From positions 1 to 63,748 of the forward strand of contig DWVD01000087.1 in the NCBI GenBank assembly GCA_019120395.1: a stretch of DNA of 63,748 nucleotides, written 5' to 3'. Within the stretch, counting starts at the first letter, position 1; the number at the start of each line of letters is the position of its first letter. A program made the position numbers and the translations under genes. Below the pieces are notes generated by a model. That model searched no databases and was not told the origin of the DNA. It saw only the letters and a list, made by a program, of their open reading frames with translations. The stretch is from Candidatus Gemmiger faecigallinarum. Its GTDB lineage: Bacteria; Bacillota; Clostridia; Oscillospirales; Ruminococcaceae. This document shows positions 1 to 63,748 of this stretch, piece by piece.

Positions 1-527
1 TGGGCGGCGGCCTCCGCCACGGCACGGTTCAGTTCCACCAGCAGCTCCACCAGGCAGCATTTGCTCAAAAGGTCGCTGCCGTATTCCTGCCGGCCGTGCA
101 GCGAGCCCAGCAGCTCCAGCCGGCGGCGGAAATCGCTGCTGACCTGGGGCGACGGACGCAGCAGGTTGCTGTGCCCCGGCTGGGACGAGTCAAAGCAGCG
201 GGTCAGGCTGGTCCGGGCGCTTGAAAGGCTTTCCAGATAGCTGCGGGCCACCCACAGCACGATGCGTTCGTAAGGCTCGGCGTCGGTGGAGATGCGCGCC
301 TGATGCAGTTCCAGCGGGCTGATGAGCATGATGTCCCCCGGCCGTACCTGGTAGATGCGGTTTTCCACCGTGTAGGCCACCCGCCCCCGCAAAAGCAGGT
401 AGACCTCGTAGAAATCATGGTGGTGCAGCGCCACTTCGTTCAGATACGTGCTGCGGTAACGGTAGACCTCGAGGTCCGGCGCGATCATGTGCTGGCGCGA
501 GGTGAAATCCTGATACTGGCCGCCCAT
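1..527 (-). CDS. AraC-family transcriptional regulator, partial (C-terminal end outside window)
   Basis: About 175 N-terminal residues are visible and the frame is open to the window edge. The visible part looks like the cupin-type sensing domain of AraC regulators: a run of histidines (ALHHHDFYEVYLLLRG), then a beta-rich stretch with PGDIMLISPLELHQ. The two helix-turn-helix motifs expected at the C-terminus lie beyond base 1 and cannot be checked. The ATG at 527-525 follows a GGAAAGGA ribosome site. It is divergent from uxuB-uxuA, so control of hexuronate use is a reasonable inference; the ligand is unknown. Confidence 0.85.
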   Translation of the reverse strand, partial: MGGQYQDFTSRQHMIAPDLEVYRYRSTYLNEVALHHHDFYEVYLLLRGRVAYTVENRIYQVRPGDIMLISPLELHQARISTDAEPYERIVLWVARSYLESLSSARTSLTRCFDSSQPGHSNLLRPSPQVSSDFRRRLELLGSLHGRQEYGSDLLSKCCLVELLVELNRAVAEAAA

Positions 528-598
528 AAGCTGTGGTTCCTTTCCTGAGAAGGGATTGGTCCCCGGCTGCCGCGGCGGCCGAAAACCGTACTATACCA

Positions 599-627
599 TA
601 TATACCACGACGGGGCAATTTTTACAA
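599..627 (-). promoter_or_regulatory. Promoter of the AraC-family gene
   Basis: On the minus strand, TTGTAA (627-622) and TATATA (604-599) are separated by 17 bases, followed about 70 bases on by the regulator start codon. A second possible -10, TATAGT, overlaps just downstream. Confidence 0.55.
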
Positions 628-631
628 GGAA

Positions 632-662
632 TTTCGCAATTCTATCTATTTTCGTTGCGAAA
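632..662. promoter_or_regulatory. Inverted repeat, candidate operator between AraC gene and uxuB
   Basis: TTTCGCAA at 632-639 and TTGCGAAA at 655-662 form a perfect 8-bp inverted repeat with a 15-bp spacer. It lies just upstream of the plus-strand TATACT at 672-677, a candidate uxuB -10 with no good -35, as at activator-dependent promoters. Binding by the adjacent AraC protein is inference. Confidence 0.45.
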
Positions 663-823
663 ATGCAGTCGTATACTGGGGAGTACAAGGGCGGACAGCG
701 CCCGTTATACAGGTACAAGGGGGCCGCCCGCCGCCTTTGGGCGGGGCGTCCCTTTGAATACAGGCGGCAGCGAACCGTTTTCGGTGCCGACTGAAAAATT
801 GCAGAATAAGGAGAGATCTTGCC

Positions 824-2434
824 ATGAAAATGAATGCCGCATCCCTGCAGGACAAGGCCGGCTGGCAGGCAGTCAACGTCACGCTGCCCCAGTTCGACCA
901 CGCCGCCATGACCGCCGCCACCAAGGAGCACCCCATCTGGGTCCACTTTGGCGCCGGCAACATCTTCCGCGGCTTTATCGCCGCTTTGCAGCAGAAGCTG
1001 CTGAACGAGGGCCTGAGCGACAGGGGCATCATCGCCGCCGACACCTTCGACTACGACATCATCGACAAGATCTACACCCCGTTTGACAACCTGACCATGA
1101 TGGTCACCCTGAACCCGGACGGCTCCACCAGCCGCGAGATCATCGGCAGCGTGGCCGAGGGCCTGCGCGCCGACAGCTCCGACGCCGCCATGATGGCCCG
1201 TTTCAAAGAAATCTTCACCGATCCCGGCCTGCAGATGATCTCCTTCACCATCACCGAGAAGGGCTACGCCCTCTACCGTCCCGACGGCAGCCTGATGCCG
1301 GTGGTCCAGGCCGACATGGACGAAGGCCCCGACCATGCCCGCCACGCCATGAGCATGGTGGCCGCCCTGCTGTTTGAGCGTTTCAAGGCAAACGGCACCC
1401 CGCTGGCCGTGGTCAGCATGGACAACTGCTCCCACAACGGCGAGAAGCTGCAGTCCAGCGTGATGACCGTGGCCAAGGCCTGGGCCGAGAAGGGCTTTGT
1501 GGGCCAGGATTTCATCGACTGGCTGAGCGACGAGACCAAGGTCAGCTTCCCCTGGTCGATGATCGACAAGATCACCCCGCGCCCCCACAAGATCGTGGAG
1601 GAGGCCCTGGCCAAGGACGGCATTGAGGACATGACCCCCATCGTCACCGGCAAGAACACCTTCATCGCCGCCTTTGTCAACGCCGAGCGCCCGCAGTACC
1701 TGGTGGTCGAGGACAAGTTCCCCAACGGCCGCCCGCCGCTGGAAAAAGCCGGCGTCTACATGACCGACCGCGACACCGTCAACAAGACCGAGCGCATGAA
1801 GGTCACCACCTGCCTGAACCCGCTGCACACCGCCATGAGCGTTTACGGCTGCATGCTGGGCTACACCCTGATTTGCGACGAAATGAAGGACGAGGACATC
1901 GTCGCCCTCATCAAGCGGCTGGGCTACCAGGAGGGCCTGCCCGTGGTGGTCGACCCGAAGATCCTGGACCCCAAGGCCTTCATCGACGAGGTCGTCACCC
2001 AGCGCCTGCCCAACCCCTTCATGCCCGACGCGCCGCAGCGCATCGCCACCGACACCTCCCAGAAGGTGGGCATCCGCTTTGGCGAGACCATCAAGAGCTA
2101 CATCGCCACCGGCCGCGACCTGAACACCCTGGTGTCCATCCCGTTGGCCATCGCGGGCTGGCTGCGCTACCTGCTGGCCGTGGACGACAAGGGCGAGGCC
2201 TTTGAGGTCAGCGCCGACCCGCTGAAGGACGACCTGCAGGCCAAGCTGGCCGGCATCGAGGTGGGCAAGCCGGAGACCTATACCGGGCAGCTGAAGCCCA
2301 TCCTGGCCAACGCCTCCATCTTCGGCGTCGATCTGACCACCACCCCGCTGGCCGACAAGATCGAGAATTACTTTGTCGCCGAGCTGGCCTGCCCCGGCGC
2401 CGTGCGCAAGACGCTGCATGACGCGCTGAACTGA
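824..2434 (+). CDS. uxuB: Fructuronate reductase (mannitol dehydrogenase family)
   Basis: The 536-residue product is a polyol-type long-chain dehydrogenase expected to interconvert D-fructuronate and D-mannonate with NAD(H). The N-terminal nucleotide site appears as HFGAGNIFRGF near residue 42. The family's catalytic K-x5-N-x2-H motif is present as KVTTCLNPLH. The ATG has an AAGGAGA ribosome site. The assignment to fructuronate rather than another keto acid or polyol rests mainly on uxuA lying 88 bases downstream on the same strand. The two likely form one transcript under the divergent AraC protein. Confidence 0.9.
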   Translation: MKMNAASLQDKAGWQAVNVTLPQFDHAAMTAATKEHPIWVHFGAGNIFRGFIAALQQKLLNEGLSDRGIIAADTFDYDIIDKIYTPFDNLTMMVTLNPDGSTSREIIGSVAEGLRADSSDAAMMARFKEIFTDPGLQMISFTITEKGYALYRPDGSLMPVVQADMDEGPDHARHAMSMVAALLFERFKANGTPLAVVSMDNCSHNGEKLQSSVMTVAKAWAEKGFVGQDFIDWLSDETKVSFPWSMIDKITPRPHKIVEEALAKDGIEDMTPIVTGKNTFIAAFVNAERPQYLVVEDKFPNGRPPLEKAGVYMTDRDTVNKTERMKVTTCLNPLHTAMSVYGCMLGYTLICDEMKDEDIVALIKRLGYQEGLPVVVDPKILDPKAFIDEVVTQRLPNPFMPDAPQRIATDTSQKVGIRFGETIKSYIATGRDLNTLVSIPLAIAGWLRYLLAVDDKGEAFEVSADPLKDDLQAKLAGIEVGKPETYTGQLKPILANASIFGVDLTTTPLADKIENYFVAELACPGAVRKTLHDALN

Positions 2435-2522
2435 GGTCCAATGCAGGGAGACCGCCCATCCGGCGGCTCCCGACGTGTGAGATACAACCCCCAACACCAC
2501 TACATTTACAGGAGGAAACAAT

Positions 2523-3626
2523 ATGCCAATGCAAATGGGATGGCGCTGGTATGGCGAGGGCAACGACCCCATCACGCTGGGCGACATCAAACAGATCCCC
2601 GGCGTGTCCACCATCGTCTGGGCGCTGCACGACAAAATGCCCGGTGAAGTCTGGGAAGTGGACGAGATCAAGAAGGTCGTCGACCAGATCGAGTCCTACG
2701 GCTTCAACGCCGACGTGGTCGAGAGCGTCAATGTCCACGACGACATCAAGATCGGTCTGCCCACCCGCGACGCGCTGATCGAAAACTACAAGCAGTGCAT
2801 CCGCAACCTGTCGCAGTTCGGCGTCAAGGTCATCTGCTACAACTTCATGCCCATCTTTGACTGGACTCGCACCGACCTGTTCCACCCGGTGGGCGACGGC
2901 TCCACCGCGCTGTTCTACCAGAAGGACATGATCCAGGACGACTACAAGGCCATGGCCGAGTACATCCTGAACTTTACCGAGAAGTACAACATGACCTTCC
3001 CCGGCTGGGAGCCGGAGCGCATGGCCAAGCTGGACGAGCTGTTCAAGGCCTACGCCCCCGTTACCAAGGAAAAACTGTGGGATAACCTGAAGTATTTCCT
3101 GGAAGCCATCATGCCCACCTGCCGTGAGTGCGATGTCAAAATGGCCATCCACATGGACGATCCCCCGTGGGACATCTTCGGCCTGCCCCGTCTGCTCACC
3201 GACGCCGAGGCCATCGACCGCTTCCTGACCATGGTGGATGATCCGTACAACTGCCTGACGCTGTGCTCCGGCAGCCTGAACGCCAACCCCAACAACAACG
3301 TGGCCGACATCGTGCGCAAGCACTGCGACCGCATTGCGTTCGCCCACATCCGCAACATCCACCACTTCCCCAACGGCGACTTCAGCGAGGCCGCCCACCG
3401 CGACTGCTGCGGCGAGACCGGCATCATCGAGATCCTGCGCGCCTACCATGACTGCGGCTTTGAGGGCTACATCCGCCCCGACCACGGCCGCCAGCTGTGG
3501 GAGGAAGGCCCCGGCAACTGCCGCCCCGGCTACGGCAAGTACGACCGCGCCCTGGGCATCCAGTACATGCTGGGCGTCTGGGACCTGCTGGACCGCCTGG
3601 ACGAGGAGAAGAAGGCCGGCAAGTGA
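2523..3626 (+). CDS. uxuA: Mannonate dehydratase
   Basis: The 367-residue product matches the UxuA family, which dehydrates D-mannonate to 2-keto-3-deoxygluconate using a divalent metal. The N-terminus (MGWRWYGEGNDPITLGDIKQ) is very characteristic, and the length is usual for the Gram-positive type. A strong AGGAGG site precedes the ATG. With uxuB it gives two consecutive steps of glucuronate breakdown; KDG kinase and aldolase are not in the window. Two hairpin terminators follow. Confidence 0.95.
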   Translation: MPMQMGWRWYGEGNDPITLGDIKQIPGVSTIVWALHDKMPGEVWEVDEIKKVVDQIESYGFNADVVESVNVHDDIKIGLPTRDALIENYKQCIRNLSQFGVKVICYNFMPIFDWTRTDLFHPVGDGSTALFYQKDMIQDDYKAMAEYILNFTEKYNMTFPGWEPERMAKLDELFKAYAPVTKEKLWDNLKYFLEAIMPTCRECDVKMAIHMDDPPWDIFGLPRLLTDAEAIDRFLTMVDDPYNCLTLCSGSLNANPNNNVADIVRKHCDRIAFAHIRNIHHFPNGDFSEAAHRDCCGETGIIEILRAYHDCGFEGYIRPDHGRQLWEEGPGNCRPGYGKYDRALGIQYMLGVWDLLDRLDEEKKAGK

Positions 3627-3671
3627 CCGCCCGGCTTTTGCGCCCGTATAAAACCGCATAAAAACTTATTT

Positions 3672-3705
3672 CCGGCCGCCCTGTCAGGGGCGGCCGGTTT
3701 TTGTT
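3672..3705 (+). terminator. Terminator after uxuA
   Basis: A GC-rich stem (CCGGCCGCCC pairing with GGGCGGCCGG) with a short loop is followed by a T-run, 45 bases after the uxuA stop. Confidence 0.8.
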
Positions 3706-3730
3706 GGAATTTGCCGAACTCTGTGCGGCA

Positions 3731-3761
3731 GCCCCCTCCCGTTGCCGGGAGGGGGCTTTTT
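3731..3761 (+). terminator. Second hairpin terminator downstream of uxuA
   Basis: GCCCCCTCCC and GGGAGGGGGC form a perfect 10-bp stem with loop GTTGCC, followed by TTTTT. The remaining sequence up to the feo promoter at 3882 shows no gene. Confidence 0.8.
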
Positions 3762-3881
3762 ACAGGCGCGGGCAGCGCGATTGCACAATGCAAACCAGAA
3801 TTGCCCATGTGCAACATGGATAAAAAAACTGCCTGCCGCACGCTGCTTTTTGCAAATTAGCCGAAACGAACCAAATTGACC

Positions 3882-3918
3882 GTTAGCTATTGACAACACG
3901 CATTAGCGATGGTAAACT
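3882..3918 (+). promoter_or_regulatory. feo promoter with two overlapping operator-like sites
   Basis: TTGACA (3890-3895), a 17-base spacer and TGG-TAAACT (extended -10, hexamer 3913-3918) make the promoter. It is covered by two related 16-bp half-palindromes, GTTAGCTATTGACAAC (3882-3897) and ATTAGCGATGGTAAAC (3902-3917). The first overlaps the -35 and the second the -10. Nearly the same arrangement recurs on the minus strand at 7213-7250. Placement on an iron-uptake operon suggests an iron-responsive repressor of the DtxR/IdeR or Fur type; the protein is not in the window. Confidence 0.7.
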
Positions 3919-3997
3919 TCAAATTGAACGAAACCCGTGCACGCCGCGGCGCAGGGCTGCGCGCAGTACGGGAAACAGGGAAAGGAGGCGCCCCGTT

Positions 3998-4210
3998 ATG
4001 ATGCCGCTTTCGATGGCAAAACCGGGCGAAACCGTAACCATCCGCAAGATCACGGGCAGGGACGAGGTACGCCAGCATTTGGCGGAGCTGGGCTTTGTTG
4101 TGGACAGCGAGGTCACTGTGGTCAACGAGCTGGGCGGCAGCCTGATTTTGCAGGTCAAGGACTGCCGCGTGGCGCTGGACCGCCAGATGGCCAACCGTGT
4201 GATGATCTGA
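3998..4210 (+). CDS. feoA: FeoA-type protein (first copy)
   Basis: A 70-residue SH3-like FeoA domain (GETVTIRKITGRDEVRQHLA, then ELGFVVDSEVTVVNELGG). FeoA proteins are small cytoplasmic partners of the FeoB ferrous iron permease. The start was set at the ATG at 3998, 9 bases after AAAGGAGG; an upstream in-frame ATG would lie before the predicted transcription start. A second feoA follows after 50 bases, so this is a feoA-feoA-feoB operon, a common arrangement in Clostridia. Confidence 0.9.
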   Translation: MMPLSMAKPGETVTIRKITGRDEVRQHLAELGFVVDSEVTVVNELGGSLILQVKDCRVALDRQMANRVMI

Positions 4211-4260
4211 CCGCCGGCGCGGCGGCTGCCGTGCGGCAATCCGAAAAGGAGGAATTTGTG

Positions 4261-4482
4261 ATGAAAACACTCAAAGACGCCAAAGTGGGCGACGTGGTCA
4301 CCGTGGTGCGCCTGCACGGCGAGGGGCCGGTCAAGCGGCGCATCATGGACATGGGCATCACCAAGGGCACGGTGCTGAAAGTGCAAAAGGTGGCCCCGCT
4401 GGGCGACCCGATGGAGCTGACCGTGCGCGGGTACGAGCTGTCCGTCCGCAAAGCCGACGCCGAGATGATCGAACTGGTTTGA
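4261..4482 (+). CDS. feoA: FeoA-type protein (second copy)
   Basis: A 73-residue FeoA domain (TLKDAKVGDVVTVVRLHGEG, then RRIMDMGITKGTVLKVQKVA). It is the more canonical of the two copies, carrying the typical RRIMDMGITKG segment. The ATG follows an AAGGAGG site and the gene ends 38 bases before feoB. The two copies differ enough that they are probably old paralogues rather than a recent duplication; whether they act together on FeoB is unknown. Confidence 0.95.
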   Translation: MKTLKDAKVGDVVTVVRLHGEGPVKRRIMDMGITKGTVLKVQKVAPLGDPMELTVRGYELSVRKADAEMIELV

Positions 4483-4520
4483 GCGCAGCAGAGCTGCATT
4501 GGATTACGGAGGAATTTGTC

Positions 4521-6713
4521 ATGCCAATCAAAATTGCGCTTGCCGGCAACCCCAACAGCGGCAAGACCACCCTGTTCAACCACCTGACCGGCTCCAACCA
4601 GTATGTGGGCAACTGGCCGGGCGTCACCGTCGAAAAAAAGGAAGGCCGGCTGAAAGGCCACGACGACGTGGTCATCCAGGACCTGCCGGGCATCTACTCG
4701 CTGTCCCCCTACACGCTGGAGGAGGTGGTGGCTCGGAACTATCTGGTCACCGAGAAGCCCGACGTCATCCTGAACATCATCGACGGCACCAACATCGAAC
4801 GCAACCTTTACCTGACCACCCAGCTGATCGAGCTGGGCATCCCGGTGGTCATGGCGGTCAACATGATCGACCTGGTGCGCAAAAACGGCGACAAGATCGA
4901 CATCAAAAAGCTGGGCGCCGCCCTGGGCTGCGAGGTCCACACCATCAGCGCGCTGAAGGGCGAGGGCTGCCTGGAAGCCGCCGAGGCCGCCATCCGCCTG
5001 GCCGGCCAGCCCCGCACCGCCGAGCTGCCCCACGTCTTTACCGGCAGCGTCGAGCACGCCGTCGCCCACATCGAGGAGTCCATCTCGGACAAGGTGGACG
5101 CCGGGCTGCTGCGCTGGTACGCCATCAAGCTGTTTGAGCGGGACGAGAAGGTGCAGCAGCAGCTGGCTCTGCCCGCCGCGCTGGTCAAGCACATCGACGA
5201 GCACATTGCCGACTGCGAGAAGGAGCTGGACGACGCCGCCGAGAGCATCATCACCAACCAGCGCTACACCTACATCGCCGGCGTGGTGGCCAAGTCGGTC
5301 AGCAAAAAGCGGGCCGTCCATGCGCTGACCACCTCCGACAAGATCGACCGGGTGGTCACCAACCGCATCGCCGCGCTGCCCATCTTTGCACTGGTCATGT
5401 TCCTGGTCTACACCATCGCCATGGGCGGAACCCCCGTCTCCATCGGCACCATGGCCACCGACTGGGTCAACGACGTTCTGTTCGGCGAGATCATTCCCCC
5501 GGCCGTGGAGGGCTTCCTGGTCTCTGTCGGCTGCGCCGACTGGCTGGTGGGTCTGATCAACGACGGCATCGTGGCCGGCGTGGGCGCGGTGCTGGGCTTT
5601 GTGCCCCAGATGCTGGTGCTGTTCTTCCTGCTGTCCATCCTGGAGGATGTGGGCTATATGTCCCGTATCGCCTTTATCATGGACCGGATCTTCCGCAAGT
5701 TCGGCCTGTCCGGCAAGAGCTTTATCCCCATGCTGGTGGGCACCGGCTGCGGCGTGCCCGGCGTCATGGCCTCCCGCACCATCGAGAATGACCGTGACCG
5801 CAAGATGACCATCATGACCACCTGCTTCATCCCCTGCGGCGCAAAAATGCCCATCATCGGCCTGTTTGCCGGCGCGATTTTTGGCGGCAGCGGCCTGGTG
5901 GCGGTGTCCGCCTACTTCATCGGCGTGGCGGCCATCATCCTCTCCGGTATCATCCTGAAAAAGACCAAACTGTTTGCCGGCGACCCGGCGCCCTTTGTCA
6001 TGGAGCTGCCCGCCTACCATGTTCCCGCCTGGGGCAACGTGCTGCGCGCCACCTGGGAGCGCGGCTGGTCCTTCATCAAGCGGGCCGGCACCGTCATCCT
6101 GGCATCCACCGTTGTGCTGTGGTTCCTGCAGGGCTTCGGCTTCACCGACGGCGCCTTTGGCATGGTGGAGGATAACAACACCAGCCTGCTGGCCGCCATC
6201 GGCGGCGCGGTCAGCTTTATCTTCGCCCCGCTGGGCTTCGGCACCTGGCAGGCCACCGTCGCCACCGTCACCGGCCTGATCGCCAAGGAAAACGTTGTCT
6301 CCACCTTCGCGGTGCTGTTCGGCTATGCCGGCGAGATCTCGGAGGAAGGGCAGGAGATCTGGGGCCTGATCCCCGCCCACTTTACCGCGCTGACCGCTTA
6401 CAGCTTTATGATCTTCAACCTGCTGTGCGCCCCCTGCTTTGCGGCCATGGGCGCCATCAAGCGGGAGATGAACAACGGCAAGTGGACCGCCTTTGCCATC
6501 GGTTATATGTGCGTGTTCGCCTACGCCGCTTCGCTGATGGTCTACCAGATCGGCGGCCTTATCACCGGCGAGGTCAGTTTCGGCCTGGGTACCATCGTGG
6601 CGCTGGCCGTGCTGGTCGGCCTGCTCTACCTGCTGCTGCGCAAGAACCCCTACGAGGACAAAACCGGCGGCAGCCTGAAGGCTTCCCGTATGGCGTCTGC
6701 CTCCGCAAAATAA
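4521..6713 (+). CDS. feoB: Ferrous iron transport protein B
   Basis: The 730-residue FeoB imports Fe(II) across the cytoplasmic membrane. The N-terminal G domain shows the P-loop GNPNSGKTT at residues 9-17, the G3 segment DLPGIYSL and the G4 element NMID. It is followed by the FeoB helical region and a polytopic C-terminal half with two gate-like repeats (the first containing GCGVPGVMASRTIEN). The start was placed at 4521 because ACGGAGG lies just before it; an upstream in-frame ATG would overlap the second feoA. Length is normal for Firmicutes. Confidence 0.97.
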   Translation: MPIKIALAGNPNSGKTTLFNHLTGSNQYVGNWPGVTVEKKEGRLKGHDDVVIQDLPGIYSLSPYTLEEVVARNYLVTEKPDVILNIIDGTNIERNLYLTTQLIELGIPVVMAVNMIDLVRKNGDKIDIKKLGAALGCEVHTISALKGEGCLEAAEAAIRLAGQPRTAELPHVFTGSVEHAVAHIEESISDKVDAGLLRWYAIKLFERDEKVQQQLALPAALVKHIDEHIADCEKELDDAAESIITNQRYTYIAGVVAKSVSKKRAVHALTTSDKIDRVVTNRIAALPIFALVMFLVYTIAMGGTPVSIGTMATDWVNDVLFGEIIPPAVEGFLVSVGCADWLVGLINDGIVAGVGAVLGFVPQMLVLFFLLSILEDVGYMSRIAFIMDRIFRKFGLSGKSFIPMLVGTGCGVPGVMASRTIENDRDRKMTIMTTCFIPCGAKMPIIGLFAGAIFGGSGLVAVSAYFIGVAAIILSGIILKKTKLFAGDPAPFVMELPAYHVPAWGNVLRATWERGWSFIKRAGTVILASTVVLWFLQGFGFTDGAFGMVEDNNTSLLAAIGGAVSFIFAPLGFGTWQATVATVTGLIAKENVVSTFAVLFGYAGEISEEGQEIWGLIPAHFTALTAYSFMIFNLLCAPCFAAMGAIKREMNNGKWTAFAIGYMCVFAYAASLMVYQIGGLITGEVSFGLGTIVALAVLVGLLYLLLRKNPYEDKTGGSLKASRMASASAK

Positions 6714-6759
6714 GCGGATCGCTGACAGATTTTTCCACAAAAAGGAAAGGAGTTCCGTT

Positions 6760-6933
6760 ATGGCTGCGACCATCATTTTATCGCTGCTGATCTTTGGCGT
6801 GGTGGCGTATATCATCGGCAGGGGCATCTACAACCGCGTCCACCACAAGGGCGGAAGCTGCAGCTGCGGGGGCGGCTGTTCCGGTTGCCCCGGCGCGGGG
6901 CTCTGCCACTCGACGCACGAAAACAAGACCTGA
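6760..6933 (+). CDS. Cys-rich membrane microprotein associated with FeoB
   Basis: A 57-residue protein with one N-terminal membrane segment (IILSLLIFGVVAYIIGRGIY). After it come HHKGGSC and a cluster of cysteines (SCSCGGGCSGCPGAGLC) close to the C-terminus. This matches the FeoB-associated Cys-rich membrane protein family, placed last in feo operons. The ATG follows AAAGGAAAGGAG. The cysteines and histidines could bind iron at the membrane; the function is not established. Confidence 0.9.
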   Translation: MAATIILSLLIFGVVAYIIGRGIYNRVHHKGGSCSCGGGCSGCPGAGLCHSTHENKT

Positions 6934-6955
6934 CCCGGGACGCCCCGGCAGGCAA

Positions 6956-6999
6956 GGGCAGCGCCCTCCCCGTCAGCGGGGAGGGCGTTGCCCTGTTTT
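6956..6999 (+). terminator. Terminator of the feo operon
   Basis: A long GC-rich hairpin (GGGCAGCGCCCTCCCCG against CGGGGAGGGCGTTGCCC, one G-U pair) is followed by TGTTTTGT, 23 bases after the last stop codon. Confidence 0.85.
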
Positions 7000-7077
7000 G
7001 TCTGCTTTGCATGCCTCCCGCGCAAAGCCGGCGCACGATTCTGCGGGGCCGCGCGGCGGATCTGCGGGCGGCGCGGT

Positions 7078-7206
7078 GCACAGCAACACAAAAGGCACGC
7101 TGCGGGCAAGCAGCGTGCCTTTTGTGTTGCTGTATATGCTTTCATCAGGAGATGGGAGTTGGCGGGGAGGATGGCGTCGCTCCGGGAAGCGGAGTTCCCT
7201 TTCGAC
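7078..7206 (-). ncRNA. Candidate iron-responsive small RNA with C-rich anti-Shine-Dalgarno segments
   Basis: A promoter at 7250-7213 is predicted to start a minus-strand transcript near 7206. It would end at the strong hairpin at 7132-7081, giving about 125-130 nt. The transcript would have a small 5' hairpin (CTCCG/CGGAG), then an apparently unpaired stretch with CCUCCCC, CUCCC and UCUCCU (7170-7147), complementary to Shine-Dalgarno sites, then the terminator. No ORF with a ribosome site is present. The layout resembles Fur-controlled C-rich small RNAs such as Bacillus FsrA; this is inference from sequence. Confidence 0.55.
7081..7132. terminator. Long perfect hairpin, bidirectional terminator
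   Basis: Arms 7081-7103 and 7110-7132 are perfectly complementary over 23 bp around the loop GGGCAA. A GC core (GGCACGCTGC) is flanked by A-rich and T-rich outer parts, so it can terminate in both directions. It would end the minus-strand small RNA and back up the feo terminator. Confidence 0.8.
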
Positions 7207-7212
7207 ATGCAT

Positions 7213-7250
7213 AGTTTACCATAGCTAACTGCATGTTGTCAATAGCTAAC
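7213..7250 (-). promoter_or_regulatory. Promoter with double operator driving the candidate small RNA
   Basis: On the minus strand, TTGACA (7242-7237), an 18-base spacer and TGG-TAAACT (hexamer 7218-7213). Two 16-bp sites cover it: GTTAGCTATTGACAAC (7250-7235) and GTTAGCTATGGTAAAC (7229-7214). The first is identical to the distal feo operator, and centre spacing is 21 bp against 20 bp at feo. No protein gene starts downstream on this strand. Confidence 0.7.
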
Positions 7251-7515
7251 CTGAAAAAAGCCATAAATTCTGCTCCTCCTGTTTTTGGAAAAATCTGTCA
7301 AACATCCGGAACCCTGCGCGGCGCCGGCGGGGACCGCAGCCGCAGGACCCGGACAAAAAAGCGGCCGCTGCTGCGGAGCCTGCCTGCGGCAGCCGGCTTT
7401 CCGCGCGGCTGCGGCGAGCTGCCGTCTTTGCGGGACCATCGGCTTTTTCCGGGATCCCGCCTATACGGCGGGGGGCGGCCTGTGGCTGCGGTGCGGGCGG
7501 CCGGCCGTCCGACCC
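7251..7515. other. Intergenic stretch, GC-rich imperfect palindromes, no gene seen
   Basis: Between the small-RNA promoter and the padR promoter I find no ORF with a ribosome site. The stretch holds overlapping imperfect palindromes built from GCAGCCGC/GCGGCTGC-like words (about 7335-7425) whose role is unknown. Confidence 0.4.
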
Positions 7516-7560
7516 TTGACAGGACGGGGGACGCCTTGTATACTTTGTATTACAAAGTAT
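7516..7560 (+). promoter_or_regulatory. padR promoter and perfect palindromic operator
   Basis: TTGACA (7516-7521), 17 bases, TATACT (7539-7544). A perfect 10-bp inverted repeat, ATACTTTGTA and TACAAAGTAT around one T (7540-7560), starts inside the -10. This is the usual form of a PadR-family operator, so autorepression is likely. Confidence 0.85.
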
Positions 7561-7627
7561 TGTGCGGATCCCCTGTCCCCAACGCCTTTCCGGCGGTGCG
7601 GGCGGGGGAGAGGAAGGGGGCGGCCGT

Positions 7628-7963
7628 TTGGACGAAAAATTTGAGCAGCAGTTTAAAAAAGGCGCATTGGAGATGGTGCTGCTGGCGCTTGTCGCCCGGG
7701 GGCGTACCTACGGGTACGAGATCATCCAGCAGCTGAACCGCAGCGGCGCGCCGCTGTTTTCCGGCATCCGGGAAGGCACCCTCTACCCGGTGCTGTACCG
7801 GCTGGAGGACGCGGGCCTTGTTGCCAGCGAGGTGGAAGCGCCGCCCGGCGGCCGGGCCAAAAAGTATTACCGCATCACCGACGCCGGCCGCGCCGCTCTG
7901 GCGCGGCGGAAAGAATTCTGGCAGGGCTACAAGTCCTGCATCGACACGATCCTGGAGGGATAG
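7628..7963 (+). CDS. PadR-family transcriptional regulator
   Basis: A 111-residue single-domain PadR winged-helix protein, with FKKGALEMVLLALVARGRTY, YEIIQQL, then REGTLYPVLYRLEDAGLV and the wing PGGRAKKYYRIT. The start was set at the TTG at 7628, 7 bases after AGGAAGGGGG; the upstream ATG lacks a site. It is followed 3 bases later by a HAAS-domain membrane protein, the usual partner of PadR regulators in Firmicutes. A palindromic operator sits over its own promoter. Confidence 0.92.
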   Translation: MDEKFEQQFKKGALEMVLLALVARGRTYGYEIIQQLNRSGAPLFSGIREGTLYPVLYRLEDAGLVASEVEAPPGGRAKKYYRITDAGRAALARRKEFWQGYKSCIDTILEG

Positions 7964-7966
7964 AGC

Positions 7967-8476
7967 ATGACCCAAAAACAGTACGTCCGGCAGATTTTGC
8001 GCCGCATCCGGGCGACGGACAAAACCAAACGGCGCATCCGCACCGACCTGATGGCGGACATCGCCGCCAAGGAGGAGGCCGGCCAGACGCCGGAGCAGAT
8101 CCAGGCCGCCATGGGCAGCCCGGAAAAGGTCGCCGCTGAATTCAACGCCTCCTTTGCCGATACCGACGCGGCCGTCTGGTACCGCCGCCAGCGCATCGCC
8201 CGCACGGCCGCCATCGTGCTGGCGGTGCTGGCGGGGATCGCTTTTCTGTTCAGCCCCGGGGCGCAGCTTGCCTGGCTCTCGCTGATGGAGCCCGGCGTCG
8301 GCATCATCGGCGGCGCGGACGGGCCCACCACCGTTTTTGTCACCGGCGCCGCCGTGACGGGCGAGGCCGGCGCGCTGGAGATCTTGCTGGCGCTGTACGG
8401 CCTGCCGCTTTTGCTGGCGGCGCTGGCAGCCGCCTGCCTGGCCGCCTGGCTGATTTTCCACAGCCACAGGTCCTGA
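7967..8476 (+). CDS. HAAS-domain membrane protein, PadR partner
   Basis: A 169-residue protein. Residues 1-60 form a helical HAAS/DUF1700-like domain (VRQILRRIRATDKTKRRIRT, GQTPEQIQAAMGSPEKVAAEF). Then come a membrane segment (IVLAVLAGIAFLF), an extracytoplasmic stretch and a second membrane segment near the C-terminus. The loop contains GIIGGADGPTTVFVTG, which resembles a conserved motif of the beta subunit of sodium-pumping decarboxylases, but the rest is not that protein. It is cotranscribed with padR, so a membrane stress sensing role is plausible. Confidence 0.8.
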   Translation: MTQKQYVRQILRRIRATDKTKRRIRTDLMADIAAKEEAGQTPEQIQAAMGSPEKVAAEFNASFADTDAAVWYRRQRIARTAAIVLAVLAGIAFLFSPGAQLAWLSLMEPGVGIIGGADGPTTVFVTGAAVTGEAGALEILLALYGLPLLLAALAAACLAAWLIFHSHRS

Positions 8477-8502
8477 GCCGGCCCGTTTTTCCTGCTGAAA
8501 TA

Positions 8503-8740
8503 CAAAAACCGCGCTGCTGTAACACGGAGCAAGCGCAAGGAAGCTGTGGTTTTGCCGCGCAGAAGGCAAAACTGCAAAGTACCGAAAAATCGCAAAAACA
8601 GGCCGGCGGCAGGGCGCCGGAACGCCGGCGTCCTTTGTGGACGCCAGGCGGCGGCAACACAGCCAACGGCCTGTTTTTTGTCAGGTTTTGCGGCAAAGGT
8701 TCCTTGTGCGCGCTCCGCCAAAACGGCAGCGCGGTTTTTG
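8503..8740. repeat. Large nested imperfect palindrome (intergenic)
   Basis: CAAAAACCGCGCTG (8503-8516) and its exact complement (8727-8740) close a 238-nt structure. Further nested pairs occur in order: GGAGC/GCTCC, CAAGGAA/TTCCTTG, TTGCCGC/GCGGCAA, and AACAGGCC/GGCCTGTT. The centre holds another hairpin, GGCGTCC/GGACGCC. It lies between convergent genes and no ORF in it looks real. It may be a mobile inverted-repeat element or a structured RNA. Confidence 0.6.
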
Positions 8741-8766
8741 CTGCGGCCGGGCGTTGCCTGTGGCGG

Positions 8767-9210
8767 TCAGCGGAGGAGGTCCCCGTCTTGACCGTCGGTC
8801 AGGTCGTCGCCGGCGTACTCGGTGTCCTGGGCTTCCGGCAGATCGTCCTGGACGCCCAGGCGCTCCTCGCTGCCCGGCTCAAAATTGCCGACCACATCCG
8901 CCGCGCCGTTTTGGCCCTGCGCGTCATCGCCGGCCTGGGCGCGGATCTCCGGCATCTGCTCCGGCGCGTCCCCGGGCATGGCGGGGCCGTTGGTGTCCGG
9001 GCCGTGCGGGTCAATGCCGGTGCCGTATTCGTCCTGCTGGACGGCGTGGTGACCGGTGGGGTACAGGTCGTCCGCCATCATGCCGGGCACGCCGCCGGGC
9101 ATCATCCCCGGCATCACGCCGGGCATCATGTCGCTGCCCTCCGGAATGTCGGTCCAGAAATCGCTGTGTTCTTCCTCAGCCCCGTGGGGGCCAAACGGTT
9201 CGTGGTACAT
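8767..9210 (-). CDS. Acidic Met/Gly/Pro-rich hypothetical protein
   Basis: A 147-residue protein I do not recognise. The N-terminus (MYHEPFGPHGAEEEHSDFW) leads to a run of M-P-G repeats (MMPGVMPGMMPGGVPGMM, about residues 28-45), then an Asp/Glu/Gln/Gly-rich acidic tail. There is no signal peptide or membrane segment. The ATG has a good AAAGGAG site, which supports a real gene. Methionine- and histidine-rich repeats sometimes bind copper or other soft metals, but this is speculation. It is divergent from the LCP-like gene. Confidence 0.65.
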   Translation of the reverse strand: MYHEPFGPHGAEEEHSDFWTDIPEGSDMMPGVMPGMMPGGVPGMMADDLYPTGHHAVQQDEYGTGIDPHGPDTNGPAMPGDAPEQMPEIRAQAGDDAQGQNGAADVVGNFEPGSEERLGVQDDLPEAQDTEYAGDDLTDGQDGDLLR

Positions 9211-9349
9211 TGTCTGTTTCTCCTTTCACCCCGGGCTGCCCGTTTTGTACAGCCCCGTCGTATAGCCTGCCCGGTTTGGGGCCACACTGCAATTGTGGGC
9301 GGCCCACCGGCCGGTCACTATCCAGTATGGGGAAGAAAGGATGGTTTTT

Positions 9350-10210
9350 ATGCGTTCGCGCAAAGGACTTTTTTGGCGCAGCCTCTTTTTGACGCTGCTG
9401 GTGCTGGTGCCCATGTCTGCCGCGGTGCTGTTCTTTTCGGGCCAGCGGCAGCGCCAGGCCCAGTTGGAACTGGCGGCCGCCGCCGGCCGGGGCGAGGTGG
9501 GCGTGGACGCCGGCGCGCAGAATACCCACCGCATCCTGCTGGCAGTGCAGAACGAAACGCCGGAATTTCTGCTGCTGCGCATCGACGCCCCGGCGCGCAC
9601 CATCACCTTTTGCGCGGTGCCGGGTCAGACGCAGGTGGACGCGCCCCAGGGCAGCACGACGCTGGCCGACTGCTACCTGACGGCCGGCCCGGCCCGCGCC
9701 GCGCAGCTGCTGGCTTCCACGCTGGAGACCGGACCGGACGCCTATTTTGCCGCCACGCCCGATACCTATGCCGAGCTGATCGGCGGCGACGCCACGGCCA
9801 CCTTTGACACGGCGGCGGTGCTTTCGCTGGAGCGCCGCCGCGAGCTGGGCTACGGCGAGGACCATGTGGCCGAGCTGACCCCGGCCGATACCGAAACGTT
9901 CCTGCAGACGCTGCGCCCCGGCATGACGGTCCGGAACGCGGCTTCGCTGCGGGCGGCGGTGTGGTCGGCCTACCTGCGGCAGAACCCCGCCCGGCTGTCG
10001 CTGCTGGTGGACGCGGCCCGGGAGCAGTCGGCCAGGACGCTGACCGACCTGACCGCCCAGGACCTGCAGGAGATCGGGCAGACGCTGGCGTATCTGGCGG
10101 ACCGCACCGAGACGACGGTGGAATACACCGTGCTTTCGGGCGCCGAGACGCCGGCCGGTTACCTTCTGGACGGCGGCGGCGTCGAGCAGGCGCGGGAACT
10201 GCTGGACTGA
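9350..10210 (+). CDS. LytR-CpsA-Psr (LCP)-like membrane-anchored protein, catalytic residues apparently lost
   Basis: A 286-residue protein with a single N-terminal membrane anchor (SLFLTLLVLVPMSAAVLFFS) and an extracellular LCP-like domain. ILLAVQNETPEFLLLRID, TLADCYLTAGPARAAQLLAS and DAYFAATPDTYAELIGG follow the LCP pattern in order. LCP enzymes attach glycopolymers to peptidoglycan, but the usual S-x-P-R-D segment reads AVPGQTQV here, so the conserved Arg and Asp are missing. The start at 9350 sits 9 bases after AGAAAGG. The last 52 bases overlap the convergent MocR gene. Confidence 0.7.
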   Translation: MRSRKGLFWRSLFLTLLVLVPMSAAVLFFSGQRQRQAQLELAAAAGRGEVGVDAGAQNTHRILLAVQNETPEFLLLRIDAPARTITFCAVPGQTQVDAPQGSTTLADCYLTAGPARAAQLLASTLETGPDAYFAATPDTYAELIGGDATATFDTAAVLSLERRRELGYGEDHVAELTPADTETFLQTLRPGMTVRNAASLRAAVWSAYLRQNPARLSLLVDAAREQSARTLTDLTAQDLQEIGQTLAYLADRTETTVEYTVLSGAETPAGYLLDGGGVEQARELLD

Positions 10211-11607
10211 GCGCCCGGCAGCCAGGCGGCGGCCAGCGCGGCGGCGGCGCCGTCGATCTGGTCGTCCGGCAGGGCGGCATAGCCGGCCACCACCGTGTCG
10301 GCGGGGCAAAGCTCCGGCCGGGCCCAATAGTATTCGCTCAGCCCGTGCAGGCGCACGCCGGCCTGCGCCGCGGCCGCGACCATCCGGGCTTCGCCGCCCG
10401 CGCCGGGCAGCGTCAGCAGCAGGTGCAGCCCGGAATGGCGGCCGCGGATGGCCAGCCCCGGCCCCAGGGCGGCGGTCAGGGCGGCGGTCAGGCGTTCCAT
10501 CCGTTTTTTGTAGGCCAGCCGCATCCGGGCCAGATGCCGCGTAAAATAGCCGCCGGTCATGAACCGGCTCAGCGTCTGCTGCTCAAACCGGCTGACGGTG
10601 TTGGAGTAGAGCGCAAAATCCTGCCGGTAACGCTGCAGCAGCGGCCCGGGCAGGACCATGCAGGCGATGCGGATCCCCGGCGCCAGGCTTTTGGAAAAGG
10701 TGGTCAGGTAGACCACCGGACCGTCCGGACCTGCTATGCCCTGCAGGCTGGGCAGCGGCCGGATGTCGAACCGGAACTCCGAGTCGTAGTCGTCCTCCAG
10801 GATATACCGCCCCGGCGCTTCGCGCGCCCAGGCCAGCAGCTGGGCGCGGCGGGGGGCGGGCATCGTCACGCCGGTGGGAAAGTGGTGGCTGGGCGTGATG
10901 TAGCACAGGTTTGCCCCGGTCCCGGCCAGCGACTGCACCGACAGCCCGCTTTTGTCGATGTGGGCGGGGCGGCAGGGGATGCCGCTGTTTTGCAGCACTG
11001 CCCGCGCGCGGGAATAGCCGGGGTTTTCCACCGCCGCGGCGCCGCCGGCAAACAGATGGGCCAGGCAGCCCAGCAGGTATTCGATACCGGCGCCCACCAC
11101 GACCTGTTCCGGCGTGCAGCGCACCCCCCGGTAAGCGCCCAGATAGTCGGCGATGGCGGCGCGCAGCTCGGCGTCGCCCTGGGCCTCGCCCCGCTGCAGC
11201 AGCTGGGGGCTGTTGTACAAAAGGTCGCGTTGGATGCGCCCCCAGCTGCGGGCGGGGAACAGCGCGGTGTCGATGCCGGTGGTCGAAAGATCATACCGGT
11301 ACGCGGGGGCGGGCTGCGGCGGCGCGGGGGCGGCTGCGGCGGCGCGGGGAGCGCCGCTTTGCAGCATGCCGCCGGTCTCCTGCACAAAGAAACCGCGGCG
11401 GGGGCGGCTTTCGGCCAGGCCCTCGGCGGCCAGCATCTGGTAGGCGGTGTCCACCGTGCTGACGCTGACGCCCAGCCGCGCCGCCATGCTGCGCCGCCCC
11501 GGCAGCGGCTTGCCCGGGGGGAGCGCGCCGTTTTGGATGTCGGCCGCAAGGGCGCGGTAGAGCTGCTCGTACAGCGGCGTGGCGGACTCGGGATGGAGCG
11601 TGATCAT
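10159..11607 (-). CDS. MocR/PdxR-type regulator (GntR winged helix fused to aminotransferase-like domain)
   Basis: A 482-residue protein. Residues 1-75 form a GntR-type DNA-binding domain (PLYEQLYRALAADIQNGALP, RRSMAARLGVSVSTVDTAYQ). A Pro/Ala linker follows, then a fold-type I PLP aminotransferase-like domain (YNSPQLLQRGEAQGDAELRA, VENPGYSRA, EDDYDSEFR). TTFSKSLAPGIRI holds the expected PLP lysine. Such proteins sense PLP and often control vitamin B6 genes. It is divergent from an ECF S component, which may be its target. Its 3' end overlaps the convergent LCP-like gene. Confidence 0.92.
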   Translation of the reverse strand: MITLHPESATPLYEQLYRALAADIQNGALPPGKPLPGRRSMAARLGVSVSTVDTAYQMLAAEGLAESRPRRGFFVQETGGMLQSGAPRAAAAAPAPPQPAPAYRYDLSTTGIDTALFPARSWGRIQRDLLYNSPQLLQRGEAQGDAELRAAIADYLGAYRGVRCTPEQVVVGAGIEYLLGCLAHLFAGGAAAVENPGYSRARAVLQNSGIPCRPAHIDKSGLSVQSLAGTGANLCYITPSHHFPTGVTMPAPRRAQLLAWAREAPGRYILEDDYDSEFRFDIRPLPSLQGIAGPDGPVVYLTTFSKSLAPGIRIACMVLPGPLLQRYRQDFALYSNTVSRFEQQTLSRFMTGGYFTRHLARMRLAYKKRMERLTAALTAALGPGLAIRGRHSGLHLLLTLPGAGGEARMVAAAAQAGVRLHGLSEYYWARPELCPADTVVAGYAALPDDQIDGAAAALAAAWLPGAQSSSSRACSTPPPSRR

Positions 11608-11636
11608 AAGAAAGGCCTCCGGGAAAAATGAGAAAA

Positions 11637-11695
11637 CTGGCCTGATAAAAAAGTTGTATTCTGGATATTTTGAACAGGCCAGATGCGGCTATAAT
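11637..11695. promoter_or_regulatory. Divergent control region of the MocR gene and the ECF S component
   Basis: CTGGCCTG (11637-11644) and CAGGCCAG (11675-11682) form an 8-bp inverted repeat with a 30-bp spacer. TATAAT for the plus-strand gene is at 11690-11695, without a good -35, as expected if the MocR protein activates it. Downstream, about 11700-11740, is a GC-rich hairpin-forming leader (CGCCGGGGCGC region) of unknown role. Confidence 0.5.
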
Positions 11696-11820
11696 GGGAG
11701 CATACCCCTCGCCGGGGCGCTTGTCAAGCGGCGCAGGGGATCCATTTTTGGCGGTGGGCCGCCGCGGGACGGGGGTCTGACCTTCCCTGCGCAGCGCCGC
11801 CGGATCGAGAGGGATGTTCC

Positions 11821-12498
11821 ATGGCTGTATCCACGTCCGTTTTGTGGCTTTTGCTGTTTATCGTGGTGGTGCTGGCCCTGCTGCTGGCCGCGTTCACCCA
11901 CACCAACTTTACCACCCGTAAGATCGCCCTGATCGGCGTTATGGCGGCGCTGAGCTTTGTGGCTTACGAGTTTTTCCGCATTCCCAACATTTTGGGCAGC
12001 GGATCGTCGTTCCACCTGGGCAACACCTTTACGGTGCTGGCGGCCCTGCTGCTGGATGGTGTGTCCGGTGGCCTGGCCGGCGCGTTCGGGCTGGCCCTGG
12101 CGGATATTGTCGCCGGCGACCCGGGCTACGCCGTCACCACCTTTGTGCTCAAGTTCATCATCGGCCTGGTCTGCGGGTCGGTCGCGCACAAAATTCTCCA
12201 TCTGAACACGATGGAAGAACGCCATGCCGGCCGCGCAAAATATCTTACGGCGGTCACGGTCAGCGCCTTCAGCGGCCTGTTTGTCAACGTGTTCACCGAC
12301 CCCTTCCTGGGGTATTTCCGCAACCGGTATCTGTTTGGCCAGACGGTGGAGCTGGCAAGCGCCATGGCGGGGATCTCCAGCGGCGTCACGCTGGTCAACT
12401 CGCTGCTGTCCACGGCCTGCGCGGTGGGGCTGTACCTGGTATTGTACCCGGCGCTGAAAAAAGCCCGGCTTTTGCCCGGCGCGCACCCGGCCCGCTGA
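11821..12498 (+). CDS. ECF transporter S component, candidate vitamin B6 (pyridoxine-type) uptake
   Basis: A 225-residue polytopic protein with about six hydrophobic segments. The pattern TTRKIALIGVMAALSFVAYE followed by LGNTFTVLAALLLDG and AGAFGLALADIVAG is typical of ECF substrate-binding subunits, which capture a vitamin and dock on the shared EcfAAT module (not in the window). Substrate cannot be read from the sequence. The divergent MocR/PdxR-like regulator makes a B6 vitamer a reasonable guess; riboflavin or another vitamin remains possible. Confidence 0.8.
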   Translation: MAVSTSVLWLLLFIVVVLALLLAAFTHTNFTTRKIALIGVMAALSFVAYEFFRIPNILGSGSSFHLGNTFTVLAALLLDGVSGGLAGAFGLALADIVAGDPGYAVTTFVLKFIIGLVCGSVAHKILHLNTMEERHAGRAKYLTAVTVSAFSGLFVNVFTDPFLGYFRNRYLFGQTVELASAMAGISSGVTLVNSLLSTACAVGLYLVLYPALKKARLLPGAHPAR

Positions 12499-12530
12499 CC
12501 CCATCCCCCGGCATACGCTGGAAAAATCCG

Positions 12531-12582
12531 CAGCCAGGCGGCCGTTTTTCGGCACAAAGCACGAAAAAACGGCTGAGGGCTG
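12531..12582 (+). terminator. Hairpin after the ECF gene, possible terminator
   Basis: CAGCC and GGCCGTTTTTCG pair with CGAAAAAACGGC and GGCTG around a 10-base loop. A short T-run (CTTTTGCC) follows the base. The stem is long but imperfect. Confidence 0.5.
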
Positions 12583-12702
12583 GCGCTTTTGCCCAAAAGG
12601 GTGTACAATGGTTGCTGTACATTTCAAATGCACTTTAGCGGGTCGTATCGGCCGCCTGCCCCCGGGCGGGGCCGGGATGGCGCGGCCCGGAAAGGAAACG
12701 GT

Positions 12703-13971
12703 ATGGCAAACAGGAAATCCCGCGGATCAAAAGGCGGCAATTTCTGGCAGCGGATGGACGAGCGCGGCCGGATGTTTTTTGTGCTGGCCCTTTGCAGCGC
12801 CGCGCTGCTGATCACGGTCATTGCAGCGTTTGTGATCGTCCGCCCCACCGCGGACGACCAGGGCGGCAGCGGCGACAGTTCGGTGGTCAGCGGTGGGGAC
12901 TACGACCAGTCCGCCAACTCCATCGACGCTTCGGAATACGGCTCCACCGTGCTGGCGGAGACCGAGGACGCGGGCCAGGACTACATCGACAGCACGCTGT
13001 TTTTGGGCGACTCCAACACGGCGCGGATGTACCGCCTGTTTGACTATTGCAGCTACGACAACGCCATCGGCTCGGTGGGGATGTCGGCGCGCCAGCTGGA
13101 GGATTACGCCTGCGCCCAGTTTGCCGGGTATTCCGGCTATATGACCATGCCGGAGGCCGTGGCCCTGATGCAGCCCGAGCGCGTCATCATCACCTTTGGC
13201 ACCAACGACGCCGGCACCGACGTGGATACCTTTATCGAAAATTACGAGGCCGGCATCCAGGCGGTGCAGGACGCTTACCCCAGCGTGGACGTCATCGTCA
13301 ATTCGGTGCCGCCCATCGGCCGCAGCCATATCAACTCCAGCCTGGACCAGGCGCAGCTGGATGAATACAACCAGGCCATCGTGGCCATGTGCGAGACCAA
13401 CGGCTGGAAGTTCCTGAACAGCGCCGAGGCTCTGAAGGGGACGGACGGCTACGCCCGCAGCGGGTATGTGGAGTCCGACGGCATCCACCTGACCAGCAGC
13501 GCCATGGATGCGCTGTTCCAGTATATCCGCACCCACAGCTATATCACCGAGGACGACCGTCCCGCGCTGACCAGCATCCCCGAGCATACCGGCGACCGGG
13601 ACGTTTCGGCGCAGACCGCCAGCTCGGTGGTGGCGTCCAGCAGTTACAGCGCGCCGTCCAGCTCGTTGGCAGAGGAGCCGGAGGCGACCCCCACGCCGGA
13701 GCCGACCGAGACCCCGGTGGAGGCAACGCCCACGCCCTCCCCCACGCCGTCTCCCACGCCTGCCCCGACGCCGGAGCCTACCCCGTCGCCCACGCCGGAA
13801 CCCACCCCAACGCTTACCCCGGAGCCGACCCCCACGCCGGAGCCGACTCCTGTACCTACCCCGGAGCCTACGCCGGAGCCGACTCCTGCGCCTACGGCGG
13901 AACCTGCGCCCTCGCCTACCGATGATCCGGCAGATGACAGCGGCGCTTCGACAGAAAGCGTTGAGGGCTGA
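12703..13971 (+). CDS. Membrane-anchored SGNH/GDSL-type hydrolase with Pro/Thr-rich repeat tail
   Basis: A 422-residue protein. A basic N-terminus precedes one membrane segment (about residues 24-46, [20 protein letters not shown]). The catalytic domain has block [10 protein letters not shown] with the nucleophile Ser, block III FGTND, and block V SDGIHLT with the Asp-His pair. From about residue 325 the chain becomes Ser/Thr/Pro-rich and ends in some 25 tandem PTPEPTP-like units, probably a wall-spanning spacer. It may deacylate a surface glycan; substrate unknown. The ATG at 12703 follows AAAGGAAA. Confidence 0.88.
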
Positions 13972-13995
13972 GTCCCTGCACATACCCTAAAGGAA

Positions 13996-14048
13996 GCCAA
14001 AAACCACATCCGTACCGGACGCAGCTGCCCGGCGGGTGTGGTTTTGGC
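13996..14048 (+). terminator. Terminator after the SGNH hydrolase gene
   Basis: GCCAAAAACCACA (13996-) pairs imperfectly with TGTGGTTTTGGC (-14048) around an inner GC-rich loop region. It lies 25 bases after the stop. Confidence 0.6.
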
Positions 14049-14165
14049 ATATCTTATCACAGAGTCCTGTCGGGCTTCCGGCGGCGCATCCGTCCGCCGG
14101 GATCCCGAACGTCTCTCTTCGGATCCTTCGTTTTTATCATATTCCATCGGAAAGAAGGTGCCTGC

Positions 14166-15329
14166 ATGCAGCAATCGGAAGCGGCGTCCCGCGCCGCTGC
14201 GGGCAAACGGGCCAGCCGCATCGGGATCGGCTGCAACCTGGCGCTGTTTGCCGTCAAGCTGGCGGCCGGGCTGCTGTCCGGGTCGCTCTCGGTGGCGGCG
14301 GACGCGTTCAACAACCTGTCCGACGCTTCCAGCAGCCTGATCAGCCTGCTGGGCTTCAAACTGGGCGAAAAGCCCGCCGACCCGGAACACCCCTACGGCC
14401 ATGGCCGGTACGAGTATCTGGCCGGGCTGTGCGTCTCGGTGCTGATCCTGGCGGTGGGCATCGAGCTGCTGCGCTCCAGCATCGGACGCATCGCGGCCCC
14501 GGAACCGGTGGATTTCACCTGGCTCACCGCGGGCATCCTGCTTTTGTCCATCGCGGTCAAGGCCTGCATGGCGGCGTTCTACCGCCGCACCGGGCGCCGC
14601 ATCGGCTCCGATACCCTGACCGCCGCCGCGGCCGACAGCCGCAACGACGTGCTGGCCACCGGCTGCGTGCTGGCCGGGGCGCTGCTTTCCCGCGCGACCG
14701 GGAAGGAGCTGGACGGCTTTGTGGGCCTGGGCGTCGCGGTGTTTATCCTGTACAGCGGCTTTGCGCTGGTGCGCAGCACGCTGGACCCGCTGCTGGGCCG
14801 TGCGCCGGAGCCGGCGGAGGTGGAAGCCATCCGGCAAAAGATCCTCGGCTATCCCGGCGTCATCGGCACCCACGACCTGCTGATCCATGACTATGGCCCC
14901 GGGCGGCAGTTTGCCAGCGTCCATGTGGAAATGTCGGCGGCGGGGGACCCGCTGCAGAGCCATGCCGTCGTCGATACCATCGAGCGGGACTTTTTGCGGG
15001 ATCTCGGCCTGAATCTGGTGGTGCACATGGACCCGGTGGCGGACGTGGACACGGCGGCCGGGCGCTTCCGCGAATGGGTGGCCGCCCAGGCCCGCGCCGT
15101 CGACCCTGCGCTGACCATCCACGACCTGTGCGTCATGCCCGGCGAGGACGGCGGCGCGGCGGTGTTCAGCTTTGACTGCGCCGCCCCGCCCGACCTGCCC
15201 CTGGACGACGGCGAGATCGGGCGGCGGCTGGCCGAAAAGGTGAAAGCCCGCTATCCGCGCTGCCGCTGCGAGATCACCGTCGACCGGGGCTATGCGGCGC
15301 TGCCCCACAAGGACCCGGCGGCAAAATAA
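14166..15329 (+). CDS. Cation diffusion facilitator (CDF) family metal efflux protein
   Basis: A 387-residue protein with six predicted membrane segments and a C-terminal cytoplasmic metal-binding domain. Family signatures are clear: DAFNNLSDASSS, HPYGHGRYEYL and AAADSRNDVLATG, with the transport-site Asp residues in the second and fifth segments. Histidines in the tail (ASVHVEMSA, VVHMDPV) fit the regulatory domain. CDF proteins export Zn, Mn, Fe or Co by proton antiport; the metal cannot be decided. The ATG follows a GAAGGTG site. Confidence 0.93.
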   Translation: MQQSEAASRAAAGKRASRIGIGCNLALFAVKLAAGLLSGSLSVAADAFNNLSDASSSLISLLGFKLGEKPADPEHPYGHGRYEYLAGLCVSVLILAVGIELLRSSIGRIAAPEPVDFTWLTAGILLLSIAVKACMAAFYRRTGRRIGSDTLTAAAADSRNDVLATGCVLAGALLSRATGKELDGFVGLGVAVFILYSGFALVRSTLDPLLGRAPEPAEVEAIRQKILGYPGVIGTHDLLIHDYGPGRQFASVHVEMSAAGDPLQSHAVVDTIERDFLRDLGLNLVVHMDPVADVDTAAGRFREWVAAQARAVDPALTIHDLCVMPGEDGGAAVFSFDCAAPPDLPLDDGEIGRRLAEKVKARYPRCRCEITVDRGYAALPHKDPAAK

Positions 15330-15348
15330 CGCGCCGGCTGCCGGCGGA

Positions 15349-16125
15349 TCAGCCCTGCAGCCGGGCGTCCAGCCAGCCGCGCAGGTGCTCCCGCATGGCG
15401 GAAAACCGGCGGGCGGTATCGGGATTCCCGGTGGAAAAGTCCATCAGCTTTTCCAGCCAGCCCTGCTCCCGCATGATGCGCAGGCTTTCGGCAAAGACCA
15501 GCTCGTACACCAGCGACATATGCCCCACCACGTTGTCGGCGGGGGTGCGTTTCAGCGTCCGCAATACCGCATGGTGGCCGTAAAAGGCGGCCTCCACCTC
15601 CGGCGTGACGGCGGCGCTGCGCAGCTCCCGGGTGGACACGTTGTAGATCTCCTCCAGCGGCGTTTCCACATTGACCCGCAGAATGTCGATCTTGTCGGCG
15701 TCCCGCAGGATGTTGCAGTACAAAAGCGTCCGCCCGTCCAGACTGTCGGGCAGGCGGTAGGCGCTGTGCAGGGCCACCGCGGCGCGCAGCAGGGCGTCCT
15801 GGCTGTCGTCGTCGGTATAATCGCGGATCCGGCCCTGGTCAAACAGCAGGCGGGCGCTGCAGTCCGCATGGTCGATGGACACGGCGTCGTTGAAGGTGCC
15901 GTACCGGCGCAGCTGCTCAAACCGGCCCACGTCGTGCAGCAGGCCGCACAGCCAGGCCAGGTCCGCATCGGCCGGCGGCATGCCCTCGCTGGCGGCAATG
16001 CGGGCGCACAGGCCCGCCACGCGGTAGGTGTGGTCGATCTTCAGTTTTACCTTGGGATCGCTGGCGTTGTAGCGGGCGGTATAGGCGGCGAAGGCGGCCT
16101 GCGCCCGCCGGCGGTCGATCTGCAT
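15349..16125 (-). CDS. HD-domain phosphohydrolase
   Basis: A 258-residue HD-superfamily protein. KIDHTYRVAGLCARIA supplies the first His, LLHDVGRFEQL the HD pair, SIDHADCSARLLFD a third element and LRDADKIDILRV the final Asp. These are metal ligands for phosphate ester hydrolysis, often of nucleotides. Substrate is unknown. The start at 16125 follows GGGAGGGA. Upstream in-frame sequence runs through a palindromic region and is unlikely to be translated. Confidence 0.88.
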   Translation of the reverse strand: MQIDRRRAQAAFAAYTARYNASDPKVKLKIDHTYRVAGLCARIAASEGMPPADADLAWLCGLLHDVGRFEQLRRYGTFNDAVSIDHADCSARLLFDQGRIRDYTDDDSQDALLRAAVALHSAYRLPDSLDGRTLLYCNILRDADKIDILRVNVETPLEEIYNVSTRELRSAAVTPEVEAAFYGHHAVLRTLKRTPADNVVGHMSLVYELVFAESLRIMREQGWLEKLMDFSTGNPDTARRFSAMREHLRGWLDARLQG

Positions 16126-16140
16126 AAAAATCCCTCCCGG

Positions 16141-16330
16141 GTCTGCGCGGTTGCAAAAGAAAACAAAGCCGCAAAGATCTGGCGGAAAAGCGGCGTCTGC
16201 CGCGGGGTCGTGGCATGCCATGCACCAGGTACGCCGCGCCCTTCTGCCTTGCAGCTGCCGGTTTTCGGCGGTTTTGCGATGCTGCGCAGTTCCTGCGGAG
16301 CCTTTGTTTTCTTGTGTTGCCTGCGCTTTG
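16141..16330. repeat. Imperfect long-range palindrome upstream of the HD gene
   Basis: GAAAACAAAGCC near 16159-16170 is matched by the inverted GCCTTTGTTTTC near 16301-16312, with partly complementary flanks (TTGCAAAA against TTGTGTTGC). Between them lie several smaller palindromes. Composition resembles the nested palindrome at 8503-8740. From 16331 to 16541 I see nothing recognisable. Confidence 0.4.
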
Positions 16331-16541
16331 CGGCGCGTGCCCCGGCGGTTTTGCACCGCTGCGGCGCGCGCTGTTTTTTTGCATTATAGCATATCCGGGG
16401 CGGTGGCGTCGAAGTCGTTCACGATATTTGAAAATGGACTGTGCGGCGCGGGTTTTGCCCTTGGATGCCGAAATTTGGGGCGGATTCGACACAAAAATAT
16501 AGACGAAAATAAGATAAATTGTGCAAATTATTCATAAATTC

Positions 16542-16570
16542 TTGACATTTCTTTGCGGGCAATTTACACT
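16542..16570 (+). promoter_or_regulatory. Promoter of the TetR-family gene
   Basis: TTGACA (16542-16547), 17-base spacer, TACACT (16565-16570), in an AT-rich stretch. This leaves a leader of roughly 155 bases containing a CCGCCGG/CCGGCGG hairpin before the start codon. Confidence 0.7.
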
Positions 16571-16733
16571 TATATTAACAAAAAGCACAGCCGCCGGGGC
16601 CGGGTCGGCGATTTGGTCCGGCGGCGCCGCTCCAGGGTGTCTCTGAAATGGCCCGCAGACACGCATTTTTGACAGATCAGAAACACCCCGAAACCAAGCA
16701 CCAGCCCTGGTGCGGCGAAAGGTGGACGACGCC

Positions 16734-17318
16734 ATGAATGCAAAAGGGGATGCCAACCGCAGCGTACGCATGACAAAGCGCCGTTTAAGCGACGCCCTGA
16801 TCGCCCTGCTTGCACAAAAGCCCGTGCGGGAGATCACCGTGCGGGAGTTGACCACGCTGGCCAAGGTCAGCCGGGGAACATTTTATTTCCATTATACCGA
16901 TATTTACGACCTGCTGGCCCAGATCGAACAGGACCAGCTGGAGGGGCTTGACGCGCTGATGGGCGCGATCCTTCCCAGCCTGCAAAGCCAGACCCCGCCC
17001 GACGCCCTGCACACGCTGTTTGTGTACCTGAACGAGAACGAGGCGCTTTGCGGCGCGCTGATGGGTCCCAACGGGGACGCCGCCTTTGTCATGCGCATCC
17101 GCGAGATGCTGGAAAAGCGGGTGATCGGCCATTTTGTCGAGCCCGGGCAGGAGACCGCCCGCCAGTGCTATCTGACCAGCTTTGCGGTCAACGGCTGTGT
17201 GGGCAGCATCGTGGCCTGGCTGCAGAACGGCCGCGCCCAGACCCCCGAGGAGATGTCCGCCATGACCTGGGACGCCGTGCGCGCCATCCGGGCCGCCGCT
17301 TCTGAAAAGGAAGCATGA
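16734..17318 (+). CDS. TetR/AcrR-family transcriptional regulator
   Basis: A 194-residue protein. The N-terminal HTH is clear: TKRRLSDALIALLAQKPVRE, ITVRELTTLAKVSRGTFYFH, YTDIYDLLAQIE. The helical C-terminal domain resembles the type seen in DhaS-like TetR proteins. The ATG at 16734 was chosen for its AAAGGTGG site. The next gene, PTS EIIA, has its own promoter, so the target is not obvious from context. Confidence 0.9.
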   Translation: MNAKGDANRSVRMTKRRLSDALIALLAQKPVREITVRELTTLAKVSRGTFYFHYTDIYDLLAQIEQDQLEGLDALMGAILPSLQSQTPPDALHTLFVYLNENEALCGALMGPNGDAAFVMRIREMLEKRVIGHFVEPGQETARQCYLTSFAVNGCVGSIVAWLQNGRAQTPEEMSAMTWDAVRAIRAAASEKEA

Positions 17319-17335
17319 ATTGTTGCTGTGCGGCA

Positions 17336-17365
17336 TTGATTTTTGGTGCTGCTGCAAGCTATAAT
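17336..17365 (+). promoter_or_regulatory. Promoter of the EIIA gene
   Basis: TTGATT (17336-17341), 18-base spacer, TATAAT (17360-17365), about 70 bases before the start codon. Confidence 0.7.
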
Positions 17366-17435
17366 AGAAATACGCACGATACCCCCGGCGGGACGCCTGC
17401 CGGGGCGGCGACAGAAACAGAAGGAGAGAATGACA

Positions 17436-17948
17436 ATGGGATTCTTTGACATGTTCAAAAAGAAAGCCGAGCCCGCGCCCGCTCCGGTCACCTGGCCGTT
17501 CATGGTCGCGGCCGACGCCAAGGGCACCGTCGTTCCGATGGAGTCCATCCCCGATGACGTGTTTGCGCAGGGCATCCTGGGCAAATGCTGCGGCATCGAC
17601 CCGGCGGTGGGCGAGGTCTACGCCCCCTGCGACGGCACCATCACCCAGGCGCCGGATACGCTGCACGCGCTGGGCATCCAGGCTGCCAGCGGCGTCGAGA
17701 TCCTGATCCATGTGGGCGTCGATACCGTCGAGATGAAGGGCGACGGCTTCAAGGCCAATGTCAAGATGGGCGACCGGATCACCAAAGGCCAGCTGCTGCT
17801 GACCATGGATCTGGACAAGATCAAGGCCGCCGGCCATCCCGCTGTCGTCATCACGGTGGTGACCAACACCGACGATTACGCCGACGTGGAGCTGGTCGCT
17901 TCCGGCGATGTGGAGCCGGGCGCCGATATGCTCAAGGTCTCCAAGTAA
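17436..17948 (+). CDS. PTS glucose-type EIIA protein (stand-alone)
   Basis: A 170-residue single-domain EIIA(Glc)-type protein. The phospho-accepting His lies in EILIHVGVDTVEM (His92) and the assisting His in DTLHALGI (His77). GKCCGIDPAVGEVYAPCDGT is the family's structural signature. It takes phosphate from HPr and passes it to the EIIB domain of a sugar permease, which is not adjacent. The ATG at 17436 has AAGGAGA at good spacing, whereas the ATG 6 bases earlier is too close. A terminator follows, so it is monocistronic. Confidence 0.93.
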   Translation: MGFFDMFKKKAEPAPAPVTWPFMVAADAKGTVVPMESIPDDVFAQGILGKCCGIDPAVGEVYAPCDGTITQAPDTLHALGIQAASGVEILIHVGVDTVEMKGDGFKANVKMGDRITKGQLLLTMDLDKIKAAGHPAVVITVVTNTDDYADVELVASGDVEPGADMLKVSK

Positions 17949-17972
17949 CATTGCCTTTTCCCTGACGGGTCT

Positions 17973-18012
17973 CCGCCCGGCGCGGCCCATGCGGCTGCGC
18001 CGGGCGGTTTTG
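17973..18012 (+). terminator. Terminator after the EIIA gene
   Basis: CCGCCCGGCGC pairs with GCGCCGGGCGG around GGCCCATGCGGCT, followed by TTTT, 25 bases after the stop. Confidence 0.8.
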
Positions 18013-18018
18013 CGTCTC

Positions 18019-18047
18019 TTGCCGGCGGCGCGGAACTGTGGTATAGT
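18019..18047 (+). promoter_or_regulatory. Promoter of the PH-domain gene (extended -10)
   Basis: TTGCCG (18019-18024), 17-base spacer, TGTGG-TATAGT with hexamer at 18042-18047. The TGTGGTAT context recurs at other promoters in this window. Confidence 0.65.
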
Positions 18048-18193
18048 AAAGCCATGCCGGGGCGGGCCGAAGACCTGCCCCGATCCCCAGGCCGCCTGCA
18101 AAAGCGGGCGCGCCCGACCGCGGGGCCGGGACGCACGGCGGGGCCAACGCCCGCCGCGCCTGCGCCGTCCCGCCAGACAGGAGGCATTTTATC

Positions 18194-18601
18194 ATGGAAC
18201 AAAGCGGACACGAGACCCTGTGGACCGACCGCCGCCACATCCTGTGGTTCCCCTGGACTTTTGACGTTTACCGCATCGCCAACGGCCGGATCTATTGCCG
18301 GAAGGGCATTTTGAACCGGGAAGAAAACGAGTGCATGATCTACCGTGTGCTGGACATCTCGCTCAAGCGCACGCTGATCAACCGCATCTGCGGCACCGGC
18401 ACCATCATCCTGCGCACCAAGGACGCGTCCGACAGCATCCTGACGCTGAAAAACGTCAAGGACAGCCAGCGCGTCAAGGACCTGATCAGCGAGCTGGTGG
18501 AGGAGGCCCGCCGCGAAAACGGCCTGCTGGGCCGCGAGATGTTCGGCGCGGGCGGCGGACGCATGGACGGCGCCTACCGCGACGCCCTGGACGAGGAATA
18601 A
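18194..18601 (+). CDS. Bacterial PH-domain (bPH2/DUF304-like) protein
   Basis: A 135-residue soluble protein. Residues 10-85 have the bPH2 pattern: TLWTDRRHILWFPWTFDVYR, IANGRIYCRKGILNREENEC, MIYRVLDISLKRTLINRICG and GTIIL. A charged helical tail follows (SELVEEARRENG). Most relatives carry membrane segments before this domain, but this one does not, so it is a cytoplasmic PH-like module. The ATG has an AGGAGG site. Function unknown. Confidence 0.8.
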   Translation: MEQSGHETLWTDRRHILWFPWTFDVYRIANGRIYCRKGILNREENECMIYRVLDISLKRTLINRICGTGTIILRTKDASDSILTLKNVKDSQRVKDLISELVEEARRENGLLGREMFGAGGGRMDGAYRDALDEE

Positions 18602-18692
18602 ACCCCGCGCGGCAGAAGGCGGGTCTGCGGGCAGACGCCCTTTCGGCCGCCCTTTGCCGCACAGAATCCATACCAAGAGAGGAAGACACCCC

Positions 18693-19274
18693 ATGAGCGT
18701 GATCCTGGCCGTTTGCGGCGAAAATTTCTGCGCCATGGCCAGCGACGGCCGTATGGTGGAGGAGCCTGCCGTTCCGGGCAGACCCAACATCCTGACCGAG
18801 GAACTGCCCAAGCTGCGCAAGGTCAACCGCAATGTCTGCGTCGGTTTTGCCGGCGATACGCTGGCCGCCGTGCGCGCGGTCAATTCGCTGGACGAGTACA
18901 ACGTCCAGTATCTGACCTTTGAGAAGATCGTCAAGGTGCTGTGCGCCCGCATGAAGGAGATCGAGACGATGCCGCTGGGGGTGCGCTTCCTGGTGGGCGG
19001 CCGCGGCCGCAAGGGCGGTTTCCAGATGGCCAGCTTTTCCACCGAGGACGGTTACAGCCCGGACGTCCGCCCGGCCCAGCCCGGCGCCTATCTGATCGAG
19101 GGCGCCTGCGCCCACACCGAGGTGGGGCCGCTGCTGGACGAGCATCTGCGCGCCGGCGCCGAGACCTGGCGCTCGATGGACGATGTGGCCGCCTCGATGG
19201 ACGCCTGCATCCGGGCCGTCGCGGCGAGGGACAAGACGGCGAACGACAAAATTTACCGCCAGCTGATCTACTGA
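18693..19274 (+). CDS. HslV/proteasome-like Ntn-hydrolase with N-terminal serine
   Basis: A 193-residue protein. After removal of Met the chain begins SVILAVCGENFCAMASDGR, with Ser at position 1 and Asp at position 17 as in proteasome beta subunits. ELPKLRKVNRNVCVGFAGDT matches the HslV segment carrying the catalytic Lys. Family members use the N-terminal Thr or Ser as nucleophile; the CodW/ClpQ type of Bacillus uses Ser. No HslU ATPase is adjacent. The ATG at 18693 follows GAGAGGAAG. Peptidase activity is likely but unproven. Confidence 0.7.
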   Translation: MSVILAVCGENFCAMASDGRMVEEPAVPGRPNILTEELPKLRKVNRNVCVGFAGDTLAAVRAVNSLDEYNVQYLTFEKIVKVLCARMKEIETMPLGVRFLVGGRGRKGGFQMASFSTEDGYSPDVRPAQPGAYLIEGACAHTEVGPLLDEHLRAGAETWRSMDDVAASMDACIRAVAARDKTANDKIYRQLIY

Positions 19275-19296
19275 GCGCCGGCGGCACAATGCACAA

Positions 19297-19343
19297 AAAT
19301 ACGCCCTGCTTTTTGGCTGTTCAGCCGGGAGCAGGGCGTATTT
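19297..19343. terminator. Bidirectional terminator between convergent genes
   Basis: AAATACGCCCTGCT and AGCAGGGCGTATTT form a perfect 14-bp stem with a loop containing a smaller GGCTG/CAGCC hairpin. A and T runs flank it on both sides. Confidence 0.85.
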
Positions 19344-19360
19344 GATGCGGGCAGGGTTGT

Positions 19361-20677
19361 TCACACGGTCACATCGCCCACCAGCATGCTGCCGGCGGCG
19401 TCGATGGCGTAAACGGTATATTTGACGTACTGGCCGTCCGCCGCGGGCAGCTGGACCCCGCCCGAAACCGGCTGGACAAAATGGAACAGCTTGTGGGCGG
19501 TGGTGGCGTGGGGGCGTTCCTCCGGCGCAGTCCAGGCCAGCACGCCGGTGGGTAGGTCAAAACTGCCGCAGAAATCGTCCGGCAGCAGTCGTTCTTCGCC
19601 CGCCAGCGTCATGCGGTAGATGCCGGGCAGGTCCTTGCCGGCCGGGCGCAGCCACACGCTGGCCCGCGCCGGGCGGCCCTGCATGGGGATGCGCCTGCGC
19701 TGCCGCAGGCAGAGCGCCACGTTGGTCCACGCCACCAGAAAGTCGTCCAGCGGCATGCTGACCTCGGTCTCAAAGTCGGTGTCGGCGGCATAGGGATCGT
19801 TGAGCAGCGCGTGGGGCTGGCCGTCCAGGGAAGCAAAGCCGCGCAGCGCCGCGTACCGCCGTTCCGGCAGCCCGGCCTGCTGCTGGGTGGGGGTGCTTTC
19901 CAGCTCCACCACCACGCCGCAGCCGGCGCGCAGTTCCTCGCGCAGCGCGCCCAGGTCCGCCCAGCGCACCCAGGCGGGGAAGCCCCAGCAGCCTGCGGCA
20001 GCCGCGCCAAAGCACAGGTTGGGCGCGCCCTGCCAGTCCCGTATGGCCATGGCCAGTTCCTCGGGCAGGATATCCGCCCCCCAGCGGTTGGTCAGGCTGG
20101 CGATGCTGCAGGCCAGGTCCATCTGCGGCTGCAGGGCGGGCGCGCGCCGCGCCACCGCGTAGGGCGGCAGCCGCAGGCTGGCGTTGACCGGCCGGCCGCC
20201 GCCGGGGATCACGTCCACCACGCGCACGCTGGCGCCCAGCAGCGCCACCCGGGGGGTTTGCTTTTCGTCCTTGGTGTACAGGTAGATGCGCAGCTGCGCC
20301 TGGGTGGCCACCTTGGAGTCCAGCGCCAGCTGGTCGGCCGTCAGGTTCAGCGGCCCGCGGGTCAGCGGCCGCGCGCCTTCCCGGTGCAGAAAGGGGCTCC
20401 ACCGGCCAAAGCTGGACCAGGCGGTCCAGTTGCCGTCCACCATCACCCGGGCCTGCACCTCCACGGCGGTGCCCGGCGGGGCAAAGGCGTTCCAGCTGGG
20501 GCGCAGCGCGTCAAAGGCGGGCAGCGGGATGGGCGGGCTGGTGTAGCAGCCGTACGGCACATAGCCGCCCTGTACCACGTCCAGCAGGATGTGCGATTCG
20601 GCGACCGTCACGTTGTCCAGCTCGCCGCGCATGAACTCCTCGGTCTCGCGCAGCAGAAAGAAGGATCGTTTTTCCAT
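19361..20677 (-). CDS. Papain-like (C39-type) peptidase family protein
   Basis: A 438-residue protein without signal peptide. Residues 1-190 are beta-rich and look like a carbohydrate- or ligand-binding part (MVDGNWTAWSSFGRWSPFLH). The second half carries a C39_2-like core: DLACSIASLTNRWGADILPE with a likely nucleophile Cys, GAPNLCFGAAAAGCWGFPAW, then GQPHALLNDPYA with the His and following Asn/Asp. Most relatives are extracellular, so the lack of an export signal is odd. The start was set at 20677, downstream of GCAGGTG; a GTG 12 bases earlier is possible. Substrate unknown. Confidence 0.65.
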   Translation of the reverse strand: MEKRSFFLLRETEEFMRGELDNVTVAESHILLDVVQGGYVPYGCYTSPPIPLPAFDALRPSWNAFAPPGTAVEVQARVMVDGNWTAWSSFGRWSPFLHREGARPLTRGPLNLTADQLALDSKVATQAQLRIYLYTKDEKQTPRVALLGASVRVVDVIPGGGRPVNASLRLPPYAVARRAPALQPQMDLACSIASLTNRWGADILPEELAMAIRDWQGAPNLCFGAAAAGCWGFPAWVRWADLGALREELRAGCGVVVELESTPTQQQAGLPERRYAALRGFASLDGQPHALLNDPYAADTDFETEVSMPLDDFLVAWTNVALCLRQRRRIPMQGRPARASVWLRPAGKDLPGIYRMTLAGEERLLPDDFCGSFDLPTGVLAWTAPEERPHATTAHKLFHFVQPVSGGVQLPAADGQYVKYTVYAIDAAGSMLVGDVTV

Positions 20678-20772
20678 AAGCGTTGGCACCTGCTTTCTTG
20701 TGGGGAAATGTCCTGTCTCTCTCTATCATAACGGGTTTGACGGCCGCTTGCAAGCGCGGACGCCGGTTTGGC

Positions 20773-20801
20773 TTGCGCCTGGACGCACGGACGTGTATAA
20801 T
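20773..20801 (+). promoter_or_regulatory. Promoter of the 65-residue membrane protein gene
   Basis: TTGCGC (20773-20778), 17-base spacer, TATAAT (20796-20801). Confidence 0.65.
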
Positions 20802-20830
20802 CAGAAAAACACGATGGAAGGGGGAAGAGG

Positions 20831-21028
20831 ATGCGGCACCGCAAAGCGCTGTGGGGGATTGCGGCGGCAGGGGCCGCCCTGCTGGCGCTGGCCGCGCTGG
20901 CTGCGCGCCGCCGCGGCGGCAGGCAGGGGCGGGCGGTCCCGCCGCTGCCGTCCAACCCGTACCGCCGGTTTTACACGGCACCCCGCCGCCTGGAAGAGCT
21001 GGCGCCCCGGCCGCCCCGGCGAATGTGA
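20831..21028 (+). CDS. Small single-pass membrane protein
   Basis: A 65-residue protein: RHRKALWGIAAAGAALLALA gives a basic start and one hydrophobic segment. An Arg/Gly-rich stretch and a tail with PSNPYRRFYTAPRRLEELAP follow. No family is recognised. A purine-rich ribosome site and a clear promoter 30 bases upstream support it. The next gene has its own promoter. Confidence 0.6.
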   Translation: MRHRKALWGIAAAGAALLALAALAARRRGGRQGRAVPPLPSNPYRRFYTAPRRLEELAPRPPRRM

Positions 21029-21044
21029 AACCTGGCCGCGCCCG

Positions 21045-21073
21045 GTGACTTTTGCCGGCGGCTGTGGTATGAT
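21045..21073 (+). promoter_or_regulatory. Promoter of the 249-residue membrane protein gene (extended -10)
   Basis: GTGACT (21045-21050), 17-base spacer, TGTGG-TATGAT with hexamer at 21068-21073. Confidence 0.6.
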
Positions 21074-21129
21074 AGAAAACGACAAAAAATCCGGGGCGGT
21101 CCGCCCCGGCCGCAAGAGAGGTGCAGCCG

Positions 21130-21879
21130 ATGGCCTGGGTGACCAAATCCAGCACAGAAGAATACAATACCGAGCCGACGCCCCCCCGGGAGTATACCCG
21201 GCGGGAAAAGGCCGACAACTGGTGGTATTACCACAAATGGTTCGTGATCGCGGGGGTGCTGCTGGCGGCAGCCGCCGCGTGGATCCTGTACGACATTTTC
21301 GGCCGGCCCGTGGCCGACTACCACATTGGCTGGGTGGGTATGGGAGATCTGCCTGCCGACACCGTCAGCGCGCTGGAACAGCAGCTGACCGCCTACGGCG
21401 CCGACCTGAACGGCGACGGCCAGGTGCTGGTGGAGCTTGAGCAGTTCAGCTATGATTTCAACCCGCCCGCGGACGACGAGACCGACCCCACCTACCGCAT
21501 GGCGATGCTCACCCGGCTGGAAGGGGACCTGGCGCTGGAGGACGGCTGCTATATCTTCCTGCTGCAGGACCCGGAGGGCTTCCAGCGGCAGACCGGCGCG
21601 CTGCAGTACCTGGACGGCACGCTGCCCGCTGACGGGGCCGAGGACTGGCAGAATATGGTCTACCGCTGGGGCGACTGCCCGGTGCTGGCCGGCCTGGAGC
21701 TGGGCGACTATACCGGACTGACCTCGGTGGACGACATTACCGGCAGCAGCCAGGAACTGTTGGCCGACGTTTACGTCGCCCGCCGCGGCAACTGGCAGGA
21801 GGATAATTCGTACTACGCCGCCGGCGACGCCATGTGGGACGCGCTGACCGCGGGCGCTGTGCCGCTGTCCGGGGAGTAA
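21130..21879 (+). CDS. Hypothetical membrane-anchored protein
   Basis: A 249-residue protein with a cytoplasmic N-terminus (PREYTRREKADNWWYYHKWF), one membrane segment (VIAGVLLAAAAAWILYDIFG) and an acidic extracellular domain of about 190 residues. The aromatic-rich motif before the membrane segment is common in uncharacterised Clostridia proteins that share this architecture. The start was placed at the ATG at 21130, 8 bases after AAGAGAGG; a GTG 9 bases earlier is less well spaced. No catalytic motif is visible. A strong terminator follows. Confidence 0.75.
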   Translation: MAWVTKSSTEEYNTEPTPPREYTRREKADNWWYYHKWFVIAGVLLAAAAAWILYDIFGRPVADYHIGWVGMGDLPADTVSALEQQLTAYGADLNGDGQVLVELEQFSYDFNPPADDETDPTYRMAMLTRLEGDLALEDGCYIFLLQDPEGFQRQTGALQYLDGTLPADGAEDWQNMVYRWGDCPVLAGLELGDYTGLTSVDDITGSSQELLADVYVARRGNWQEDNSYYAAGDAMWDALTAGAVPLSGE

Positions 21880-21943
21880 GCCCCGGGGCGGGTGTTGGCG
21901 CCCGCCGCTTTTCGCTTAAAAAATGCCCGGTTTTCCGGATCGG

Positions 21944-21976
21944 ACTCCGGCCTGCTCTCGCAGGCCGGAGTTTTTT
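21944..21976 (+). terminator. Strong terminator upstream of the aromatic operon
   Basis: ACTCCGGCCTGC and GCAGGCCGGAGT form a perfect 12-bp stem with loop TCTC, followed by TTTTT. Confidence 0.95.
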
Positions 21977-22085
21977 GATGAAAAACGGACGCCGATCCGG
22001 CGGCGGCCCCGGACCTCGGAGTGGGGAACGGCGCGGCCGGACGCCCCGGCAAAATAAAAATTCCGTAAAATCGCCGCCTCCGGTA

Positions 22086-22114
22086 TTGAGAAAAAGACCG
22101 CTTTATGGTATACT
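22086..22114 (+). promoter_or_regulatory. Promoter of the aromatic amino acid operon
   Basis: TTGAGA (22086-22091), 17-base spacer, TATGG-TATACT (hexamer 22109-22114). Only about 20 bases separate the expected start site from the pheA ATG, so there is no room for a leader-peptide attenuator or T-box here. Confidence 0.8.
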
Positions 22115-22143
22115 CAAACCAAGTATAGACCGGAGGGAATGCC

Positions 22144-23265
22144 ATGGAACTTTTGCAGCAGGCGCGCGCCGAGATCGACGCCATCGACGCGCAGATGGCC
22201 GCCCTGTTTGAGCGCCGGATGCGGGCGGTGGCGCAGGTGGCCCAAAGCAAGGCGCAAAGCGGCAAGGCCGTCTTTGACCCGGAGCGGGAGCGGTCGGTCA
22301 TTGCCAAAAACACCGCCCGCATCGCGGACCCGGCGCTGCGGCCCTATTACCGGCGGTTCATCACCGGGGCCATGGCGGTCAGCCGGGCGTATCAGCGGGC
22401 GCTGCTGGGGCGGGACGTGGCCGCCTACCAGGGGGTGCAGGGGGCCTGGGCGCAGATCGCATTGCAGAGCATCTTCCCCTTTGCCCGCCAGCTGCCCTGC
22501 GAGACCTGGGCCGACGTGTTCGATGCGGTCTCCGCCCGGAGGGCCGAGTACGGCGTGCTGCCCTTTGAAAACTCCAACGCCGGGGATGTGTCGGCGGTTT
22601 TGGACCTGCTGTACGCCCACCCGGAACTGTCGGTGGCCGGCATGTACGACCTGCCCATCCGCCAGGATCTTCTGGGCGTGCCGGGCGCCGCGCTGGAGGG
22701 GCTGAAAACCGTCGTCAGCCACCAGCAGGCGCTGAGCCAGAGCGGGCCGTTTCTGCGGGCGCACCACCTGGAGACCAAGGCCTGGGGCAACACCGCCGAC
22801 GCCGCCCGCTACGTGGCCGAGCTGGGCGACCCCGCCGTGGGGGCCATCGCCTCGGCCGAGACCGCCCGCCTTTACGGCCTGGCCGTGCTGGCCCAGGGCG
22901 TCAACGAGGACGGCGACAACACCACCCGCTTTATCGTTGTGCAGCGGGGCGGCAGCGTCGATATGCCGGTGCATGCGGGCCAGCGCATCGCGCTGCTGTT
23001 CACCGTTGACCACAAGCCGGGCAAGCTGGCCCAGGTCATCGAGCGCATCGGCGGCATGGGCTTTAATATGGAAAGCATCAAAAGCCGGCCGCTGCCCCAT
23101 GTGCAGTTCGAGTATTACTTTTTTGTGCAGCTGATCTGCCCGGCGGACGCCGAGGGGCGGACCTGCGCCGCGCTGCTGGAAAATCTGCAGGAGCCCTGCC
23201 GCACCGTGCGGCTGCTGGGCGTTTTTGACCGTGAGACCCGCGAGCCGGGAAGTGAGGAGGCCTGA
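22144..23265 (+). CDS. pheA: Bifunctional chorismate mutase / prephenate dehydratase
   Basis: A 373-residue P-protein converting chorismate to prephenate and then phenylpyruvate. Residues 1-85 are an AroQ-type mutase (ARAEIDAIDAQMAALFERRM). Residues 92-265 are the dehydratase (AYQGVQGAWAQIA, GVLPFENSNAGDV, and the catalytic Thr in DNTTRF at 258-263). Residues 280-360 are an ACT domain (FTVDHKPGKLAQVIERI, GFNMESIKSRPL), which should give phenylalanine feedback. It is first in the operon and ends 3 bases before aroB. Confidence 0.96.
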   Translation: MELLQQARAEIDAIDAQMAALFERRMRAVAQVAQSKAQSGKAVFDPERERSVIAKNTARIADPALRPYYRRFITGAMAVSRAYQRALLGRDVAAYQGVQGAWAQIALQSIFPFARQLPCETWADVFDAVSARRAEYGVLPFENSNAGDVSAVLDLLYAHPELSVAGMYDLPIRQDLLGVPGAALEGLKTVVSHQQALSQSGPFLRAHHLETKAWGNTADAARYVAELGDPAVGAIASAETARLYGLAVLAQGVNEDGDNTTRFIVVQRGGSVDMPVHAGQRIALLFTVDHKPGKLAQVIERIGGMGFNMESIKSRPLPHVQFEYYFFVQLICPADAEGRTCAALLENLQEPCRTVRLLGVFDRETREPGSEEA

Positions 23266-23268
23266 CCC

Positions 23269-24300
23269 ATGAAGTTGACCATGCGACTGAAAAAACACAG
23301 CTACGATATTATTTTGAAGCGCGGCTGCCTGAAAAACCTGTACCAGTTTGCCAATGTCCGGGAGCGCAAGGTCTTTGTGCTGACCGACGCCGGCGTGCCC
23401 GCGCAGTGCGCCCAAACGGTGGCAGACCAGTGCACCGACGCCGTTATCTACACCATCCCCCAGGGCGAGGCCAGCAAATGCCTGAAGGTTTACGGCCAGG
23501 TATTGCAGGCCATGCTGGATTTCGGCATGGGCCGCCGGGACGCGGTGGTGGCCGTGGGCGGCGGCGTTGTGGGGGACCTGGGCGGGTTCTGCGCCGCCAC
23601 CTACATGCGGGGCATCGACTTTATCAACTGCCCCACCACCACGCTGGCGCAGATCGACTCCTCCATCGGCGGCAAGACGGCCATCGACCTGGGCCAGACC
23701 AAAAACATCGTGGGGGCCTTCTGGCAGCCTCAGGTGGTGCTGATCGACCCCGACGTGCTGGACACGCTGCCCCGCCGCCAGTACGTCAACGGCCTGGCCG
23801 AGGCGCTGAAAGCCGGCCTGATCGCCGACCCGGAGCTGTTTGCCCTGTTTGAAAAGGGCGACTGGGAGCAGGACATCGAGCAGATCATCTACCGCAGCCT
23901 GAAGGTGAAAAAGAACATCGTCGAGCAGGACGAGCACGAGCACGGCCCCCGCGCGGCGCTGAACTTCGGCCACACCATCGGCCACGGCATCGAGGCGGTC
24001 AAGGGGGTGCGGGGCCGCCGCAAAAACGGCCTGTACCACGGCGAGTGCGTCGCCCTGGGCATGCTGCCCATGATCGAGGACAAGGCCCTGGCAAAGCGCA
24101 CCCGCGCCGTCATGCGGGCGCTGGGCCTGCCTACCCGCGCCAGCTACGACAAGCACAAGGTGCTTGCCCAGATGCGCCACGACAAAAAGGGCCGGGGCGA
24201 CAGCATCACCGTCATCAGGGTGCCAGGCCTGGGCTGCTGGCGCGCCGACAAACTCCCCATGGCCGACCTGCCCAAGCTGCTGGGCATGGAGGAGGAATGA
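23269..24300 (+). CDS. aroB: 3-dehydroquinate synthase
   Basis: A 343-residue enzyme making 3-dehydroquinate from DAHP, with NAD+ and a metal. Typical segments: PQGEASKCLKVY, AVGGGVVGDLGGFCAATYMR, CPTTTLAQIDSSIGGKTAID and the metal site in ALNFGHTIGHGIE. The ATG lies 3 bases after pheA, so translation is coupled. DAHP synthase and dehydroquinase are not in the window. Confidence 0.97.
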   Translation: MKLTMRLKKHSYDIILKRGCLKNLYQFANVRERKVFVLTDAGVPAQCAQTVADQCTDAVIYTIPQGEASKCLKVYGQVLQAMLDFGMGRRDAVVAVGGGVVGDLGGFCAATYMRGIDFINCPTTTLAQIDSSIGGKTAIDLGQTKNIVGAFWQPQVVLIDPDVLDTLPRRQYVNGLAEALKAGLIADPELFALFEKGDWEQDIEQIIYRSLKVKKNIVEQDEHEHGPRAALNFGHTIGHGIEAVKGVRGRRKNGLYHGECVALGMLPMIEDKALAKRTRAVMRALGLPTRASYDKHKVLAQMRHDKKGRGDSITVIRVPGLGCWRADKLPMADLPKLLGMEEE

Positions 24301-24304
24301 CCCC

Positions 24305-25426
24305 ATGAAAAACACCTTTGGCAGCGCGGTGTCGCTGACCATCTTTGGCGAAAGCCACGGCCCGGCCGTCGGCGCGGTGCTGGACGGCCTGGCCGCCGGC
24401 CTGCCGGTGGACGCGGACTTTGTCGCCGCCTGCATGGACCGCCGCCGCGCCCGCGGGGACGGGCTGTCCACCAGCCGCACCGAGCCGGACCGGGTGGAGT
24501 TCCTTTCCGGCGTGGTGGACGGCCGCACCACCGGCACCCCCCTCACGCTGGTGGTGCAGAACACCAACACCCGCAGCGGCGACTACGCCAAGACCGCCGC
24601 GCTGCTGCGCCCCGGCCACGCCGATTACACCGCCTGGGTCAAGTACGAGGGCTATCAGGACGCCAGGGGCGGCGGGCATTTTTCCGGCCGGATCACCGCG
24701 GCGGCGGTGGCGGCGGGGGCAGTCTGCCAGCAGGTGCTGGCGGGGCTGGGGGTGCGGGTCTACACCCACATCGCCCGCTGCGCCGGCGTCAATGACGCGC
24801 CGCTGCCCGATGACGGCAGCCTGCCGGAAGAGGCCGCCCCCGGCCATTTTTCCCTGATCGACCCGGCGCGGGAGATCCCCATGCAGCGGACCATCCGCGC
24901 GGCCGGCGCCGCGGGGGACAGTGTGGGCGGCATTTTGGAGACCATCGTCACAGGTCTGCCCGCCGGCGTGGGCGAGCCGTTTTTTGACAGTGTCGAGAGC
25001 CAGCTGGCCCACCTGATGTTTTCCATCCCGGCGGTCAAGGGCGTCGAGTTCGGCGCGGGGTTCGGCTTTGCCGACCTGACCGGCAGCGCCGCCAACGACG
25101 CCTTCCGCATGGGGGAGGACGGCCGGGTGGTCACCGCCACCAACCGCAACGGCGGCGTCAACGGCGGCATCAGCAACGGCATGCCGGTGGTGTTCCGCAC
25201 GGTGGTCAAGCCCACCCCCAGCATCTACAAGCGGCAGCAGACGGTGGATTACCCCGCAAAGGCCGACGCCGACCTGGTCATCCAGGGCCGGCACGACCCC
25301 TGCATCGTGCCCCGCGCCGCGGTGGTGCAGAACGCGCTGACGGCCTTCGGCCTTTTGGACCTGCTGACGGTGCGCTACGGCACCCTGGCCCAAAAACACG
25401 GCCTGCCCAAAGCGGAACGGACATAA
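24305..25426 (+). CDS. aroC: Chorismate synthase
   Basis: A 373-residue FMN-dependent enzyme converting EPSP to chorismate. The N-terminus GSAVSLTIFGESHGPAVGAV and the later segments RPGHADYTAWVKY and TATNRNGGVNGGISNGMP are family signatures. The ATG is 4 bases after the aroB stop, with the GGAGGAATGA site lying in the aroB end. Longer in-frame starts inside aroB are rejected. Confidence 0.97.
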   Translation: MKNTFGSAVSLTIFGESHGPAVGAVLDGLAAGLPVDADFVAACMDRRRARGDGLSTSRTEPDRVEFLSGVVDGRTTGTPLTLVVQNTNTRSGDYAKTAALLRPGHADYTAWVKYEGYQDARGGGHFSGRITAAAVAAGAVCQQVLAGLGVRVYTHIARCAGVNDAPLPDDGSLPEEAAPGHFSLIDPAREIPMQRTIRAAGAAGDSVGGILETIVTGLPAGVGEPFFDSVESQLAHLMFSIPAVKGVEFGAGFGFADLTGSAANDAFRMGEDGRVVTATNRNGGVNGGISNGMPVVFRTVVKPTPSIYKRQQTVDYPAKADADLVIQGRHDPCIVPRAAVVQNALTAFGLLDLLTVRYGTLAQKHGLPKAERT

Positions 25427-25526
25427 AAAGGCGGCGCGGCACCGCAAACTTGCAATAACAGTGTCGGCGTCAGGCCGCCGGACGGCCGCGCCCGGCGGCA
25501 TACAAACCATCAAGGAGGAGAATACC

Positions 25527-26777
25527 ATGGAATACGGCCTGATCGGCGAAAAACTGGGGCACAGCTACTCCCGCCAGATCCACGAGCAGATCGGCGGCTA
25601 TTCCTACCAGCTGCACGAGCTGCCCACCGAGGCGGACGCCCGCGCTTTTTTGGAGGCGCGGGACTTTAAGGGGGTCAACGTGACCATCCCCTACAAAAAG
25701 CTGGTCATCCCATACTGCGACAAAGTCGAGCCCAGGGCGGCGGCCATCGGCGCGGTGAACACGCTGGTCAACCGGGACGGCAAGCTGCTGGGCTTCAACA
25801 CCGACTACGACGGGTTCCAGTACCTGGCCCGGCGGCACGGCGTGCGGTTCCGGGGCAAGACGGTGCTGATCCTGGGCAGCGGCGGCACCCGCAACACGGT
25901 GGCAGCCGTGGCCCGCGACGGCGGCGCGGCGCGCATCATCACCGTCAGCCGCACCGGCGGCGACGGCGCCGTTACCTACGCCCAGGCCGAGGCCTCCGGC
26001 GAGGGGCAGATCATCGTCAACGCCAGCCCCGCCGGCATGTACCCCAACAACGGCGGCTGCCTGATCGACCTGCGCAGATTCCCCGACCTGGAAGCGGTGC
26101 TGGACGTGGTGTACAACCCCTTCCGCACCGAACTGATCCTGCGGGCGGAGGAGCTGGGCATCCCGGCCTACTGCGGCTTCGAGATGCTGGTGGCCCAGGC
26201 GGTGGTTTCGGCGGGGCATTTTCTGGATAAGCTGTTCTCGGCCAACCAGATCGACGAGGCCTGCCATGCCCTGCGGCGGGAACTGTCCAACGTGTCGCTG
26301 ATCGGCATGCCGGGCAGCGGCAAGTCCACAGTGGGCCGCGCGCTGGCCCGCGCGCTGGCCAAAAAGTACGTGGACCTGGACGACGTGATCGAGGAACACG
26401 CCAAAATGCCCATCCCGGACATCTTTGCCCAGTACGGCGAGGAGACCTTCCGCAAATATGAGGCCGAGGCGGTGGCCGCCTGCGCCAAACTGACCGACCA
26501 GGTCATCGCCTGCGGCGGCGGCGTTGTCAAGACGCCGGGCAACGCCCGCCTGCTGCGGCAGAACGGCCCGGTGCTGTGGATCCGCCGCCCGGTGGAAAAG
26601 CTGCCCACCAACGGCCGGCCGCTCTCAATGGGCGGACACAGCCTGAAGCAGATGGAAGCCGAGCGCACCCCGCTTTACCGCGCCGCGTCGGACGCCGCCG
26701 TGGACAACTACGGCCAGCTTTCCGACACCGTCAAGGACGCGGTGGAAGCCTTTGACCAGACCTTTGACGTGAAGTGA
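25527..26777 (+). CDS. aroE/aroK: Fused shikimate dehydrogenase - shikimate kinase
   Basis: A 416-residue two-domain protein. Residues 1-250 are shikimate dehydrogenase: GEKLGHSYSRQIH, the catalytic region NVTIPYKKLVIPYC with Lys57/58 and Asp93 in NTDYDGF, and the NADP loop LGSGGTRNT. Residues 255-416 are shikimate kinase: P-loop GMPGSGKST, DLDD for shikimate and Mg, and CGGGVV. The joining segment is short (DEACHALRRELSN). The AAGGAGGA site fixes the start at 25527. The fusion performs two consecutive pathway steps in one chain. Confidence 0.95.
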   Translation: MEYGLIGEKLGHSYSRQIHEQIGGYSYQLHELPTEADARAFLEARDFKGVNVTIPYKKLVIPYCDKVEPRAAAIGAVNTLVNRDGKLLGFNTDYDGFQYLARRHGVRFRGKTVLILGSGGTRNTVAAVARDGGAARIITVSRTGGDGAVTYAQAEASGEGQIIVNASPAGMYPNNGGCLIDLRRFPDLEAVLDVVYNPFRTELILRAEELGIPAYCGFEMLVAQAVVSAGHFLDKLFSANQIDEACHALRRELSNVSLIGMPGSGKSTVGRALARALAKKYVDLDDVIEEHAKMPIPDIFAQYGEETFRKYEAEAVAACAKLTDQVIACGGGVVKTPGNARLLRQNGPVLWIRRPVEKLPTNGRPLSMGGHSLKQMEAERTPLYRAASDAAVDNYGQLSDTVKDAVEAFDQTFDVK

Positions 26778-26934
26778 TGCGCCCAAAGCCACCCCTTTCC
26801 ACAGAGAGGATTGCCCCCGGCGGCAGCGCCCGCCGACCCGCTGGGAGAAAGGCGCGGTAAGACGCCGCACCCCCGCAGTCGGCTTGCGCCGCCCCAAAAC
26901 ACCCCCAGCCTACCCAAACAAAGGAGCCAACGCC

Positions 26935-28215
26935 ATGGATGCAAAACTCTCGGTCAGCCACATCGGCGGCAGCCTGGCGGTGCCGCCCAGCAAAAGCGCG
27001 GCCCACCGGGCGGTGCTGTGCGCGGCGCTGGCCGACGGCGCCAGCCGTATCGACAACATTGAATACAGCGACGACATCCGCGCCACGCTGGACGCCGTGG
27101 CCCAGCTGGGGGCCAAGGTCGCCCGCGGGGAGCGCAGCGTCACCATCCAGGGCTGCGGCGGGGGTTTTGCCACCGTCACCCGGCCGGTCTTTTGCAACGA
27201 GAGCGGCAGCACGCTGCGTTTTTTGATCCCGGTGTTCAGCCTGACGGCGCAAAAGATCCGCTTTACCGGCGCGGGGCGGCTGTTCGCCCGCCCGCAGGAG
27301 ATCTACCGCGCCCTGTTTGAAAAGCAGGGCCTGAAATTCGAGCAGGCCGCCGACGGCCTGACCATCTTCGGCCGGCTGCGCCCCGGCGTGTTCACGCTGC
27401 CGGGGGACGTGTCCAGCCAGTTCATCAGCGGGCTGCTGTTTGCCGCGCCGCTGCTGGAGTCGCCCTCCACCATCCAGATCCTGCCGCCGTTTGAAAGCCG
27501 CAGCTATGTGGGCATGACGCTGGACGCGCTGGCCCGGTTCGGCGTCCGGGTCACCGAGGCCCCCGGCCCCGACGGCAAAACGGTTTTGACCATCCCCGCG
27601 CCCCAGCGCTACCGCCCCTGCGATATGGCGGTGGAGGGCGATTACAGCCAGGCGGCCTTCCCGGCGGTATTGGGCGCGCTGGCCGGCGGCGTCACCGTCA
27701 CCGGGCTTGCGCCGGAAAGCCGCCAGGGCGACCGGGCAATCCTGGACATTTTGCAGCGGTGCGGCGCAAAATTTTCCGCCGTCTCCGGCGGATACCGGTT
27801 CGAGCGCAGCCTGCTGCGGGCTGCGCCCATCGACCTTTCCGACTGCCCCGACTTGGGCCCGGTGCTGATGGCCATGGCCTGCTTTTGCAGCGGCGCCACC
27901 GTCATCACAAACGCCGGCCGCCTGCGGCTGAAAGAATCCGACCGCATCGCCGCCATGCAGGAGGAACTGGCCAAATTCGGCGGCAAGGTGGAAAGCAGCG
28001 GCGGCACCGTCACCATCGACGGCTGCGCGCTGCACGCGCCGGAAGTCCCGCTGGACGGCCACAACGACCACCGGGTGGTCATGAGCCTGGCCGTCGCCGC
28101 GCTGGCCGCCGGGGTGCCGGCCACCATCCGCGGGGCAAACGCCGTGGCCAAAAGCTGGCCGGACTTTTTCGACGCCATGCGCGCCCTGGGTGCCAGGGTG
28201 GAACTGGAGGAATAA
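26935..28215 (+). CDS. aroA: 3-phosphoshikimate 1-carboxyvinyltransferase (EPSP synthase)
   Basis: A 426-residue enzyme joining PEP to shikimate 3-phosphate. SLAVPPSKSAAHRAVLCAAL near the N-terminus, NESGSTLRFLIPV, and RLRLKESDRIAAMQEEL with DGHNDHRVVMSLAVAAL near the C-terminus mark the two halves of the fold. The start at 26935 has AAAGGAG. The 157-base gap before it contains no gene or terminator that I can see. The ACA-rather-than-glyphosate-sensitive class was not assigned. Confidence 0.96.
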   Translation: MDAKLSVSHIGGSLAVPPSKSAAHRAVLCAALADGASRIDNIEYSDDIRATLDAVAQLGAKVARGERSVTIQGCGGGFATVTRPVFCNESGSTLRFLIPVFSLTAQKIRFTGAGRLFARPQEIYRALFEKQGLKFEQAADGLTIFGRLRPGVFTLPGDVSSQFISGLLFAAPLLESPSTIQILPPFESRSYVGMTLDALARFGVRVTEAPGPDGKTVLTIPAPQRYRPCDMAVEGDYSQAAFPAVLGALAGGVTVTGLAPESRQGDRAILDILQRCGAKFSAVSGGYRFERSLLRAAPIDLSDCPDLGPVLMAMACFCSGATVITNAGRLRLKESDRIAAMQEELAKFGGKVESSGGTVTIDGCALHAPEVPLDGHNDHRVVMSLAVAALAAGVPATIRGANAVAKSWPDFFDAMRALGARVELEE

Positions 28216-28218
28216 GCC

Positions 28219-29118
28219 ATGCTGGAACGCGACAAAACGATACTGATCGTCGGCCTGGGGCTGCTGGGCGGCAAATACGCGCAGGTGCTCTCCGGCAAGG
28301 GGTATACCGTCTGGGGCATCGACTGCGACGCCGCCACCGTGCAGTGGGCGCTGGACCGGGCCTACATCAGCCGCGGCGCGGCCGCCCCGGACCGGGCGCT
28401 GGTCGGCCAGGCCGACCGGGTGATCTTTGGGCTGTACCCCACGGCGCTGCTGGACTGGGTCAGGCAGTACGGCGGCTGGCTCAAGCCCGGCGCGCTGGCC
28501 ACCGACGTGTCCGGCGTCAAGCGGGGCGTGGCGGCCCCGGTGCAGCAGATGCTGCCCGACGGCGTCGAGTTCATCGCCAGCCACCCCATGGCCGGCCGCG
28601 AGACCAGCGGCATCACCCACAGCGCCGAGGTGGATTTCGCCCCCGCCAACTTTATCATCACGCCCACCGAGCAAAACTCCCCGGAAGCCGTCGCCTGGTG
28701 CCGCGCCCTGGCCGAAACGCTGGGCTTTGCCCGCATCACGACGCTGAGCGTTGCCGAGCACGACCGGATGATCGGCTACGTCAGCCAGCTGTGCCACGCC
28801 ATCGCCGTCAGCCTGATGTGCGCCAGCGACAACTCCAGCCTGGCCGACTACACCGGCGACTCTTTCCGGGACCTGACCCGCATCGCCCGCATCAACGAAA
28901 AACTGTGGGCCGAGCTGATTTTGTGGAACCGGGACAATCTGATCGGCGAGATCGACATGTTTGACGCGGCGCTGCAAAAGCTGCGCGGCTGTTTGGTGAA
29001 CGACGACCGCGCCGGCCTGGAGGGGATGTTCCGCCTGTCCACCGCGCGCCGCGCGGCCTTTGACAAAAAACAGAACGAGCCTGCCGGAGCCGCTGCGGAC
29101 CGGCAGCCTGAACATTGA
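28219..29118 (+). CDS. tyrA: Prephenate dehydrogenase
   Basis: A 299-residue NAD-dependent enzyme forming 4-hydroxyphenylpyruvate. The Rossmann loop is ILIVGLGLLGGKYA; ATDVSGVK, FIASHPMAGRETSGI and LSVAEHDRMIGYVSQLCHAI (catalytic His region) are in the expected order. There is no ACT domain. It starts 3 bases after aroA and its end lies 23 bases before the WYL gene. Confidence 0.95.
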   Translation: MLERDKTILIVGLGLLGGKYAQVLSGKGYTVWGIDCDAATVQWALDRAYISRGAAAPDRALVGQADRVIFGLYPTALLDWVRQYGGWLKPGALATDVSGVKRGVAAPVQQMLPDGVEFIASHPMAGRETSGITHSAEVDFAPANFIITPTEQNSPEAVAWCRALAETLGFARITTLSVAEHDRMIGYVSQLCHAIAVSLMCASDNSSLADYTGDSFRDLTRIARINEKLWAELILWNRDNLIGEIDMFDAALQKLRGCLVNDDRAGLEGMFRLSTARRAAFDKKQNEPAGAAADRQPEH

Positions 29119-29141
29119 ACCGCAAAGGGGGAAAATCTGCC

Positions 29142-30137
29142 ATGTCCCGCAAAGAAGGCCAAAAGTTGAAGCTGCTGACCCTGATCGACATTTTGATGCG
29201 CGAGACCGACGAGGCGCACCCGCTGAGCGTGCCGCGCCTGGTGGAAATGCTGGCCCAGCGCGGCATCGAGGCCGAGCGAAAAAGCATCTACGCCGACATC
29301 GAAACGCTGAAGAACCTGCCCGATTCGCCCTTTGACATCATCCAGCGCAGGGGCAGGGGCGGCGGCTATTACATGGCCGACACGCCCTTTGAGCTGGCCG
29401 AGCTGAAACTGCTGGTGGACGCCGTGTACACCAGCAAGTTCATCACCGCCCGCAAGTCCAAAACGCTGATCGAAAAGCTGGGCCGTTTTACCAGCCGCTG
29501 GCAGCAGGAGGAACTGGACCGCCAGGTGCAGGTGTCCGGCCGGATCAAAAGCCAGGACGAGACCATCCTGTATACGGTGGACACATTGCACGGCGCCATT
29601 ACGGCGGGGGTGCAGGTGCGGTTCAAATACTGCGACTGGACGCTGGAAAAGAAGATGAAGCCCCGCCACGACGGCCAGTATTACCAGGTCAGCCCCTGGA
29701 CGCTGGTGTGGGAGAACGGCAACTATTACCTGATCGCCTACACCGACGGCGCGCTGCGCCATTACCGCGTGGACAAGATGCAGCGCGCCGAGGCGCTGCC
29801 CGACCTTCCCCGCGAGGGCAAAGAGGCGTTTGAGGGCTTTGACGTGAACACCTACACCCAGCAGCTGTTCGGCATGTTCAACGGGCCGGTCAAGCAGGTG
29901 ACCCTGCGGTGCGAAAACCGCCTGGCCGGCGCCATGTTCGACCGGTTCGGCACCCGGCCCACGCCGGTGATCTGCCCCGGCGGCGACAAGTTCGAGGTGA
30001 CGGTGACGGTGCAGGTCAGCCCGCAGTTTTTCGGCTGGGTGGCCGGTTTTGCCGGCGGCGTGGAGGTCACCGCCCCCGCCGACGTCCGCTCCGAGATGAA
30101 AAAGACGCTGGACCTTTTACAGGAGCAGTACCGGTAA
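29142..30137 (+). CDS. HTH and WYL-domain transcriptional regulator
   Basis: A 331-residue protein with an N-terminal DeoR-like HTH (TLIDILMRETDEAHPLSVPR, GIEAERKSIYADIETL) and a WYL ligand-binding domain (VRFKYCDWTLEKKMKPRHDG, SPWTLVWENGNYYLIAYTDG, RHYRVDKMQ). A WCX-like C-terminal part follows. The ATG at 29142 follows AAAGGGGGA. It is last in the aromatic operon. Such proteins sense nucleic acids or small ligands, and a link to aromatic amino acids is only suggested by position. Confidence 0.92.
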   Translation: MSRKEGQKLKLLTLIDILMRETDEAHPLSVPRLVEMLAQRGIEAERKSIYADIETLKNLPDSPFDIIQRRGRGGGYYMADTPFELAELKLLVDAVYTSKFITARKSKTLIEKLGRFTSRWQQEELDRQVQVSGRIKSQDETILYTVDTLHGAITAGVQVRFKYCDWTLEKKMKPRHDGQYYQVSPWTLVWENGNYYLIAYTDGALRHYRVDKMQRAEALPDLPREGKEAFEGFDVNTYTQQLFGMFNGPVKQVTLRCENRLAGAMFDRFGTRPTPVICPGGDKFEVTVTVQVSPQFFGWVAGFAGGVEVTAPADVRSEMKKTLDLLQEQYR

Positions 30138-30175
30138 ATTCAAAATTCCTCATTCTTCCACAGGGGTTTGGTAAT

Positions 30176-32284
30176 TTGAAAGCAAGTAAAACATGCAGAC
30201 CGCTGCAAATTTTGCGCCGCCTGGCGCCCTGGGCGGCGCTTTTGGCGCTGTTTGCCGGCCTTGCCGCCGTGCGCGGCCTGGCCGACAGCTTTGCCATCGA
30301 CTACGAGATCATGAACGGCGATTTCCAGAACTACAACCCGGTGCGGCATCTGCTGGCCGGGCAGGCGCCCTATGCGGATTTCACCGTTTATCTGGGGGCG
30401 GGCGAGCTGTACGGCGTGGCGGCGGTGCTGCTGGTCGTCGGCAACAGCTTTGCCAACAGCATGTTCGCCGCCGAGTTTTTGACCTGGTTCTGCTTTGAGC
30501 TGCTGGTGCTGGCCGCCTGCCGGGCGCTGTTTGTTACCGGGCGGGGGACGCGCGCGGCGGCCGCCGCCGTCAGCGCGGTGTGCTTTCTGGCGGTGCAGGG
30601 GGCGGCGTTCCCCGGCGCGTCCTGGCTCAGCGGACTGCTGGGGTATGCGGCGTCCAGCGGCAACAGCGCCCGCATGATCCGCTCCGGGGCGCTGTCGGTG
30701 GCGGTGCTTGCCATCGGGGCGCTGCTGGCCTTCTGGCGGCGGCGCCCGGCAAAGGCCGGCGCCAGGGGCCTGCGCCGTCTGCTGCCCCCCGGCCCGGCGC
30801 TGGCGGTGCCCTTTGCGGCCGGCGCGCTGTTTGTCTGGAGCAACGACATGGGCGCGGCGATGTACATTTCGGTGGCGCTGGCCTACGGGCTGTTTTTGAT
30901 CCGCCGCTACCGGACCGACATCAAAACCATCGCGGTGCGGGTGGCGCAGTATGTGCTGGTCAGCAGCGTCGGGCTGGGCGTGTCGGTGACGCTGGTCAGC
31001 TGGGGGCATCCGTTTGCCTGGCTGCGGCAGACCCGCGGGGCCTCGGCCTACCAGGCCTGGTATTACGGGTCCGAGCCGGACAGCAAGCTGTACTATCTCA
31101 GCCAGCTGGAGCTGGACTGGAGTTTCTGGGTCATGCTGGCGCTGGCGGTGCTGGCCGCCGTCTGGCTGTTTGCCGCCAGACGGGACGAGGACGCCGTGCG
31201 CGCCGGCGGGCTGTTTGCCTTGACGCTGGGCATGGCGCTGTGGAACCTTTTGTACTGCCTGCTGTCCTCGGCCCGCAACGGCCCGGACGGCGGGGCAAAA
31301 GCCCTGCTGGCGGTTCTGGTCCCGGCGGCGCTGCTGGCGGGCGCCGGCCGGCTGGCCAACCACTGGCAGGCCCTGACACAGCGCCTGCCCCGGCTGCTGC
31401 CCGGCGCGCTGGCCGGCGTGCTGGGCGCGGCTGTGTTCGCCTGGGGGGTGGCCGGCCAGGTGCAGGCCCGGCAGGCCGGCCGGGGCGAGGGCTATACCTT
31501 TGTGCCGGAGCTGGGCGGCTGGCTGGGCAGCCAGGCGGCCAACCTGGATGCTGAACAGCAGGTGCTGGCCGGCCGCCGGGTGTGGAGCACCTACGCCAGC
31601 GCGCTGGAGGCCATGACCGGCCAGCTGCAGCCGTCCGGCACCGACTACATCATCCATGTGCTGGGCGACCGCCAGCGGGTGGACTACCTGCAGCAGTTCC
31701 AGGCCGCCGCAGACTTTGACCTGGCCCAGACCCCCAGCTACAAGGTCAGCTCTTTCGAGCGGTGGAGCCGCAACGCCAACTGGTGGTTTTACCGGGAGCT
31801 GTACCGCTACTGGCAGCCGGTGGGCACCACCTACGCCTGCGGCGGCATGCACATTTTCTGGCAGAAAAACGGCGTGGACAACAACCAGAACGAGCCCTGC
31901 GCCGTCACGCTGGAACAGATCTCCCCCAACGCCGTGACCGTCACCGTCACCACCGACGACCCGTCCTACAAGGGCGTGGCCGACGTGACGCTGGACTACG
32001 ACTTTTCCGTGGCGGGGGATTTCCTGCTGCGGGGCGGCGTGGGCAGCTTTTTGCATGTCTCGGCCGACACCGAAAAGCGCCTGTGCGAGGCCGCCGGCCG
32101 GGAGAGCGCCAACTGCGACTGGTTCCTGCCCACCGACCGCGGCACCTATGACATCCCCGTCACCATCGAAAACGGCGCCGGCTCCGTCACGCTGACGGCC
32201 CTGCCCGGCGACGCCGCCGCCCTGACGGTGAACAGCGCCGTGGTCAACGGCACCTTCTTTGACTGGGAATACTTTTACGAGTAA
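30176..32284 (+). CDS. Polytopic membrane protein, glycosyltransferase-C-like
   Basis: A 702-residue protein with about ten membrane segments in residues 15-430 and a soluble C-terminal domain of some 250 residues. The first outer loop (YEIMNGDFQNYNPVRHLLAG, then PYADFTVYLGAGELYG) carries acidic residues in the position used for catalysis by GT-C enzymes. The TTG start at 30176 is the best fit after CAGGGG; no in-frame ATG is better. It sits just before the polysaccharide genes, so a polyprenyl-linked sugar transfer role is likely but unproven. Confidence 0.65.
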   Translation: MKASKTCRPLQILRRLAPWAALLALFAGLAAVRGLADSFAIDYEIMNGDFQNYNPVRHLLAGQAPYADFTVYLGAGELYGVAAVLLVVGNSFANSMFAAEFLTWFCFELLVLAACRALFVTGRGTRAAAAAVSAVCFLAVQGAAFPGASWLSGLLGYAASSGNSARMIRSGALSVAVLAIGALLAFWRRRPAKAGARGLRRLLPPGPALAVPFAAGALFVWSNDMGAAMYISVALAYGLFLIRRYRTDIKTIAVRVAQYVLVSSVGLGVSVTLVSWGHPFAWLRQTRGASAYQAWYYGSEPDSKLYYLSQLELDWSFWVMLALAVLAAVWLFAARRDEDAVRAGGLFALTLGMALWNLLYCLLSSARNGPDGGAKALLAVLVPAALLAGAGRLANHWQALTQRLPRLLPGALAGVLGAAVFAWGVAGQVQARQAGRGEGYTFVPELGGWLGSQAANLDAEQQVLAGRRVWSTYASALEAMTGQLQPSGTDYIIHVLGDRQRVDYLQQFQAAADFDLAQTPSYKVSSFERWSRNANWWFYRELYRYWQPVGTTYACGGMHIFWQKNGVDNNQNEPCAVTLEQISPNAVTVTVTTDDPSYKGVADVTLDYDFSVAGDFLLRGGVGSFLHVSADTEKRLCEAAGRESANCDWFLPTDRGTYDIPVTIENGAGSVTLTALPGDAAALTVNSAVVNGTFFDWEYFYE

Positions 32285-32312
32285 GGGGATGTGTAACATT
32301 TCCGCCGCGGCG

Positions 32313-32341
32313 TTGAAAGCTGCGGCGGAATGTGGTATTCT
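32313..32341 (+). promoter_or_regulatory. Promoter of the polysaccharide gene cluster (extended -10)
   Basis: TTGAAA (32313-32318), 17-base spacer, TGTGG-TATTCT (hexamer 32336-32341). The hexamers sit between CCGCCGC-type palindromic words (TTTCCGCCGC at 32300-32309 and GCGGCGGAA at 32322-32330). Confidence 0.65.
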
Positions 32342-32438
32342 ATTGCTGTATATCGCCGCCGTTTTGGCGGGGATACCGGAAGAAAAACGCGGCCCGGCCG
32401 CGCCGGGATTTTGAAATCGGGAAGGAGGGGGCGGCCGC

Positions 32439-33851
32439 ATGATCGAAAAAAATCGTCGCATCCGCGCTGTATGCAGCTGCCTAGCGGATGCGCTCCTGAT
32501 TTTTGCCGCCTATATTCTGGCAAACTATCTGCGTTTTAATTATATGCGGTTTTTCCAGCCCGGCGGCGCAGGCCCCGCGCTGGAGATCGCCCGGGATGTC
32601 CGCACCATTGCCGCCGGCGCGGTGGCGGCCGCGGCCACCGTCTGCGTCCTGTGGATGCTGCGCCTGTACGACAGCCGCCGGCTGTACGGCCTGTGGCGGC
32701 AAAGCCGGATGATCGTTGTGGTCAACGCGCTGTGCATTTTGGTGTTCCAGGCGGTTTTGTACCTGGCCCGCGTGACCAACTTTTCCCGCATGGTGCTGGC
32801 GCTGTTCTATGTGCTGGCCACCGGCTTCCTGATCGCCAAGCGGCTGGCGCTGCGGTGGTACCGCCGCCGCCAGCGGGACCGGGGCGAAGGGCTGCGCCAC
32901 ATACTGATGGTCGGCGGCGGGGCCATCGCCGCCAAGTACCTGCTGGCGCTGGAGCACAACCCCTACTACGGCTTTGTGGTGGACGGCTACCTGGCCGGCA
33001 CTGAAAACCCCGCCCTTGCCTGCCGCTACCTGGGCGGCTATGACCGGATGGACGCCAGCCTGGAGGATCCCGCCGTCGAGGAAGTGGTCATCGCGCTGGA
33101 CGCCGCCGACATGGACCGCATCCCGGAGGTGCTTTCCGCCTGCGACAGGCACGGCACCCGAGTGACCATGGTGCCCTTTTACAACGACTACCTGCCTGCC
33201 CGCCCCACCATCGACGTGCTGGACGACTGCAAGCTCATCAACATCCGCCAGACGCCGTTTGACAACCTGGCCAACGCGGCCGTCAAACGGCTTTTCGACA
33301 TTGTGGGCAGCCTGGTTTTGATCGTGCTGACCAGCCCGGTGATGCTGGCGGTGGCCATCGGCGTCAAGCTGTCCAGCCCAGGGCCGGTGCTGTTCAAGCA
33401 GGAGCGCATCGGCCTGAACAAGCGCCCCTTTATGATGTACAAATTCCGCTCCATGCGGGTCAATGCCGAGGCGTCCACCGCCTGGAGCACCAACTCGGAC
33501 CCCCGCAAGACCCGCTTCGGCAGCCTGATCCGCAAGTTCAGCCTGGACGAGCTGCCCCAGTTTTTCAACGTACTGAAAGGGGACATGAGCCTGGTAGGCC
33601 CCCGGCCGGAGATCCCTTTCCATGTGGAGCACTTTAAGGAGGAGATCCCCCGCTATCTGGTGCGCCAGCAGGTGCGCCCCGGCTGCACCGGCTGGGCCCA
33701 GGTCAACGGCCTGCGGGGCGACACCGACATTGCCGAGCGCATCCGCTACGACATCTGGTATATCGAAAACTGGACGGTGGCGCTGGACATCAAGATCATC
33801 TTCCGCACCGTGTTCGGCGGCAAGATGGTCAACGACGAAAAGCTGACCTGA
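32439..33851 (+). CDS. Polyprenyl-phosphate sugar-1-phosphate transferase (WbaP/WcaJ-type)
   Basis: A 470-residue membrane enzyme that starts a repeat unit by moving a sugar-1-phosphate to undecaprenyl phosphate. Four N-terminal membrane segments and a CoA-binding-like domain (ILMVGGGAIAAKYLLA) come first. After a re-entrant hydrophobic segment (VKRLFDIVGSLVLIVLTSPV) lies the catalytic part: GPVLFKQERIG, FMMYKFRSMR, FSLDELPQFFNVLKGDMSLV and GPRPE. WAQVNGLRGDT closes it. The sugar is not known. Confidence 0.95.
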   Translation: MIEKNRRIRAVCSCLADALLIFAAYILANYLRFNYMRFFQPGGAGPALEIARDVRTIAAGAVAAAATVCVLWMLRLYDSRRLYGLWRQSRMIVVVNALCILVFQAVLYLARVTNFSRMVLALFYVLATGFLIAKRLALRWYRRRQRDRGEGLRHILMVGGGAIAAKYLLALEHNPYYGFVVDGYLAGTENPALACRYLGGYDRMDASLEDPAVEEVVIALDAADMDRIPEVLSACDRHGTRVTMVPFYNDYLPARPTIDVLDDCKLINIRQTPFDNLANAAVKRLFDIVGSLVLIVLTSPVMLAVAIGVKLSSPGPVLFKQERIGLNKRPFMMYKFRSMRVNAEASTAWSTNSDPRKTRFGSLIRKFSLDELPQFFNVLKGDMSLVGPRPEIPFHVEHFKEEIPRYLVRQQVRPGCTGWAQVNGLRGDTDIAERIRYDIWYIENWTVALDIKIIFRTVFGGKMVNDEKLT

Positions 33852-33897
33852 TCCCGCGCAGGCAGGGCCCGGCGGGGCGCAAGACAGGAGGCATGCT

Positions 33898-35085
33898 ATG
33901 CAAGAAAAGAAACCAAAAGTTGCCATCGTACACGACTGGCTGGTAGGCTACGCGGGCGGCGACCGGGTGGTGGACTGCATGCACCATATTTTCCCCGACG
34001 CGCCCATCTACACCTTGGTCTATGACCGGGACAACATGCCCGCCTGGTTCCGGGACTACGACATCCGCACCACCTACATCCAGAAACTGCCCTTCGCCAC
34101 CAAAATTTACCGCTCGCTGCTGCCCTGGATGCCCGCCGCTTTCGAGGCGCTGGATCTTTCGGAGTACGATTTGGTATTGTCCTCCTGCTCCTCCTGCAGC
34201 AAGGGGGTCATCACCCGGCCGGACGCGGTGCATATCTGCTACTGCCACACCCCCACCCGCTATGTGTGGGACTTTTACTATACCTACCGCGCAAACGCCA
34301 ACTGGCTGGTGCGCCGGGTCATGCCCCACCAGATGCACAAGCTGCGCGTCTGGGACAAATGCGCCGCCGACCGGGTGGATTACTTCATCGCCAACAGCCA
34401 TTACATCGCCCAGCGCATCAAAAAGTATTACCGCCGCGACGCCGACGTCATCTACCCCTGCGTCCACATCAACGAGGAAACCCTGGTCCCCAAGGAGGAC
34501 TTTTACCTGACGGTCGGCCGGCTGACCTGGTACAAGCGGGTGGATCTGGCGGTGGCCGCCTGCACCCGCCTGGGCAAAAAGCTGGTGGTCATCGGCGGCG
34601 GGGGAGAGCTGTCCAAATTAAAGGCCATGGCCGGCCCCACGGTGGAATTTTTGGGCGGCGGCCTTTCGGACGCGGAGGTCCGGGGATACTACCTGCGGGC
34701 CAAAGCCTTTTTGTTCCCCGGCGAGGAGGATTTCGGCATCACGCCGGTGGAAGCCCAGAGCGCCGGCACCCCGGTGCTGGCCTTTGGCCGCGGCGGCGCC
34801 TGCGAGAGCGTACTGGACGGCCAAACCGGCCTGTTTTTCCACGAGCAGACGGTGGACGCCGTGGCCGGCTGCATCCAGCGTTTTGAGGCGGAGGGCGTCG
34901 CCTGCACCGCCGAACAGATCCGCGACCACAGCCGCAGCTTTTCGGAAGCGCGGTTCGAACAGCAGCTGAAAGACTACTGCATGCAGCGTTACCGGGACTG
35001 GCAGGCCGAACTGCGGGCCTGCTCCCGCCGGGGGCTGGTCCCCGGCCCCGGCGAAACCACCCCGAACGGAGGCAATCAGGTTTGA
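33898..35085 (+). CDS. Glycosyltransferase family 4 (WbaZ-like mannosyltransferase type)
   Basis: A 395-residue GT-B enzyme. VAIVHDWLVGYAGGDRVVD at the N-terminus, YCHTPTRYVWDFYYTY and FYLTVGRLTWYKRVDLAVAA are typical of the WbaZ/RfbZ group of mannosyltransferases. The nucleotide-sugar E-x7-E motif appears in EEDFGITPVEAQSAGTPVLA. It is cytoplasmic or membrane-associated. Its last four bases overlap the next gene. GDP-mannose as donor would fit the manC gene 17 kb downstream, but this is inference. Confidence 0.93.
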   Translation: MQEKKPKVAIVHDWLVGYAGGDRVVDCMHHIFPDAPIYTLVYDRDNMPAWFRDYDIRTTYIQKLPFATKIYRSLLPWMPAAFEALDLSEYDLVLSSCSSCSKGVITRPDAVHICYCHTPTRYVWDFYYTYRANANWLVRRVMPHQMHKLRVWDKCAADRVDYFIANSHYIAQRIKKYYRRDADVIYPCVHINEETLVPKEDFYLTVGRLTWYKRVDLAVAACTRLGKKLVVIGGGGELSKLKAMAGPTVEFLGGGLSDAEVRGYYLRAKAFLFPGEEDFGITPVEAQSAGTPVLAFGRGGACESVLDGQTGLFFHEQTVDAVAGCIQRFEAEGVACTAEQIRDHSRSFSEARFEQQLKDYCMQRYRDWQAELRACSRRGLVPGPGETTPNGGNQV

Positions 35086-36140
35086 GACCCATCGTCATCA
35101 ACGGCACAGTTCTGTGCGATAAGATCACCGGCATCCCCCGCTATGTCTACGAGGTGGTCACCCGGCTGGACGCGCTTTTGGAAGGTACCGGCCTGGATGT
35201 GCGCCTGGCCTACCGGGACGACGGCCGCCCGCTGCACCTGCCGCCCATGAAAAACATCCGGGTGGTGCCGCTCAAGGCCATCCGGTACAGCTACAACCTG
35301 TTTGTGCTGCCCGCCTACCTGCGCAGGCACCGCGCCTTTTTTGTGGGCTTTGCCAGCGATATGCTGATGACGCGGGACAGCGTGGTGGTGCTGCACGACA
35401 TCCGCCCGCTGGTCATGGATACCGACCGGGGATTTTTCCGCTTCAAGTTTTGGGTGCACTGTCTGTCCACCAAATGGTTTGCGCGGGAGGTCTACACCGT
35501 CAGCGACGACCAGCGCCATCTGATCGCCGACAAGCTGGGCATCCCGCTGGAAAAGATCGGCGTTACCTACAACGGCTGGGAGCACATGAAGGAAGCCGAG
35601 CCGGACGAGAGCGTTTTTGACAAGCTGCCCGGCGTGCAGAAAGGCGAGTATTTTTACGCCCTGGGCAGCCTGGCCAAACACAAAAACTACAAGTGGGTGC
35701 GGGAGGTGGCCGCCCGCAACCCGGACAAGACCTTTGTGGTGGCCGGCGGGGCCGACCTGGCCGCCTTTGGCCGCGACGAGGCCGACGCCGCCCAAAACAC
35801 CGGCAACATCTTTTACCCCGGCTACGTCACCGACGGCGAGAACAAGGCGTTGATGCGCCACTGCAGGGCGTTTCTGCACCCGGCGGTGTTCGAGGGCTTC
35901 GGCATCCCGCCGCTGGAGGCGCTGAGCCAAGGGGCGAAGATTTTGCTGTCCAACGCCAGCTGCCTGCCGGAGCTGTACGGCGACACCGCCGCCTACTTTG
36001 ACCCCAACGACTACGACGTGGACCTGGACGCCCTGCTGGCAGAGCCTGTATCCAAACCGGATAAACTGCTGAAAAAATACAGTTGGGATAACACGGCCCG
36101 CTTCTGGCTGGAGCAGTTCCGCCGCTACGCGGCCGACTGA
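35082..36140 (+). CDS. Glycosyltransferase family 4
   Basis: A 352-residue GT-B enzyme. NGTVLCDKITGIPRYVYEVV is the acceptor-side start, VSDDQRHLIADKLGI and YNGWEHMK lie mid-chain, and HPAVFEGFGIPPLEALSQGA is the donor-binding E-x7-E region. The TTG start overlaps the preceding stop (TTGA), with GGAGG upstream, so translation is coupled. Sugar specificity cannot be read. Confidence 0.92.
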   Translation: MRPIVINGTVLCDKITGIPRYVYEVVTRLDALLEGTGLDVRLAYRDDGRPLHLPPMKNIRVVPLKAIRYSYNLFVLPAYLRRHRAFFVGFASDMLMTRDSVVVLHDIRPLVMDTDRGFFRFKFWVHCLSTKWFAREVYTVSDDQRHLIADKLGIPLEKIGVTYNGWEHMKEAEPDESVFDKLPGVQKGEYFYALGSLAKHKNYKWVREVAARNPDKTFVVAGGADLAAFGRDEADAAQNTGNIFYPGYVTDGENKALMRHCRAFLHPAVFEGFGIPPLEALSQGAKILLSNASCLPELYGDTAAYFDPNDYDVDLDALLAEPVSKPDKLLKKYSWDNTARFWLEQFRRYAAD

Positions 36141-36181
36141 CGGCCGATCTTGTGATGGGAAAGGAGACAGGAGGACCCGAT

Positions 36182-37123
36182 ATGGATACCATTGCGGTGC
36201 TGATCCCCTGCTACAACGAGGAAAAAACGGTGGAAAAGGTGGTGGCCGATTTCAAGGCCGTCCTGCCCGAAGCCACCGTCTATGTCTACGACAACAACTC
36301 CACCGACCGCACCGCCCAGCTGGCGGAGGCCGCCGGCGCGGTGGTCCGCCGCGAGTACATGCAGGGCAAGGGCAACGTGCTGCGCCGCATGTTCCGCGAG
36401 ATCGACGCCGAGTGCTACATCCTGGTGGACGGCGACGACACCTACCCCGCCGAGGCCGCGCCGGAGATGGCCCGCCTGGTGCGGGAGCGCCAGGCGGACA
36501 TGGTGGTGGGCGACCGCCTTTCCTCCACCTATTTTACCGAGAACAAGCGCCCCTTCCACAACTTTGGCAACAGCCTGGTGCGGGCGTCCATCAACCGGCT
36601 GTTCGGCGCGCAGATCCAGGACATCATGACCGGCTACCGGGCTTTCAGCTTCGAGTTTGTCAAGACCTTCCCGGTTTTGTCCCGCGGGTTCGAGATCGAG
36701 ACCGAGATGTCCATCCACGCGGTGCAGCGCAACATGCAGGTGGAAAACGTGGTCATCGATTATCGGGACCGCCCGGCGGGCAGCGTCTCGAAGCTCAACA
36801 CTTACTCCGACGGCGCCAAGGTGCTGGGCACCATCCTGCGCCTGTACAAAAACTACCGGCCCTTCGGCTTTTTTACCACCATCGCGGTGGTGCTGGCGGT
36901 GATCTCGCTACTGTTTATGGCGCCGGTCCTGGCCGAGTATCTGGCCACCGGCCTGGTGCCCCGCTTCCCCACGCTGATCGTCTGCGGCTTTGTGATGGTG
37001 GCGGCGCTGATGCTGTTTGTGGCCGGCGTTATTCTGTCCAGCCTGCTGGCCAAGGACAAGCGGGACTTCGAGTTCCACCTGCAGCAGGCCGCCGTCTGGA
37101 AGGCGAAAGCCCGGCGGCGCTGA
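36182..37123 (+). CDS. Glycosyltransferase family 2 with C-terminal membrane segments
   Basis: A 313-residue GT-A enzyme. AVLIPCYNEEKTVEKVVADF and YVYDNNSTDRTAQLAEAAGA form the nucleotide site, and LVDGDDTYPAE contains the DxD motif. GYRAFSFEFVKTFPVLSRGF and FEIETEMSIHA are typical of polyprenyl-phosphate glycosyltransferases. Two hydrophobic segments close the chain (residues 230-285). It may load a sugar on a lipid carrier. The ATG at 36182 follows AGGAGG. Confidence 0.93.
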   Translation: MDTIAVLIPCYNEEKTVEKVVADFKAVLPEATVYVYDNNSTDRTAQLAEAAGAVVRREYMQGKGNVLRRMFREIDAECYILVDGDDTYPAEAAPEMARLVRERQADMVVGDRLSSTYFTENKRPFHNFGNSLVRASINRLFGAQIQDIMTGYRAFSFEFVKTFPVLSRGFEIETEMSIHAVQRNMQVENVVIDYRDRPAGSVSKLNTYSDGAKVLGTILRLYKNYRPFGFFTTIAVVLAVISLLFMAPVLAEYLATGLVPRFPTLIVCGFVMVAALMLFVAGVILSSLLAKDKRDFEFHLQQAAVWKAKARRR

Positions 37124-37136
37124 GGCCGGCCTCAAA

Positions 37137-37258
37137 GGATTCCCTTTCGACAAAATTTGGATCCAGATCGCGCACTGCGTACACAATTTGAATCCGAATT
37201 TTCCTGTCGGCGTCAGCATTGTCGGCGCATGTCCGCCAATGCTGACGGATTTGAATTT
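37137..37258 (+). repeat. Dispersed intergenic repeat with conserved hairpin, copy A
   Basis: GGATTCCCTTTCGACAAAAT opens a unit also found, inverted, at 57371-57515. Its core is a hairpin: arms 37212-37225 and 37233-37246 pair at 13 of 14 positions around the loop CGCATGT. Flanks CCTGTCGG and GACGGATTT are shared with the other copy. Stem sequences differ between copies while pairing is kept. There is no coding content. Confidence 0.75.
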
Positions 37259-37294
37259 TTGGTATGGTGCACAAAATAGAGAGAGGTACCCAAA

Positions 37295-38428
37295 ATGATG
37301 CAGAACAAACCGTATGATTACCTGATCGTCGGCGCCGGCCTGTTCGGCGCAGTCTTTGCCCGCGAGGCCACCGCCGCCGGCAAGCGCTGCCTGGTGGTGG
37401 ACAAGCGCCCCCACATCGCCGGCAACATCTACACCGAGGAGATCGAGGGCATCAACGTCCACCGCTACGGCGCGCACATCTTCCACACCAACAACAAGGA
37501 AGTGTGGGACTACGTCAACCGGTTTGCGGTGTTCAACCGGTACACCAACTCGCCCATTGCCAACTACCACGGCGAGATCTACAACATGCCCTTCAACATG
37601 AACACCTTCAACAAGATGTGGGGCGTGGTCACCCCCGCCGAGGCCATGACCAAGATCGAGGAGCAGCGCGCCGCCCACTTTACCCCGGAGCCGAAAAACC
37701 TGGAGGAGCAGGCCATCAACCTGGTGGGCGTGGACATCTACGAAAAGCTGGTCAAGGGCTACACCGAAAAGCAGTGGGGCCGCCCCTGCACCGAGCTGCC
37801 GGCCTTTATCATCCGCCGCCTGCCGGTGCGCTTCACCTACGACAACAACTATTTCAACGCCCTGTATCAGGGCATCCCCAACGGCGGCTACACCAAACTG
37901 GTGGAAAAGATGCTGGAGGGCGTGGAGGTCCGCCTGAACACCAACTACCTGCAGCACAAGGCCGAGCTGGACGCTTTGGCCGGCCGGGTCATCTACACCG
38001 GCCCCATCGACGCCTATTTCGACTACTGCCTGGGCGCTTTGCAGTACCGCAGCGTCCGGTTCGAGACCGAGGTGCTGGACACCCCCAACTACCAGGGCAA
38101 CGCCGTCGTCAACTACACCGACGCCGAAACCCCCTACACCCGCGTCATCGAGCACAAGCACTTTGAGTTCGGCACCCAGCCCAAAACCGTGGTCAGCCGG
38201 GAATACTCGGCCGAGTGGAAGCCCGGCGACGAGCCTTACTACCCGGTCAACGACGAGGCCAACGATACCCTCTACGCCAAGTACAAGGCCATGGCCGACG
38301 CCGAGCCGCACGTGGTGTTCGGCGGCCGCCTGGGCGAGTACAAGTACTACGACATGGACAAGGTCATCGAGAGCGCCCTGGCCCGCTTTGCGGTGGAGCA
38401 GGACAAAATCAACCAGTACCAGCAGTAA
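37295..38428 (+). CDS. glf: UDP-galactopyranose mutase
   Basis: A 377-residue flavoenzyme converting UDP-galactopyranose to UDP-galactofuranose. The FAD loop is LIVGAGLFGAVFAREA; RPHIAGNIYTEE, HRYGAHIFHTNN and YTEKQWGRPCTELP are family hallmarks, and GGRLGEYKYYDMDKVI is the C-terminal FAD segment. It indicates that the polysaccharide made by this cluster contains galactofuranose. ATG 37298 is an equally possible start. Confidence 0.97.
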   Translation: MMQNKPYDYLIVGAGLFGAVFAREATAAGKRCLVVDKRPHIAGNIYTEEIEGINVHRYGAHIFHTNNKEVWDYVNRFAVFNRYTNSPIANYHGEIYNMPFNMNTFNKMWGVVTPAEAMTKIEEQRAAHFTPEPKNLEEQAINLVGVDIYEKLVKGYTEKQWGRPCTELPAFIIRRLPVRFTYDNNYFNALYQGIPNGGYTKLVEKMLEGVEVRLNTNYLQHKAELDALAGRVIYTGPIDAYFDYCLGALQYRSVRFETEVLDTPNYQGNAVVNYTDAETPYTRVIEHKHFEFGTQPKTVVSREYSAEWKPGDEPYYPVNDEANDTLYAKYKAMADAEPHVVFGGRLGEYKYYDMDKVIESALARFAVEQDKINQYQQ

Positions 38429-38477
38429 ACACAGGCGGAAGCGACGCGCTTTTGCACAGGATGGGGAGGCAGACGCT

Positions 38478-39569
38478 ATGCCCAAAAAGAAGAACAACAC
38501 CCCCAAGACCCGCCTGGAGCGGGTGCGGGACGAAATGGCGGCCCACGGCCTGACCCAGCTGCTGGTCAGCGACCCCACCACCATCTTTTACCTGACCGGC
38601 CTGCGGCTGGACCCCGGCGAGCGGATGTACTGCCTGCTGTTTTCCGCCGACGGCAGCGTGCGGCTGTTTGTCAACCGGCTGTTCGGCACGCCGGACATGG
38701 GCCTGCCGGTGGTCAATTTTGACGACACCGACGACGCCCCCGCCCTGCTGGCGCCCTATCTGGACGTGAAAAAGGCGCTGGGCGTGGACAAGGACTGGCC
38801 CGCCCGCTTTCTGCTGCGCCTGCAGGAGCTGCCGGTGGCGCGGGAATACCGGGTGGGCAGCATCTGCTGCGACATGGTCCGCGCCGTCAAGGACGCGGCT
38901 GAGCAGAAAGCCATGATCGAGTCCAGCGCCGTCAACGACGCCTGCATGGCCGAGTTTGCCGCCGCCGTCCGCCCCGGCGTCACCGAGCGGGAGCTGGCCG
39001 AAAAGATTTTGGTCATCTACAAGGCCCACGGATGCAGCGGCCCCAGCTTTGAACCTATCGTCGCCTTTGCCGACGATGCCGCCGACCCCCACCACCAGAA
39101 CTCCGACCGGGCGCTGAAACCCGGCGAGATGGTGCTTTTGGATGTGGGCGGCGTCTACCATGACTATTGCAGCGACATGACCCGCACCTTTTTCACCGCC
39201 GAGCCCACCGCAAAGCAGCGCCAGGTCTACGAGCTGGTGCGCCGCGCCAACGAGGCCGCCGAGCGGCTGGTGCGTCCCGGCGTAAAGATGTGCGAGCTGG
39301 ACGCCGCCGCCCGCAAGGTCATTGCGGACGCCGGCTACGGCGAGTATTTCAACCACCGGCTGGGGCATTTCATCGGCCTGAACGACCACGAGTACGGCGA
39401 CGTTTCCGCCGCCTGCCGCATCGAGGCAAAGCCCGGCATGTGCTTTTCCATCGAGCCGGGCATCTACCTGCCGGGCGAGTTCGGCGTCCGCATCGAGGAT
39501 CTGGTCCTGGTCACCGAGGACGGCTGCCGGGTGCTGAACGCCTACCCGAAAGAGATCACGATCCTGTAA
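38478..39569 (+). CDS. M24 family metallopeptidase (Xaa-Pro aminopeptidase type)
   Basis: A 363-residue protein: a creatinase-like N-terminal domain (DPTTIFYLTGLRLDPGERMY) and a pita-bread catalytic domain. The two-metal ligands are visible in order: Asp in LLDVGGVY, Asp in CSDMTRTFF, His in HRLGHFIGL, Glu in SIEPGIYLPG and Glu in VRIEDLVLV. It removes N-terminal residues before proline. The start at 38478 follows GGGGAGG; longer in-frame extensions run into glf and are rejected. Confidence 0.94.
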   Translation: MPKKKNNTPKTRLERVRDEMAAHGLTQLLVSDPTTIFYLTGLRLDPGERMYCLLFSADGSVRLFVNRLFGTPDMGLPVVNFDDTDDAPALLAPYLDVKKALGVDKDWPARFLLRLQELPVAREYRVGSICCDMVRAVKDAAEQKAMIESSAVNDACMAEFAAAVRPGVTERELAEKILVIYKAHGCSGPSFEPIVAFADDAADPHHQNSDRALKPGEMVLLDVGGVYHDYCSDMTRTFFTAEPTAKQRQVYELVRRANEAAERLVRPGVKMCELDAAARKVIADAGYGEYFNHRLGHFIGLNDHEYGDVSAACRIEAKPGMCFSIEPGIYLPGEFGVRIEDLVLVTEDGCRVLNAYPKEITIL

Positions 39570-39773
39570 GAAGTATAAAAATAGGGAATTAAGAATGGCG
39601 GTGGTCCGCGCTGCGCGCTCAAAAAAACGCGGCGCAGGGGTGGGGCACGGGTTTACAGAGGGGAAACCGGCCCGCGCCATGCAGTTTGACCTGGCATCGC
39701 CCATTTTGACCGCGGCCGCAGGCCGCGCCAAGATCCTGCATTCTGAACTGACAAAAAGGGGAAAGTATACGTT

Positions 39774-40424
39774 ATGATCAAGCTCAGCCCGTCGATTCTG
39801 GCGGCGGATTTCGCCCGCCTGGGCGAGCAGTGCCGCACCGTGCTGGAGGCCGGCGCGGACATGCTGCATTTTGACGTGATGGACGGCCATTTTGTGCCCA
39901 ACATCAGCTTCGGCGCGCCGGTGCTGGCCAGCCTGCACAGGGCGCTGCCCGACGCCTTCTACGACGTCCACCTGATGATCTCGGACCCGGCGGGCTACGC
40001 CCCCGCCTTTGCCAAAGCCGGCGCCAGCTGCATCACCTTCCATGTGGAGGCGGCGGACGACCCCAAAGCCGTCATCGCGGCCATCCGCGCCTGCGGCGTG
40101 CAGGCGGGGGTCAGCCTCAAGCCCGGCACCCCGGTGGAGCGCATCTTCCCGCTGCTGCCGCTGGTGGACCTGGTGCTGGTCATGAGCGTCGAGCCGGGCT
40201 TTGGCGGCCAGGCATTTCTGCCGGACGCGGCGGGGCGCATCGCGGCCATCCGCGCCGCCTGCCGGGCGCAGGGCGTCGATCCGCATATCTCGGTGGACGG
40301 CGGCGTCAACCTGGAAACCGGCGCCCGGTGCGCCGCCGCCGGCGCCGACGTGTTGGTGGCGGGCAGCACGGTGTTTGCCGCGCCGGACCCCGCCGCAGCC
40401 GTCGTCGCGCTGCGGGCGCTGTGA
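39774..40424 (+). CDS. rpe: Ribulose-phosphate 3-epimerase
   Basis: A 216-residue TIM-barrel enzyme interconverting ribulose- and xylulose-5-phosphate. KLSPSILAADFARLGEQ, MLHFDVMDGHFVPNISFG (metal His and Asp), YDVHLMISDP, VMSVEPGFGGQAF and ISVDGGVN are all present. The ATG has an AAAGGGGAA site. The 204 bases before it carry no recognisable gene. It is followed by the Rnf-like genes on the same strand. Confidence 0.97.
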   Translation: MIKLSPSILAADFARLGEQCRTVLEAGADMLHFDVMDGHFVPNISFGAPVLASLHRALPDAFYDVHLMISDPAGYAPAFAKAGASCITFHVEAADDPKAVIAAIRACGVQAGVSLKPGTPVERIFPLLPLVDLVLVMSVEPGFGGQAFLPDAAGRIAAIRAACRAQGVDPHISVDGGVNLETGARCAAAGADVLVAGSTVFAAPDPAAAVVALRAL

Positions 40425-40501
40425 CCGCCCTGCCGTCCGCCTTTTCCATTCCCAGTGCCCGGGGTCCCGGGCGGCCGGCCTGACCGGCCAAAGGAGCTGC
40501 C

Positions 40502-41518
40502 ATGCCAAAACATCCCAAAATCGAGCGCAGTGCCAACTACGACTATTATGCCGACGTGCTCTGGTGCTGTGTGCCGCTCATTGTCATGAGCTGCTATTAT
40601 TACGGGCTGCGCCCGGCGCTGCTGGCGCTGACGGCGGCCGTCACCGCCTACCTGTGCGACGGCCTGCTCAGCCCGCTGCACGCCAAGGGTTACCAGCCGC
40701 ACGAGCCTTCCAGCGAGTGTTTTGCCGTTTTGCTGACCATGCTTCTGCCGGCCAGTGTGCCCTATTACGTCGTTATTGCCGGCGCGGTCGTCGCGGTCTT
40801 TGTCAAGGAAGCTTTCGGCGGCGAAGGGCACTACCCCTTCCATCCGTCGGCGGTCGCGCTGGCGGTGGTGGGCCTGTCCTGGCCGGATCAGGTCTTTTTC
40901 TACCCCACGCCCGGCACGCCGCTGCCGCTGTGGGACGCCGGCTCCGCCGCGCTTACCGCCGGGATGAACGCGACTTTAAGCAGCGGCGGCCTTCCCACCG
41001 ACACCACGCTGAATCTGGTCATCGGCAACGTTTCGGGACCGATGGGCGCCAGCTGCATCCTGGTGGTGGCGGCCTGCGGCCTGCTGCTGCTCTGCCGCGG
41101 GCACCTCAAGCTGTCGGCGTTTTTGCCTTACCTGATCGCCTGCGTGCTGATCCCCTGGCTGCTGCCCAATCTGAACGAGCTGCCCGCGTTCAGCTTCCCG
41201 TGGGAATATGTGCGGCAGCGCGTTTACCTGGAAAAATATATCGTACTGTCGGGCACCATGCTGTTTGGCGGCATTTTCTTAGCCAGCGAGCCGGTCACCC
41301 AGCCCAACCGCCATTCCAGCCGCATCATCTACGGCCTGGCGCTGGGTGCCTTTGCCGCGGCCATGCGCTATATGAGCGACTACGAGACCGGTTTCTGCTT
41401 TGCGCTGCTGCTGGTCAACGCCATCCCCGAATGGCTGGATATGGTCGCCCGCCGCACGGAGCGCGTGAAATTTATGAAGAGGGAGGAAAAGCGCCTTGCA
41501 AAATACCGACCCGAATAA
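40502..41518 (+). CDS. RnfD-like (NQR2/RnfD/RnfE family) membrane protein
   Basis: A 338-residue polytopic protein with about nine membrane segments. NYDYYADVLWCCVPLIVMSC, KEAFGGEGHYPFHPSAVALA, LVIGNVSGPMGASC and LSGTMLFGGIFLASEPVTQP align with RnfD landmarks. The S/T-G-A-T site that carries covalent FMN in RnfD is not recognisable; the region reads SAALTAGMNATL. It overlaps the RnfE-like gene by 23 bases. RnfB, RnfC and RnfG are absent nearby, so a normal Rnf ion pump is unlikely from this locus alone. Confidence 0.8.
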   Translation: MPKHPKIERSANYDYYADVLWCCVPLIVMSCYYYGLRPALLALTAAVTAYLCDGLLSPLHAKGYQPHEPSSECFAVLLTMLLPASVPYYVVIAGAVVAVFVKEAFGGEGHYPFHPSAVALAVVGLSWPDQVFFYPTPGTPLPLWDAGSAALTAGMNATLSSGGLPTDTTLNLVIGNVSGPMGASCILVVAACGLLLLCRGHLKLSAFLPYLIACVLIPWLLPNLNELPAFSFPWEYVRQRVYLEKYIVLSGTMLFGGIFLASEPVTQPNRHSSRIIYGLALGAFAAAMRYMSDYETGFCFALLLVNAIPEWLDMVARRTERVKFMKREEKRLAKYRPE

Positions 41519-42452
41519 GCCCCGCGCCAAGGGCGCGAAAAACGCCCGGCCCGGCAAGAAAAAGCAGCAGGAAGGGCCGCAGACGCTGATCATCCCCCAG
41601 ATCTCGCCCGAAATGCTGGAAAGCGCCCGCCGCGCCGCCAGCGAGGGCAAGTCCCAGCAGGAGATCGAGCAGGCCGCCCTGGAGGCGGACGCCCGCCGCC
41701 GCGCCGAACAGGCCGCCCAGCAGCAGGCGCAGCCCCAGCAGCCGCCCCAGCCCGCGGCGCAGCAGCCCCAGCAGCAGGCGGCCCGCCGCCACCGCAAGAC
41801 CCGCGCCGAGGCCGAGGAGGAACTGGCCCAGCGGGTGCACGACGACCATCTGTGGCTGAACAACCCCGTCATGCTGCGCGGCCTGGGCCTGGCCCCGGTG
41901 GTCGCGGCGGCCAACACCGGGGAAAACGCCCTGATGCTGTGCGCGGCGGCCATCCTGCTTTTGACCGCCACCCGCATGCTGGCGGTGGCGGTCTGCCACC
42001 TGACCGGCAACCGCTTCCGGCCGGTGATCTACGTCTATTCGGCGGCCGTGCTGTACATTCCGGCCTACTGCATCCTGTATGCGCTGTTTGGCGCGGACCT
42101 GACGCTGCTGGGCATCTATCTGCCGCTGATGGTGGTAGAGCCGGCCATCATCAAGCGCATGGAAAACCCCGACCTGGAAACGGTGGGCGAGGCATTCCGC
42201 CGCGGCGTCAACAACACCGTCGGCCTGTGCGTCGCCATTCTGCTTGTGGGCGTTTTGCGCGAATTCCTGGGCCTGGGCTCGGTGTTCGGCAACACGCTGC
42301 TGAGCACGCCGCCGCTGCCCATCGCCGTACAGCCGGCCGGCGGGTTTATTCTGCTGGGCGTCATGGCCGCGCTGTGGACCGGCGTATCCAACGCCTATGT
42401 CCGCTACAAACAGGAGGAGGTGCGCCACATCTATGCTGAACGCCGCCGCTGA
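41496..42452 (+). CDS. RnfE-like membrane protein with long N-terminal Gln-rich extension
   Basis: A 318-residue protein. Residues 1-115 are hydrophilic, rich in Lys/Arg, Ala and Gln, with a probable helical stretch (SQQEIEQAALEADARRRAEQ). Then WLNNPVMLRGLGLAPVVAAA starts an RnfE-type six-helix domain. In RnfE/NqrD the two [2Fe-2S] cysteines sit in LGLCP and in the TNC of the mirror repeat; here they read LGLAP (Ala133) and VEP (Pro216). The start is TTG, inside the RnfD-like gene. It overlaps the next gene by 20 bases. Confidence 0.78.
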   Translation: MQNTDPNKPRAKGAKNARPGKKKQQEGPQTLIIPQISPEMLESARRAASEGKSQQEIEQAALEADARRRAEQAAQQQAQPQQPPQPAAQQPQQQAARRHRKTRAEAEEELAQRVHDDHLWLNNPVMLRGLGLAPVVAAANTGENALMLCAAAILLLTATRMLAVAVCHLTGNRFRPVIYVYSAAVLYIPAYCILYALFGADLTLLGIYLPLMVVEPAIIKRMENPDLETVGEAFRRGVNNTVGLCVAILLVGVLREFLGLGSVFGNTLLSTPPLPIAVQPAGGFILLGVMAALWTGVSNAYVRYKQEEVRHIYAERRR

Positions 42453-43080
42453 GCTTAGCGTTTTCGAGGCTGTGCTGCACTTTTTCACCTATGCGGTCAT
42501 GGCCGTTTTTGCCGAAAATATCGTCTTTACCCATGGGCTGGGCGTTTCGCAGCTGTTCAAGCTGGTGAAAACGCGGGACATCCGCACACTGCACCACTGC
42601 CTGCCCATCCTGCTGGTGCAGCTGCTTTCGGCGCCGCTGGTGTGGATGGCTCGCGTCTGGCTGACCCCCTGGCTGCGCGGCGTGCTGCCCGGCTGGCTGC
42701 CCGCCGCTGCGCTGCGCCCGGTCATCTATCTCAGCTGCGCGACCATCGCCATGGCGGTGGTCTGGCTGTTGTTCCACCTGTTTGGCCGCCGCGCTGCGCC
42801 TTATCTGGAGCAGCTGCCCATCGCCACCTACAACTGCTGCGTGCTGGGCACCATCCTGATCTGCGTCAACCAGAACTTTACGCTGCTGGAAACGGTGGCG
42901 TTCAGCCTGGGCAGCGGCATCGGCTATCTGTTTGCCGTGGCTGTCGTCGACGAGGGACGCCGCCGCCTGCGCAGCAAGGATGTGCCGGGCATTTTTACCG
43001 GCATGCCCATCTCGCTGATCTACATTGGAATTCTGGCGCTGGCCATCTACGGCCTGGTGGGACATTCCATCACCGCGTAA
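42433..43080 (+). CDS. RnfA-like membrane protein
   Basis: A 215-residue six-helix protein of the RnfA/RnfE fold. FAENIVFTHGLGVSQLFK corresponds to the RnfA segment NNFVLVKFLGLCP, with the cluster Cys replaced by Ser39. The mirror motif YNCCVLGT keeps Cys135/136. VDEGRRRLRSKDVPGIFTGM and LIYIGILALAIYGLVG close the chain. The ATG at 42433 lies inside the previous gene after GGAGGAGG, so translation is coupled. With three of four cluster ligands lost across the E and A proteins, electron transfer is doubtful. Confidence 0.78.
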   Translation: MLNAAAELSVFEAVLHFFTYAVMAVFAENIVFTHGLGVSQLFKLVKTRDIRTLHHCLPILLVQLLSAPLVWMARVWLTPWLRGVLPGWLPAAALRPVIYLSCATIAMAVVWLLFHLFGRRAAPYLEQLPIATYNCCVLGTILICVNQNFTLLETVAFSLGSGIGYLFAVAVVDEGRRRLRSKDVPGIFTGMPISLIYIGILALAIYGLVGHSITA

Positions 43081-43122
43081 GCCTGGAACGGAAAGCTGCC
43101 AGCTCAAGGAGGAGGGAACACC

Positions 43123-44418
43123 ATGGACAAACCGAATCCCGCGCCCTGCTTTGGTCCGGCGCGGATCCTGCTGCCGGGCGCGGACACGCCGCTGGACCCG
43201 TGGGCCTGCATTGCGGTGGACCAGTTTACCTCGCAGCCGGACTACTGGCAGAAAGCCGAGGCGCTGGCCGCCGGGCGGCCCAGCACGCTGCACATCGTAC
43301 TGCCGGAGGTCTATCTGGGCGGCCCGGAGGAGGACGCCCGCCTGGCGTCCATCCGCGCCGCCATGGCCGACTATCGCAGCAGCCTGCTGACCCGCGTGGT
43401 CAACGGCTTTGTGTATGTGGAGCGCACCCAGATGGACGGCAGCATCCGCCAGGGCCTGGTGGGCGCGGTGGATCTGGAGGCTTACAGCTTTGACCCGGCC
43501 GACCGTCCGGCCGTCCGTCCCAGCGAGAATACCGTGGTGGAACGCATCCCGCCCCGGCTGAAAGTCCGCCGCGGCGCCCAGCTGGAGACCCCCCACGTGA
43601 TGCTGCTGGCCGACGACGCGGCCTGCACGCTGATCGAGCCGGTCGGCGCGGAAAAAGCCCGCCTGCCGCTTTTGTACGACGGCGAGCTGATGCTGGGCGG
43701 CGGCCGCCTGCGCGGCTGGGCGGTGGAGGACCCGGCGCTGGTGGCGCAGATCGAAGCCGCCGTCGCGGCGCTGGGCGACGCCGACGCCTTTGCCGCCCGC
43801 TGGCCCGGCGCCGCCGGGCAGCCGCCTATGACGCTGGCGGTGGGGGACGGCAACCATTCGCTGGCCACCGCCAAGGCGTACTGGGAGGAGCGCAAGGCGG
43901 CCCTGACGCCGCGGCAGCGGCAGGACGACCCCGCCCGGTACTGCCTGGTGGAGGTGTGCAACGTCCATTCGCCGGCCATCCAGATCGAGCCGATCCACCG
44001 GGTGCTGTTCGGCGTGGGGGCCGAACAGGTCCGCACCGCGCTGGACGGCTGGGCGGCGGCAAACACCATCTGCATCTCGCCGGATTCGGCCCAGCAGTTT
44101 ACGCTGGTGTCCGCCGCGGGGGACACGCCCCTGGGCTTTGCGGGCGAGGTGGAGCCGCTTGCGGTGGGCACCGCCGAGCGGTTCGTGCAGGACTTTTTGC
44201 AGCGCTGCCCCGGCGCGTCGGTGGATTACGTCCACGGAGAAGCCGCGGTGCGCCGCCTGGCGGCCGGGGGCGCTGTGGGCCTGCTGATGCCGCCGCTGCA
44301 AAAGGCCGACCTGTTCCGCGGCGTGGTGCTGGGCGGCGTGCTGCCCCGCAAGACCTTCAGCATGGGCCACGCCGAGGAAAAACGATATTATAACGAGTGC
44401 CGCAGCCTGGTGGACTGA
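43123..44418 (+). CDS. DUF1015-family protein
   Basis: A 431-residue cytoplasmic protein of the DUF1015 family, defined by the segment LAVGDGNHSLATAKAYWEE. Other conserved parts are PWACIAVDQFTSQPDYWQ near the start and GLLMPPLQKADLFRGVVLGG and MGHAEEKRYYNECRSL at the end. Function is unknown; relatives lie beside serine or amino acid genes. It starts 42 bases after the RnfA-like gene with AAGGAGG and is probably in the same transcript. Confidence 0.9.
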   Translation: MDKPNPAPCFGPARILLPGADTPLDPWACIAVDQFTSQPDYWQKAEALAAGRPSTLHIVLPEVYLGGPEEDARLASIRAAMADYRSSLLTRVVNGFVYVERTQMDGSIRQGLVGAVDLEAYSFDPADRPAVRPSENTVVERIPPRLKVRRGAQLETPHVMLLADDAACTLIEPVGAEKARLPLLYDGELMLGGGRLRGWAVEDPALVAQIEAAVAALGDADAFAARWPGAAGQPPMTLAVGDGNHSLATAKAYWEERKAALTPRQRQDDPARYCLVEVCNVHSPAIQIEPIHRVLFGVGAEQVRTALDGWAAANTICISPDSAQQFTLVSAAGDTPLGFAGEVEPLAVGTAERFVQDFLQRCPGASVDYVHGEAAVRRLAAGGAVGLLMPPLQKADLFRGVVLGGVLPRKTFSMGHAEEKRYYNECRSLVD

Positions 44419-44461
44419 CACCGGCGGGCCTCCTGTTTTGAGAATGAGAGGAAGAAACGTC

Positions 44462-45043
44462 ATGCCAAACCACGAACATCCCGAATCGGCAGGCGTCAGC
44501 CCGGCCGCCCGCCGCCGTCGCCGCCGCCGCGGACAGGGCGCCGCACGGCCGGCCCAGGGGCAGCAGCCTCAGGCCGCCCAGCAGAAAGCCCAGCCGCCGC
44601 AGGCAAGCCAAAGCGTGCAGCAGCCGCGGCAGAAAGGCCAGGCCCAGCAGGCGGCGGGGCAAAGCGGCCGACGCAGCCGCCAGCCCGCCCCGGAAAAGCA
44701 GGCCGCCCGCCCGGCGCGCAGCCAGTCTGCCGGGCAGCCGTCCGCCCGCGGCCGCAAGGCAGGCCCTGCCGCGCCGCAGCCCCAGCCGGAAAAGAGCGCC
44801 CGGCAGAGCCGCCAGGCCCAGCAGCATGCCGCCCCCCGCGCAGAGGAACCGCGCGCCCGCCGCCGCGGTCGCCAGCCGGTCGACGAGGATCCCGGGCTGC
44901 TGCTGATCGCCCGCCGCCCGCCCAAGCAGAAGTACGCGAATTTCGAGGAGTATATTGCCGCCCACGGCGGCGTGACCGTGCCGGTGGAGGACGGGGAGCT
45001 GGAGCCGCAGCCGGAACCCTCCGCAGGCCCGGCAGAAAACTGA
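44462..45043 (+). CDS. Basic low-complexity protein with conserved C-terminal motif
   Basis: A 193-residue protein. Residues 20-145 are a Gln/Ala/Arg/Pro-rich low-complexity stretch with an RRRRRRRGQG patch. The C-terminus is more ordered: DEDPGLLLIARRPPKQKYAN, then FEEYIAAHGGVTVP. No domain is recognised, and the basic disordered part could bind RNA, DNA or membranes. The start was set at 44462 after GAGAGGAAG. It is followed by a strong terminator. Confidence 0.65.
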   Translation: MPNHEHPESAGVSPAARRRRRRRGQGAARPAQGQQPQAAQQKAQPPQASQSVQQPRQKGQAQQAAGQSGRRSRQPAPEKQAARPARSQSAGQPSARGRKAGPAAPQPQPEKSARQSRQAQQHAAPRAEEPRARRRGRQPVDEDPGLLLIARRPPKQKYANFEEYIAAHGGVTVPVEDGELEPQPEPSAGPAEN

Positions 45044-45051
45044 CGCATAAG

Positions 45052-45094
45052 CAAACGGCAGCCGCCCGGCCTCAGGCCGGGCGGCTGCCGTTTG
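45052..45094. terminator. Bidirectional terminator between convergent operons
   Basis: Arms 45052-45071 and 45075-45094 form a perfect 20-bp stem around TCA, with AAA and TTT at the base. It serves the plus-strand DUF1015 operon and the minus-strand dinB operon. Confidence 0.92.
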
Positions 45095-45098
45095 TCTT

Positions 45099-46352
45099 TC
45101 AGGGCTTTTTCCGCCGCTTGTCCCGCTCCTTGGCGGCGGACAGCGCGCCGGGGGCGGTGGGCTTGTCGGTGGGGTCCAGCAGGCGGGCGCGCACCACGGC
45201 TTTGTCGCCAAAGCGGCTGCGCAGCGCGTCCGCGGCGCGGTCCAGTTTTTCCTGCTTGTCGGTGCGGCGGGCGTCGGTGAACAGGTCCAGCTGCTCAAAG
45301 GCGTCGGCGGTGGTGCGCTCGCAGGTGACGCCCACCAGCCGCACCGGGCGCTTGGGCCACATCTGGCGGATCAGCTGCCGGGCGGTCTGGTAGATGACCT
45401 CGGTGGCGTTGGTGGGGTTGGGCAGGCTGATCTGGTGGCTGGTGCGGCGGAAAGCGTTGTCCACCAGCTGCACCGCCACCACGCGGGCGCTTTTGCCGTC
45501 GCCCCGCAGCCGCCCGGCCACCGACTCGGCCAAAGCCAGCAGGGTGGCGTCGGCCTGCTGGGGCGTTTCCAGATCCTCGGGCAGCGTCACGCTGTTGCCG
45601 TAGCTGTTGTCCTTTGGCTCCCGTCTGCCCAGCGGCGTGCCCTCGATGCCGTTGGCGTGCTGGCGGAAACTGTCCCCCCGCACGCCGAACGCCCCGCGCA
45701 GCAGCTCCGGGTCGGCATGGGCCAGGTCGCCCACCGTGCGGATGCCCAGCGCGTCCATGGTGCGCACGGCGCTGGGCCCCACCCCGAACAGCGCCCCCAC
45801 CGGCAGCGGCCACAGCTTTTGGGGGATCTCCTCCGGCCAAAGGGTGTGGGTGCGGTCGGGCTTTTCAAAGTCGCTGGCCGTTTTTGCCAGCAGCCGGTTG
45901 ACGGAGATGCCCACGTTGACGGTAAAGCCCAGCTCCCGCCGCACCCGCTGCCGGATGGCGTCGGCGGCCTGCACCGGCGGGCCGAACAGCGCCTCGCTGC
46001 CGGTCATCTCCACAAAGGCCTCGTCGATGCTGAACTGCTCCACCACCGGCGAGTAATCCCGCAGAATGGCGATCAGTCCCTTGCTGCACTGCACGTACCA
46101 GTCAAAGTCGGGCGGCACCACGATCAGGCCGGGGCATTTCTGCCGGGCGGCAAACAGGCTCTCGCCGGTCTGGACGCCGTACCGCTTGGCCGGCTGGCTT
46201 TTGGCCAGCACCACGCCGTGGCGCTTTTCCTCGTCGCCGCCCACCGCGGCGGGCACGGTGCGCAGGTCCAGCGCACCGCCACCGTTCAGGGCCTTGAGCG
46301 CCGACCAGGACAAAAACGCCGAGTTCACGTCCACATGGAACCAGACTGTCAT
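45099..46352 (-). CDS. dinB: Y-family DNA polymerase (DNA polymerase IV type)
   Basis: A 417-residue translesion polymerase. WFHVDVNSAFLSW carries the first metal Asp, VEQFSIDEAFVEMTG the catalytic Asp-Glu pair, and NVGISVNRLLAKTASDFEKP the palm end. A helix-hairpin-helix segment (LGIRTVGDLAHADPELL) and little-finger domain follow. FEQLDLFTD near the C-terminus is a sliding-clamp binding motif. No LexA box is evident. It lies 15 bases after the aldo/keto reductase gene, so the two are probably cotranscribed. Confidence 0.93.
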   Translation of the reverse strand: MTVWFHVDVNSAFLSWSALKALNGGGALDLRTVPAAVGGDEEKRHGVVLAKSQPAKRYGVQTGESLFAARQKCPGLIVVPPDFDWYVQCSKGLIAILRDYSPVVEQFSIDEAFVEMTGSEALFGPPVQAADAIRQRVRRELGFTVNVGISVNRLLAKTASDFEKPDRTHTLWPEEIPQKLWPLPVGALFGVGPSAVRTMDALGIRTVGDLAHADPELLRGAFGVRGDSFRQHANGIEGTPLGRREPKDNSYGNSVTLPEDLETPQQADATLLALAESVAGRLRGDGKSARVVAVQLVDNAFRRTSHQISLPNPTNATEVIYQTARQLIRQMWPKRPVRLVGVTCERTTADAFEQLDLFTDARRTDKQEKLDRAADALRSRFGDKAVVRARLLDPTDKPTAPGALSAAKERDKRRKKP

Positions 46353-46367
46353 GGCAGGCGCCTCCTT

Positions 46368-47537
46368 TTACCACAGCTTCAGCACCCGCACCCCCAGCCG
46401 GGCGGCTTTGTAGACGGGGCCTTCCAGCTCGCGGGCGGCGTCCTTCAAAAGGCTGCGGATGGGCAGATGCTGGGGGCAGTGCTGCTCGCACTTGCCGCAG
46501 CCCACGCACTGGGACGCGCCGGTGCCCCTGCGCCGCAGGCCGGTGGTGCGCAGATACTCGCTTTTGGCGTGGCGGCCCTCGGCGGCGGCGCGGTTGTAGC
46601 AGGCAAACACGCCGGGGATATCCACCCCGGCCGGGCAGGGCTGGCAGTAGCCGCAGCCGGTGCAGCCCACCCGCATGGCGGCCTGCAAATCGGCCCGCAG
46701 GCCGTCCACAAAGGCGTGCTCCCCCGGCGTCATGCAGCCGGGGGTGGCCCGGCCGGCGGCCGCGGCGTTGTCCCGCACCATCTCCAGGCTGTTCATGCCG
46801 GAAAGCACCACCGTCACCCCCGGCTGGTCCCACAGCCAGCGCAGGCCCCACTCGGCGGCGGACCGGCCGCTCTCGGCCACCCGCTGCCGGGCGGCGGGCG
46901 GCAGGCCGGAGATCAGCCGCCCGCCCCGCAGCGGCTCCATGATGACGACCGGGATGCCCCTGGCCGCGGCGACCTCCAGCCCTTTGCGGCCGGCCTGGGC
47001 ATGCTCGTCCAGGTAGTTGTACTGGATCTGGCAGAAATCCCAGCCGTAGGCGTCCAGCAGCTGCAAAAAGGCCGCCGTGTCGCCGTGGAAGGAAAACCCG
47101 ATCCGCCCGATGGCCCCCGCCGCCTTTTTCTCCTCGATCCACTCCCGCACGCCCAGGGCGCACAGCTTCTGCCAGGCGGCCAGGTCGGTCAGCATGTGCA
47201 TCAGGTAAAAGTCGATGCGGTCGGTGCCCAGGCGGGCCAGCTGCTCGGCAAAGCAGCGGTCGATGCCGGCGCGGGACTTGATCAGGTACTGGGGCAGCTT
47301 GTCGGCAAGGTAGACCTGGTCCCGGCAGCCCAGGCGGCGCAGCGCCTCGCCCAGGGCGGCCTCGCTGCCGTTATAAATGTAGGCGGTGTCAAAGTAGTTG
47401 ACGCCCAGGCGCACGGCCTTGCCGATCTGTGCGGTCACGGCGTCGACGTCGATGCGGCCGCCCGCCTTGGGAAAGCGCAGGCAGCCGTAGCCCAGCGCCG
47501 AAAGCCGCGCGCCGGTCCTGTCACAGCGGTATTGCAT
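46368..47537 (-). CDS. Aldo/keto reductase with C-terminal ferredoxin-type clusters
   Basis: A 389-residue protein. Residues 1-275 are an aldo/keto reductase barrel with the catalytic set Asp and Tyr in NYFDTAYIYN, Lys in LADKLP and His in YLMHML. The last 110 residues hold two cysteine groups, CTGCGYCQPCPAGVDIP and CVGCGKCEQHCPQ, for [4Fe-4S] clusters. Such fusions are common in anaerobic Clostridia; substrate unknown. The ATG follows AAAGGAGC. It shares a strand with the lipoprotein upstream and dinB downstream. Confidence 0.94.
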   Translation of the reverse strand: MQYRCDRTGARLSALGYGCLRFPKAGGRIDVDAVTAQIGKAVRLGVNYFDTAYIYNGSEAALGEALRRLGCRDQVYLADKLPQYLIKSRAGIDRCFAEQLARLGTDRIDFYLMHMLTDLAAWQKLCALGVREWIEEKKAAGAIGRIGFSFHGDTAAFLQLLDAYGWDFCQIQYNYLDEHAQAGRKGLEVAAARGIPVVIMEPLRGGRLISGLPPAARQRVAESGRSAAEWGLRWLWDQPGVTVVLSGMNSLEMVRDNAAAAGRATPGCMTPGEHAFVDGLRADLQAAMRVGCTGCGYCQPCPAGVDIPGVFACYNRAAAEGRHAKSEYLRTTGLRRRGTGASQCVGCGKCEQHCPQHLPIRSLLKDAARELEGPVYKAARLGVRVLKLW

Positions 47538-47573
47538 GAAAAGGCTCCTTTTTGCCGCCGGGCGGCAGGCGGA

Positions 47574-48110
47574 TCATTCGACGGTGAACTGTACCCGGTA
47601 AAGGTCGCCCTGGCCCTCGTTGCCGTCGGCGTCGGTGTACATTTCCAGATAGACCAGCTCAAACTCGGACGCATCGGCCGGGACCTCAAACAGCAGGTCG
47701 TAGGTCTCCACCGCGCCGTCGGGCATCTCCCAGTACAAGGGCATCTGGTCGTTGGTGGGGACGCCGTCGGCGTCGGCGCCGATGGGGTCGACCGAGTAGG
47801 CGTAATCCTCGTCGCCGTCGCCCCACTGGATCTGGTAATCGCTGTCGTACATGGGCAGATCCTCGCCGAAATCGTTCTCCAGCGTCATGCTGCAAAGCAG
47901 CAGCTTGTTGCCGTCGGCAGCCGTGTAACCGTCGTAGGAGTCCACCACGGCGGCGCTGTTTACGGTGAAATCGAAAAACATGTTGGACAGGGTGTCGCCG
48001 ATGCCGCCCTCGGTGGGCTGGGTCACGCCGTCCAGCAGCGTGACGCCGCTGCATCCGGTCAGCAGGCAGGCGGCCAGGGCGGCGGTCAGGGTACGACGGA
48101 TGGGTTTCAT
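47574..48110 (-). CDS. DUF4352-like lipoprotein
   Basis: A 178-residue lipoprotein. The signal peptide IRRTLTAALAACLLTGCSG has the lipobox LLTGC with the lipidated Cys. The mature part is acidic and Asp/Tyr-rich, with KLLLCSMTLENDFGEDLPMY and ADASEFELVYLEMYTDADG, resembling the immunoglobulin-like DUF4352 fold. It would be anchored on the outer face of the membrane. The start at 48110 follows AAAGGAGG. Role unknown. Confidence 0.83.
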   Translation of the reverse strand: MKPIRRTLTAALAACLLTGCSGVTLLDGVTQPTEGGIGDTLSNMFFDFTVNSAAVVDSYDGYTAADGNKLLLCSMTLENDFGEDLPMYDSDYQIQWGDGDEDYAYSVDPIGADADGVPTNDQMPLYWEMPDGAVETYDLLFEVPADASEFELVYLEMYTDADGNEGQGDLYRVQFTVE

Positions 48111-48168
48111 TACAAATTCCTCCTTTGCGGTCCGGTACAGGGAACAGGACCTTTCTTCTCTGTCTTTT

Positions 48169-48197
48169 AAGATACCGGAAACCGGGAGAAAAAGCAA
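48169..48197 (-). promoter_or_regulatory. Promoter of the lipoprotein gene
   Basis: On the minus strand, TTGCTT (48197-48192), 17-base spacer, TATCTT (48174-48169), about 50 bases before the start codon. Confidence 0.6.
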
Positions 48198-48229
48198 TAC
48201 ACGGCCCGCAGCCGAAAGGAGAAAGACAC

Positions 48230-48267
48230 AAAAGTGGAAGGCCCCACAGCAAGGGCCTTCCACTTTT
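48230..48267 (-). terminator. Terminator after hsp20
   Basis: AAAAGTGGAAGGCCC and GGGCCTTCCACTTTT form a perfect 15-bp stem around an 8-base loop, 35 bases after the hsp20 stop. Confidence 0.85.
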
Positions 48268-48302
48268 CGGCCGGCGTTTGCGGCCGGCTTTGTCCGGGAA
48301 CG

Positions 48303-48749
48303 TTATTCGATGGCGATGGTGTTATGCTCAGGCAGTTTCTGACGGGCCGCCTTGGGCAGCGTCAGCTTCAGGATGCCGTCCTCGAACTTGGCGTGGACGT
48401 CGGTGGGCTGGATCTCCTCGCCCACATAGAAGCTGCGGCTGCACTGGCCGGCGTAGCGCTCCTGCCGGATGTAGCGGCCTTCCTCGTCCTTCTGGTCCCT
48501 GTTCAGCCCCTTGGAGGCGCTGATGGTCAGATAACCGTCTTTCAGGTCAAGTTTGACCTCGTCCTTCTTGAAGCCGGGCAGGTCGATGTCTACCTCGTAA
48601 CCGCTTTCCGTCTCGCGGACGTCGGTTTTCATCACGGCCCGGGCGTGTTTGCCGTAAAGGGCGTTGTTGACCTCGTACATCGGACGCATGCTGAACGCGT
48701 CATCAAACAACTCGTCGAACAGACTCTCACCAAAAATGACAGGCAACAT
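48303..48749 (-). CDS. hsp20: Small heat shock protein, Hsp20 family
   Basis: A 148-residue alpha-crystallin type chaperone. A short N-terminal arm (FGESLFDELFDDAFSMRP) precedes the crystallin core. ESGYEVDIDLPGFKKDEVKL and YAGQCSRSFYVGEEIQ lie in the core, and FEDGILKLTLPKA is the A-x-x-x-G-V-L-like signature. The tail holds the acidic PEHNTIAIE. The ATG follows GGAGGA. A CIRCE operator covers its promoter, so HrcA control is expected. Confidence 0.95.
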   Translation of the reverse strand: MLPVIFGESLFDELFDDAFSMRPMYEVNNALYGKHARAVMKTDVRETESGYEVDIDLPGFKKDEVKLDLKDGYLTISASKGLNRDQKDEEGRYIRQERYAGQCSRSFYVGEEIQPTDVHAKFEDGILKLTLPKAARQKLPEHNTIAIE

Positions 48750-48920
48750 AAGACATTCCTCCAATCCGTTTGTGAACGGCTCGTAGCTGTGCGGGAAACT
48801 CCCCTCGCGGTGGCGAGCTTTTGTTACCATACCGCCCGCCGGGGCGGCCCATCTTTGACGCCGCGGGATCGGGGACCGGAGCTGTGCGGCCTCTGTGCCC
48901 CTCTCCCGAGGTACAATTCT

Positions 48921-48962
48921 AGTATAACGCAAAAATTAGCAATGTCAATACTAGAGTGCCAA
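48921..48962 (-). promoter_or_regulatory. hsp20 promoter with CIRCE operator
   Basis: On the minus strand, TTGACA (48948-48943), 16 bases, TATACT (48926-48921). The CIRCE element 48936-48962 reads on the plus strand as TTAGCAATG, nine bases, GAGTGCCAA, close to the consensus TTAGCACTC-N9-GAGTGCTAA. It overlaps the -35. Confidence 0.88.
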
Positions 48963-49024
48963 TATTCATAAAAACATCACAAAAACGGGCGGACAGGGCA
49001 CTGCGTGACGATATTGGAATGAAA

Positions 49025-49051
49025 TTGGCAAACGAAGCATATGAGTGCTAA
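49025..49051. promoter_or_regulatory. Second CIRCE-like operator
   Basis: TTGGCAAAC, nine bases, GAGTGCTAA. The right half matches the CIRCE consensus exactly and the left half is degenerate. It lies 62 bp beyond the first CIRCE, upstream of both hsp20 and the divergent acetyltransferase gene. Confidence 0.6.
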
Positions 49052-49085
49052 TTTTATGGCGACGGCGATGATCTGCGCGCCTCGG

Positions 49086-49114
49086 TTGCGAACAGGAGGG
49101 GGCTGTGGTATCAT
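49086..49114 (+). promoter_or_regulatory. Promoter of the acetyltransferase gene (extended -10)
   Basis: TTGCGA (49086-49091), 17-base spacer, TGTGG-TATCAT (hexamer 49109-49114). Confidence 0.65.
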
Positions 49115-49180
49115 CGGGATAGCGGACCGCGGCGCGATGACGGCGCAGGTCGGATCTTGACAGTTTGGAGGATGTCGGAC

Positions 49181-49789
49181 ATGGATCTTCAAGAATGTTT
49201 GGCCCGGAAGGACAGCGGCCAGATCTACTTTCCCGAACCGGAGCTGGTGGACGCCCAGCAAAAGGTGCTGGAGCTGCAGTATGATTTCAACGCCACCCGC
49301 CCCGCCGAGCAGGAAAAGCGCCAGCAGCTGCTGAAACAGATGTTTGCCGAGATCGGCGAGGGCTGCTACATCGAGCCGCCGCTGCACGCCAACTGGGCGG
49401 GGCAGAACGTGCATTTCGGCAAAAACGTCTACGCCAACTTCAACCTGACGCTGGTGGACGACACCCACATCTATGTGGGCGACGGCGTCATGTTCGGCCC
49501 CAACGTCACCGTCTGCACCGGCACCCACCCGGTGCACCCGGAGCTGCGGGCCAGGCAGGCCCAGTACAACCTGCCGGTGCACATCGGCAGCTATGTGTGG
49601 GTCGGCGCCGGGGCGGTGATCCTGCCCGGCGTCACCATCGGCGAGGGCAGCGTCATCGGCGCGGGGGCGGTGGTCACCCAGGATATCCCCGCCAACGTGG
49701 TGGCCGCCGGCGTGCCCTGCCGGGTGCTGCGGCCCATCACCGAGCAGGACCGGCAGTATTACGGCAAAGGCCGCGCGGTGGATATCTGA
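49181..49789 (+). CDS. Maltose/galactoside O-acetyltransferase-type protein
   Basis: A 202-residue hexapeptide-repeat (left-handed beta-helix) acetyltransferase. The Maa-like N-terminal part contains LQYDFNATRPAEQEKRQQLL. The active region is YIEPPLHANWAGQNVHFGKN, with the catalytic His in TGTHPVHPELR, followed by GSYVWVGAGAVILPGVTIGE. It would use acetyl-CoA to acetylate sugars. The ATG at 49181 has GGAGGA at good spacing. Confidence 0.93.
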   Translation: MDLQECLARKDSGQIYFPEPELVDAQQKVLELQYDFNATRPAEQEKRQQLLKQMFAEIGEGCYIEPPLHANWAGQNVHFGKNVYANFNLTLVDDTHIYVGDGVMFGPNVTVCTGTHPVHPELRARQAQYNLPVHIGSYVWVGAGAVILPGVTIGEGSVIGAGAVVTQDIPANVVAAGVPCRVLRPITEQDRQYYGKGRAVDI

Positions 49790-49830
49790 ATATGGCCGGA
49801 CATGGCCGGACGCGGCAGAAATTTCTCTTT

Positions 49831-49866
49831 GCCCCGCGGGGGATGTATTCCACTGCGGGGCGTTTT
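49831..49866 (+). terminator. Terminator after the acetyltransferase gene
   Basis: GCCCCGC (49831-49837) pairs with GCGGGGC (49855-49861) with a partly paired loop, followed by GTTTTG, 42 bases after the stop. Confidence 0.7.
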
Positions 49867-49876
49867 GTGGTACAAT
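49866..49876 (+). promoter_or_regulatory. Candidate extended -10 promoter of gmd
   Basis: TGTGG-TACAAT (hexamer 49871-49876). There is no convincing -35; the TGTGG extension may compensate. It is about 105 bases before the gmd start. Confidence 0.5.
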
Positions 49877-49980
49877 ATCCTTATCTGTAAAAGTTTCGCG
49901 CGTATCGCGCGGCCCCGGCGGTTCCGGCGGCACAGACAAGCAGCGGCGCACCCGGCGCGGGGCGCAGAAAGAGGTATCCT

Positions 49981-51069
49981 TTGAAAAAAGCACTGATCAC
50001 CGGCGTGACCGGCCAGGACGGCAGCTACCTGTCGGAATTTTTGTTGGAGAAAGGCTACGACGTCCACGGCGTCATCCGGCGCTCGTCGGTGGATTTCCGC
50101 GAGCGCATCGCCCATTTGGAGGGCAACCCCCGCTTCCACCTGCATTTCGGCGATTTGAGCGACTCGATGAGCCTGGTGTCGGTCATCGGCAGCGTCCGCC
50201 CCGACGAGATCTACAACCTGGCGGCGCAAAGCCACGTGCAGGTCAGCTTTGACGTGCCCGAATACACCGCCGACGTGGATGCCACCGGCGTGCTGCGCAT
50301 CCTGGAGGCGGTGCGGCTGTGCGGCCTGGCCAAGACCTGCCGTATCTACCAGGCCTCCACGTCCGAGCTGTTCGGCAAGGTGGAGGAGGTGCCCCAGAAC
50401 GAGAATACCCCCTTCCACCCCTACAGCCCCTACGCGGTGGCCAAGCAGTACGGCTTCTGGATCACCAAGGAGTACCGGGAAGCCTACGGCATGTTTGCCT
50501 GCTCCGGCATTTTGTTCAACCACGAGTCCGAGCGCCGGGGCGAGACCTTCGTCACCCGCAAGATCACGCTGGCGGCGTCCCGCATCGCCCAGGGCAAGCA
50601 GGACAAGCTGTATCTGGGCAACCTGTCCAGCCTGCGGGACTGGGGCTACGCCAAGGATTATGTCGAGTGCATGTGGCTGATCCTCCAGAACGACAAGCCG
50701 GAGGATTTTGTCATTGCCACCGGCGAGCAGCACAGCGTGCGGGAGTTCTGCCAGCTGGCTTTCCACTATGCCGGCATCGAGCTGGAATTTACCGGCGAGG
50801 GCATGGACGAAAAGGGCGTCGACAAGGCCACCGGCAGGGTGCTTGTGGAGGTCAGCCCCGATTTTTACCGCCCCACCGACGTGGTCAACCTGTGGGGCGA
50901 CCCCGGCAAGGCAAAGCGGGAGCTGGGCTGGAACCCCACCAAGACCAGCTTTGCCGAGCTGGTGCGCCTTATGGTGGAGCATGACATGCACAAGGTCGCC
51001 GTCGAGCGCGCCGAGGAGCACATCGCCTGCAACCTGGAGGAATACCTGGAGAAAGGTGTGGTGAAGTGA
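49981..51069 (+). CDS. gmd: GDP-mannose 4,6-dehydratase
   Basis: A 362-residue extended short-chain dehydrogenase, first step from GDP-mannose to GDP-L-fucose. [20 protein letters not shown] is the nucleotide loop, [20 protein letters not shown] and [20 protein letters not shown] are Gmd hallmarks, and Tyr/Lys in [12 protein letters not shown] are catalytic. The start is TTG after AAAGAGG. The fcl gene follows after one base. Confidence 0.97.
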
Positions 51070-51070
51070 T

Positions 51071-52015
51071 ATGATGGACAAAAACGCAAAGATCTACGTC
51101 GCCGGGCACCGCGGCATGGTGGGGTCGGCCATTGTGCGGGAGCTGGAGCGCCAGGGCTACCGGAACATCATCACCCGCACCCACAAAGAGCTGGATCTCT
51201 GCCGCCAGGACGCGGTGGAAGCCTTTTTCGCCGCCGAAAAGCCGGAATACGTCTTTTTGGCCGCGGCCAAGGTGGGCGGCATTGTGGCCAACGACGAGGC
51301 CCAGGCCGATTTCATGTACGACAACATGATTTTGGAGATGAACGTCATCCACGCGGCCTGGCAAAACGGCTGCAAAAAGCTGGAATTTCTGGGCAGCTCC
51401 TGCATTTATCCCCGCCTGGCGCCCCAGCCCATGCCGGAAAGCTGCCTGCTGACCTCGGCGCTGGAAAAGACTAACGAGGCCTACGCGCTGGCCAAGATCT
51501 CCGGCCTGAAATACTGCGAGTACCTCAACCGCCAGTACGGCACCGACTACATCAGCGTCATGCCGACCAACCTGTACGGTCCCAACGACAACTACCACCC
51601 CACCCACAGCCATGTGCTGCCGGCGCTGATCCGCCGTTTCCACGAGGCGAAGGAGCAAAACCTGCCTTACGTGACCTGCTGGGGCGATGGCAGCCCGCTG
51701 CGGGAATTTTTGTATGTGGACGACCTGGCGAACCTGTGCGTCTTTTTGATGAACCACTACTCCGGCAACGAGACGGTCAACGCCGGCACCGGCAAGGAGC
51801 TGACCATCAAAGAGCTGACCGAGCTGGTGGCCAAAGTGGTGGGCTACACCGGCGAGATCCGCTGGGACCCCACCAAGCCCAACGGCACCCCCCGCAAGCT
51901 TTTGGACGTCAGCAAGGCGACGGCCCTTGGCTGGACCTACAAGACCGAGCTGGAGGAGGGCATCCGCCTGACCTACCAGGACTTTTTGAACAACCCCATG
52001 CGCGCCGAGCGGTAA
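51071..52015 (+). CDS. fcl: GDP-L-fucose synthase
   Basis: A 314-residue enzyme, epimerase and reductase of GDP-4-keto-6-deoxymannose. [20 protein letters not shown] is the NADP loop. [20 protein letters not shown], with the catalytic pair in [13 protein letters not shown], and [20 protein letters not shown] fit the family. It is coupled to gmd and followed by manC, completing a GDP-fucose supply operon. Confidence 0.97.
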
Positions 52016-52069
52016 ACCGCCCGGCGGCCGGCCCTGCCCGGCATGATTCCATTTTTCGGGAGGTCCCCC

Positions 52070-53383
52070 ATGAACATCGTTCTGCTTTCGGGCGGGTCGG
52101 GCAAGCGGCTGTGGCCGCTTTCCAACGACGTGCGCTCCAAACAGTTCATCAAGATCTTCAAGACGGCCGACGGCGGCCACGAGTCGATGGTGCAGCGGGT
52201 CTACCGCCAGATCAAGGCGGTGGACCCGGACGCCACCGTCACCATCGCCACCAGCAAGACGCAGGTCTCGGCCATCCACAACCAGCTGGGGGAGGGGGTC
52301 GGCATCAGCGTCGAGCCTTGCCGGCGGGACACCTTCCCGGCCATTGCGCTGGCCACCGCCTATCTGGCCGACGTGCAGGGCGTCAGCCCCGACGAGGCCG
52401 TGGTGGTCTGCCCGGTGGACCCCTATGTGGAAAACGACTACTTCGCCGCGCTGAAAGCCCTGGGCGAGCAGGCCGCCAAAGGCGAGGCCAGCCTGGTGCT
52501 GATGGGCATCCAGCCCACCTACCCCAGCGAAAAATACGGCTATATCCTGCCCAGGACCGACGCCCCCGTCAGCGAGGTGGAGACATTCAAAGAAAAGCCC
52601 GACGCCGAGACCGCCAAAGGCTACATCGCCCGCGGCGCTTTGTGGAACGGTGGCGTGTTCGCCTACAAGCTGGGCTATGTGCTGGACAAGGCCAGGGAGC
52701 TGCTGGACTACACCAGCTACCAGGACCTGTTCGACCGCTACGACGCCCTGCCCAAGATCAGCTTTGACTATGCGGTGGTGGAAAAGGAGCCAAGGATCCA
52801 GGTCATGCGCTTTGCCGGCCAGTGGAAGGACCTGGGCACCTGGAACACCCTGACCGAGGCCATGGGCGAGAGCGTGGTGGGAGAGGGCATTTTGAACGAT
52901 ACCTGCCAAAACGTCCACATCGTCAACGAGCTGGACGTGCCGGTGCTGGCCATGGGCCTGCAGGACGTGGTCATCTCGGCCAGCCCGGAGGGCATCCTGG
53001 TCTCGGACAAGGAGCAGTCCAGCTACATCAAGCCCTTTGTGGACAGGATCGACCAGCAGATCATGTTTGCCGAAAAGTCCTGGGGCAGCTTCCGGGTGCT
53101 GGACGTGGAGGAGGAGAGCCTGACCATCAAGGTCACCCTCAACCCCGGCCACAGCATGAACTACCACAGCCACCAGCGCCGGGACGAGGTGTGGGTGGTC
53201 GTCTCCGGCACCGGCCGCACCGTGGTGGACGGCGTCGAGCGGGAGGTCCACCCCGGCGACGTGGTGACCATGGCCGCCGGCAGCCGCCACACCGTCTTTG
53301 CCCAAAGCGAGCTGCAATTGATCGAGGTGCAGCTGGGCCGGGACATCACGGTGCACGACAAGCAGAAGTTCGAGCTGGAATAA
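52070..53383 (+). CDS. manC: Mannose-1-phosphate guanylyltransferase
   Basis: A 437-residue enzyme producing GDP-mannose. Residues 1-330 are the nucleotidyltransferase (IVLLSGGSGKRLWPLSNDVR, KQF, and the YGYILP segment). Residues 335-437 are a cupin of the type II isomerase kind (FRVLDVEEESLTIKVTLNPG, NYHSHQRRDEVWVVVSGTGR). Whether the cupin still has mannose-6-phosphate isomerase activity is uncertain. The start at 52070 follows CGGGAGG. Confidence 0.95.
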   Translation: MNIVLLSGGSGKRLWPLSNDVRSKQFIKIFKTADGGHESMVQRVYRQIKAVDPDATVTIATSKTQVSAIHNQLGEGVGISVEPCRRDTFPAIALATAYLADVQGVSPDEAVVVCPVDPYVENDYFAALKALGEQAAKGEASLVLMGIQPTYPSEKYGYILPRTDAPVSEVETFKEKPDAETAKGYIARGALWNGGVFAYKLGYVLDKARELLDYTSYQDLFDRYDALPKISFDYAVVEKEPRIQVMRFAGQWKDLGTWNTLTEAMGESVVGEGILNDTCQNVHIVNELDVPVLAMGLQDVVISASPEGILVSDKEQSSYIKPFVDRIDQQIMFAEKSWGSFRVLDVEEESLTIKVTLNPGHSMNYHSHQRRDEVWVVVSGTGRTVVDGVEREVHPGDVVTMAAGSRHTVFAQSELQLIEVQLGRDITVHDKQKFELE

Positions 53384-53416
53384 ACCGGCCGCAGCGCGCG
53401 GCAAAGGAGAAAGCCC

Positions 53417-54187
53417 TTGCGCATCATTGTATCGCCGGCCAAACAGATGGCCGTGGACACCGACAGTTTTGCCTGCGCCGGCCTGCCGCAGTTTCTGCCC
53501 CGGGCCCAGCGCCTGCTGGACGCCCTGCGCGCCCTGACGCCGCAGGCCCGCCAGGCGCTGTGGCGCTGCAGCGACAAGATCGCCGCCGAAAACGAACAGC
53601 GGCTGCGCACCGCCGACCTGCGCCGCAGCCTGACCCCGGCGCTGCTGGCCTACCAGGGCATCCAGTACCGCACCATGGCCCCCGGCGTATTCACCGACAG
53701 CCAGCTGGCCTATGTGCAGCGGCATCTGCGCATTTTGTCCGGCTTTTACGGCCTGCTGCGCCCCTTGGACGGCGTGGCGCCCTACCGGCTGGAGATGCAG
53801 GCAAAGCTCACGGTGGACGGCGCAAAGGACCTGTACGCCTTTTGGGGCGGCCAAATCGCCGACGCGCTGTTTGCCGAGACCGACACGGTGCTGGACCTGG
53901 CCAGCAAAGAGTACAGCCGGTGCGTGGCCCCGTACCGCCCGGCGGGCGCGCGCATCGTCGAATGCCGCTTTGTGGAGGATGTGGGCGGCAGACTGGCCGA
54001 AAAGGGCACCTACTGCAAGATGGCCCGCGGCGAGATGGTGCGCTACCTGGCCGAGACAGACGCCCGGACGGCGGAACAGGCCCGGGGCTTTGACCGGCTG
54101 GGCTACCGCTTTGCGTCGGAACAGTCCGACGCGGGCTGCTATGTGTTTGTCCGCGACCCAAACGGCCCGCCCATGCGGCGGCCCTGA
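53417..54187 (+). CDS. yaaA: Peroxide stress protein YaaA (DUF328/UPF0246)
   Basis: A 256-residue protein. RIIVSPAKQMAVDTDSFACA at the start, LLAYQGIQYRTMAPGVFTDS, LRILSGFYGLLRPLDGVAPY and YCKMARGEMVRYLAE are characteristic. In E. coli YaaA limits free iron and oxidative DNA damage and can bind DNA. The start is TTG after AAAGGAGA. The next gene encodes a peroxiredoxin, which supports a peroxide-related role here. Confidence 0.95.
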   Translation: MRIIVSPAKQMAVDTDSFACAGLPQFLPRAQRLLDALRALTPQARQALWRCSDKIAAENEQRLRTADLRRSLTPALLAYQGIQYRTMAPGVFTDSQLAYVQRHLRILSGFYGLLRPLDGVAPYRLEMQAKLTVDGAKDLYAFWGGQIADALFAETDTVLDLASKEYSRCVAPYRPAGARIVECRFVEDVGGRLAEKGTYCKMARGEMVRYLAETDARTAEQARGFDRLGYRFASEQSDAGCYVFVRDPNGPPMRRP

Positions 54188-54292
54188 CGACTGCCGCCAT
54201 GGAGCCGCGCCGGAAAACTGTCTTAAAATACGATTTGGATAAAACAAAAGAAATAAACAAAATGTATTGTGCAAGAACAAGGAGGTACGCCC

Positions 54293-54745
54293 ATGCTGCC
54301 AGTTGGGACCCAGGCCCCTGATTTCACCCTGCCGGACAAGGACGGCAACCCCGTCAGCCTGCGGGATTTCCGGGGCAAAAAGGTCGTTTTGTATTTTTAC
54401 CCCCGCGACAACACGCCCGGATGCACCCGCCAGGCCTGCGCCTTTGCCAAAGCAGACCAGGACTTTGCCGGCAAAAACGCGGTGGTCATCGGCGTCAGCA
54501 AGGACAGCGCCGCCAGCCACCAGAAATTTGCCGCCAAGTACGGCCTGCCCTTTGTGCTGCTGTCCGACACCGAAACCGCCGTGCTGCAGCTGTACGACGT
54601 GTGGAAGGAGAAAAAGCTCTACGGCAAGGTCAGCATGGGCGTGGTGCGCTCCACCTACCTGATCGACGAAAACGGCGTCATTGCCGCCGCCCTGCCCAAA
54701 GTCAAGCCCGACGACAACGCCGCCCAGATGCTGGCGCTGCTGTAA
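54293..54745 (+). CDS. bcp: Thioredoxin-dependent peroxiredoxin (Bcp/PrxQ type)
   Basis: A 150-residue peroxiredoxin. TQAPDFTLPDKDGNPVSLRD is followed by FYPRDNTPGCTRQACAF, with the peroxidatic Cys and a second Cys five residues later as in 2-Cys PrxQ. VIGVSKDSAASHQKFAAKYG is also conserved. It reduces hydroperoxides using thioredoxin. The ATG follows AAGGAGGT. Upstream AT-rich sequence (54220-54265) may hold a promoter; no PerR box is clear. Confidence 0.96.
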   Translation: MLPVGTQAPDFTLPDKDGNPVSLRDFRGKKVVLYFYPRDNTPGCTRQACAFAKADQDFAGKNAVVIGVSKDSAASHQKFAAKYGLPFVLLSDTETAVLQLYDVWKEKKLYGKVSMGVVRSTYLIDENGVIAAALPKVKPDDNAAQMLALL

Positions 54746-54782
54746 GGCCGGCATTGGCGGGCGTGCAGGCAGCGCGCCGCCC

Positions 54783-54830
54783 AAAAAAACGCCCGTGCGG
54801 CAGGCCGATGGCCCGCCGCACGGGCGTTTT
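54783..54830. terminator. Bidirectional terminator between bcp and the ABC permease gene
   Basis: AAAACGCCCGTGCGGC and GCCGCACGGGCGTTTT form a perfect 16-bp stem around a 13-base loop, placed between two convergent genes. Confidence 0.9.
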
Positions 54831-54858
54831 GCGCTATGGGCAGGGAAAAACCGGCCGC

Positions 54859-57249
54859 TCAGGCGGCGGGGCCGAAAATATCCCGGAACTCGTAGCAATA
54901 CAAAAGGCTTTGGTACAATGCGGCTGATACGGCGCAGGAGGCCGCCAGCAAAAGCAGAACGACCCACGCCGCGCTGCCGGGCAGGCCGTCCTGTACCGCC
55001 AGCAGCGCCGCGGCGTGGAACAGCGGATACGTCCCCAGCCACTGGATGCCGTTTTCCATGCCCGAAAGCGCCAGCAGCGGCGGCAGGCAAAATCCCGCCG
55101 CGCTGACGAACAGCGCCGGCAGAAAGCTTCCGAACGCCTGCCCCAGCCACAGCGTGACCATACCCATGCACAGGCAGGCGGCGGCGCGGCACAGCAACCA
55201 GAACGCCAGCACGTCGGACAGGCGGACGGCCGCCGGCAGCGTCCCAAACTCCGGGAGGCTCATGGCGGGGGCGTTCAGCGCCGGCAGGCCGTAATCCCGC
55301 AGCACCTGGATCAGGCGGGGCAGCGCGGTGCCGGCGGCGATGGCCGCGGCGGTCAGCCCCGCCGCCAGCAGCTTGGCATGCACGGTGCGTTTGCGCCCCA
55401 ACGGGGCGGCGCACAGGATCTCGTCCATGCCGCCGCGGCGCTCCATGGCAAACAGCCCCGCAAAGCAGACGGCGCACAGCAGCCCCGTGTACAGGGCGTC
55501 CTGCACATCGGCCTGGCCGGTAAACCCGAACAGCCGCCGGTAGCCGCTCTCGTACACCAGCCAGGCGCCGGGATGCTCTTTCAGGTAGGTGTTGACATTC
55601 TGGTCGATCACCTGCCGGTAGACGGCGTATTTCTGCTGCAGGCCCATGTAGGCCAGCATCGCGTCGGAGCTTAAAGATCCCTCGGCCACCAGGCGCTGGG
55701 CTTCCAGCATGGGGGCGAACTCCCCGCCCTGTTCTTCCAGCCAGTCGCAGCGCTGTTGGGTAAAGGGACCGGAGACGCCTTTCATGTAATGGGCGTAATA
55801 GATCTCCTCGGCGCCGATGTAGCTCTCGGACGTCACGCCCTGGTAGATGCCAAAGGCCAAAAACGCGGCCAGGAACGCCGCCGCGCCGCCGGTCACCAGC
55901 AGCTTGCGGGCTTCCTCCCGGCGGACGGTGGTGGGGCGGGTTTTGTGCGCCCGCCGCAGCACAAAGCTGCGCTTTGCCGCCGGCAGCAGCTGCGCTTTGG
56001 CAAACGCCAGGCAGAAGGCCGCCAAAAACGCCGCGCCGTACAAAGCCGCCGCCGTCCACTCCACCAGCGGCAGCCCGATGGGGTGGCCGAACCAGTAGAG
56101 ATTGCGGTAGTTGCCCAGCAGCTCGTTGGTTTGCAGAAGGCTGGCAAGGTTTGCGTACTTGACGACGTTCAGCCGCGCGGTGGCGGGGATGGCCGCCCGG
56201 ATGCCGTACATGGCCAGCGGCACCGCCAGCGCCGCCGCCCAGCCCGCCGCGGCCCGGCGGGTGATCAATGCCGCCAGCATGACCCACAGCCCCATGACAA
56301 AGGCCCCGGCCCACTTGGCCAGCAAAAACCGGAACAGGTACTGCCCCACCGTGATCTGCATGGTGCAGCGCATCAGGGCAGGCACGCTTTGGATGGTGCG
56401 GCCCAGCGGCCCCAGGCCGAAGGTCGCGCCGCAGTAGGCCAGGTTGACGCCGTACAAAAGCGCCAGCACCGCCAGCAGGCTGACCCCAAAGGCCGCCAGC
56501 TTGGCCAGGGCGGTTTTCAGCCGGCCGCCGGGCAAAGACCGCACCAGGCCCAGCAGGCCGCTGTCCCGCTCCTGCCGGACAAGCAGCAGCGCCAAAAGCA
56601 GCATGCCGGCCAGCAGGATCAGGTCGGTAAAGGCGTAGGAGATGGCGGTGTACAGCCCCTTTTGCGGGTAGTAGTCGATGGGGGTATCCCCCAGGCCGGC
56701 GTAGACGGAGGCGGTCAGCTCGATATTTTCCATATCGTAGCCGGTCTCGTCGTTTTGAAAGATGGAGATGCCCGTCAGCTGGGCGGCGCGGGCCTGCACG
56801 CCGTCCAGAAATTCCGGGTAGGCCGCCACGGTGTCGTACTCGCTGGCCAGCTGGGTGAACAGCCGGTAGTCGGTGTTCAGGTCGCCGGTATACAGGCGGT
56901 AGCTTTTGTCCCGGTATTCCTGCTCGTACTGCTCAAACAGGGCGGCGTTGTCCTGCCGGTAGGACTGCATGTACAAACTGCCGTAGGCCAGTTGCCGGTA
57001 GTAGTAGTCGATCTTCAGCAGGCTTTCGTACTCGGCCAGTTTGCCGTGCAAAAACTCGCCTTTTTCCTCCATGGTCAGGCCGGAAAGCTCCGCCCCCACG
57101 GCGCGCCAGGCGGCCGCCGGGGGCTGGCTGGCGGTGGGGCGGGTGCCCATCCACAAAAGCAGCAGATTGACGGCCGCCAGCACCGCCAGCAGCATGGGGA
57201 ACACCCGGCTGCCCCACACCTTGCGCAGCTCGGCAAAGAAAAGGCTCAT
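54859..57249 (-). CDS. ABC-2 type transporter permease (two fused membrane halves)
   Basis: A 796-residue membrane protein. Each half has an N-terminal membrane segment, a large extracytoplasmic domain and a cluster of about six segments. Half one begins LRKVWGSRVFPMLLAVLAAV, with YPQKGLYTAISYAFTDLILL opening the cluster. Half two begins near RREEARKLLVTGGAAAFLAA, and its cluster is near the C-terminus. LLVRQERDSGLLGLVRSLPG and MERRGGMDEILCAAPLGRKR are typical cytoplasmic coupling loops. The start at 57249 follows GGGGAGGTG. The ATPase is 436 bases upstream, beyond a repeat cluster. Confidence 0.85.
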   Translation of the reverse strand: MSLFFAELRKVWGSRVFPMLLAVLAAVNLLLLWMGTRPTASQPPAAAWRAVGAELSGLTMEEKGEFLHGKLAEYESLLKIDYYYRQLAYGSLYMQSYRQDNAALFEQYEQEYRDKSYRLYTGDLNTDYRLFTQLASEYDTVAAYPEFLDGVQARAAQLTGISIFQNDETGYDMENIELTASVYAGLGDTPIDYYPQKGLYTAISYAFTDLILLAGMLLLALLLVRQERDSGLLGLVRSLPGGRLKTALAKLAAFGVSLLAVLALLYGVNLAYCGATFGLGPLGRTIQSVPALMRCTMQITVGQYLFRFLLAKWAGAFVMGLWVMLAALITRRAAAGWAAALAVPLAMYGIRAAIPATARLNVVKYANLASLLQTNELLGNYRNLYWFGHPIGLPLVEWTAAALYGAAFLAAFCLAFAKAQLLPAAKRSFVLRRAHKTRPTTVRREEARKLLVTGGAAAFLAAFLAFGIYQGVTSESYIGAEEIYYAHYMKGVSGPFTQQRCDWLEEQGGEFAPMLEAQRLVAEGSLSSDAMLAYMGLQQKYAVYRQVIDQNVNTYLKEHPGAWLVYESGYRRLFGFTGQADVQDALYTGLLCAVCFAGLFAMERRGGMDEILCAAPLGRKRTVHAKLLAAGLTAAAIAAGTALPRLIQVLRDYGLPALNAPAMSLPEFGTLPAAVRLSDVLAFWLLCRAAACLCMGMVTLWLGQAFGSFLPALFVSAAGFCLPPLLALSGMENGIQWLGTYPLFHAAALLAVQDGLPGSAAWVVLLLLAASCAVSAALYQSLLYCYEFRDIFGPAA

Positions 57250-57326
57250 ATCCGGCACCTCCCCGCCGCGGCGCAGCCGGCCGGCCCGGAGAGATACCGG
57301 ACCCCGGAAAGCGGCAATGCACCCCT

Positions 57327-57650
57327 CAGTCCGCCGTGCGGACAGCTCCCCTTACAGGGGAGCCTAGACTGTCGAAAAAGTTCAAAATCCGTCGCCGTCG
57401 GCGGACATGTGCCGCCGACGGCGACACCGACAGGGAAATTTTGCGGCAAATTGTGTGCGAGGAGCATGGCGACGAGTGCGCGGTTTGCCGTAAAATTTTG
57501 TCGAAGGGGATTCCAAAGGGGGAAACGCGCCGAGCTGGCGTTAGCCAGTCGAAGCGTTGCCCCCTTTGCAGCGTGTCGAGGTTCTCGACACGCTGAGTTC
57601 CCCTTACAGGGGAGCCTTTGGGAGGCCGCCGGAAGGGGGCGTTGCCGCAC
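57327..57650. repeat. Intergenic repeat cluster between ABC ATPase and permease genes
   Basis: CTCCCCTTACAGGGGAGCC-like palindromes occur at about 57348-57365 and, as TTCCCCTTACAGGGGAGCC, at about 57599-57617. Between them lie the hairpin repeat copy B (57371-57515) and a CGTGTCGA/TCTCGACACG palindrome (about 57577-57597). The words are of the short dispersed intergenic kind common in gut Clostridia. No ORF is credible. It separates two genes expected to be in one operon. Confidence 0.65.
57371..57515 (-). repeat. Dispersed intergenic repeat with conserved hairpin, copy B
   Basis: Inverted relative to copy A at 37137-37258. Arms 57391-57404 and 57412-57425 form a perfect 14-bp stem (GTCGCCGTCGGCGG and its complement), with loop CACATGT on the minus strand. 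Shared flanks are CTTCGACAAAATTT, CGCGCACT, CACAATTTG, CCTGTCGG and GACGGATTT. Compared with copy A, several base pairs in the stem are changed on both sides. Confidence 0.75.
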
Positions 57651-57685
57651 GGTGCGGCCCGTATACCCGCGGGATGTTCGCTTGC

Positions 57686-58477
57686 TCATTTTCCGTCCCC
57701 CTCGCCAAACACGGCCAGATACACGTCCTCCAGGCCCTTGCCGGGGGCGTATTGGGCGATCAGGTCGGGCACCGGGGCGGCGTCCACGATCCGCCCGGCC
57801 CGCAGCAGGATGACCTGGGTGGCGACGCTTTCCACGTCGGACACCACGTGGGTGGCCACCAGGATGATGCGGTCGGACGCCATGCCGGCCAGCAGAGTGC
57901 GCAGCCGCACCCGCTCCCGCGGGTCCAGGCCGGCGGTTGGCTCGTCCAAAATCAGTAGTTTGGGGTCGCCCAAAAGCGCCGACGCCAGCAAAAGCCGCTG
58001 CTTCATACCGCCGGAGCAGGCGGACAGCCGCTTGTCCAGCTCGGCCGAAAGATTCGCCGCCGCAGCCACGCGGTCGACCTCGGCGGGAACGGATCTGCGG
58101 GGGATCTCTTTCAGCGCCGCCATATAGGCCAAAAAACGGCGGCCGGTGTAGCTGTCGTACAGCCCCTGCTGCTGGGGCATGTAGCCCAGCGCCCGCCGGA
58201 AGCCGATGCCCCGCGCCGGTGCGCCGCACCACAGCACCTCGCCGGAATCGGGGTCCAGCCCGCTGGTGATGATGTGGATCAGGGTGGATTTGCCCGCGCC
58301 GTTTGGCCCCAAAAGGCCGTAAAGCCCCGGACCGAGGGTCAGCGACACCCCGGCCAGGGCCTTTTTGGTTTTGGGCTGCGCAGCCGCCCCGCCGCGCTTT
58401 GGCAGGCGCAGCAGCGGCCGGGGCGGCAGATAGGTCTTGCGCAGGTCGTCCAGTTTCAATTCACACACAGGCTGCAT
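57686..58477 (-). CDS. ABC transporter ATP-binding protein
   Basis: A 263-residue ATPase. Walker A is LLGPNGAGKSTLIHII, the Q-loop region YMPQQQGLYDSYTG, the signature ACSGGMKQRLLLASAL, Walker B LLILDEPTAGLDP and the switch His in VATHVVSDVE. The N-terminal 40 residues carry an insertion (RLPKRGGAAAQPKTKKA) before the usual beta strand. It pairs with the downstream two-domain permease, probably as an exporter; cargo unknown. The start at 58477 follows GGGAAGGAG. Confidence 0.93.
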   Translation of the reverse strand: MQPVCELKLDDLRKTYLPPRPLLRLPKRGGAAAQPKTKKALAGVSLTLGPGLYGLLGPNGAGKSTLIHIITSGLDPDSGEVLWCGAPARGIGFRRALGYMPQQQGLYDSYTGRRFLAYMAALKEIPRRSVPAEVDRVAAAANLSAELDKRLSACSGGMKQRLLLASALLGDPKLLILDEPTAGLDPRERVRLRTLLAGMASDRIILVATHVVSDVESVATQVILLRAGRIVDAAPVPDLIAQYAPGKGLEDVYLAVFGEGDGK

Positions 58478-58780
58478 GGCGCGCTCCTTCCCGGCGGGGG
58501 CGCCGGTCCGCCCGCCTTGGCATGGCATCAGCATAACCGGCGGATGTATCGGAACCGTTTCAAAACGGCCGCCTGCCAAAACGGCTTTCCCGCGCGCACA
58601 TCTGCGGATAGCCGGGCCGGCCTGTAAGCGCATCACGCATCGCGCCTTGGGCGGTTCGCGTTCTGCGACCGGAGCGGTGAGCAAAGAGCGTTCCAATCCT
58701 TTGAATTGCCGAAAAGGCAATTATGAAATGGGGAAGGAACTTTGCCTTATTGGTTCCGCCGCAGGCGGCGGCCGCCTGCG
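58478..58780. other. Intergenic stretch without a recognised gene
   Basis: No ORF with a ribosome site. It contains small palindromes TTGCC/GGCAA (about 58706-58721) and CGCCGCAGGCGGCGGCCGCC-like repeats (about 58757-58778). The ATPase promoter must lie here on the minus strand, but no convincing hexamers were found. Confidence 0.4.
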
Positions 58781-58781
58781 C

Positions 58782-58802
58782 AGGGGGTTAAGTCCCTTTC
58801 AG
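58782..58802 (+). repeat. Degenerate inverted copy of the tRNA T-arm sequence
   Basis: AGGGGGTTAAGTCCCTTTCAG on the plus strand nearly matches the T-arm of the tRNA fragment at 58861-58906, which lies on the minus strand. The two form an inverted repeat flanking the terminator at 58812-58860. Confidence 0.45.
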
Positions 58803-58811
58803 AAGCTCCTG

Positions 58812-58860
58812 AAGACAACAAAAAAAGACGAGGTCCTGCGTTACCGCAAAACCTCATCTT
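58812..58860 (-). terminator. Terminator following the tRNA-Arg 3' end
   Basis: On the minus strand, AAGATGAGGT pairs with ACCTCGTCTT around an inner TTGCGG/CGCAGG-like part, followed by a run of seven T. It directly follows the CCA end of the tRNA fragment and is probably the original tRNA terminator. Confidence 0.8.
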
Positions 58861-58906
58861 TGGTGCGCTGAAAGGGACTCGAACCCCTGGCCTTCTGATT
58901 CGTAGT
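58861..58906 (-). other. Attachment site (att): 3' part of a tRNA-Arg(ACG) gene
   Basis: On the minus strand the segment runs from the anticodon loop CTACGAA (anticodon ACG) through a TCAGA stem and AGGCC variable loop. It continues through the T-arm AGGGG-TTCGAGT-CCCTT and acceptor strand to an encoded CCA. The 5' half of the tRNA is absent: upstream sequence is unrelated. A truncated tRNA 3' end beside a tyrosine integrase is the classic mark of one end of an integrated element. The intact tRNA should lie at the other end, outside the window. Confidence 0.82.
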
Positions 58907-59015
58907 TTGGAAAAATGGTTTTCTGTGTTCACCAAAGCACGATAAATCGAAAAAATGTTGCGCCGAACTGACACAAATGCACCTGTAAAAACACATCGGG
59001 GTAGTCAAAAAGTAG

Positions 59016-60077
59016 TCACGCCCCACACTCGGTTGCCGGCGTGAAATAGGCGTCCAGCTTCCCGCCTACGCGCAGGCCGTCCTCGGCCTCAAGGTGAGTA
59101 TAAATGCGGGCAGTCATCTCGATGGAGCTGTGGCCAAGTAGCTGCTGGGCGGTGCGCAGGTCCACGCCGGCATGGTAAAGGGACGTGGCATAGCTGTGTC
59201 GCAGCATATGGGCGTGGATGTGGTAAGGGGTAACCTGCTGCGCCTTGGCCCATAACCGGCTGAACCCGGTTTTTGTCAAGGGGCCGCCATTAGCCGCCGG
59301 GACAACATACTGGTCACTGCGCGGCGTTTGGTTGAGGATAGCGCGCAGCGCATCTGGGACCGGCAGGGTGCGGTGCGCCGCACTCGTTTTGAGCTCCACG
59401 CTTACAAATGGCTGGTTGCCGTCGGGGAAAGTCACCGAACGGCCCACAATCAGGCTGGCCGGGCCAATGTCCGCCCATTGCAAGCCCAACGCCTCGCTGC
59501 GCCGCAGGCCACAGTAAAAGCAAAGCGCGCAGAACACTCGTGTACGAGGGTCGGAGAGCGCCAAGAGCAGCGCCTTGCCCTCGGCCAGGGTAAGATACTC
59601 TTTCCCGCGGGAGCGCGCGTGCGGCGTTTCTTTGGCGTCGATCGTCGGGTCGTCGAGGATCAGATGGTTTTGCCGCGCGGTGCGGAAGATCTGCTGCAAT
59701 GTGATCTTGACCTTGTGCTGCAGGCTGACAGATTTGCCAGACACATCCGACATCACCCGGCGGATATGTACCGGGCGTACGTCCTGCAGCTCCATGGAAC
59801 CGATCAGAGGCATGATGTGCAGGTTATAGGCATCTTGGTAGCCGCGTCGGGTCGATTGCCGGACATCGTGCTTGTAGGTATCCAGCCAGATCTTCGCCCA
59901 CTCGCCTACCAACGTATGGTCGCCGACCTGCAGGCCTGCGCGATCCTGTTCGCGCAGGGAGTCCTCGGCAGCGTTGAGCTCGGCCAGGGTACGGCCGTAG
60001 ACGATTTTCTGCCGGCCATCCGACAGCGTGACCTTGCGCTGGTAACGGCCGTCCTTCCGTTTTTTGAGTTTTGCCAT
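59016..60077 (-). CDS. int: Tyrosine-type site-specific integrase
   Basis: A 353-residue recombinase. An N-terminal arm-binding domain (KLKKRKDGRYQRKVTLSDGR) and a core-binding SAM-like domain (WAKIWLDTYKHDVRQSTRRG) precede the catalytic domain. Catalytic residues appear in order: Arg in YCGLRRSEALG, H-x-x-R in HMLRHSYATS, His in LLGHSSIEM and Tyr in ARIYTHLEAED. The start at 60077 follows CGGAGGTGG. The gene ends 110 bases from the att site, as usual. Recombination with tRNA-Arg is inferred from position. Confidence 0.95.
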   Translation of the reverse strand: MAKLKKRKDGRYQRKVTLSDGRQKIVYGRTLAELNAAEDSLREQDRAGLQVGDHTLVGEWAKIWLDTYKHDVRQSTRRGYQDAYNLHIMPLIGSMELQDVRPVHIRRVMSDVSGKSVSLQHKVKITLQQIFRTARQNHLILDDPTIDAKETPHARSRGKEYLTLAEGKALLLALSDPRTRVFCALCFYCGLRRSEALGLQWADIGPASLIVGRSVTFPDGNQPFVSVELKTSAAHRTLPVPDALRAILNQTPRSDQYVVPAANGGPLTKTGFSRLWAKAQQVTPYHIHAHMLRHSYATSLYHAGVDLRTAQQLLGHSSIEMTARIYTHLEAEDGLRVGGKLDAYFTPATECGA

Positions 60078-60105
60078 AAAACTTCCACCTCCGTATGGGT
60101 ATGAC

Positions 60106-60219
60106 TTGCCAAGCCTGCCCCGGAGGTGGTACAATACAGGTGTTGGGTCTGTTTGTTCCTCAGGGGCAAGCTGATCTATTTCAAACGCTCTCGGTGCGCC
60201 AACACCGGGGGCGTCTTTT
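60106..60219 (+). ncRNA. Candidate small RNA 1 (promoter, leader and terminator), opposite the int leader
   Basis: TTGCCA (60106-60111), 18 bases, GG-TACAAT (60130-60135) predict a plus-strand start near 60142. A terminator hairpin follows at 60186-60219 (CGCTCTCGGTG against CACCGGGGGCG with G-U pairs, then TCTTTT). The transcript of about 75 nt has no ORF. Its first bases, GGTGTTGG (60139-60146), can alternatively pair with CCAACACC (60199-60206) inside the terminator. It runs away from int on the other strand, so it would be antisense to any int leader from the right. Confidence 0.5.
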
Positions 60220-60238
60220 GAATTATGTAAAAATACAG

Positions 60239-60358
60239 TTGATTTTTTGCCTCAACTTGTATATAATAATAGTGAAAGAACGCCGCCGGAGAACGCAAGG
60301 GTTATTTAACCAGCATACTTAGTATGTGGTAGTTGCGCCGGGGGTTCTTTCTTTTTTT
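60239..60358 (+). ncRNA. Candidate small RNA 2, structured, overlapping the DUF3800 3' end
   Basis: TTGATT (60239-60244), 17 bases and TATAAT (60262-60267) make a near-consensus promoter with start near 60274. The transcript would be closed by GAAAGAAC (60274-60281) pairing with GTTCTTTC (60344-60351), followed by seven T. Inside, CGCAA/TTGCG encloses two small hairpins, GGTTATTTAACC and CATACTTAGTATG, giving a multibranch fold of about 85 nt. No ORF is present. Its 3' 40 nt are antisense to the end of the DUF3800 gene. Confidence 0.6.
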
Positions 60359-61077
60359 GTGCAAATTCTAAGCTTGCGTAGTGCAAATAAGTCTGGGCGC
60401 ATCTCTTTGGTAAAAAACTTAATCCCATACGATTCAACATTTTTGTTTCTGCGGTAGAGATGCTCTTTTAGGGCAAGGGAAAAACACGGCACACAAAAAC
60501 CATACGAGTTGGGCTCGTATGCATTGAACATTGTGGTAGCACAAACATCCGCCAACTGTAGTAAATCCCAAGTCCCTGATGATTTGGCAGTTACTTTTTC
60601 AAATAATGTAGCGTCAATACCGTTTGCTTCATACGGAAACAGCTTGTCCTTAATATAGCATATCAGTTCTCCATCTCTTGAAGTTCCGCGGGAGGAAAGG
60701 ACAACATCTGCAGAAAACCCATTCTCCGCGAGATACCACGCAACCCGTTGAAGAAGATACTTGCAAACAAAATTATACGCAATCATAGGATTTGGAATTT
60801 TTGTTGTATCAAACTTTGTTGTGTCAACCAACACATTCATGTAGACAAAATTTTCGGCTGATAATTCTGTTGCAATATAGGCTTTTTTCATAAATTCTCG
60901 TATTTTGCGCAAATGGATTTCCTTTACATTTAAATGACTTTTGATCTGGTTCATATTTGAACGGATACTGGATTCATCTTCTTTAGCAACTACTACAGCG
61001 GTCAGCACAAACCATTTTGTCCCATTCCCAAAACCAAGATCTCCAGCCTCGTCTATATATACGGTATGACTGCTCAT
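60319..61077 (-). CDS. DUF3800 domain protein
   Basis: A 252-residue protein. TVYIDEAGDLGFGNGTKWFV with the acidic DEAGD motif is the DUF3800 start. LSSRGTSRDGELICYIKDKL and LLQLADVCATTMFNAYEPN in the second half are also typical; the fold is thought to be RNase H-like, so a nuclease role is possible. The start at 61077 has AAAGGGGAAAG. Codon use is far more AT-rich than in the surrounding genes, which points to recent transfer. The function of DUF3800 is not established. Confidence 0.85.
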   Translation of the reverse strand: MSSHTVYIDEAGDLGFGNGTKWFVLTAVVVAKEDESSIRSNMNQIKSHLNVKEIHLRKIREFMKKAYIATELSAENFVYMNVLVDTTKFDTTKIPNPMIAYNFVCKYLLQRVAWYLAENGFSADVVLSSRGTSRDGELICYIKDKLFPYEANGIDATLFEKVTAKSSGTWDLLQLADVCATTMFNAYEPNSYGFCVPCFSLALKEHLYRRNKNVESYGIKFFTKEMRPDLFALRKLRICTKKERTPGATTTY

Positions 61078-61129
61078 TGTTTTCTTTCCCCTTTCCTTTG
61101 GCTCTGCCGGTTGCCGCCGGCGGGGCGTT

Positions 61130-62290
61130 TTATTTATTTTCGGCCATTTTTGCCAGCATACTGCCATCCCATAGCAGTACGTGGGTTTCTCTTGCGGTTT
61201 CCACAGCCGCCGCGGTAAATGTGCTATTTGTCATCACGGCGGCGACCATTCGGTCATAATACTCTTTGCCCGCGAAGGCTTCCTGCACGGCGTGGTTGCC
61301 GACCTTGTCGGTGTAATACTTGCACTGGATCGCGTAGGTCACACCGTCTTTCTCGGCCAGCACGTCGATACCAAAGTCGCCGCTGGCCTTTGTCACTTCC
61401 ACCTGGGTGAAGCCGTTCTGGGTAAGCAGATCGGCGCAGTACTGCTCAAACTGGTGGCCGTCCATCTCGGGGAAAGGGGCGGGCGCGTTGGCTTCGCTCG
61501 GCTTCATTTTCTGTAGCGATTCGATCAGCGCCTGCGCATCCTGTTGGTCTAGCAATGACAACCAGGCGGCTCTGTTGGAACGCTGCTGCAGCACTCCTAG
61601 TTTCGCAAGAACGGCAAGCAGCTTGTGCAGCTCTTGGTCCGATAAGCAAGGGTATTCCGTTTTCAGCGTTTCCTCGGAAAGAAACATTTTGGATGTCGCA
61701 AGCCGGATGGCATCGGCAAGAATCTGCCGTTCGTCCATTCCCTGTGTGGCCTGGATGCGCTTTTCCCGGTAAGATTCGGCGGCGGCCCTGGCCTCTTCCT
61801 GCAAGGCGAGGTTCTCATGGATTCGTTTTTGCGCAGCGGCCCGGCGCTGGCGTCTTTCCTCCATGCGCAGCGCCTGCGCCGCATGGACGCTGCGATGCGG
61901 GCGTGACGGCAGTTTGTGTCCGGTCGAAAGCTGCAAAGCGGGTGCGCTCTGCACTTTGCTTTCTTCGGAAGAGGCTGTCGGGGCCGGAATGGCGGTATCT
62001 TGCACATCATCGTCCGCCAGCGGATCAGGCGGCGATACCAAAACAGGAGAACTTTTTCCCTTCTTAGCTTGCAACCGCGCCCTCCACCGTATCCAAACAA
62101 ACTGCACGACCCAGATCGGAGCGGAGAAAACAAAAGCCGATATGATGGAAATGGCGACCCCAGTCCCGGCCGGGTACGGCGCGCCGTCCTCGGTCGTGCT
62201 GTTCAAAATGATCAGGAGCATCAAACCGAGCCAGATGAGATAGGTGATGAGATAGGGCCGTACTGTCCGGCTCTGAAGAAGTTTTTTCAA
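61130..62290 (-). CDS. Membrane-anchored Mrr-type restriction endonuclease-like protein
   Basis: A 386-residue protein. Two N-terminal membrane segments (about residues 13-30 and 43-65) are followed by a charged, partly coiled linker (EERRQRRAAAQKRIHENLAL). The C-terminal Mrr_cat domain has MDGHQFEQYCADLLTQNGFT, the nuclease core SGDFGIDVLAEKDG (Asp) and YAIQCKYYTDKVGN (Q-x-K). Mrr-like domains cut DNA; anchoring to the membrane could aim it at incoming DNA. The start is TTG at 62290. It follows immA by 14 bases. Confidence 0.85.
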   Translation of the reverse strand: MKKLLQSRTVRPYLITYLIWLGLMLLIILNSTTEDGAPYPAGTGVAISIISAFVFSAPIWVVQFVWIRWRARLQAKKGKSSPVLVSPPDPLADDDVQDTAIPAPTASSEESKVQSAPALQLSTGHKLPSRPHRSVHAAQALRMEERRQRRAAAQKRIHENLALQEEARAAAESYREKRIQATQGMDERQILADAIRLATSKMFLSEETLKTEYPCLSDQELHKLLAVLAKLGVLQQRSNRAAWLSLLDQQDAQALIESLQKMKPSEANAPAPFPEMDGHQFEQYCADLLTQNGFTQVEVTKASGDFGIDVLAEKDGVTYAIQCKYYTDKVGNHAVQEAFAGKEYYDRMVAAVMTNSTFTAAAVETARETHVLLWDGSMLAKMAENK

Positions 62291-62304
62291 TCAGGACACC
62301 CGCT

Positions 62305-62730
62305 TTATTTGTGAAAGTCGATCCCCCTGCACTCCGTCCAGTAGTGCAGGGCCTTTTTTATGTAGTCCTCATCCAGGTCAAAGTATTCGGCCAGCTGCCA
62401 GGGGTCGGTGTAACCGGACCGCATGGCGGCGCGAAGTTTGTCTGGCGGCAGGTACCGCTGAAAGCTCGCCGCTTCGGCCCGGTGCTCGCTCTGCGCCACC
62501 AGCTGGTACGGCGAATCGACTTTGTGCAGCGCCCCGGTGCGCAGATGGCCCTCTTCGTGGATGGCGGCGGTTCGCAGTCGGCGAAAGGTTGTGAGGGTGC
62601 CCGGGTTCAGCACCACACAGTAGTAACCGTGATCGCGCACCGTGCAGGCGTCCGCGGGGAGCCGCGGATAGGCCATCACATCCACATCGTTTGCAGCGCA
62701 GTATTCATAAAATGACTGCAAAGGGTCCAT
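62305..62730 (-). CDS. immA: ImmA/IrrE-family metallopeptidase
   Basis: A 141-residue protease of the kind that cleaves phage- or ICE-type repressors. The zinc motif H-E-x-x-H is visible in RTAAIHEEGHLRTGAL. VAQSEHRAEAASFQRYLPPD supplies the third ligand region. Its ATG shares one base with the stop of the repressor gene (TAATG), so translation is coupled. By analogy with ICEBs1, it would destroy the repressor upon induction. Confidence 0.93.
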   Translation of the reverse strand: MDPLQSFYEYCAANDVDVMAYPRLPADACTVRDHGYYCVVLNPGTLTTFRRLRTAAIHEEGHLRTGALHKVDSPYQLVAQSEHRAEAASFQRYLPPDKLRAAMRSGYTDPWQLAEYFDLDEDYIKKALHYWTECRGIDFHK

Positions 62731-63083
62731 TACTTTCCTTCCTTTTCCTCCCGGCGTCGGCGCATCGTGCGCGCCATGTCGCGGAGGATTTCTTTTTGTT
62801 CGTCGTCCAGGGCTTTGTAGTCGCCATAGAAGGCAATGTCGATTTCGTCGAGGATGTCGGGATTGGTCGAGGCCGGTTCGGAGGTTGTGGCGGAACCGGA
62901 AAGAAGCGAATCAACCGAAACGGAAAAATAATCGGCTATTTTTTGCAGCTGCGCCGCCTGTGGCGTGGTGCCTTTCTTTTTCCAGGTGGTTGGTGTCGCC
63001 TTACTCATGCCCATATCCAGTGCGGCACGGGTGGGTGAAACGCCCTTTTGAGCGCATAAGTCGCAAAACAGGTCATAAAACAC
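62730..63083 (-). CDS. XRE-family phage/ICE-type repressor
   Basis: A 117-residue repressor. The HTH is FYDLFCDLCAQKGVSPTRAA, LDMGMSKATPTTWKKKGTTP, QAAQLQKIADYFSVSVDSLL; the C-terminal helix-rich part ends KALDDEQKEILRDMARTMRR. The start was set at the GTG at 63083, 7 bases after AGGGGG, because proteins of this family begin with a short MFYD-like arm. Upstream ATG codons lie before the ribosome site. It should bind the GTTNAAC operators just upstream. Confidence 0.9.
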   Translation of the reverse strand: MFYDLFCDLCAQKGVSPTRAALDMGMSKATPTTWKKKGTTPQAAQLQKIADYFSVSVDSLLSGSATTSEPASTNPDILDEIDIAFYGDYKALDDEQKEILRDMARTMRRRREEKEGK

Positions 63084-63142
63084 AATAAAGCCCCCTGCCA
63101 TTTGTGCAAGTCTACAAAGTTTAACAAGTTCAACCAAAAGAC

Positions 63143-63171
63143 TTGCAAAGTTGAACTATGTAAGCTATACT
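63143..63171 (+). promoter_or_regulatory. Rightward promoter 1
   Basis: TTGCAA (63143-63148), 17 bases, TATACT (63166-63171), with operators on both sides. Confidence 0.65.
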
Positions 63172-63202
63172 GTGTTTATGTTGAACAAGTTAAGCTCACA
63201 AG

Positions 63203-63230
63203 TTGAAGTTATTCGTCGCACCTTTATACT
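63203..63230 (+). promoter_or_regulatory. Rightward promoter 2
   Basis: TTGAAG (63203-63208), 16 bases, TATACT (63225-63230), about 55 bases before the HTH gene; the -35 lies in a degenerate operator half. Confidence 0.6.
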
Positions 63231-63285
63231 ATCACTTGTGTTTAACAAATTCAACAATTTTTTCTGAGAGGAGGCTAAAATTTGT

Positions 63286-63486
63286 ATGCCTGCACAATGG
63301 ACGGCTGATTTAATCAGCAAAATGCACGCACACCGCATCACGCAGCTGGCGCTGGCGCAGCAGCTGGGGTACACCCCGCAGTATGTCAGCACAGTGCTGA
63401 ACGGCAAGCGTGACCCGGCGGGTGCCGAGCAAAAGTTCAACGCAGCAGTGGACGACTTGATCGCACATCCAAATTCTACCACATGA
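63286..63486 (+). CDS. Small XRE-type HTH protein (Cro/early regulator)
   Basis: A 66-residue protein made almost only of a helix-turn-helix: AQWTADLISKMHAHRITQLA, LAQQLGYTPQYVSTVLNGKR, DPAGAEQKFNAAVDDLIAHP. Similar small proteins stand next to the repressor in Clostridia ICEs and prophages. The ATG lies 12 bases after GAGGAGG, a slightly long spacing. It is divergent from the repressor and behind its operators, so it is expected to be repressed in the integrated state. Confidence 0.85.
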   Translation: MPAQWTADLISKMHAHRITQLALAQQLGYTPQYVSTVLNGKRDPAGAEQKFNAAVDDLIAHPNSTT

Positions 63487-63523
63487 CCCGTCCCATAGTC
63501 TGGACTGCAAGGAGGTGATCAGG

Positions 63524-63748
63524 ATGGAAAAACCGCTCGGCAAAAAATCCGGCGAAATCACGATTGATGTGCATCTCAACGGGTTGGATGAACAGCTCGC
63601 CAAAGCATATGAAAACCTGCGCATCGGCATTGATTCCACCGAAAGAAAGTATCAAAAGGCCAGCGAACGGGGAAGGCGGAACGGTGCCAAGGGCGGCAGA
63701 CCCCGGAAAGGCAGCGGCGGTTGTGAACAAGATGTAAAAACCCAAGAA
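63524..63748 (+). CDS. Hypothetical early protein of the element, partial
   Basis: 75 codons are open to the window edge. EKPLGKKSGEITIDVHLNGL and EQLAKAYENLRIGIDSTERK give a mixed charged stretch, then a basic Gly/Arg-rich part (RGRRNGAKGGRPRKGSGG). No domain is recognised. AAGGAGGTGATC precedes the ATG, which is excellent. It lies 37 bases after the HTH gene, likely in the same transcript. Confidence 0.65.
   Translation, partial: MEKPLGKKSGEITIDVHLNGLDEQLAKAYENLRIGIDSTERKYQKASERGRRNGAKGGRPRKGSGGCEQDVKTQE

Follow-up and report, generated by a model that had tools for sequence, protein, structure and literature searches.

The closest described relatives of the locus analysed here are the Rnf complex and Na+-NQR. 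Both are ion-pumping redox systems, and the Na+ path within them is disputed. It has been assigned either to subunit D (NqrB) or to the A/E pair, and an ion role of RnfD is argued for in PMC9588780 and against in PMC11889175. In Acetobacterium woodii Rnf, Na+ is described as being attracted by the negative charge that the [2Fe-2S] cluster gains on reduction, and RnfA E88 as the third member of an ion-pair network (PMC11889175). Na+-NQR has been explained by duplication and re-purposing of an rnf operon, with loss of rnfB (PMC4014512); it kept its membrane cofactors and gained NqrF (PMC12174285, PMC4014512). In the NQR/RNF-like flavinylated systems (Meheust 2021), which are described with two apparent subunits, the RnfD-like subunit has no site for covalent FMN and is fused to a PF00175 NAD-binding domain, and there is an RnfG-like flavoprotein (PMC8238504, PMC10979944). 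Searches of open-licence PubMed Central brought up no description of an RnfD-RnfE-RnfA-like trio of the kind presented below.

The DNA analysed (the window) is a 63,748-nucleotide stretch of Candidatus Gemmiger faecigallinarum. An earlier note on this DNA had proposed that three overlapping genes for RnfD-, RnfE- and RnfA-like proteins (D2, E2 and A2) lie between rpe and a DUF1015 gene, and this is confirmed by Pfam matches and coordinates (Table 1). The E-like gene shares 23 nt with the D gene and 20 nt with the A gene, and its start is a TTG behind GGAGG, as judged by eye. The encoded protein carries an N-terminal extension of about 120 amino acids that is of the Gemmiger type; this extension measures 97-269 aa in 30 genus loci, against 14-95 aa in the wider family (29 loci in which the anchor motif was found).

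Table 1. Genes of the trio locus and codons at sites of known function in Rnf (window positions).
Feature	Position	Strand	Evidence
rpe, ribulose-phosphate 3-epimerase	39774..40424	+	PF00834 2.2e-71; TIGR01163 above cut-off; 77 bp upstream of D-like gene
D-like subunit (D2), 338 aa	40502..41518	+	PF03116, E 1.6e-49; RnfD/NqrB fold
His114 codon of D-like, at C. tetanomorphum RnfD Asn124 (riboflavin pocket)	40841..40843	+	alignment to 7zc6_D
Glu263 codon of D-like, at strictly conserved RnfD Asp248	41288..41290	+	alignment to 7zc6_D
E-like subunit (E2), 318 aa	41496..42452	+	PF02508, E 3.8e-26
Ala133 codon of E-like, at RnfE cluster ligand Cys25	41892..41894	+	alignment to 9eri_E
Arg175 codon of E-like, at A. 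woodii RnfE Arg67 (Na+ gate ion pair), kept	42018..42020	+	alignment to 9eri_E
Glu215 codon of E-like, at RnfE Asn107 beside lost cluster ligand	42138..42140	+	alignment to 9eri_E
Pro216 codon of E-like, at RnfE cluster ligand Cys108	42141..42143	+	alignment to A. woodii RnfE
Glu223 codon of E-like, at RnfE Glu115 (Na+ gate ion pair), kept	42162..42164	+	alignment to 9eri_E
A-like subunit (A2), 215 aa	42433..43080	+	PF02508, E 4e-19; RnfA/NqrE fold
Ser39 codon of A-like, at RnfA cluster ligand Cys25	42547..42549	+	alignment to 9eri_A
Cys135 codon of A-like (in NCC), at RnfA cluster ligand Cys113	42835..42837	+	alignment to 9eri_A
DUF1015 gene, downstream neighbour in Gemmiger	43123..44418	+	PF06245 3.9e-54

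Homology of the three subunits to Rnf is seen in their Pfam matches and, for D2 and A2, in predicted structures; for E2 it is seen in the sequence only. The AlphaFold2 model of the D-like protein (mean pLDDT 90) finds RnfD/NqrB as its best PDB matches, the top three RnfD chains reaching TM scores (by query) of 0.73-0.77, and that of the A-like protein (mean pLDDT 81) finds NqrE/RnfA (probability 1.00, E 1.4e-3 to 2.1e-2). The next matches of the D2 model include urea and ammonium channels (urea transporter, AmtB; probability 0.95, E 0.018-0.12, TM 0.30-0.41), a weak resemblance that is probably an inheritance from RnfD rather than a sign of urea or ammonium transport. The NCBIfam rnfD, rnfE and rnfA scores of the trio are far under the cut-offs (120.6 vs 207.05, 65.7 vs 213.4 and 61 vs 229.3, respectively). 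The canonical RnfD, RnfE and RnfA of the same genome score 263.2, 219.8 and 228.5, the last being itself 0.8 bit below its cut-off. The locus is like Rnf in its homologous D, E and A subunits and in the predicted D and A folds; gate residues are largely kept in RnfE and in part in RnfA. It differs from Rnf in that B, G and C are missing from it, in the loss of the threonine for covalent FMN and of all but one of the four [2Fe-2S] ligands, and in lying in a different putative operon, with rpe.

Cysteine sites were placed by sequence alignment to the solved A. woodii Rnf (9eri_E, 9eri_A), using a sample of 185 trio loci, 144 of them distinct. The residues that the earlier note had read as cysteine replacements (Ala133 and Pro216 in E, Ser39 in A) each fall on a cluster-ligand site; the alignments place no cysteine of the window proteins back on these three sites, and one of the four cluster cysteines is present. 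Cysteine occurs at the RnfA Cys25 site in none of the 185 loci, nor within four columns of it (Ser in 112 and Thr in 14 of the 144 distinct loci), at the RnfE Cys108 site in none of the 185, and at the RnfE Cys25 site in a single one (L230). That the electron path known from Rnf has been lost is thus supported well beyond this locus, as three of the four cysteines are absent from 184/185 loci and the profiles used detected no B or G gene on the same strand at the 150 trio loci counted (see below). The kept NCC of the A-like protein does put Cys135 on RnfA Cys113, as had been noted, but the family at large does not conserve this cysteine (Cys in 63/144).

The D-like protein was also said to have no clear covalent-FMN motif, and the threonine column is indeed not Thr in the window, in a linker that aligns poorly. 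The site was judged by alignment column, as a motif string search misses even canonical RnfD; the column holds Thr in 10/11 full-length canonical loci versus 11/178 trio loci, with the alignment uncertain in this linker. The FMN-side residues Arg130 and Glu185 are lost. The RnfD Asp248 site is acidic in 174/178 trio loci (not deduplicated), and because this residue flanks riboflavin, retention of the charge could point to a flavin held non-covalently by the D-like subunit. Two cysteines are fairly conserved (C192 of the window protein in 153/178 and C299 in 137/178 trio loci) at sites where the canonical RnfD of the genome has none, which makes some other cofactor possible.

A full rnf operon elsewhere in the genome, a check proposed in the earlier note, was found: it is a canonical rnfCDGEAB operon with all four cluster cysteines. 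No B, C or G partner was found at the window locus, and a Pfam scan returned no FMN_bind domain among the window neighbours scanned. At the trio loci counted (38 from the wider family, 29 from the genus, 74 named ones and 9 others), profiles that are weak (one sequence for G, two for B) gave no B or G gene on the strand of the trio; the same profiles show B and G encoded with the canonical operons in 11/11 cases. One opposite-strand B match lies at the end of locus L049. For subunit C, the proposed absence stands at this locus but not family-wide, as an RnfC-like gene is present in 15/40 of the wider-family loci fetched, in the order rpe-C*-D-E-A in some relatives, and is missing throughout the Faecalibacterium-Gemmiger clade.

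Where the sequence extends far enough to show it, the rpe gene lies upstream of the trio in 38/38 wider-family and 28/29 genus loci; it stands beside 0/11 canonical rnf operons. The branch that sets canonical rows apart from trio rows has a length of 1.33 changes per column. The trio genes are under purifying selection: dN/dS against five genus relatives is 0.12-0.33 for D2, the E2 core and A2, about equal to that of rpe (0.20-0.39). The trio is an old paralogue of the Rnf membrane core and not a case of local decay, and gut bacteria related to Gemmiger and Faecalibacterium carry it as a second copy beside the normal Rnf pump. Most likely, rnf genes were duplicated long ago within this bacterial order and the copy came to stand behind rpe. 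In Gemmiger and in a few other cases a DUF1015 gene comes immediately after A, but relatives usually have a DUF4015 gene there, behind which DUF1015 stands in several of them.

The published Na+ gate gives a mixed picture, with much of it kept. The RnfE Arg67 site is basic in 132 of the 144 distinct loci (Arg 119, Lys 7, His 6) and the Glu115 site acidic in 103 (Glu 99, Asp 4), with both kept in 99; RnfA N112 is kept in 120. Other members have changed, with E88 of RnfA lost (Leu, Trp or Met in 102/144), T110 being Thr in only 59/144, the K32 site variable in the family (Lys in the window), and the RnfE E115 site non-acidic in 11/17 rows that have an RnfC-like gene. Among the 144 distinct loci there are also Tyr, Glu and His residues whose conservation is new. 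Beside the lost cluster ligand, the RnfE Asn107 site has become acidic in 99/144 (Glu 71, Asp 28; Asn in 39), including 28/28 rows of the Faecalibacterium-Gemmiger clade, in which E and D interchange. On the tree the acidic state has essentially one origin, plus one further row (L067), and its link with loss of the RnfC-like gene thus carries little statistical weight; a Fisher test of that association (p 7e-9) was set aside, the rows being related.

As the known electron-carrying sites are lost while much of the ion gate is kept, the trio probably moves ions or small molecules in a new way; the earlier note had likewise suggested a new function such as ion or metabolite transport, for which the support gathered is indirect. 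Our tentative reading, for which the odds are somewhat short of even, is that the trio may be a redox-free derivative of the Rnf core working as an ion or ion-coupled carrier. By homology and the published A. woodii work (PMC11889175), the three proteins most likely remain assembled in a membrane complex, in which E and A together would act as an ion path of the alternating-access type; the permanent Glu or Asp beside the lost cluster would supply the negative charge that cluster reduction supplies in Rnf; and the carrier would let Na+ or H+ follow its gradient, by itself or coupled to a solute, independently of ferredoxin and NADH. The substrate might be a sugar or a cell-envelope compound, a guess prompted by rpe and by the membrane-anchored DUF4015 protein of relatives. 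More speculatively, with perhaps one chance in three, the Rnf/NQR superfamily would have a third branch in the trio, a redox pump converted to an ion carrier independent of redox, with a permanent carboxylate standing in for the reduced Fe-S cluster, at work beside the normal pump in Faecalibacterium, Gemmiger and relatives. Compared with Na+-NQR, it has lost cofactor sites and shows no new reductase; compared with the flavinylated systems, D2 has PF03116 only, is accompanied by E and A, and has no RnfG.

An electron route of a shorter kind, running between the cytosol (through the RnfC-like [4Fe-4S] protein of relatives) and the outside by way of a non-covalent riboflavin in the D-like subunit, is unlikely, though the likeliest of the rivals. 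The RnfC-like proteins beside the trio keep two CxxCxxC motifs (15/15), the riboflavin-flanking sites are kept wherever that gene is present (Asn124 in 15/15, Asp248 acidic in 15/15), the D-like protein has its new cysteines, and a related precedent is the NQR/RNF-like complex, in which the RnfD-like subunit likewise has no covalent FMN site (PMC10979944). The clade of the window, however, has no RnfC-like gene and often has His at the Asn124 site (His in 42/52 of all loci without the gene); the GxGGxGFP pattern of canonical RnfC is matched by 0/15 of the RnfC-like proteins, Arg130 and Glu185 are gone, and RnfG was undetected at the trio loci counted, by a weak one-sequence profile. The relic hypothesis fares far worse: loss of the cofactor sites and the 38/197 family genomes with two canonical-grade matches only (by row count), which indicate that the trio can be lost, would fit it, but selection close to that of rpe, intact frames, a gene order kept across genera and the newly conserved residues make decay very improbable.

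Two other readings give the trio a different partner. As a scaffold or a lipid or glycan carrier for the extracytoplasmic DUF4015 protein in cell-envelope building, it would not transport ions; DUF4015 directly behind A in 34/40 wider-family loci, and downstream at loci L250-L253, which lack canonical Rnf (rpe-D-E-A-DUF4015 at L250), is consistent with this, as are related sensor kinase genes at 20 loci searched and HtrA-like genes at 9. The two annotated kinases match WalK best but far under its cut-off (258.4 and 244.3 vs 725), and no DUF4015 match was found at the 31 genus trio loci or in the 83% complete genome of the window, where the trio is nevertheless kept and selected, so we consider this reading rather improbable. 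Exchange of D2, E2 and A2 into the canonical Rnf of the same cell, or regulation of it, is less probable again: 35/40 trio-bearing genomes do carry canonical Rnf, but G559 and G588 (97 and 99% complete) have only the divergent E/A pair, with no RnfB-like match near canonical strength, and the trio and canonical rnf are separate operons on either side of the long branch mentioned above.

For the disputed Na+ path the family is a natural experiment, in which known cofactor sites are gone, E gate residues are largely kept and a new charge stands beside the cluster site; if the trio conducts ions, it would allow the ion path to be examined with electron transfer out of the picture. For Faecalibacterium prausnitzii and Gemmiger, naming the products of these loci "electron transport complex subunit D/E/A" or the like would be misleading, and counts of Rnf in gut genomes could come out too high as a result. 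A nucleoside-metabolism theme among the neighbours was set aside, as phosphopentomutase, cytidine deaminase and purine phosphorylase genes (named by eye) lie near the trio in only 3-4 loci per gene. A class-wide PF02508 search gave canonical matches among the matches listed, and the reach of the trio was not read from it; A2-profile counts were likewise not used, as canonical RnfA also scores. Among the matches listed in the order-wide A2-profile search, trio-type loci outside the family were confirmed in three families only (f5, f23 and f24).

The earlier note described a trio of overlapping D-, E- and A-like genes between rpe and a DUF1015 gene, and this arrangement was confirmed at positions 40502-43080. 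The two overlaps, together with ribosome-binding-like sites recognized by eye, suggest translational coupling. All three proteins (D2, E2 and A2) score far below the NCBIfam Rnf cut-offs. In predicted structures, D2 (pLDDT 90) matched RnfD and NqrB first, with the urea transporter and AmtB following weakly, while A2 (pLDDT 81) matched NqrE and RnfA with a probability of 1.00 and E values from 1.4e-3. On the features examined here, the trio does not qualify as an Rnf complex and represents a paralogue family of the Rnf membrane core that lacks the known redox sites. In Gemmiger, E2 also carries a long Gln/Ala/Pro-rich N-terminal extension, measuring 97-269 aa before the conserved NPV (genus loci L077-L107) versus 14-95 aa in wider-family relatives; a T[LV]IIP[QH]I motif lies within it in the five sequences inspected.

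Coordinates of features in the window and in fetched loci (L-numbers)
Feature	Location	Coordinates	Strand	Remark
D-like gene	window	40502-41518		overlaps E-like gene by 23 nt
E-like gene	window	41496-42452		overlaps A-like gene by 20 nt
A-like gene	window	42433-43080		
E-like N-terminal extension	window	41496-41860		
Codon of D C192	window	41075-41077		
Codon of D C299	window	41396-41398		
Canonical rnfC-D-G-E-A-B, in that order	contig C44, L097	855-5953	minus	
Decarboxylase and D-, E-, A-like genes	L230	2981-6509		family f24
RnfD fused to FMN_bind domain	L222	3961-5451		496 aa
RnfG with four FMN_bind stretches	L219	3985-5895		636 aa
Lone divergent E-like gene	L254	6036-6641		
Lone divergent E-like gene	L255	6499-7200		
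Kinase/protease genes, example	L063	13125-16200		

When aligned to the solved A. woodii Rnf, E2 has Ala133 and Pro216 on cluster ligands RnfE C25 and C108, and A2 has Ser39 on RnfA C25; Cys135, on RnfA C113, is the sole window cysteine at a ligand position. This agrees with the earlier claim that three ligands are replaced and only the Cys of A is kept. Across 185 trio loci (144 distinct after duplicates were removed), no Cys was found within four columns of the RnfA C25 site, the RnfE C25 site is Cys once (L230), and the RnfE C108 site is never Cys, with 13 loci having one within four columns. The RnfA C113 site is Cys in 63/144 distinct loci, and each of the four cysteines of the window E protein is Cys in at most 64/185. 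An Rnf-type cluster held by four cysteines is therefore very unlikely in this family. The noted lack of a clear covalent-FMN motif in D2 agrees with the alignment, in which that column is Thr in 10/11 canonical full-length D rows versus 11/178 trio rows, in a linker that aligns poorly; the FMN-side Arg130 and Glu185 are also absent. The RnfD Asp248 position is acidic in 174/178 trio rows. What counts against a simple picture of cofactor loss is the conservation of two D cysteines, C192 (153/178) and C299 (137/178), at sites where the canonical RnfD of the same genome has no Cys. C299 aligns with RnfD Ser284, which is described as contacting FMN in C. tetanomorphum (PMC9588780).

Locus L230, the single trio-type locus seen with Cys at the C25 site of E, places a Na+-translocating decarboxylase beta subunit gene before D-like, YkwD-like lipoprotein, E-like and A-like genes. 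In the canonical operon of L222, an FMN_bind (RnfG-type) domain is fused to RnfD in one frame, and the canonical RnfG of L219 contains four FMN_bind stretches.

The A. woodii Na+ gate is reported to be an ion-pair network of RnfE R67 and E115 with RnfA E88; R67A, L103G and V106G abolished autotrophic growth, N107A allowed partial growth, and E115A matched the wild type, E115Q grew much less and E115K failed to grow (PMC11889175). Among the 144 distinct trio loci, the R67 position is R/K/H in 132 and the E115 position E/D in 103, with both kept in 99; 138 loci have L/M/I at L103 and 93 keep Val at V106, and in RnfA, Asn is retained at N112 in 120 and Thr at T110 in 59. The Glu of RnfA E88 is lost. 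At the RnfE N107 position, which adjoins ligand C108, 71 loci have Glu, 28 have Asp and 39 have Asn. On the tree, this position is acidic in 28/28 rows of a single clade with support 100, which includes Faecalibacterium and Gemmiger and lacks an RnfC-like gene, and in one further row, L067, which carries that gene. The interchange of Glu and Asp within the clade suggests that charge matters. E115 is acidic in 6/17 rows carrying the RnfC-like gene. Against five genus relatives, dN/dS was 0.12-0.16 for D, 0.21-0.33 for the E core and 0.12-0.27 for A, with rpe at 0.20-0.39 and DUF1015 at 0.19-0.30 for comparison; the E core exceeded rpe in 1/5. Ligand loss, retention of gate residues, gain of an acid and selection are observed.

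According to one account of A. woodii, cluster reduction exerts an electrostatic pull on Na+ and powers the inward/outward switch of the A/E pair, with RnfD regarded as serving electron transfer only (PMC11889175), and a review compares A/E to alternating-access symporters (PMC12174285); for C. tetanomorphum, the ion channel is instead placed in RnfD (PMC9588780). As the known cofactor sites are gone, the gate pair is mostly kept and a carboxylate has been added, we propose that the trio works without redox chemistry as a carrier of ions or as an ion-coupled carrier. D, E and A would form a complex, the A/E pair would alternate access and an ion might bind at Glu215; the substrate class is a guess. 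The transport function that the earlier note had suggested for a trio stripped of its electron path is a plausible hypothesis.

A full canonical operon, which the earlier note had proposed looking for, is present elsewhere in the genome and retains each of the four cluster cysteines as well as the GxGGxGFP loop of RnfC. Its D, E and C exceed the NCBIfam cut-offs and A and B fall 0.8 and 2.5 bits short; G, to which no family was assigned at the E limit used, was named from position and sequence. Of 197 family genomes with a completeness of 95% or more (a list that also contains the window genome's own row), 38 have two canonical-grade Rnf-Nqr matches only, 130 have four including a canonical-grade one, 18 have none and 11 are mixed. 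Genomes G559 (97% complete) and G588 (99%) have a divergent pair only, and their RnfB-profile matches are confined to the ferredoxin part except for one of 20.8 bits in G588; for comparison, the RnfB N-terminal part scores 78.5 bits in G059 and 55.2 in the window genome. The order rpe-D-E-A-DUF4015 is intact in G559 (L250), cut at a contig end in G588, and also present, with divergent proteins, in G617 and G621; two congeners of G559 and G588, namely G504 and G611, gave no match at all. Since G559 and G588 have no canonical Rnf, the trio need not depend on it. In two genomes of just 0.7 and 0.9 Mb, each 97% complete, a lone divergent E-like protein is the only Rnf-Nqr match.

The survey of gene order, also called for earlier, found the trio to be common to many relatives, mostly behind rpe. 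The A protein as query matched 137 of 150 relatives, canonical RnfA being among the matches. The wider-family set has 40 loci, of which 38 belong to other genera in the family and two to other families in the order, the genus set 30 besides the window, and the named set the best 80 of 106 matched loci, its genomes partly shared with the other sets. Named carriers include Faecalibacterium prausnitzii (L135, L167, L170, L171), Gemmiger formicilis, Gemmiger gallinarum, Fournierella, Ruthenibacterium, Anaerofilum and Pygmaiobacter, and trio-type loci were confirmed beyond the family in f5, f23 and f24. Where enough DNA was available, rpe lies upstream in 38/38 wider-family loci (2/40 without room), 28/29 genus loci (2/31; exception L091), 72/74 named loci (6/80; exceptions L116 and L181) and 9/9 others (1/10), and at 0/11 canonical operons. 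The L116 miss is an artefact, the D frame having been extended over rpe, and L181 and L091 apparently represent one genome.

An RnfC-like gene adjoins D in 15/40 wider-family loci and four of the others; at the trio loci counted, the weak profiles revealed no B or G on the same strand. The RnfC-like proteins (n=15) each retain a pair of CxxCxxC motifs, and a GxGGxGFP match was found in none of them. In a midpoint-rooted tree of 70 concatenated E+A+D rows, the canonical rows (n=11) group together with support 100 on a branch of 1.33, with the trio rows on the opposite side of that branch; deep trio branches are weak, and presence of the RnfC-like gene (C*) needs three changes. The simplest reading would be one old duplication giving an ancestral rpe-C*-D-E-A-(DUF4015), followed by losses of C*.

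A DUF4015 gene (PF13200), whose product looks membrane-anchored by eye, comes after A in 34/40 wider-family loci and 0/31 genus loci, and no DUF4015 match was found in the window genome (83% complete). A position taken to be a catalytic acid in such putative hydrolases is Asp/Glu in 13/34 of the DUF4015 proteins downstream of A (L037-L076), and some may be binding proteins rather than enzymes. Related sensor kinase genes occur at 20 loci and HtrA-like protease genes at nine, in some cases 5' of rpe; for the two kinases that were annotated, WalK is the best match, yet far under its cut-off.
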